Below are positions 1 to 23,983 of a stretch of 23,983 bases of DNA, in pieces. A program made the position numbers and the translations under genes. Position 1 is the stretch's first letter; each line of letters opens with the position of its first letter. The stretch is taken from the IMG/VR virus record IMGVR_UViG_3300009376_000083, positions 1 through 23,983 of that record. One strand, 5' to 3'. Origin of the DNA: a virus. The notes beneath the pieces were generated by a model, which saw only the letters and a program-made list of their open reading frames with translations, was not told the DNA's origin and did no database searches.

Positions 1-412
1 AAAAGCCTGTAAAAAATTGGCATTGGCTTGACGAAGAACTATCTGCATAGCTTGACAAAGAGTACCAACCTAAGTGTCCGGGTTGGTCCCCACGGTAAGC
101 AAAAATTTCTATATAAACTGGCGCATATACAAAGCCGACGTTCATGTCGTCATCTGGCAATCTTCCAAAATGCCCTTCGCTATTCTTCGTATACGAAGTA
201 CTGCTAGAACTATTGTCTCTATACCCACCATACATCCAGCCATAAGATGAATTTGTTACGTCATTGAATCGGAAATAGCAGTCCCCGACAGTTGTGCCGG
301 TGCAACTTATCGCTCCCGTAATCTGCAAACTGTTGTAAGTATTCGGGATGTTATCTATTTCTAAAAACGAACCAGCAGGAGTACCGGTTGAAGCTACATA
401 TTCAAGAGCCAT
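1..412 (-). CDS. Fibre or virion-tip protein, C-terminus cut by window edge
   Basis: The reading frame opens with ATG at 412 and stays open for 137 codons to the window edge, so the C-terminus is missing. The start follows an AAGGAG ribosome site that overlaps the end of the preceding gene, 9 bases upstream. The visible protein is rich in Ser, Thr, Gly, Tyr and Asn, with alternating short hydrophobic stretches as in a beta-rich virion surface protein. Its N-terminus (MALEYVAS, then a Pro-x-x-Tyr-x-Ser-Leu-x-Ile stretch and an Arg-Phe-Asn segment) matches the upstream neighbour at 419-988 position by position, so the two look like tandem paralogues. A role in host recognition or surface decoration is inferred from this type of protein and its place after the capsid genes. 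No catalytic motif is visible. Confidence 0.75.
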   Translation of the reverse strand, partial: MALEYVASTGTPAGSFLEIDNIPNTYNSLQITGAISCTGTTVGDCYFRFNDVTNSSYGWMYGGYRDNSSSSTSYTKNSEGHFGRLPDDDMNVGFVYAPVYIEIFAYRGDQPGHLGWYSLSSYADSSSSSQCQFFTGF

Positions 413-418
413 TTGAAC

Positions 419-988
419 CTACTCCTTTAACCCAAACAAAGCTACAGTCGAACCTGTTGACAAATTGTAACCAGACGCTTCGACAAGATTGATTTGTGAG
501 ATAGCTGCTGAACCATTAAATAAAGCACCCGATTGAATTGTTATCGGGCCTTCGCCGCTACCAGTGGTATTTGTTGATTGCCCAATTTGCAACAAAACAG
601 GGCAAACCATAGCCGTACTGTTATATTCTGGGAAATCAATCGTAGCTGTATAAGAACGGCTATTAACTGGTACGATGTTCATAAAGACACCAGACAAAGA
701 AGTTTGCTGCGAACCGGTGTAGTTAGCGTTGTCCCCTATCATTTGGGCCACCCGATAATTACTCGTTGAATCAGCATTAATTCTGATAATCGGTCGCCAC
801 TGAGTACTTGTATTTCTCGCTTGTATCACAATACGAAGTGTTTTGTAATCTGTCGGCAAACTAGTAAACGAATAATCAGCAGTTGTGTTATCACCCGTGA
901 CATGACTGATGTATTCAAAATTTCCGGCAGAACCGCCACCTGAACCGGCGGCACCAAGTAAAGCTACCTTACCGGCCCCAAATGGCAT
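419..988 (-). CDS. Fibre or virion-tip protein, 189 aa
   Basis: I place the start at 988, where ATG overlaps the TAA stop of the preceding gene (TAATG). An upstream ATG at 1024 would overlap that gene by 37 bases. The protein starts with MPFGAGKVALLGAAGSGGG, a short hydrophobic then glycine-rich lead seen in small phage tip proteins. A beta-rich body follows with FEYIS, a Leu-Pro-x-x-Tyr-x-Thr-Leu-x-Ile stretch, and a C-terminal end of the form STVALFGLKE, reminiscent of the final beta strand in many marine phage tip proteins (from memory). It appears homologous to the next gene (1-412). Probable role: host-surface binding or an accessory fibre. The exact position on the virion is unknown. 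Confidence 0.8.
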   Translation of the reverse strand: MPFGAGKVALLGAAGSGGGSAGNFEYISHVTGDNTTADYSFTSLPTDYKTLRIVIQARNTSTQWRPIIRINADSTSNYRVAQMIGDNANYTGSQQTSLSGVFMNIVPVNSRSYTATIDFPEYNSTAMVCPVLLQIGQSTNTTGSGEGPITIQSGALFNGSAAISQINLVEASGYNLSTGSTVALFGLKE

Positions 989-1650
989 TACGACATATCC
1001 GCCCCAGCGACAAACCCATACCAAACCGGAGAGCTACCACCATTAAAAGTAATGAACGTAAGAATATCGACACCCGTAGTCGCAGTAGTCGTCAACGTCG
1101 GAGCAGTAGCACCAGCCCACTTCACACTAGTAAACGCACCAGTACGAGAACCCGTACCATCCTGCGTAAGAATCAATGTCAACGCAGTACCAGCCTGCAA
1201 CCCAGCACCCGAAGGCATCGTAAACGTACAGTTACCTGTCATCGTCCACGTCTGAGTGTTGCCGTTAGTTTCATCGAGAGTAACTGCGGTACTTGTGTTC
1301 CCACCGGCGTACACCGTTTCGGCATAATCCTTGTGAACTACTGCCGACATGATCTGATCTGCACCAACAACGGCACCAGAAAGAGTGGTGCCAGCAATCG
1401 TTGAACCAGTTAAAGTGTTAGTCCACGCAGTTGTGCCGCCACTCGAATGCTCCAGAAAAGCGTTCGCACTAGCAGAAGCAGCAGGAGCAGCACTAATACC
1501 GAGCTTTGTTTCTAAAGCAATTAAAGCAGTAGAAGCAGCACCATGCACTTGATCGTGTTCGTACCCTGACGCATCCAAGTCAGTAGTAGACGCTGGAGTT
1601 ACCTGCGTTGAGGTTGTGTCAAGAGAGGTTGGATAGTTTGAACTTGGCAT
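988..1650 (-). CDS. Fibre-like structural protein, 220 aa
   Basis: ATG at 1650 follows an AGGAG ribosome site with 5-base spacing. The first 50 or so residues (YPTSLDT, then YEHDQVHGAASTALIALETKLGI) resemble the N-terminal attachment segment of phage fibres and head fibres. Residues about 60-105 are Ser/Thr/Gly/Ala-rich and low in complexity. The rest is a Thr/Gly-rich beta domain containing TWTMTGNCTFTMPSG and ending in VWYGFVAGADMS, a common shape for a fibre C-terminal domain. The role is inferred to be adsorption or surface decoration. It lies 8 bases after the 145-aa gene and its stop overlaps the start of the 189-aa gene, so it belongs to one translational unit with the other tip proteins. 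Confidence 0.8.
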   Translation of the reverse strand: MPSSNYPTSLDTTSTQVTPASTTDLDASGYEHDQVHGAASTALIALETKLGISAAPAASASANAFLEHSSGGTTAWTNTLTGSTIAGTTLSGAVVGADQIMSAVVHKDYAETVYAGGNTSTAVTLDETNGNTQTWTMTGNCTFTMPSGAGLQAGTALTLILTQDGTGSRTGAFTSVKWAGATAPTLTTTATTGVDILTFITFNGGSSPVWYGFVAGADMS

Positions 1651-1658
1651 TATTGCTC

Positions 1659-2096
1659 CTATGGAACCAAATCAAGAGTGAAAATACCAGACGCATTCCA
1701 CTGTATTTGGAATGTGCCTGACGTTGTGCTGAAATCTCCCCCAAAATCTATGTATGCAATTAAACGGTCGTTCGTCACCGTGTCATCATAGATAACTCCG
1801 GCTCGTACCGCTGACAACGTGGAAGCAGTCCACGATACGTCATCTGCATCCCATTTGATTGTGCCTGTCCCATCAGAACTACTGGTCATTGCCACACTGG
1901 TAAGAGTTTCGCCACCGGCTGTGTATCCGGTACCCGAAATTTCGTTTGTTACATCTGATTTGTTTGTGTGAGTTTCAAAGTTTGGTGTGTAAGAAGCGTT
2001 GACCAACATGCACTTAAATGTGTCATTGTCCATGTCAAGTGCGAGATCGTTCTTAAACGCAGCTTCGAAAGTCTCAACGTAAAGACCACTAGCCAT
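1659..2096 (-). CDS. Conserved phage virion protein, 145 aa
   Basis: ATG at 2096, with an AGG about 9 bases upstream. The sequence has a pattern I recognise from many phage late regions: an N-terminal stretch on a short-lived product (NDTFKCMLVNASYTP), then a THxxxSDVTNE segment, the marker GTGYTAGGETL near residues 55-65, KWDADDVSWTAST, and a C-terminal YIDFGGDF...FQIQWNASGIFTL. These proteins sit next to capsid or fibre genes and are usually left as hypothetical. They are probably small beta-sandwich structural proteins (decoration or fibre-associated). I can support the family resemblance from memory only, and the function is not shown by the sequence. Confidence 0.8.
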   Translation of the reverse strand: MASGLYVETFEAAFKNDLALDMDNDTFKCMLVNASYTPNFETHTNKSDVTNEISGTGYTAGGETLTSVAMTSSSDGTGTIKWDADDVSWTASTLSAVRAGVIYDDTVTNDRLIAYIDFGGDFSTTSGTFQIQWNASGIFTLDLVP

Positions 2097-2160
2097 TAGC
2101 AGTACCTGTTCCTTGGATCGGCTTTGGCCTGATCGTTACATCACCGTTTGGTTTTTGCAT
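2089..2160 (-). CDS. Possible 23-aa overlapping ORF
   Basis: A short frame begins at ATG 2160 inside the 32-aa gene, in another frame, and ends at TAG 2089, overlapping the start of the 145-aa gene by 8 bases. The peptide MQKPNGDVTIRPKPIQGTGT is water-soluble and protein-like. This frame can be extended upstream to an ATG at 2301, but that extension runs through the GC-rich hairpin and looks like non-coding translation. The ribosome site is weak (A-rich only). It may be a coupling ORF that carries ribosomes from the 32-aa gene to the 145-aa gene, or simply chance. Confidence 0.25.
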   Translation of the reverse strand: MQKPNGDVTIRPKPIQGTGTANG

Positions 2161-2239
2161 TCTTTTTCTTTCTTGCGGCAGCAGCAGCCTTTTTACCTTT
2201 AGGGGTATAAGGATACTTCTTTCCTTTAACGATAGGCAT
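2141..2239 (-). CDS. Small basic protein, 32 aa
   Basis: ATG at 2239, stop TGA at 2141. The peptide begins MPIVKGKKYPYTPKGKK, followed by an alanine run and a Lys/Arg-rich tail, and has no acidic residues. Very similar short basic proteins occur beside capsid or fibre genes in aquatic phages (from memory). A nucleic-acid or capsid-interior binding role is plausible but unproven. No good ribosome site is visible in the 17 bases between the post-capsid hairpin and the ATG. Translation may therefore rely on the A-rich context. The protein is below the length that most gene finders report. It fills the only gap between capsid and the 145-aa gene, which supports it. Confidence 0.65.
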   Translation of the reverse strand: MPIVKGKKYPYTPKGKKAAAAARKKKNAKTKR

Positions 2240-2256
2240 GATTTGAATGATAGCAG

Positions 2257-2305
2257 AGGAGTGCGGGGGACCGGGGAAAGGGGGAAAACCCGGCCCCCCA
2301 CTCCT
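2257..2305 (-). terminator. Strong GC-rich hairpin just after the capsid gene
   Basis: AGGAGT (2257-2262) pairs with ACTCCT (2300-2305), G63 with C99, GGGGG (2265-2269) with CCCCC (2294-2298), and CCGGG (2271-2275) with CCCGG (2289-2293). This makes about 17 base pairs with two single-base bulges (C2264, A2270) and a 12-base purine-rich loop on the plus strand (pyrimidine-rich in the transcript). It starts about 16 bases after the capsid stop. No U-run follows it, so it is not a classic intrinsic terminator. It may be a partial terminator or a 3' mRNA stabiliser that sets capsid mRNA level above the genes downstream. Confidence 0.6.
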
Positions 2306-2320
2306 ATGAGGAGCTAACTA

Positions 2321-3265
2321 TTAGTTATCTCCGATGCTGGAAGCTGATTCCACACGTTGTCCACATTCCTGACGGAAGAGGCCATATCCAACGAGGTGGT
2401 ACCAACCGATTGGGTTGAACCGACGCAGAGTGTCAGTCACAGGACCAACAACAATGCTTGGGTCAGGACCAAACCCTGCTGCACGGGAGAACGCTTTAGC
2501 AGCGAACTGACGCCCAACAATTAGGGTTTGATAAACATCGACAGTACTTGAACCACCGTCGGCAATTAGACCTGCACGGGGGTTTTCAATGTATTCGATG
2601 CCATTGAAGGTACCGATTGAACCTGCACGGATCGGTGCACCTTCTTGGTATAGCTGGTACTGGATGACGTCAGTTACCGCTGTGTCTCCACGAAGATCGT
2701 AGGAAACATCAGGGTGAATAATCGCCATGTAGTTACCGTTTGTCCAACCCGGAGCGTTACGTCCACGAAGCTGTGCAACAGCTTTACGGCCTTCAGCAGC
2801 GGTATAAAGGTCTGTAGCTGTGATGGCACCACGGCTTGTTTGGCCGACATGCGTTACGTTTGTACCGGCGTTTACTACGTCGGAAACGATTTTGTCGAGC
2901 GAATCAGCCATGTTGTAGCCAACAATGTTGGCCGCATCAGCATCTACGTTCAGGAATGAGGTTCCACGGACCTTAGCGCTGGTGATAACAGCGTTACCGT
3001 ACTCAGCAAGAGTTACGGTTACTGCACTATCTGTCAATGCAACAGCAGTTACATCGGCAGCTTCAGTGAGTGCTGTAGTTGCCTGCGCCATGTCAGCGTA
3101 GAACGTGAATTGTACGCCCGAACCGTTATGGCTCTGGGCTGTTGACCTGACATCAGCGATCATTTCGAACAACGGTTGCGAACGCAAAGCGAAATACGCA
3201 ACCTGATCGAACGCCGTTTTTACCTGATCGTCAAGCGTTGCGGTTGTTACTGTAGGTGTTGCCAC
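2321..3265 (-). CDS. Major capsid protein, N4-gp56 type HK97 fold
   Basis: This builds the icosahedral shell. I choose the GTG start at 3265 (protein MATPTVTTATLDDQVKT, 314 aa) because AAGGA lies 8 bases upstream. An alternative TTG at 3292 would add nine residues that do not fit the family. Recognisable family landmarks in order are AYFALRSQPLFEMIADVR, a TALTEAADVTAVALTDS segment, TVTLAEYGNAVITSAKVRG, DADAANIVGYNMADSLD, a KAVAQLRGRNAPG stretch, AIIHPDVSYDLRGD, and the C-terminal RRFNPIGWYHLVGYG and VESASSIG. This is the pattern of the N4-gp56 capsid family as found in many actinophages (from memory). Scaffold gene directly upstream and a strong hairpin directly downstream agree with the assignment. 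Confidence 0.93.
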   Translation of the reverse strand: MATPTVTTATLDDQVKTAFDQVAYFALRSQPLFEMIADVRSTAQSHNGSGVQFTFYADMAQATTALTEAADVTAVALTDSAVTVTLAEYGNAVITSAKVRGTSFLNVDADAANIVGYNMADSLDKIVSDVVNAGTNVTHVGQTSRGAITATDLYTAAEGRKAVAQLRGRNAPGWTNGNYMAIIHPDVSYDLRGDTAVTDVIQYQLYQEGAPIRAGSIGTFNGIEYIENPRAGLIADGGSSTVDVYQTLIVGRQFAAKAFSRAAGFGPDPSIVVGPVTDTLRRFNPIGWYHLVGYGLFRQECGQRVESASSIGDN

Positions 3266-3309
3266 TCTTGAAGTCCTTAGTAGGGACTCCAATAGTTAAG
3301 AGTTACAGA

Positions 3310-3786
3310 TTACTGAGTAGCTCCCCAAAGAACGCCTTCAGACTCCATCAAAGCACGCAACTCGTCTGCATTTGTTGTCGCTTTAATACGAGCTTCTAGA
3401 TCTATAGGTGACACTGGATCTCCACCCTCACCGGCTGCTTGTATTCGTTGTTCAGCTACTAACGTATCGTCAGAAACTGCTGAGTTAATTGGTGGTGCAT
3501 CAGCACCTATGAACCCGGCAGCTTCAGCTTCCATACGGATAGCTTCCACATCGAGTTCTCCCTCATAACCTTTCACGAAATACTTAGCACGTGGATCGCT
3601 AAGATCAATTCCCGCAGAACGGAAAGTATCTTGACGTTCATAGGAAGAAGCACGTTTTTCGGCTGCTGTTGCTCTCGCTTCAGCGTCCTTTAAACGATTT
3701 TCTAAATCACGTCGCCAATTAGGTTTCGATTCAGTTGAACTGTCAGAACCTGCATCACTGTAACCAGTGGAGTCGGAATCTGTCAT
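3310..3786 (-). CDS. Capsid scaffolding protein, 158 aa
   Basis: ATG at 3786 with AGGTGA 8 or so bases upstream. The protein is short, acidic and hydrophilic, with no cysteine. After a Ser/Asp-rich N-terminus comes a heptad-like charged helix at about residues 23-52 (WRRDLENRLKDAEARATAAE), then a small middle part (GIDLSDPRAKYFVKGYEGEL) and a helical C-terminus (ADELRALMESEGVLWG). This composition, the coiled coil and the position immediately before the capsid gene are those of phage scaffolding proteins, which guide shell assembly and leave before or during packaging. No protease gene or protease motif is visible nearby. It is preceded by the only sizeable gap in the structural cluster, which carries a promoter candidate. 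Confidence 0.85.
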   Translation of the reverse strand: MTDSDSTGYSDAGSDSSTESKPNWRRDLENRLKDAEARATAAEKRASSYERQDTFRSAGIDLSDPRAKYFVKGYEGELDVEAIRMEAEAAGFIGADAPPINSAVSDDTLVAEQRIQAAGEGGDPVSPIDLEARIKATTNADELRALMESEGVLWGATQ

Positions 3787-3845
3787 ATGTCACTCACCTA
3801 TCTGTACACACCCTCGTCGGTGGAACCTCGGGTGGAAGTCGTATT

Positions 3846-3870
3846 GTTAGCTCACCCTTCCGGGGCCAAC
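3846..3870 (-). other. 5' leader hairpin with GNRA-type loop
   Basis: In the transcript, GUUGGC (3870-3865) pairs with GCUAAC (3851-3846) using one G-U wobble, and CCC (3864-3862) pairs with GGG (3857-3855) around a GGAA loop, with a UGA bulge on one side. It starts about where transcription from the promoter candidate at 3878-3906 should begin. Such a 5'-terminal hairpin could protect the scaffold-capsid mRNA. The function is inferred. Confidence 0.45.
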
Positions 3871-3877
3871 AGATAAT

Positions 3878-3906
3878 AGATTAAATGCAAAGAATCTTTA
3901 TGTCAA
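3878..3906 (-). promoter_or_regulatory. Candidate sigma70-like promoter for scaffold and capsid
   Basis: A perfect TTGACA (-35, 3906-3901) overlaps the TGA stop of the 434-aa gene. Seventeen bases later is TAATCT (-10, 3883-3878, 3 of 6 to consensus), inside an AT-rich stretch that also holds TATTAT at 3878-3873. The predicted start is near 3871. It lies in the largest gap of the structural cluster, just before the genes whose products are needed in most copies. Confidence 0.5.
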
Positions 3907-5207
3907 GTACTGGTAGTGGTTATACCACGCATACCTTGACCTGAAGCAAGGGTATTTGTTCGTCCAGCGAATTGTCGTTCCCGACGTTCTCGCTCACGAC
4001 GCATCTTTGTTTGGCTATCTGTGTTAATTCCGAATGCTGCTTCACCCAATTGGGTGCCGCTTAGCCCTTCAGAACTAAAGATACCTTTAGACAACCCAGC
4101 AATTGGTGAGGTACGTGCTGCGATTTCTCGTCTTTGCACATCCATTTCTTGTAAAACATCAGACAAATTTCTATTAAATCTTTGACTTGTGCCCAGTACA
4201 CGACCTGATTCTGCCATCAAACCAGCGGCTCCAAGGTTACGTCTAGCTTCAACAATACTGATAGCAGCAGCGGGGTCTAAGAAAGCCGCTGTAATGTCGC
4301 CTTCTGTAAATTTGTACTCTTTAACAAGTATGTCACGTACTGGAGCGTTAGCTGTTCGGCTAGCTTCTTCCGCTGCCGTTACCCGAGTCCGCCATTCTGC
4401 TAAGGAAACATCATGTCCAATGAGTTGTGTCACACCTGTTTGCATTTTCCCATCCATAGGGAATGCTTGTGAATCTAAAAAGGTAGAAGGTAACCCTGCT
4501 GCTGAAGCTATTTGGTAATAACCACGTTCCAAATCTATGTAATCTGCTTCAGTTATAGGAGCTAAACGGTTATCTCTACGCATTAGCATTCCGGGGAACC
4601 TATTGTCATAGGTGTCTCTAACATTTGGTGGCACATAAAGAGGGTTTCGTGTTCCATCTTCAAGATATTGAGGAACATTTGATTGCCCGTAACGCAGTTG
4701 AGTAAGCATTCCTTCAGCGCTTACACCATCAGTGATGTTTTGGTGTACCCAATCGCCAAGACCCTTAAGACCGAACCGTCCCAAGTATCCTTCGATAGTG
4801 GCACGAGCACTCATTTGGCTTAATTCTTTTTGGTAGCCAATCCAATCACCTATCCCACCGTCGTCGCCATTGTCGCCGTCGTCCCCTCCGCCAGATTTAG
4901 TTTGGCACCATCCTGTTTGTGTTTCCTCATCCCAATGAAACGTCCCGCCATCTCTTTCGCAAGTCAGACGTATAGCTTCCCAATCCATTGGCGATGGATC
5001 ATCATCAGTACCATCATTTTCATCGGAACCATCGGAACCGTTAGAGCCGGTATTAGACGGAGGAGTTATACCACTAGTTATAGGAACCCCAAGGGCGGAT
5101 TCCATATCGACACCAGCACCAGCTTGTCGTCTAGCTCGGTCACGTCGCTTATTGATTTCTTCTTGGAGTGTACTGCCCCCATAAAACTCTGGGTCTATAA
5201 AAGCCAT
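3903..5207 (-). CDS. Structural protein, 434 aa, probable internal virion protein
   Basis: ATG at 5207 overlaps the TGA stop of the 607-aa gene (TGATG), with AGGAG upstream. The order is: charged N-terminal helix; a Gly/Asp/Asn/Ser linker at about 48-72; a small segment with two cysteines (LTCERDGGTFHWDEETQTGWC); another Gly/Asp linker to about 120; then a long helical domain. That domain carries a set I recognise from actinophage and aquatic phage late proteins: DNRFPGMLMRRDNRL, ITEADYIDLERGYY, ASAAGLPSTF, HDVSLAEWRTRV and AAFLDPAAAISIVEARR. The C-terminus is basic (KMRRERERRERQFAG). The family has no firm function that I know of. Its position after the transglycosylase protein suggests an internal or ejected virion component. 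Not a recognisable enzyme. Confidence 0.75.
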   Translation of the reverse strand: MAFIDPEFYGGSTLQEEINKRRDRARRQAGAGVDMESALGVPITSGITPPSNTGSNGSDGSDENDGTDDDPSPMDWEAIRLTCERDGGTFHWDEETQTGWCQTKSGGGDDGDNGDDGGIGDWIGYQKELSQMSARATIEGYLGRFGLKGLGDWVHQNITDGVSAEGMLTQLRYGQSNVPQYLEDGTRNPLYVPPNVRDTYDNRFPGMLMRRDNRLAPITEADYIDLERGYYQIASAAGLPSTFLDSQAFPMDGKMQTGVTQLIGHDVSLAEWRTRVTAAEEASRTANAPVRDILVKEYKFTEGDITAAFLDPAAAISIVEARRNLGAAGLMAESGRVLGTSQRFNRNLSDVLQEMDVQRREIAARTSPIAGLSKGIFSSEGLSGTQLGEAAFGINTDSQTKMRRERERRERQFAGRTNTLASGQGMRGITTTST

Positions 5208-7030
5208 CAGCCGACTCCTGTCATTAACCGATTCAAATCACTAACTGTCCTAAACGCTTTATTAACGGCATTAGTAGTTCCATCGTATTCTTCTGTCCCT
5301 CGTAAATACCTAGCAAACCCTGTCGCCGTGTCATTGCGACCAAGAACATCAACTGCTAATTCTCTGTGTTGCCCTACCCACTGTGGTTTATAACCCATAA
5401 CTGATTGGAAAACTGTTTCGTAAGCACCCAATATTGCTAAAGGTGTACGGCCAGCAAGAATCCGGTCAGCGTGACCCGGATATAAATCAGCAGCTTGTTC
5501 GCGCAAGAAATCTTTTAACTGTTCTAACTCTGTGTCGCCACCGTCTTTCGACAAGAACATCTGAGTTGCCCAATCTTCAATGTCTCTTTCAGTTGGTTCA
5601 ACAAAATAGTCATTATACGTTTTTGTGATTTCGTGACGCCCAATATTTTGAAGAGTCCCCGGTATAGCTTCATCATCAAAGTCGATTAAATCTCCAGTAA
5701 ACGATTCATCTCCAAGTTCCCCTGAAATAAGGAACTCACGTATATCGTTTACGTCCCAACCATTGAGCCACGCAAATTTTGCTGCTTGTAAAATTTGATC
5801 GTCAGTCCAATCAAGCTGTGCTTCAGCTATAAACCCTTCAATTAACTCTAATTCTGTTTCAACTAGGCTACGGCGTCGTTCTGACCATGCTTCGTGTTGC
5901 CCTTCGGTATACCATTCAAGATCCCGTTCCGCACGGTCTTCCCAATTGTTTTGGTAATACTCTGTTTGAGCAAGTAAACCGAATACCCATTCATCGTATT
6001 CAGCAGTACCCGGTGTCAACTTACCGTATTGTTCTGGGTCAGTAATGATATCGATTATGTGAACACCATCGATAGTCAAAGCATCGTTGTTGCCAATCCA
6101 ACCCCAAATGCCAGCCGCCACTTTGTCTTTATATTCAGGAGGCACTAAGCCTTCAGGGTCTGTAGCCATATTAGTTCTCTTACTTGCTAGTTGTATAGGG
6201 ATGCCTTCGCCTAACGCATGTTCGCCAAGATAAACTTCTCGATCTTGATCGTACAACTTAGGGGTAGTTTCACGGTTTATTAGAGGACGATCTTCACGGT
6301 TGATAAACTCAAAAGGCTCTTCTTTGCGGCGATTGTATTCCTCACCCATTAAAGATCTAATGCGGTTTCTTTCGTCCTCGGTTTCAGCTTCTAAGAATTG
6401 TTTTTCTAACTCTAAATATTCTGCCGAAGGAACATAAGGAGGATTTATTTTTTCGTACAGTTCTTTGGCAAGTGCATGTGCAGCTTCATATCTTTCATCC
6501 CGTGCCTCGCGGTCTGCTTCTGGGATATCTTTGTAATCAGGGTGAGTGGCCCAGTCACTATAATCATCGCCGGGACTCCACACAGAAGAAAGAGCAATTA
6601 GATTACGTCTAAACAACTCTTCTTTACCATGTTTCGGGCTGAAAAACTCTTGCAACGATTGTTGAGTAACTAGATCGAAATCAAACGATTTGCCTGTATC
6701 TGGATTTACTCCCCGGATTCTTTCAGTTTTTAAATATTCTCCCCCCATTATTCTGTTAATTGTTGCCGCTCTTCCTGCGCCATACTCGGGAAGAAAGTTA
6801 ATTTGCCATATCCCGTAAGATCTATCTACTGCGTTCGGACGTTTTAACCCTCGGCTTTCCCCAGTTCTTCTAAAATATTTTTCGTCAAAATCATAGTTCT
6901 CGACATCCAGAAAATTGTCTGATTCAAGAGAAGCTATAGCTATAAGATGTACTGGTTCGTTGGAGTATATCCCCTCGATAGTGGAAACTGCTTCGAGTAT
7001 TTCTTCTGGCGTGACAAGTACTTTTGGCAT
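5207..7030 (-). CDS. Virion protein with N-terminal lytic transglycosylase domain, 607 aa
   Basis: Residues about 8-130 look like the lysozyme-like SLT domain that cleaves peptidoglycan glycan strands. The putative catalytic Glu36 lies in IAIASLESDNF, and the matching RSYGIWQINFLPEYG block is at 70-84. The remaining 450 residues are acidic, rich in Trp, Asp and Glu, and helical, with a QTEYYQNNWEDRAE segment near 360 and FAWLNGWDVNDIREFL near 425, motifs I associate with phage virion proteins. There is no signal peptide or membrane span. ATG at 7030 has AAAGG upstream, with three bases between the previous stop and the start. Sitting in the head gene cluster, it is more likely a virion-borne wall-opening enzyme used at entry than the endolysin. 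The exact family is uncertain. Confidence 0.8.
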   Translation of the reverse strand: MPKVLVTPEEILEAVSTIEGIYSNEPVHLIAIASLESDNFLDVENYDFDEKYFRRTGESRGLKRPNAVDRSYGIWQINFLPEYGAGRAATINRIMGGEYLKTERIRGVNPDTGKSFDFDLVTQQSLQEFFSPKHGKEELFRRNLIALSSVWSPGDDYSDWATHPDYKDIPEADREARDERYEAAHALAKELYEKINPPYVPSAEYLELEKQFLEAETEDERNRIRSLMGEEYNRRKEEPFEFINREDRPLINRETTPKLYDQDREVYLGEHALGEGIPIQLASKRTNMATDPEGLVPPEYKDKVAAGIWGWIGNNDALTIDGVHIIDIITDPEQYGKLTPGTAEYDEWVFGLLAQTEYYQNNWEDRAERDLEWYTEGQHEAWSERRRSLVETELELIEGFIAEAQLDWTDDQILQAAKFAWLNGWDVNDIREFLISGELGDESFTGDLIDFDDEAIPGTLQNIGRHEITKTYNDYFVEPTERDIEDWATQMFLSKDGGDTELEQLKDFLREQAADLYPGHADRILAGRTPLAILGAYETVFQSVMGYKPQWVGQHRELAVDVLGRNDTATGFARYLRGTEEYDGTTNAVNKAFRTVSDLNRLMTGVG

Positions 7031-7033
7031 TAG

Positions 7034-8368
7034 CTACCTTTGCATAGCTCTCAGCAAAGAAGACCGTGCAGTTCTTTCATTAGTTTTAGCAATTTCATCT
7101 GCGTACTCGTTTTCGATTTCGCTTATATATTTCGCTGAATATTCTGCTTGCGATGGCTGACCTTGCCCAGACATTCCTTTATCCATTTGAACTTCTCTGG
7201 TCCACGTATCTGCTAACACAAAGAAAGCTTCATCCGGGGCACGACCAGTCAACTCTCGGTAAACGCTTTCCGCAAGAGCATCACTGTATTCTTTCGTGAC
7301 AGTTTTTACCGCACCTAAAGCAACAGCTTCATCAAACAAATAATCTGTTAGATCTTTCATTGACATAGCTTGACGATTCTTACCGAATTGTCCCGATTGC
7401 CAAGGGTCTTCAAATCCAAGCTCTGCTTCCGTCAAAGCCGGAATCATATCTAGGGTTTCAAACCCAGTGGACATTGGGTGATCTTTCAACAAACTTGCTT
7501 GAAGAGCAGCATCTTCTTGGATAGTTGATAATGCAATGAATACAGAATCCCGGTCGTATATCAACTCCGGGGTATTCATTATTAGTTTCCTTAAATTAGG
7601 ATCTTTCATCATCGTTGGCACAAGACTTTCAGCAATCAATCTTTGTGCTCTGGGAGATTGTTGATCGTAAAGATTCAATCCATCTTTAATAGTGAACGGT
7701 CGGTCTTCTTCAACCATTCGACGAAACTCGAAACCTTTTTGTTCCATGTCTCTATCTACTTTGGTTGCCGTTCCGATCATCAGTTCATCACTTTCGAGAC
7801 TGAATCCCGGTGCAAAAACACCAAAGTATGGTTCATCTTTTAACCCAAGTGTGCCTGCTGGGACAACACCCTGCATAATCATGGAACCGCTACGACCAAG
7901 GGGATCAAAGCCAGTTGTGACAACATCTCCCCCTCCCGGCTGATTAACAAACTCTATATCAGTAATTAAAGCCTCATTTCGAGGGGGACTAGCTGGCGGC
8001 ACAGCGCCCATCAATAGAGCTTGTGCGTCTTCGGGAGTCAACTGACCATCAAGAACTCGGTTTTCAAGCCATTCCTGAATATCGGCTGGTTCTCTTCCTC
8101 CCGGTTCTTCTGGCTGAGGATCAGTTGCTTGTTCTATCGCAGCTAACGACGAGTCATCTGACACTTCTTCCGTCTGGGGTGTAGGCTGCGTATTTCTCTG
8201 TTCTTGCCACCACGGATAAATATTTTCCTCGAAATAATCCAGAAGGGTCTGAACTGTTTGACCAGCAGACGTCGAGTTCATTCCGCCTTCCCAAAGTTCT
8301 TGCTTCCAATTCTGGTCAGGATCGTCAATAAGATCTTTAATCCAGTCAAATACTTGTTGTAATGACAT
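7034..8368 (-). CDS. Virion-cluster protein of unknown function, 444 aa
   Basis: ATG at 8368 overlaps the TAA of the giant gene (TAATG). The N-terminal 60 residues are helical and Trp-rich (WKQELWEGG, YPWWQEQ). An acidic Pro/Gln/Glu-rich linker follows at about 60-95, then a short helical piece (LENRVLDGQLTPEDAQALLM). The middle has a compact hydrophobic region (VVPAGTLGLKDEPYFGVFAPG). The C-terminal half is helical with LIAESLVPTMMKDPNLRKL and a basic end. I do not recognise the family. No catalytic motif, membrane span or cysteine pattern is visible. Its position between the giant protein and the transglycosylase protein suggests an internal virion or ejection component, by context only. 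Confidence 0.7.
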   Translation of the reverse strand: MSLQQVFDWIKDLIDDPDQNWKQELWEGGMNSTSAGQTVQTLLDYFEENIYPWWQEQRNTQPTPQTEEVSDDSSLAAIEQATDPQPEEPGGREPADIQEWLENRVLDGQLTPEDAQALLMGAVPPASPPRNEALITDIEFVNQPGGGDVVTTGFDPLGRSGSMIMQGVVPAGTLGLKDEPYFGVFAPGFSLESDELMIGTATKVDRDMEQKGFEFRRMVEEDRPFTIKDGLNLYDQQSPRAQRLIAESLVPTMMKDPNLRKLIMNTPELIYDRDSVFIALSTIQEDAALQASLLKDHPMSTGFETLDMIPALTEAELGFEDPWQSGQFGKNRQAMSMKDLTDYLFDEAVALGAVKTVTKEYSDALAESVYRELTGRAPDEAFFVLADTWTREVQMDKGMSGQGQPSQAEYSAKYISEIENEYADEIAKTNERTARSSLLRAMQR

Positions 8369-11300
8369 TAGTTACCTGTCCTTAATGTCGCAGGCGCAAA
8401 TTGAGAAAGATTGGAAGTATTCACACTTTCAATATTACTAAAATACCTGTCGTATACATTTCCAAAGTCTGGGAATGTCAAAAGTTGCAAAAGCCCGATC
8501 TCCCATTGACGTGAAAGATCTTGATTCCTTGTGTAAGAAAGTCTCAAATATGAGCGATTACCGGTGGCTTCGGCTCGTGCTAAAAGACTTTGGGCTATCC
8601 CGTCATGCAACTGTAAATAACGTTGGATAAGGGGAATCTCTGGACGATAAGCAAATGCTTCATCTTCGACTATTAATCTAAAGCCTTCCAAAATTTTCTT
8701 CTGTGTAATTGGGTCACCAATCTTATTAAACTCACTAGCCCACATCGGATTTTTGCGAGATAGTTCCGTAACAAAATTTCGTCGCTGAGTCCACAAGTCA
8801 AAGTTTGATTGTGCATTAAGACTTCCCGAACCACCGGCTTGCATTCGCTTATTCAATTCATTGGTTAACGAATTGCGAAACACCCGGTACTCTCTCCAAC
8901 CTTTATTAGATCCCGCTTCATGTAAGAAATCTTCAGGCGAGAGAGTGTCACGTCGGCCTTCTTGTCGTTCTATCTGTGCAATAGCTTTGTTGTATGCGAA
9001 CTGCACATCTATAGCACCGACTTCGCCAGTTATAAATGCCCCTAATTCAGGGTATTCCGTAGCCATAGCTTTATGGTCTTCGTAGTAACGATGTCCTTCA
9101 AGCGACCCTGCTATGACCCCATCAGCGAGTGTTCGCCGTGCTGTAGCTGCCCAGAGTTCTGGATGGTTTTCCATCAACCAAAGATCAGCTACCTCAGCAC
9201 CGTATTCTTTTTCGGTGCGCCAGAACTCTGAAAGGATCGGCCAATACGGTGACTGTTGTTGATAGGAAACTGGTATTGCCAAAGACCGAAGCATCCTCAT
9301 CGAGTAAATCATTTTGGTTCGGCGCTCTACTTCATCGAGTAGTCGTTTAGCTCCTGCTTCAGTGTTCGGTAGAAGATTCCCTTGTATGTATTGTTCGGCA
9401 AGAATATCTTGCAGCACTCTCGCCGCTGTCGCTGCTTTCCGATCAGTGTCAAGACCGGCCACTGATGCAGCGCTCTTTATCCAAGAAGGTGTATGGGCAG
9501 CAGCGTAGCGTTCCAACACATTGCCTCCCTCTACTAAACCGTAAGGGAACAGAAAATCGAGAGACTCATAAATGTCAGGGTTCTGAATTGAAAGTTCACT
9601 TGCGGCAAACGAAACTATCGGCCCAGTTCCCGCAAAGCCACCGATTAACGAAGCTGAACGTAGATTTAAATCGACTGGCATTTTAGAAGCTACAGAAAGA
9701 CTGCCAAAGAGTTTGTGTGAACCAAAGAACTTTGCGTCAATTTCGTAATCAAAGACATTAGGTAACTGGACCATCATTATGCTTTGTCCGTTTTCATCTT
9801 CGGCTGTTGCTACAGTCCAAAGTTTCAACATTCTGAAAACAAACACTGGGTTTTCAGCAGCTATACCGAACCATCGTGTTGTCACTTCTTGCCATGCACC
9901 AAAGAACGGGGAGATTTCTCCAACTAATTCTTCAAACTTTGAACGGTTAGCCAAATCGTAAAGAACATCTTTGGTTTGTTGAAGAGCGCTAGCTCTTGTT
10001 CTGTTAACTACACCTTTGAGAGCCTCGGGGCTAATTCGATAGTTGACACCTTCTATATCGTCTAAGCGATATAGCTGAAGATTTTCAAAGATTTCACGTG
10101 TGTAAATGCTTTCGTAAAGAGTGCCTCGTGAAAGATAATCTTCGACCATTGTCAGATTTTCGAAGATGCCGTCAAGCAAACCTTTGTACCGGTCAATAAT
10201 ATTTTTGCTTTGCATGGCATCAATAAACGACGAATCGGTAACAACTTTACCGAAGTCCCCGATACCGTTGGATGCCCACGAAAACTGACCCCTAAGATCA
10301 GACCGAACTGCGGTTCCTGCCAAGTGACGAAACTTTGGACCCCGCTCTTCAGAGACAGCAGTTCTTCGCATCTGTTCGATTATGTCTGTGCTTAAAGTAC
10401 GGGCAATCAGAACATTCGTAGATTCGTTGCCGAGAGATTTTTCGACAACATCAACCCATGAATGTTCAAAAATTTCTAGTGTGCCGGGGCCACGAAGATC
10501 TTGTCTTATACTGTCCCAGTCAATTACCCGTTGCCATTGGCGACCTGCGTCAGTTTCATTAAATGGGCGCAACTGACGCACATTATCGGTATCACCAATC
10601 CACCGTGGACCTTCAAACCGTCTCTGGTATAGGTCCTCAAAAAATTCCTGCGGAGTGTAAACAGAACTTGTCGCCTGTCGATATTGTTGAGCGAGTTGCT
10701 TATATAAGGCCCAAAAATCTTCGTGCCGTTGGTTTAACTTTCTGATACCAGCGGCTACTTCAACATTCCACGAAATGGGGTTGCCTTGTATTAGGGATCG
10801 TCTTGCTTCATCGAAAACATCTATGGAACTTGGCAAGATACTGTTTGCTTCGTACCCCATTTTTACTGCTAATTCGTAAAGCCCATCCCCAACTCCTCGA
10901 TCAAATCCGTGCCACGCTTCGGGAAGAAGTTCTTCCACATTATTAGTACGCATCCACTTAACAATTTCATTAGGATCATATCCCCCCACTCTTTCTGTTT
11001 CCGAAAATACTTTCGCCCACAATTGTTGAGCAAGATTTGTTTTATCGAGATCCTGTGGAATCACGTGGCGAATTAAGAAATCGTCATACGCTTTAGAAAA
11101 ATTAGCTTCTTCGTATTGGTTCAATATGTCGTATTGGTGAGCGCCTTGGAATTTTTCGAAACGTCTTTGCACATCGGCTTCAGCGTCAAGTTGTGCTCTT
11201 GCCATTGGATTAGCTGATATTCCACGTCGCCAAATTTCTTGTTGCTGCGGAGTGTTACCGAACGCTTTATCTACACGTGTGGACCCAACTTGTGTTGACC

Positions 11301-14300
11301 CGTAACCCCACTCGTTTAGAATCTCTGCTGCTTCTTCGAGCATAGAAATTGGTTTACCCATGCTCGGATCTAATTTCGCATCACCAACAATTTTGGTTTG
11401 ATAGTCATTTACAATTTCGGCACGGGTAGCCAATAGTCGAGCGACTTCGTTGCGATCTTTAATCGTAGTTTGTAGCTGTTCTGCCAGATTTTTTAATGAG
11501 CCTTGTGTATCAAGTATCTGAGTTACATCTTCTGCTTGGATAAAGAACTGTATATCTGGCATCAATGAGCCTTGCATAGGCGGCCAAACAATTAAGTCCA
11601 AACCGTCCACATTTACCGCCTGAAGCTTATTGAACCTATGTTCGATAATAAGTTGGGTTAAATATGAGCTTCTGCTATATACCTCAGTATTAGCAATATC
11701 GTCCCAACTAACTCTGTCACCACGAAGTGGAACCCCGCTCCGGTCGACGCCATCTCGCCTAGCGCGGAAAGCACGCATATTCCTCATAGCTTTGTCAGAA
11801 GCTGGAGTTACCATTGGATCGATGAAATACCGCCCAAAGGGTGTGTCCCCTCTAGCTTTAGCACCTAGTTCTTGAATAAGCTGCCAATTTATACGAGCAG
11901 CGATATCTCCTGCATTGATTAACCCTTCATCTTCTAACAGTCGCCTGTACATCCAAGATTCTGTAGTGCCTGCTTCATTGATCCAACTATTCCACGCTTC
12001 ATCTCTGACTAACCAATGTTCAGCTTTTATCTCTGCTACTTCGTCAAGCGCATACTGCGGAAGGTCAGGATATTGTGCCCGCATAAATTCCGAAATATCT
12101 AGCCTGTTCGCACGTTCAACCAGATCCAACGCTTCTGCCCGCAAAGCCACACCATATGTATCAGCCAATTGGCGACGTGCAAGTTTCGCCAAACTGTCAC
12201 GGCTGTATGCTGTGTAAAGTCCAGCCGCAGCAGCAGCGCCTACCGGACCACCAAAGAACCAACCTGATCCAGTCATGGCAAGAGTTCTTATATTCGCACG
12301 TTTATTTGCGTACTCTTCCCCAATCGCATCAGCTACAAACTCTTCTATTGTTCTTTCAAATCCGACCACACCTTCATCGTGTGATCGTTTATAAAACTCG
12401 ACTTGCTTAACCCAACCTGCCCCCATATAGCCATCCGGCAACTGCTCGACAAGTTTGTCAGCCACCACAGCGTTTATATCTACACCAGCTTTACGAAGCC
12501 AACGAACACGTAATTCATCGAATGACCCACCAAGACGCCCCAACGCCATCGCAGCCCCCAAATGTGCGATATTGCGTAATTGCGAATCTGTGTTAACTAC
12601 CATTTGCCAACGTGGGGTCAACAGTGTGTGACGCTTCCACATTGTTAATGCTTCACGACGTGTCGCTCTAACTATCGCATTTCTGGCACTAACTGAAACA
12701 TCAAGGTTTTCTCCGTTAGGTCCGATAATAGTTTTTATATCGCCTTGGAGTACTTGGAAAAGGCGTTGGAACTTGTCCCACCGTGGCATCACTAATGTTT
12801 GCCGCATTTGGGACGGAGACATTGGTTTATAAATGAATGTCGTTCCACCTAATTCTGGGATTACTACTTCAGTGAAATCACTATTTCCGTATCGTCGTTC
12901 TGTGTGTTCTGCTGCATCTTCTAATAAACGTTTGGCTGCATCAATATCGCCTCGGAGTATTCCTTTCATTGCAGCCGAAACACCGGCGCTTCCCCAATCA
13001 ATATCTTTAAATATTGGGTGGGGGGTTACTGCGTTTATTGCACCGTTAAGAGCCGCTTCGTTAAGACGATCAATTTTGATTGCTAATTCATCCCCATACG
13101 AATCAAGGAACTCGATCATTAGATCATCGACACGTTGCGCTGCTTCTACCCGATCCCGAGGAACAGGCCACGGAGCTTCCGGCGTACCTTTGTAAGTCAT
13201 AATCGCAAGATCAAGAAGCGTAAAATCTTCACCACTAGCTAAACGCCGAGGTGTCTCGGGGGGAGCATTTTTTAATGTTGCTTTTCTCTCACGTCTACTC
13301 ATGCCGGGAGGCACTAAAAGATTGATACGTCCTAATTCACGGAACATAACGTCGAGTTGGCTAGCAACTGTGCTCCGGTCATGGACGTTTATAACTCCAT
13401 GAGGAATTTTTTCAGAGAACAACCTAACGAAACGACTATTCATCGGACCTGCTAGTGGTCCTGATTTACTGAACAAAGTTTTCGCTAGCACCCCTGTCTT
13501 TGTTGACGGTGCAGATGGCAAAGCTTTAGCTAACGCAGGATTCAACGGAGCCATCGCAGCTTCTATTATTTGATCTGCGACTAAAGAATGAGCTTCAGTA
13601 GAACTAAGCATTTCGGGAACTGGATCATCGAACGGAGCAGTTCTTGTCTGCATAACATTTGTAGCTATATCTTCTTTGAAACCGAGAGGGGGGATGCGTT
13701 CATAGGTTTTAACCAACATCCCCACTAATGCATCATCTAGCCCCAAGACTGCTTGCCAAGGGAATTTATCCATTTCCGAAATGCGGTCAATCAATTCCAT
13801 GTAAGGACTATTGGGATCAAACCCAGCAAAATCTATGAGATCATTTGCGCTCTCACGAACAAACCCTCTCGCTGGTGGCACGACCGGAAAGAGATCTTCA
13901 AAGTCAGTGAAACCCATTTCCCGACCTAAAGCATGATCGAACCTAACGTGTTCGTACATATCGATTATGTCGCCAGCTTGACGTAAAGCTTCTTCCGATA
14001 CGTCTAGGCCAAGTTGTGACCAAGCCCAAGCTGGAGCATCTGGTTGTGCTTCTGGTATCCGCATTGTTTCCCAGACTTCGTTCATTAAGTCTTCGATAAG
14101 CCGTTTGCCTTGGACTTCGGCCATTTGCGCTAGGGCACGTGGACTAAACAAATAGTTCTTAATATAAAGAGCGTGGGCTGCTTCTTTGGCTTTAAGTGTT
14201 AGACGTAACCGTTCGGCATTCGCTTTCGAAAGCGCTTCAAAGGACACATTTGTGTCCATTATTTCAGTCGCTTCGTCTAAAATACTGACCTCATCTTCCC

Positions 14301-17300
14301 CGTAGTTTTTATCTTCTCGTCTTACTTTTTCATCGAATTTGCGCTTCCGTATTGCTTCTTCAAGAGCAAGAATGTTTTGTCGTGCGTGTCGAATTTCTCT
14401 AAAGTGCCAATGAACCGTAACTCTTTCTTGGTTATGTCTAATCTTCATCGAATTGGGTACCCCATATTGCATTTCGTCACCCGGTTCTCTGGTGCGATCT
14501 ACAACTTTGTCGATGCCTTCATCACTAAGTTTGAGTGTTTCCTCGAAGTCTCGTCTATAGGAAAAGTCGATGGTATCGGGATCGTCTGGTCGCCTTCTGG
14601 GATCAATCTCTAACAGATCTCCTCCGGTGTCTCTAATACCACGAGGCTCCACAGGTTGTTCTGCATCATAAAGACTTCGAACTTCATCACCAGAAATATT
14701 CCTGATAACAGGCGCTTCGATATCTCGCAGCAAAGACCAAATGTAAGAAAAGTCTTTTGCTTGTGCCGTCATCGCTGCTTTGACAGCAGGGTTACCTTTT
14801 TCTAATCGAATAAGATTGTAATAAGGAAGCCACGAAGAACCGTCTACGGGGCCACCATTAGCTAGGCGTGCATATATCTGTGCTCGCTGCCAAAGCTGAT
14901 CTTTGGGCAATACTTTGTAGAACGGTCCCCATGTAGGCAACTCTTTAAACAAACGTAAAGTTAAACGATCCAAAAACTTTTCAGTTGTATACGATCCTCT
15001 TGCCCCAGCCCAACGATTTTTGCCATACATATCATCGACATACCGGTTCCAATCATCTGGAGACATTTCACCAGCCATCCCCATCAAGGATGATTGCTCA
15101 CCGAGAACCTCTCGATAAGCCTCTTGTGCTTCGAGAAGATTATTAGGGATTGCGGCTCTAACGTAATCATCTATCATTTCGTCGGTGGCAGCGACTAAAT
15201 AGTTAAACCCTGACTGCATCGCTTCGAACTCTGCTGGACCCCAAAGACTTACACGGTTTTCAGGAGCATCGAGCCGTCTTTCGATTGCGCCTTCAACAAT
15301 GATGTCTTCGATAACTTGCCGTACTTGTTCTATGCGTTGTTCTAAATCTGCATAGGGGTTAGGGCTATCTGCATCTCTTAATGGTGCTGTATTTCGTTGT
15401 CGGTCAAGTAAATCCTCTATGACGGTAGTTGCTTGATCTACATATATAGCCCACTGTTCTTGTCTTCCTTCGTTAACAGACCAATCGTCCCCAAACTCAG
15501 ACGAATCAAATGGACGACGAGCATCTTCGTTCCCCCCAGCTTGTCTTCGTAAAACATCTCTTAGGTAATCATTATCAAGGAAATCATCCCAACCCATACC
15601 GGGGAACTGTTCGTCCAACCGTTGAATTAATTCTCTCAATTTTCGAGGCCCGACGCTTCCTCGTCCGGGGTGAAGCGCATTCCAGAGATTATTTATTGCA
15701 TAGTTTTCGCTACCATCTATTTCGTTTAAGGAGCGTTCAATAACACGGTTGAGTTCTTCTGTGAGATTTGTTCTAGTTGTTAATCGGTGCGCATCGATTA
15801 GATTTTCCAAGGCCATTGTGAAGCCAGTATTGCGAACAAGTTGTCCTGACTCTGGTGCCTCTGCGACACCTGTCCAACTAGCAAATCCTCTTCCCTCGTC
15901 TTCGGCACGTTTCAGCGTTTCTCTTGCACGTGCTGGCAAAGGGTTGTCAGCCAAAAGAGCTATGAAGCGTCCCCGTAAAGAATAAAGATCGTCAGCTAAT
16001 TCATGGTATTGCTCAGGCAATACCCTGCCCAAACTACTAGTGGGGTCAATATTGAAGCTGTCGGTGTAAGCACCAAGTGTGTCTTCGATGAATTGATCCA
16101 AGCTTCGTAAAACTGCGAACAAACCCGTAGTGGGTGTCATCGTAACGTCAGCAGTACGCCTGACGGTTTCTTGGAAAGCTTCTTCTAAAGGCCCGTAACC
16201 CTCAAAGATTTCGTCTATTTTTTCGGGGAGCCGATCTAACGTTGGGCCATCAAATAGTCCTTGCTCATCTCCAAAACTTCGAGCATCCCAGTATTTTCCA
16301 CTACTTAAACCTTCTGCAAAGTTATCGAATTCTGCTTGGAAGTCCTCAATCATAGTGCGAGTGTTATCTTCGAGTGTCCGCCACGGAGAAGCACCTATGC
16401 TGTCCGGGTTTAATTCCCAAATGAAACTGGCTGGGGTAGTGCCCCATCTAGGGTCGAGGCTTGCTTCCCCCGTACCTATCACATGAAGAGGAATATCTCC
16501 CTTATTTAATGCAGACTCTAATTCATCGTCGAATATTGTTTTAATGCGTTCTGCTTCACCGACGTAGCTTGTTAATGTTTCATCCATTGTGGATGGTTGA
16601 TCGTCCATCCATTTAGGTTTATACGAATAGTTTTCAAAGAAAAGTTCGTCACGTACACGGCCCGGAGATCCAACTTTTCTGCCGCCCGGAATAGTCAACA
16701 TCTCTGTGACGCTTCCACCGAGAAGACGTGTTAAGGCAGGTGCTTCATGTTCCAATATCCAGTTATGTAACTTTTCACCTCCGATGCGAATATCTCTGCG
16801 GCTTGGTGTCCGCAAAATAATTGACTCCCGCTGTGCTGCCGGACGTTGTGTTTGGATAAACGGTTCCATGTAAGGTCGTTCGCCAAACAACCCGGGGCGC
16901 ACAACACCATGTTCTAAATATGGTCCAACGCTAGTAATTGAGCCACCCGATGCATCGTGAAGATTCCGTGCTCGTCTATTCAAAACCTTCAACCGTGCGG
17001 CTTTTGCTCCTAGATAAGTTGGGTCAGCCGCAACAGCTAATCCGACGTCCAGAACCCCAGACGTTATGTAATACATATTTGTTTCTTTGAACTCTTTGAG
17101 TTCTTCAGGATTGTAAATATTTACACCGTTTAACGCCAGCGTCATTGCTTGACCGGGTGAACGGTGCTGTGTCAAATTCCATGCTTCACGCCACGTCGTC
17201 GGATCAAATGTCCGGTGATTAAACGGGAGCCAACCGTTCATGCTTGCTACACGGGGATCTACTTCTCCAGACCGGATAGCTTGCAAATATTTACTTTGTT

Positions 17301-17688
17301 CAAAACTAAGTTGATTCAGGTTAGCGATAGTGGCAAGAGTCGCAACGGGACGAGCAATCCCATATGTCCATGTGAAATCCAACCCACTGAGCATCAAGTT
17401 CCACTGGTCGGCCCCCAGTTCTTTTCTTACGTCTTCAGGTATCGCTCCTACAGTTGCCCCGATAATACCTTCCGGTCCCATTGTTGCACCTATAAGGCTG
17501 CGTTCGGCTGTTCCCGTGCCGGAAGGTTTCCCTAAAACGTTATCTTCCCACGATTCTATGAAACCTTCGACAACACCAAACTCGTCATCCCCCAATGCAC
17601 TAATACCATCAACAAAAAAGTCCGCAGCTTGTATCCCTATATCAGGGATATTGCGGAATATCTTCCAGACCCGACTACCGAAACTCAT
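8368..17688 (-). CDS. Giant virion-associated protein, 3106 aa
   Basis: One uninterrupted frame of 9321 bases, 39 percent of the window. ATG at 17688 overlaps the TGA of the 132-aa gene (ATGA). The protein is mostly helical and charged. Hydrophobic glycine-rich stretches occur near residues 65-85 (SLIGATMGPEGIIGATVGA) and about 1804-1828 (FFGGPVGAAAAAGLYTAYS). Two blocks recall other giant phage proteins from memory: KRHTLLTPRWQMVVN followed by SQLRNIAHLG near 1680-1705, and EISPFFGAWQEVTTRWFGIA near 2585-2605. I found no HExxH, Walker or RNA polymerase motif set. Position between portal and scaffold, and size like the giant ejected proteins of some podoviruses, suggest a protein packed in the capsid and delivered with DNA, possibly membrane-interacting. 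The function is inference. Confidence 0.8.
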   Translation of the reverse strand: MSFGSRVWKIFRNIPDIGIQAADFFVDGISALGDDEFGVVEGFIESWEDNVLGKPSGTGTAERSLIGATMGPEGIIGATVGAIPEDVRKELGADQWNLMLSGLDFTWTYGIARPVATLATIANLNQLSFEQSKYLQAIRSGEVDPRVASMNGWLPFNHRTFDPTTWREAWNLTQHRSPGQAMTLALNGVNIYNPEELKEFKETNMYYITSGVLDVGLAVAADPTYLGAKAARLKVLNRRARNLHDASGGSITSVGPYLEHGVVRPGLFGERPYMEPFIQTQRPAAQRESIILRTPSRRDIRIGGEKLHNWILEHEAPALTRLLGGSVTEMLTIPGGRKVGSPGRVRDELFFENYSYKPKWMDDQPSTMDETLTSYVGEAERIKTIFDDELESALNKGDIPLHVIGTGEASLDPRWGTTPASFIWELNPDSIGASPWRTLEDNTRTMIEDFQAEFDNFAEGLSSGKYWDARSFGDEQGLFDGPTLDRLPEKIDEIFEGYGPLEEAFQETVRRTADVTMTPTTGLFAVLRSLDQFIEDTLGAYTDSFNIDPTSSLGRVLPEQYHELADDLYSLRGRFIALLADNPLPARARETLKRAEDEGRGFASWTGVAEAPESGQLVRNTGFTMALENLIDAHRLTTRTNLTEELNRVIERSLNEIDGSENYAINNLWNALHPGRGSVGPRKLRELIQRLDEQFPGMGWDDFLDNDYLRDVLRRQAGGNEDARRPFDSSEFGDDWSVNEGRQEQWAIYVDQATTVIEDLLDRQRNTAPLRDADSPNPYADLEQRIEQVRQVIEDIIVEGAIERRLDAPENRVSLWGPAEFEAMQSGFNYLVAATDEMIDDYVRAAIPNNLLEAQEAYREVLGEQSSLMGMAGEMSPDDWNRYVDDMYGKNRWAGARGSYTTEKFLDRLTLRLFKELPTWGPFYKVLPKDQLWQRAQIYARLANGGPVDGSSWLPYYNLIRLEKGNPAVKAAMTAQAKDFSYIWSLLRDIEAPVIRNISGDEVRSLYDAEQPVEPRGIRDTGGDLLEIDPRRRPDDPDTIDFSYRRDFEETLKLSDEGIDKVVDRTREPGDEMQYGVPNSMKIRHNQERVTVHWHFREIRHARQNILALEEAIRKRKFDEKVRREDKNYGEDEVSILDEATEIMDTNVSFEALSKANAERLRLTLKAKEAAHALYIKNYLFSPRALAQMAEVQGKRLIEDLMNEVWETMRIPEAQPDAPAWAWSQLGLDVSEEALRQAGDIIDMYEHVRFDHALGREMGFTDFEDLFPVVPPARGFVRESANDLIDFAGFDPNSPYMELIDRISEMDKFPWQAVLGLDDALVGMLVKTYERIPPLGFKEDIATNVMQTRTAPFDDPVPEMLSSTEAHSLVADQIIEAAMAPLNPALAKALPSAPSTKTGVLAKTLFSKSGPLAGPMNSRFVRLFSEKIPHGVINVHDRSTVASQLDVMFRELGRINLLVPPGMSRRERKATLKNAPPETPRRLASGEDFTLLDLAIMTYKGTPEAPWPVPRDRVEAAQRVDDLMIEFLDSYGDELAIKIDRLNEAALNGAINAVTPHPIFKDIDWGSAGVSAAMKGILRGDIDAAKRLLEDAAEHTERRYGNSDFTEVVIPELGGTTFIYKPMSPSQMRQTLVMPRWDKFQRLFQVLQGDIKTIIGPNGENLDVSVSARNAIVRATRREALTMWKRHTLLTPRWQMVVNTDSQLRNIAHLGAAMALGRLGGSFDELRVRWLRKAGVDINAVVADKLVEQLPDGYMGAGWVKQVEFYKRSHDEGVVGFERTIEEFVADAIGEEYANKRANIRTLAMTGSGWFFGGPVGAAAAAGLYTAYSRDSLAKLARRQLADTYGVALRAEALDLVERANRLDISEFMRAQYPDLPQYALDEVAEIKAEHWLVRDEAWNSWINEAGTTESWMYRRLLEDEGLINAGDIAARINWQLIQELGAKARGDTPFGRYFIDPMVTPASDKAMRNMRAFRARRDGVDRSGVPLRGDRVSWDDIANTEVYSRSSYLTQLIIEHRFNKLQAVNVDGLDLIVWPPMQGSLMPDIQFFIQAEDVTQILDTQGSLKNLAEQLQTTIKDRNEVARLLATRAEIVNDYQTKIVGDAKLDPSMGKPISMLEEAAEILNEWGYGSTQVGSTRVDKAFGNTPQQQEIWRRGISANPMARAQLDAEADVQRRFEKFQGAHQYDILNQYEEANFSKAYDDFLIRHVIPQDLDKTNLAQQLWAKVFSETERVGGYDPNEIVKWMRTNNVEELLPEAWHGFDRGVGDGLYELAVKMGYEANSILPSSIDVFDEARRSLIQGNPISWNVEVAAGIRKLNQRHEDFWALYKQLAQQYRQATSSVYTPQEFFEDLYQRRFEGPRWIGDTDNVRQLRPFNETDAGRQWQRVIDWDSIRQDLRGPGTLEIFEHSWVDVVEKSLGNESTNVLIARTLSTDIIEQMRRTAVSEERGPKFRHLAGTAVRSDLRGQFSWASNGIGDFGKVVTDSSFIDAMQSKNIIDRYKGLLDGIFENLTMVEDYLSRGTLYESIYTREIFENLQLYRLDDIEGVNYRISPEALKGVVNRTRASALQQTKDVLYDLANRSKFEELVGEISPFFGAWQEVTTRWFGIAAENPVFVFRMLKLWTVATAEDENGQSIMMVQLPNVFDYEIDAKFFGSHKLFGSLSVASKMPVDLNLRSASLIGGFAGTGPIVSFAASELSIQNPDIYESLDFLFPYGLVEGGNVLERYAAAHTPSWIKSAASVAGLDTDRKAATAARVLQDILAEQYIQGNLLPNTEAGAKRLLDEVERRTKMIYSMRMLRSLAIPVSYQQQSPYWPILSEFWRTEKEYGAEVADLWLMENHPELWAATARRTLADGVIAGSLEGHRYYEDHKAMATEYPELGAFITGEVGAIDVQFAYNKAIAQIERQEGRRDTLSPEDFLHEAGSNKGWREYRVFRNSLTNELNKRMQAGGSGSLNAQSNFDLWTQRRNFVTELSRKNPMWASEFNKIGDPITQKKILEGFRLIVEDEAFAYRPEIPLIQRYLQLHDGIAQSLLARAEATGNRSYLRLSYTRNQDLSRQWEIGLLQLLTFPDFGNVYDRYFSNIESVNTSNLSQFAPATLRTGN

Positions 17689-18083
17689 CGTGCTCTAGGT
17701 GATGGTGGTACGAATTGTTCCATTCGACGGACTATTTCTTTCATTCCGTCATCTGCGTAGGGGTTATTAGCTAAAGCACCCATTACATGCAAGAACCTTG
17801 GCAATTGTTGTGCCCGTGCTGCTGAAAGTGGAGGACCGGCTGCCTGAGAATAATTTTCTCCTGTCATCACAGATTCGTTTGGGAACTCTGTTTGCCTAAA
17901 GGGACTACCCATAGCCCCCGGTTGCGGGCCGGTTCGAGGAGCAGGCTCCACTATTTCTGCATCGATGACTTGCGGCAACGGCACAATTTCTTGTGCTTGT
18001 TCTTGTACTCCAGCATCACCATATGTTTGACCAGTTGCTGTTTGGATTGGTTGGGTTTTGGAACCTTTACCTTTGCGTGGCAT
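17685..18083 (-). CDS. Portal-adjacent small protein, 132 aa
   Basis: ATG at 18083 overlaps the TAA of the portal gene (TAATG), and the stop overlaps the giant gene's start. The N-terminus is basic (MPRKGKGSKTQ). Residues 10-90 are Gln/Pro/Glu-rich and look disordered. The C-terminus is a helical piece (LPRFLHVMGALANN, then GMKEIVRRMEQF) ending in a basic tail. I do not know a function. The position suggests a portal accessory or a small head protein, and the helical C-terminus could be a docking element. Translation is probably coupled to both neighbours. Confidence 0.75.
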   Translation of the reverse strand: MPRKGKGSKTQPIQTATGQTYGDAGVQEQAQEIVPLPQVIDAEIVEPAPRTGPQPGAMGSPFRQTEFPNESVMTGENYSQAAGPPLSAARAQQLPRFLHVMGALANNPYADDGMKEIVRRMEQFVPPSPRAR

Positions 18084-19852
18084 TACAGCGCCGCCACTAA
18101 TTCTTCGAGTGACTGCGGCGATGCGGGTTCAGGTGGCATAGCGGCCATAGCTTCTGCTCCCATTCCGGGGGCTGCTAACCCCGGCATTGTTTCTGGGGAA
18201 CCTGCTGGCATTACTTCTGCCTGTCTTTCTTGCGCTTCACGTTGCACTTTTTCGACAGCTTCAGCCAATTCCATTTGGTCGTTCTTCACTAATTCCATAA
18301 TCCGAGCTAAGTCACCAGCAGGAATAACACCTTCTGAAGCTTGTTGTTGCACAGAAGAAAGAAGTGCTTGTTCTAATTGTTCAGCTATTACCGTGTCGTG
18401 TTCAAACTCGGGGTCTTCTACAAGTGGATCGATAGCCATAAACGAACGCTTCGACATTGTTCCCATACCAACTCGTTGCCCACCACCGATTACTAAATTG
18501 TTTATATCTGCACCGGGATGGGAGTAAGAAACCACGTTGTCGTTGCTATCAAAGTTTTGATTGGGCACGTAGTCAACTGCGCCTTTAGCGTTTTTGGTAC
18601 TGACATAAAAGCTACGTTTCCGTCCCCCGGAGTATGCCTTACAAAGATCTATGGCTAAACGGTTTTCTTCTTGAAGCGACCGAGCCATTATCCGTTGCGC
18701 TTCTTGTACTGTGAAGTCAACTACAGCCGAAAGAACAGCTTCGCCTCGTCGCCCTGTCCGAATATTGGAGGTTGATTCGCCACCAAATTCTTGTGGGATG
18801 CCAGCAGTTAAACGTTGCGCCCGTTCCAACCTGTCGATGGCTGGGTTTGTCATATACCCCGGCTGGGTTTGTATATCCCGAAGATCCCCACCTCGGACAA
18901 CACCAACTTCACCGGTTAAACCGTCGGCTGGGTTCACAATTTGTGGGGTTTCTCCGGCCCGACCTATGAGATATGTGTCGGGGAATACACCTTTTTGGAC
19001 AGCTATAACTTCTAAGGCCATCAGTCGTGCCTGCATTTGGTACATACCGAGGATGCCGTCGAACTGTCCTTGTGCGTTATCGAGACTAATTCGTTGTGCA
19101 CAAACAACTGGGGTTTGCCCAAGCGGATTAGGTATCCGTTCTAATTCAACAATGATTTGTTTTGCTTCACCGGGGCTAACTGGTGACATGAAAGGTAAGG
19201 ATTTGGGTGTAACGGTACGCATACCGATGAGAACTTGTTCTTCATGGTCAACGTATTCGATTAACTGAAGGCTTGTATCTTCTGTGGCTGTACCATCTCC
19301 ACCGAATTGTCGTGCGGCTTCTGGATACATTTGACGTATCCAACCAAGTTGACGCTCATAAGCAAAGATAACGTCCCGTGGCCGAACATCATCTACCCCC
19401 AACATTGTCGCTGGATAGGTAGTTAATGGGTCACGCACATGCCATGTCGGTGCCCCAATCTTTCTGTCAAACCTAAGATGTGTGCATGTGCTGGCGTAAC
19501 CAATGAGATGACGTGCCCGTTTCGCTAATTGGAGGTCCATTCGGCTGTTTTCCCAAAACCCAAACAAAGCTTTGCGACGTATGTCAGCGTTTTCTCGTGC
19601 TCGTTTAGTACGTGTATCTACCGGCGGACAATAAATATCGGGGCTTGTCGATGCAATACGCATCGCTGTTTGATCTAAGCCTTGGCCGAGAAGATTAGCA
19701 ACAGCAGATTTTTCGTCGCTGTTTAATTCTGGTAACGGAATAACAACATCACCGTTATAGTAATCTCGCAGTTCACGCATTTTAGCTTTTGCGCTATCGT
19801 TGGTGCGAGATCGTGCCGTATATAAACTAATAATTTCCTCTACGGATTTCAC
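18083..19852 (-). CDS. Portal protein, 589 aa
   Basis: The portal forms the dodecameric ring at one capsid vertex through which DNA is packed and released. The start is GTG at 19852, with AGG 5 bases upstream inside the terminase's last codons and two bases between the two genes. N-terminal landmarks are LRDYYNGDVVIPLPEL near 28-43 and ANLLGQGLDQTAMRIASTSPD, followed by HVRDPLTTYPATMLG and AYERQLGWIRQMYPEAA; these fit the SPP1 gp6-like portal group found in actinophages (from memory). The middle holds EFGGESTSNIRTGRRGEAVLS. The C-terminal 60 residues are Ala/Pro/Met/Glu-rich and probably flexible. The place directly after the terminase is the usual one. Length is a little above the usual 450-500 residues, accounted for by the tail. 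Confidence 0.9.
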   Translation of the reverse strand: MKSVEEIISLYTARSRTNDSAKAKMRELRDYYNGDVVIPLPELNSDEKSAVANLLGQGLDQTAMRIASTSPDIYCPPVDTRTKRARENADIRRKALFGFWENSRMDLQLAKRARHLIGYASTCTHLRFDRKIGAPTWHVRDPLTTYPATMLGVDDVRPRDVIFAYERQLGWIRQMYPEAARQFGGDGTATEDTSLQLIEYVDHEEQVLIGMRTVTPKSLPFMSPVSPGEAKQIIVELERIPNPLGQTPVVCAQRISLDNAQGQFDGILGMYQMQARLMALEVIAVQKGVFPDTYLIGRAGETPQIVNPADGLTGEVGVVRGGDLRDIQTQPGYMTNPAIDRLERAQRLTAGIPQEFGGESTSNIRTGRRGEAVLSAVVDFTVQEAQRIMARSLQEENRLAIDLCKAYSGGRKRSFYVSTKNAKGAVDYVPNQNFDSNDNVVSYSHPGADINNLVIGGGQRVGMGTMSKRSFMAIDPLVEDPEFEHDTVIAEQLEQALLSSVQQQASEGVIPAGDLARIMELVKNDQMELAEAVEKVQREAQERQAEVMPAGSPETMPGLAAPGMGAEAMAAMPPEPASPQSLEELVAAL

Positions 19853-19854
19853 TC

Positions 19855-21786
19855 TTACCTCGCCAAAAGTTCTGCGTCACCCGTAAGCCAAGTCGGACGC
19901 CACTGTCGATTGTTAACTATAGTCGGCATATAAAGTTTCTCTAAATTATGTTCGAGAAACCATTGTGCCATAACGCAGTCATCCGTGCGTGAACCGGTCC
20001 CTTCAGCATTCCAGCGTGTTACTTCGTTGACGAGAAGTAGCGAATGAGGTCTTGCTTCAGTGTTCTGTTTACCGGGCAAACGCACTCTGCCGACACGCCA
20101 TAATGGAGCGAGCATTTGCACTCCGTATTTGGGGTCGCCTTTATTTTTAGAATGCGTGTAATGAGGGATAAGTTGGACATTTCGTAATGCCGCCCAGCGT
20201 CGGAAATGGTCGTATTGGAGAATGAACTTCTGTGCAGCGTTAGCTTCAATCACCCAATGAGTAATCGGGTGCCCCATATCGTTGCTTATCTGCCACCAAT
20301 CCTCGGCTACACCCGTGAATCGTTGTTGTTCATGGCTCCAATCCAAAAAGGACGGTGCATCCATCTTACGCCGATATGACTCCAAAAGGTAACGAAACTC
20401 TGTTTCGGGGTTATACGCCCAACATTGGATAGCCCAATAGTTCGCTGGAGAGGGATCTGCTGTTGCTATAACAAACATTTCACCACTCACATTTTGTGGT
20501 AACTCCCACAAACCTCGGTCATTATCCCAACATCCGGGGTGGTGTACCCCATCTTTACCCGGTCCGCCGGTCACCCAAAGGGGGTCTACCAGCACATTGG
20601 CAGGGTTTACATCCAACTGCTGATAAAGAATTTCGAATCTATCAGGCGTTTGTGCTTTGATATGCCGTAATCGTCGCCAAGGTAACCGCCTCGGATACAA
20701 GAGGCATCCTTCGGGCCACGGTTCTGCATGTGGTTTGTGTGTTTCAGGATCACCTGAACAAATCTCTTCATAATGTGCTTGATATTTGAGATGAGCGTAT
20801 TTTCTCCATTCGTCTGGAGCGTCTTCTGGGTCAAATTCGTCGAGTTCGTAGTCGTCCGGGGGCGCAACTTTATCAAGTGCGTATCGGTAAATGTCGTCAG
20901 CGGACATTCGCTGTCCTTGTAATACGAGTAATCCACCGGGTTCGAGCCGAGTTTCAGCCACTTCATCCCACCATCTTCGCATATCTTCACGGGCCTCAGC
21001 GGATCTCATCTTTCGTGGGTCGTATACGTCGTCCCATATCACTAGATCGAAACGGCCACCCAAGAAACCAGAGTCCATTCCGAACGCAGACCACGTTGGT
21101 TCTTTTTGGGAAAGGGGTGTGTCGTCTTTTTGTAAAACAGTGAATGCTTCGGCCCGCCAGATTTCTGACGAATCTGGCTTGAACATGCCGAAGTCCTCTT
21201 GCAACGTAGCCTCAGCGTCAACCGCTAAGTTAAGTCGAACATCGTTCAACTCTGCTTTTACAGGGTGCGCTCGATCAAGTTCGGCACGCAACCTGCGGCA
21301 ATACCATTCTGCTAGTCGTTGTGTTGAGGAACCGATCATCCCACGGATAGCTCGGTTACGCACAGTTGCCCATGCGGGTAATACTTTAGCAAAGAATGTT
21401 GATTTTCCCGTACCGGGGGGAGCGTTAATTACGACGTACTCTTCGTATTCTGTCTCCATGAGACCCATAATGCGTTCGGTTGCTTCAACTTGCCACGGTT
21501 GTAAAATAATCCCGAAATACCTTTTGGCAAAGATTTCGATATTATCGTAAGCAGCCTGCGCCTCGGGACAAAGTTCATCATATTTAGGTACCTCCGGTTG
21601 AATTGTTTTGCCGAGGGCTTCTTGGGCGGCGATGTAATTTCTCGGGGCTTTGTCCCCTTCTGCGTCTCGGCAAGCGTGGTAAGAAATGTCGCATTCTTTT
21701 GCTGCGGCATAAAGCGATTTCCCCTGACGGCGAAGAGCTTGGTAATCCGCCCATTTCTCTATAGTTATTGCTTTCCCTGATGGCAT
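19855..21786 (-). CDS. terL: Terminase large subunit, 643 aa
   Basis: The motor ATPase and nuclease that packages and cuts phage DNA. Walker A is at 121-130 (NAPPGTGKST), Walker B at 247-253 (DLVIWDD), and a coupling motif at 288-294 (VLQGQRM). The RNase H-like nuclease shows Asp444 in ATADPS, Glu514 in VIEAN and Asp602/603 in TDDCVMAQW. The first 45 residues (KWADYQALRRQGKSLYAAAK, then ECDISYHACRDAE) resemble a helix-turn-helix, as in small terminase subunits, and may recognise DNA. No separate small subunit gene is seen in the window. ATG at 21786 has AGGGG upstream and lies 9 bases after the cysteine-rich 90-aa gene. Length is longer than the usual 450-550, explained by the N-terminal addition. 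Confidence 0.93.
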   Translation of the reverse strand: MPSGKAITIEKWADYQALRRQGKSLYAAAKECDISYHACRDAEGDKAPRNYIAAQEALGKTIQPEVPKYDELCPEAQAAYDNIEIFAKRYFGIILQPWQVEATERIMGLMETEYEEYVVINAPPGTGKSTFFAKVLPAWATVRNRAIRGMIGSSTQRLAEWYCRRLRAELDRAHPVKAELNDVRLNLAVDAEATLQEDFGMFKPDSSEIWRAEAFTVLQKDDTPLSQKEPTWSAFGMDSGFLGGRFDLVIWDDVYDPRKMRSAEAREDMRRWWDEVAETRLEPGGLLVLQGQRMSADDIYRYALDKVAPPDDYELDEFDPEDAPDEWRKYAHLKYQAHYEEICSGDPETHKPHAEPWPEGCLLYPRRLPWRRLRHIKAQTPDRFEILYQQLDVNPANVLVDPLWVTGGPGKDGVHHPGCWDNDRGLWELPQNVSGEMFVIATADPSPANYWAIQCWAYNPETEFRYLLESYRRKMDAPSFLDWSHEQQRFTGVAEDWWQISNDMGHPITHWVIEANAAQKFILQYDHFRRWAALRNVQLIPHYTHSKNKGDPKYGVQMLAPLWRVGRVRLPGKQNTEARPHSLLLVNEVTRWNAEGTGSRTDDCVMAQWFLEHNLEKLYMPTIVNNRQWRPTWLTGDAELLAR

Positions 21787-21795
21787 ATCAGCCCC

Positions 21796-22068
21796 TTATT
21801 GGCAAGATTCACAAATCTCTGGATTTTCTAAATCACATTCGATTACTTCGTCATCATCAAAAGGATCTACTTCTAGTCGTTCCCCCATCAATTCAGGGTT
21901 CTGTTCAAAAACTTCCATAAGTGTCAGCGGCTCCACATCTACAGGTTCTCCATAATCAAAACAAAAACAGTCATCGGCACAGTCAGGGCAATAATCGCAA
22001 GCACAGTCGTAATGATAGAAGTGACAAATACATTCTTCTTCTTCACAATCACAACCGTAAATAACCAT
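21796..22068 (-). CDS. Acidic cysteine-rich protein, 90 aa, possible metal binder
   Basis: ATG at 22068 overlaps the TAA of the ferredoxin gene (TAATG). Thirteen cysteines lie at 6, 8, 13, 15, 22, 24, 27, 30, 34, 36, 78, 86 and 89; ten fall within residues 6-36, in CxC and CxxC pairs with two histidines (16, 19). The rest is strongly acidic (DPFDDDEVIECD), with a short helix-like stretch (LTLMEVFEQNPEL). Such clustered CxC and CxxC spacing is typical of metallothionein-like or zinc-binding proteins, but I cannot name a family. There is no signal peptide, so it is probably cytoplasmic. It could bind zinc, copper or iron, or serve the ferredoxin next door. Alternatively it is a structural zinc-knuckle protein. 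Function unproven. Confidence 0.7.
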   Translation of the reverse strand: MVIYGCDCEEEECICHFYHYDCACDYCPDCADDCFCFDYGEPVDVEPLTLMEVFEQNPELMGERLEVDPFDDDEVIECDLENPEICESCQ

Positions 22069-22310
22069 TACCCAGAACTTACTTCAATGTAAATACATTC
22101 CCCCGGACACTCTTCCGCTGATTCTATAACAGCTTCCAAATCGTCGTCTTTGAAGTTCGCTAACCCAAACGCCCCACCCGGGTCGTCGAACACATGCCCG
22201 TTTTCTTGCACATAGGCAAGCCCGTCATCTCGCATAACGAAAACTTCAGGACATATTTCTGCACACAACCCATCACCGGTACAGAGATCTTGATCGATCC
22301 AGACTTTCAT
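22068..22310 (-). CDS. Single-cluster ferredoxin, 80 aa
   Basis: A small acidic electron carrier. The opening MKVWIDQDLCTGDGLCAEIC and later AEECPGECIYIE match the [3Fe-4S]/[4Fe-4S] ferredoxins of actinobacteria and of Pyrococcus. Putative cluster ligands are Cys10, Asp13, Cys16 and Cys68, with Asp13 in the second position as in the Pyrococcus protein. Cys20 stands where that family keeps one half of a disulfide, but its usual partner is replaced by a non-cysteine, while an extra Cys72 is present. The middle DDGLAYV and the acidic DFDD-type loop are normal for the family. It starts inside the stop of a 27-aa cysteine-rich gene and its stop overlaps the next cysteine-rich gene. No reductase or P450 partner is seen here, so it probably serves a host enzyme. 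Confidence 0.88.
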   Translation of the reverse strand: MKVWIDQDLCTGDGLCAEICPEVFVMRDDGLAYVQENGHVFDDPGGAFGLANFKDDDLEAVIESAEECPGECIYIEVSSG

Positions 22311-22393
22311 TAGCCATCCATGTGTCCGCAGCAGTCACAATGGTTGCATCTACACGGGCATGACTCACAACTACAATTTAGGCATTTCCTCAT
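22310..22393 (-). CDS. Cysteine-rich miniprotein, 27 aa
   Basis: ATG at 22393 overlaps the TGA of the 60-aa gene (ATGA), and the TAA at 22310 overlaps the ferredoxin ATG (TAATG). The gene therefore fits exactly between its neighbours, which is strong support for such a short frame. The preceding bases GGTGAAGG offer a ribosome site. The peptide starts MRKCLNCSCESCPCRCNHCD and has nine cysteines in 27 residues (4, 7, 9, 12, 14, 16, 19, 21, 22) plus two histidines (18, 24), in alternating CxxC and CxC spacing. This is a metallothionein-like arrangement that could hold zinc or copper ions or an iron-sulfur precursor. I know no described family with this sequence. It is not a secreted toxin precursor: no signal peptide. 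Confidence 0.65.
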   Translation of the reverse strand: MRKCLNCSCESCPCRCNHCDCCGHMDG

Positions 22394-22572
22394 CCTTCAC
22401 CGCCATGTGTGTCTTCAGGAACATATTTCTTGTAAGGGTACATCAATGAATGTTTCTCAAAAACAGAGTCGTGGTTAAACCAGATCCGATCTTCAACAAA
22501 ATACGGACGCACAATCGGTCTAATTTTGAAACCCTGACCGGCACACACTGAAAGCTTAAACTTTGTTCCCAT
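22390..22572 (-). CDS. Unknown small protein, 60 aa
   Basis: ATG at 22572 directly follows the TAA of the preceding membrane protein gene with no gap (TAAATG). The protein is basic and aromatic-rich, with one cysteine. It starts MGTKFKLSVCAGQGFKIRPI, continues through VRPYFVEDRIWFNHDSVFEK, and ends in a Gly/Glu tail (EDTHGGEG) whose last codons supply the ribosome site for the 27-aa gene. It may be a small beta-rich domain. I do not recognise it, and no motif points to a function. Support comes from the perfect fit between two neighbours and a protein-like composition. Confidence 0.6.
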   Translation of the reverse strand: MGTKFKLSVCAGQGFKIRPIVRPYFVEDRIWFNHDSVFEKHSLMYPYKKYVPEDTHGGEG

Positions 22573-22854
22573 TTAACAACCCATATCTTTTCGTAACTGC
22601 TCCCACACTGACCATTGAGATTCTGTCCAGTTATGGTCGATTGTATTGTAAAGCTGAGAACACTGGGCACCATACCCCGTTCCCTGCAACAACGCAGGAA
22701 TCTCAGGTTCCGGGTCAGACCCAAAAGGCCACCACATCAACAAAGCACCAATAGCGGTAGCAATAGCTACCCCAGCAGCAGTAATCGCTTTAATAATCTT
22801 TTTTATTGCTTCTGACCAAGCATCCGCTTTATCAGCAACATCCTCAATAGTCAC
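22573..22854 (-). CDS. Small single-span membrane protein, 93 aa
   Basis: I prefer GTG at 22854, which overlaps the methyltransferase TGA (GTGA) and has GGA six bases upstream, over an ATG at 22890 that would overlap that gene by 40 bases. A short charged N-terminus (TIEDVADKADAWSEAIKK) is followed by one clear membrane segment at about residues 20-42 (IIKAITAAGVAIATAIGALL, then MWWPF). The 50-residue C-terminal part is Trp/Gln-rich with two cysteines, one of them the last residue. The shape fits a holin, a spanin-like lysis protein or a small membrane accessory, and none can be chosen from sequence. No endolysin gene is adjacent, which weakens the holin reading. Confidence 0.65.
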   Translation of the reverse strand: MTIEDVADKADAWSEAIKKIIKAITAAGVAIATAIGALLMWWPFGSDPEPEIPALLQGTGYGAQCSQLYNTIDHNWTESQWSVWEQLRKDMGC

Positions 22855-23432
22855 AACAATTCCAACTGGACAGGAGAAGGAACACCCCATTGAGAAGCCA
22901 TCGCTTCCGCAACCCCCGAATATGTCAGACTTCTCGTTTTCGCTCTATCAGGTGAAGGCCACATAAGCCAAGACTTCTGCTCTCTCCCCCTAACAACATT
23001 CGTAGACCTCAACATTGGCAGATTTTTTAACCATAAACAAGTCCGTTTAAGTTCCCCGTGACCGAACTGATAAGGATTAAAAATTTGGTCCGGTTTACGA
23101 ATATGGGTACTAATCAAACCCACCGGATTTTCTATACAGATTCTGTCAATAGGCGCTTCCATCAACAACCTGACAAAATCCAACGCTTCACGCTGTTCTT
23201 CACGTTTATCAGGAAACCACCTCGCCCCCGACACCGTTAAATGCGTACATGGCGGAAACGCAATCATCAAATCCCAGCCATCCCCCAAAATATCTGACAC
23301 ATCACCCTGATAATGACTATTCAGAGGGTCGCCCTCCGAAGGCAACAAATCGCAACTAACAGCATCATGCCCCCGTTCCACAAAGGAATCTCGCACACGA
23401 CCAGAAAACTCGCAAGCAACAAGAACTTTCAT
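22851..23432 (-). CDS. DNA cytosine methyltransferase-like protein, 193 aa
   Basis: Starting at ATG 23432 gives MKVLVACEFSGRVRDSFVER, the AdoMet-binding opening of a phage C5-cytosine methylase-like family. Asp28 (SCDLL) follows strand 2. The Pro-Cys motif at 59-64 (FPPCTH) holds the likely catalytic Cys62, and IENPVG at 100-105 is the ENV-type motif. Further family blocks are SGARWF, IRKPDQIFNPYQFGH and SPDRAKTRSLTY. At 193 residues it is much shorter than ordinary C5 methylases, and no large target-recognition domain is visible. Probable role: methylation of phage DNA against host restriction, or modification of host DNA. No partner restriction enzyme is seen. The longer start at 23492 would overlap the previous gene by 53 bases and is less likely. 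Confidence 0.85.
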   Translation of the reverse strand: MKVLVACEFSGRVRDSFVERGHDAVSCDLLPSEGDPLNSHYQGDVSDILGDGWDLMIAFPPCTHLTVSGARWFPDKREEQREALDFVRLLMEAPIDRICIENPVGLISTHIRKPDQIFNPYQFGHGELKRTCLWLKNLPMLRSTNVVRGREQKSWLMWPSPDRAKTRSLTYSGVAEAMASQWGVPSPVQLELL

Positions 23433-23439
23433 TTTCCGT

Positions 23440-23565
23440 CTACGAAGGTGAGAGTTTCCCATCATTAATACGAGACTGATTGCCATCACCACGCATCAAA
23501 CGCCAAATCTCTTCAGCCTCAATCTGGGAACGCTCCCTCTCCACAATCATTTTCTTTTCAGCCAT
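23440..23565 (-). CDS. Small charged protein, 41 aa
   Basis: ATG at 23565 has GGAG 6 bases upstream, a good ribosome site, and the stop lies 7 bases before the methyltransferase start. The peptide begins MAEKKMIVERERSQIEAEEI and is a charged, probably helical protein with a polar end. No family is recognised. An extension to an ATG at 23724 would run through the structured non-coding leader and is not convincing. It is the first gene after the 420-base gap and probably the first of the accessory cluster. Confidence 0.6.
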   Translation of the reverse strand: MAEKKMIVERERSQIEAEEIWRLMRGDGNQSRINDGKLSPS

Positions 23566-23650
23566 CAAAAACTCCAAAAATTGAGTGAACCCCCAGACCT
23601 GACATGATACAGTACAAACGCACTCGCCGCTAACACCGGTCCGATCGCCC

Positions 23651-23684
23651 GTCAGAGGGGCATCTGACTCCGTGTCCAGACACG
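23651..23684. promoter_or_regulatory. Two adjacent inverted repeats, possible operator or leader structure
   Basis: GTCAGA (23651-23656) and TCTGAC (23663-23668) flank six bases. CGTGTC (23671-23676) and GACACG (23679-23684) flank two bases, which makes a compact 14-base dyad of operator type. They lie about 90-120 bases before the 41-aa gene. They could bind a regulator or fold in a transcript leader. No U-run is present, so a terminator is unlikely. Confidence 0.4.
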
Positions 23685-23890
23685 ACGGCCCAACACAAAC
23701 CGGGGGGCACGGAGCGACCAGCACAGAGAGGCTAGGTCAAGGCAAGAGAGGCCCCAACACTCGGAGGATACCAAGGAATAAACCACACACCAAACAAACA
23801 ACTGAACCAAACCCACCAAAACAACGTATAACACGTGTAAGAAAGGGCAGGGCCTCGGCACATCCCCCCTTACGAACCAAACAAACGAAG

Positions 23891-23937
23891 TTAACCACAC
23901 GGGGGTAGGAAGACTAAAGATTTAACGATGGGGGTAG
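23891..23937 (+). repeat. Imperfect direct repeat TTAAC-N-GGGGGTAG
   Basis: TTAAC with GGGGGTAG five bases later (23891-23908) is repeated as TTAAC with GGGGGTAG three bases later (23922-23937). The eight-base GGGGGTAG copies start 29 bases apart, roughly three helical turns. This spacing would place two binding sites on the same face of the DNA. No known motif is recognised. Confidence 0.4.
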
Positions 23938-23983
23938 ATCCTGGATTTTGAAGGGTTGTGTGGGTGTGGGGGGTGTGAGCTTT

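Follow-up and report, generated by a model that had tools for sequence, protein, structure and literature searches.

A candidate metallothionein-like peptide gene overlapping a ferredoxin gene in a phage genome

The window analysed here, a stretch of 23,983 bases from one virus record, contains a reading frame of 27 codons that fits between two longer genes with an overlap at either end. One third of its residues would be cysteine, and the gene that follows encodes a ferredoxin. An earlier note on this DNA had pointed to the frame as a possible metal-binding peptide of unusually small size. The locus raises two questions: whether so short a frame is a gene at all, and, if it is, what its product might do beside a ferredoxin. 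We took up the first by translation, shuffling, pattern scans and measures of selection, and the second by comparing gene neighborhoods among relatives and by comparison with known metallothioneins. The features of the window are collected in Table 1.

Table 1. Features of the window that bear on the peptide gene
Feature	Position	Strand	Evidence
Major head protein	2321-3292		PHROG match
Terminase large subunit	19855-21786		PHROG match
90-aa second cysteine-rich protein, 13 Cys	21796..22068	-	32 relatives, alignment, gene order
80-aa ferredoxin, single Fe-S cluster type	22068..22310	-	Pfam Fer4_15, E 4.7e-19, over cut-off
TAATG overlap (peptide stop / ferredoxin start)	22308..22312	-	Sequence; TAATG or TGATG in 11 relatives
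27-aa cysteine-rich peptide gene, metallothionein-like	22310..22393	-	Translation, conservation in 19 IMG/VR contigs, selection
ATGA overlap (peptide start / 60-aa gene stop)	22390..22393	-	Sequence
60-aa protein, cassette partner	22390..22572	-	None in Pfam or NCBIfam; best PHROG match at E 0.03
DNA methyltransferase	22851-23492		PHROG match

The short frame as a gene

Read on the minus strand from 22393 to 22310, the frame gives MRKCLNCSCESCPCRCNHCDCCGHMDG and then a stop; on the plus strand of the same interval, stops interrupt the reading. The product contains nine cysteines in 27 residues (33%), two histidines and hardly any hydrophobic residue, and its cysteines are spaced C-xx-C-x-C-xx-C-x-C-x-C-xx-C-x-CC. 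The count and the CxxC and CxC spacing given in the earlier note are thus borne out once the minus strand is specified, as are the locked ends, ATGA with the 60-aa gene and TAATG with the gene downstream, which does encode a Fer4_15 ferredoxin whose start overlaps the peptide stop. From stop to stop the frame spans 28 codons, with ATG as the only start codon within it. That the frame is phage-encoded agrees with the presence of a terminase and a major head protein in the window. The window also holds a 3106-aa ORF (8368-17688, minus strand) that takes up more than one third of it and matches PHROG 10618 (unknown function) at its C-terminal end.

A chance origin of such a frame is unlikely, as had been proposed from its exact fit. 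We shuffled the whole window 300 times with dinucleotide composition preserved and found no ORF of 20 to 60 aa with at least nine cysteines and a cysteine fraction of at least one third. The highest cysteine fraction among the 121,700 shuffled ORFs of that length was 0.26, and the next best short ORF in the real window reaches 0.19. Conservation in relatives is stronger evidence.

We scanned IMG/VR with three patterns, CxCxCxHCxCCG, CxxCPCxCxxCxCCG and CxxCDCCG[HY]xDG. The first returned 28 stretches (19 members and 9 cases of repeat noise), the second 22 (19 members and three non-members, L277-L279) and the third 19, every one a member. Repeat noise aside, all three scans recovered the identical 19 contigs; the C-terminal CxCCG part is common to the three patterns, so that a relative lacking that part would escape every scan. 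All nine cysteines are intact in each of the 19, which answers the proposed test of cysteine conservation. Specifically, the five N-terminal cysteines, which lie outside the third pattern, are intact in 19/19 contigs representing 14 distinct DNA sequences. An earlier pattern gave at least 120 stretches, mostly low-complexity TGC-type repeats; L107, L126, L149 and L182 from it also appear in the cleaner scan.

A scan of a genome collection holding one genome per species (84,980 species) returned six stretches, two of which are members. These lie on marine-type MAG contigs titled Chloroflexi bacterium MAG SAT206 (L226) and Gammaproteobacteria bacterium MAG SAT2963 (L229); the other four (L227, L228, L230 and L231) were rejected as cysteine-repeat noise. 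The gene adjoining the L226 peptide has a match to PHROG 1084 and a weaker one to a tail PHROG, and the genes neighboring the L229 peptide are common to IMG/VR contigs of the lineage called B below. Judging from these neighbors, the two contigs appear to be of phage origin and to have been binned with bacterial genomes. When a looser pattern was run against a sample of 400 genomes from the phylum to which the L226 genome belongs, three matched, and the only member among them was that genome's own copy.

The family is missing from the libraries we searched, probably owing to its shortness. The window peptide matches no family in Pfam, NCBIfam or PHROGs, and one of the 14 peptide members reaches a PHROG at a non-significant E of 1.3. 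There was no relevant match among PDB sequences (one irrelevant match at E 1.2, and none in a second search) and no credible match in 50,697 annotated phages, where two Listeria phage matches at E 10 were rejected. In literature searches on metallothionein or small proteins in phages, judged by titles and abstracts, we did not recognize the peptide in any paper.

Another check on the frame is the pattern of substitution within it. For 11 loci, first recognized by motif (so that all have the peptide), we took by position the 24 codons before the ferredoxin overlap, which gave 8 distinct DNA sequences. All nine cysteine codons are kept in 8/8 of these, with TGT and TGC interchanging at seven of the nine. 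The resulting pN is 0.040 and pS 0.603, a ratio of 0.066, so that the synonymous-site bias the note had proposed to look for is strong in this set; with the cysteine codons removed, pN is 0.066 and pS 0.407. For 16 distinct peptide cores pN/pS is 0.146, a value biased low because the selection of cores demanded nine cysteines, with synonymous sites near saturation. In the gap-free core alignment of 14 peptides, the nine cysteines, P13, H18, D20, G23, D26 and G27 are invariant and H24 nearly so; three relatives (L107, L219 and L229) have one tyrosine each. The peptide is held by selection as strictly as a normal gene.

The view that there is no gene here, just a chance frame between two genes, could draw on the shortness of the peptide and on its absence from every family library searched, but we regard it as already refuted by conservation and give it negligible probability: the shuffles, the purifying selection, the keeping of the frame in 19 contigs and two MAG contigs, ribosome-binding sites in three relatives (AGGAGG precedes the peptide start in L005, L208 and L226) and an in-frame fusion in L005 all stand against it. 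From its sequence and that of its relatives, we consider it near certain that the frame is a genuine phage gene.

The cassette and its ferredoxin

We assigned the loci to lineages by letter (A1, A2, B, C and D). Where it stands alone, the peptide is 27 to 42 aa long across the family. In lineage A1 (the window and L002-L008), the cassette lies between a 105-aa gene and the 90-aa gene, in a slot that is variable within the window's phage family; downstream of the ferredoxin in the window come the 90-aa cysteine-rich protein and then the terminase. Ahead of the peptide stands the 60-aa gene in the window, L002 and L003, and a shortened version of 38 aa in L007; a motif search did not find it in L004, L006 or L008. 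In L005 an in-frame fusion places the peptide as an N-terminal domain ahead of the 60-aa protein, the reverse of the order in the window; the fusion and the changed gene order suggest a partnership of the two proteins. In lineage A2 (L009, L012, L013, L016 and L017) the peptide is followed by the ferredoxin, with a relative of the 60-aa protein after the ferredoxin in L016 and L017. Lineage B (L107, L126, L210, L219, L224 and L229) has a peptide of 34-36 aa standing alone, lineage C (L208 and L225) a peptide of 42 aa overlapping a TauD-type oxygenase, and lineage D (L226) a peptide of 29 aa with a PhyH gene 0.8 kb further along. These lineages are not wholly independent of one another, because C and D share a TM-protein gene (by an endolysin-like gene in C, by the ferredoxin in D) and a ferredoxin block is common to B and D.

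Several of the neighbors deserve description in their own right. Other phage contigs, which do not carry the peptide, encode a relative of the 60-aa protein at 59% identity (L282 3001-3177 and L283 2530-2706), located between genes that, by ORF reading, are ATPase/helicase-like and primase-like. The 90-aa protein carries the motif GCDCxxEECxCHFYHYDCACxxCPxCAxDCFCF and stands beside the terminase in 32 IMG/VR loci, whether the cassette is present or not. It has no family in Pfam, PHROG or NCBIfam, and its AlphaFold model has a mean pLDDT of 54; kinship with the peptide (hhalign probability 8%) is not claimed. In all six lineage B loci, a conserved ORF in the +1 frame overlaps the peptide and runs on beyond it (ADIETVIKRL...HIRRAPLLRRRFE). 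For most pairs the synonymous excess is in frame 0 inside the peptide and in frame 1 past its stop, and the ORF could be either a gene starting inside the peptide (at GTG) or a +1 frameshift fusion, both being possible. In lineages B and D the same gene follows the ferredoxin (L286 7010-7683 and L287 5057-5737); it has a thermonuclease-like reading (VVDGDTIDV), the gene order suggesting a shared ferredoxin-nuclease block.

We examined the association with the ferredoxin starting from either gene. A search of IMG/VR for ferredoxin relatives gave at least 599 stretches. Confirmation succeeded for at least 584 of these, and we retained the best 80 loci. The peptide is present in 12 of these best 80. 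Its end overlaps the ferredoxin start codon (TAATG or TGATG) in 11 of these loci, and in the twelfth, L005, it lies approximately 0.65 kb upstream. In the other 68 of the best 80 the peptide is absent from the DNA examined; in other words, the ferredoxin does not need the peptide. By tblastn at E 1e-5, the 50,697 annotated phages contain no match to the ferredoxin, as against the 584 or more relatives in IMG/VR. The ferredoxins of L010, L011, L012, L014 and L016 lack the third cluster cysteine, reading CAEIAP in place of CAEICP, a change that would alter the cluster type.

Starting from the peptide, 13 of the 19 IMG/VR contigs that carry it also encode a ferredoxin of the Fer4_15 type, namely 12 lineage A contigs and the 64-kb L107 contig of lineage B. 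No Fer4_15 was found in the remaining 6: four belong to lineage B, with lengths of 5 to 16 kb, and the two lineage C contigs measure 24 and 80 kb. Because IMG/VR contigs may be fragments, such absences are soft. In the MAG contig of lineage D a 68% identical ferredoxin lies approximately 3 kb from the peptide, and no ferredoxin was found in a search of the L229 genome.

The window's phage family, defined by the 32 loci with the 90-aa gene, offers a comparison of close relatives. The note had proposed that in related phages the interval should be neither absent, nor frame-shifted, nor free of cysteine conservation. Where the cassette is carried, the short frame is indeed kept between its neighbors with its cysteines, and that part of the expectation stands; it does not extend to the whole family, as the peptide is present in 7 of the 32 loci and the interval is absent in 25. 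For Fer4_15 we tested 21 of these 25, omitting L241, L245, L258 and L263; the 21 contigs are all absent from those recovered by the first and third peptide scans of the whole of IMG/VR. The ferredoxin is present in 7/7 contigs with the peptide and in 0/21 without it. Since the two are absent together, the interval behaves as an accessory cassette and not as a chance frame. Fisher's exact test on these counts gives 8e-7, a descriptive value, as the contigs are related and two pairs share peptide DNA. As background, Fer4_15 occurs in 0/38 other IMG/VR contigs, picked by length from matches to the earlier, repeat-rich pattern and not matched for habitat. The peptide is carried mostly together with a Fer4_15 ferredoxin gene.

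Proposed function and alternatives

The packing of CxC, CxxC and CC together with histidine is the metallothionein way of binding Zn, Cd and Cu. With nine cysteines, two histidines and hardly any hydrophobic residue, a metal cluster is the obvious folding route for a chain of this kind, and the peptide likely binds metal. The reading we favor, with a confidence somewhat short of even, is that the gene encodes a minimal metallothionein-like peptide that would buffer thiophilic metal beside the phage ferredoxin. The chain would fold round about three divalent ions (or more of Cu(I)) in one metal-thiolate cluster. Through their overlapping, coupled genes, peptide and ferredoxin would be made together during infection, and the peptide would buffer zinc (probably) or copper where new ferredoxin appears, keeping thiophilic metals off the cysteines meant for the Fe-S cluster; it may also return metal or reducing thiols. 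It is the coupling of the genes and their co-inheritance that point to buffering during ferredoxin synthesis. As for the threat such buffering would meet, an excerpt of a study in E. coli reports that zinc excess displaces the ferredoxin cluster and blocks Fe-S assembly, the protein there being a [2Fe-2S] Fdx of a different type (PMC6495748).

A more specific form of this proposal, in which the peptide is a dedicated miniature metal chaperone that keeps zinc and copper off the nascent Fe-S protein, or brings iron to it, seems somewhat unlikely to us. If it were true, phages would carry a novel type of auxiliary module devoted to metal control. Against the reading we favor, six of the 19 peptide contigs, including both of lineage C, are without Fer4_15. 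Also against it, the genes near the peptide are 2OG-Fe(II) oxygenases and not the ferredoxin in lineages B, C and D. We noticed no metal regulator beside the peptide gene in the window.

Oxygenases of three types (PF13640, TauD and PhyH) are encoded no more than approximately 2 kb from the peptide at L012 and L016 (lineage A2), L107 (lineage B, below cut-off), L208 (lineage C) and L226 (lineage D), with none in lineage A1. PF13640 was found in 5 of 12 records searched, among them the contigs of L012, L013 and L016; in L107 the gene, with PF13640 below cut-off, lies 2 kb upstream of the peptide. We set this neighborhood aside as a functional link, the count in lineage A1 being 0/7. Nor is the nearness telling, because two long contigs carry four or five such genes each.

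Metal buffering and nothing else would leave P13, H18, D20, G23, D26 and G27 conserved beyond its needs. Their invariance in 14 peptides, with gap-free spacing, would fit a folded zinc mini-domain that binds a partner (a host protein, nucleic acid or the 60-aa protein) and in which metal is structural only, for example a host-takeover factor; so would the N-terminal fusion to the 60-aa protein in L005. We consider such a domain unlikely, given that nine cysteines and two histidines in 27 residues exceed the need of one zinc site, that almost no hydrophobic residues are available to build a small core, and that no Pfam zinc-finger family matches.

It is also conceivable that the peptide protects infected cells as a metal or thiol-redox agent with no special tie to the ferredoxin, the two being accessory genes that share insertion spots. 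Lineage C, where contigs of 24 and 80 kb contain the peptide but no ferredoxin, would be explained in this way, as would the lack of adjacency in lineages B and D and the variable slot in the window's family. The co-occurrence within that family (7/7 with the peptide against 0/21 without), the overlap in 11 of 12 loci and the absence of Fer4_15 from all 38 background contigs make this quite unlikely. Less probable again is a peptide that handles iron or Fe-S clusters, either by supplying the phage ferredoxin with iron or a cluster or by acting as an electron carrier in its own right. Coupling and co-inheritance with the ferredoxin, and the iron enzymes near the peptide in other lineages, would suit it; we think it improbable, as CxC and CC packing typifies thiolate clusters of Zn, Cd or Cu and 68 of the best 80 ferredoxin loci do without the peptide.

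If a metal role holds, marine phages would manage trace-metal speciation in the infected cell, in connection with an electron-transfer protein. The peptide would also be a very small natural Cys9His2 candidate for metal-cluster chemistry.

Comparison with known metallothioneins

Under broad functional criteria, a metallothionein is a small chain with about 30% cysteine, CxC motifs and no aromatic residues. The window peptide is small, is 33% cysteine, and has four CxC motifs and no F, Y or W. It resembles the bacterial metallothioneins SmtA, BmtA and PmtA (PF02069; PDB 1jjd and 6gv7) in being small and cysteine-rich, with 9 cysteines plus histidine. The N-terminal motif CxCxxCxC occurs in the 14 aligned peptides and in 7/7 aligned bacterial metallothioneins, for example as NCSCESCPC in the peptide and KCACEPCLC in the bacterial protein. 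Unlike these proteins, the peptide has half the length and is without the C-terminal half, so that the residues invariant in the bacterial alignment, C32, C36, H40, C47, H49, C52 and C54, have no counterpart in its 27 residues. According to an excerpt of one report, that C-terminal half is a GATA-type zinc-finger fold (PMC10612145).

A comparison of profiles gave the match between the peptide and the bacterial metallothioneins a probability of 9%, and of 16.5% in a second run, in which 5 of 200 column permutations scored as high. The shared motif and this weak match suggest homology, which we do not claim. None of the 14 peptide members matches PF02069 or any other Pfam model at E up to 10, in a search where HMMER filters hard on cysteine-rich chains, and PF02069 was found in 0/10 peptide-bearing contigs. 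As a comparison for metallothioneins, 185 gammaproteobacterial genomes gave 5 weak matches, none over cut-off. At best, then, the peptide may work like a metallothionein, and we do not file it as a member of PF02069.

The mammalian metallothionein beta-domain resembles the peptide in having about 30 residues and nine cysteines, with a cysteine spacing unlike that of the peptide. The ligand sets described in excerpts of two reports are a Zn3Cys9 cluster in that domain (PMC10243857) and Zn3Cys9His in a Pseudomonas metallothionein (PMC7387436). The peptide differs from the beta-domain in its two conserved histidines and its fixed non-cysteine residues, and no homology is claimed.

Metallothionein-type genes in phages have a precedent. 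Microcystis phage MaAM05 (MW495066.1; L272 298-519) carries an SmtA-like gene of 73 codons, deposited as a hypothetical protein, that is 44% identical to SmtA (tblastn E 2e-5). It is like the peptide gene in being a metallothionein-type gene in a phage. It differs in being of the full-length bacterial type and in having no ferredoxin among the three features listed beside it.
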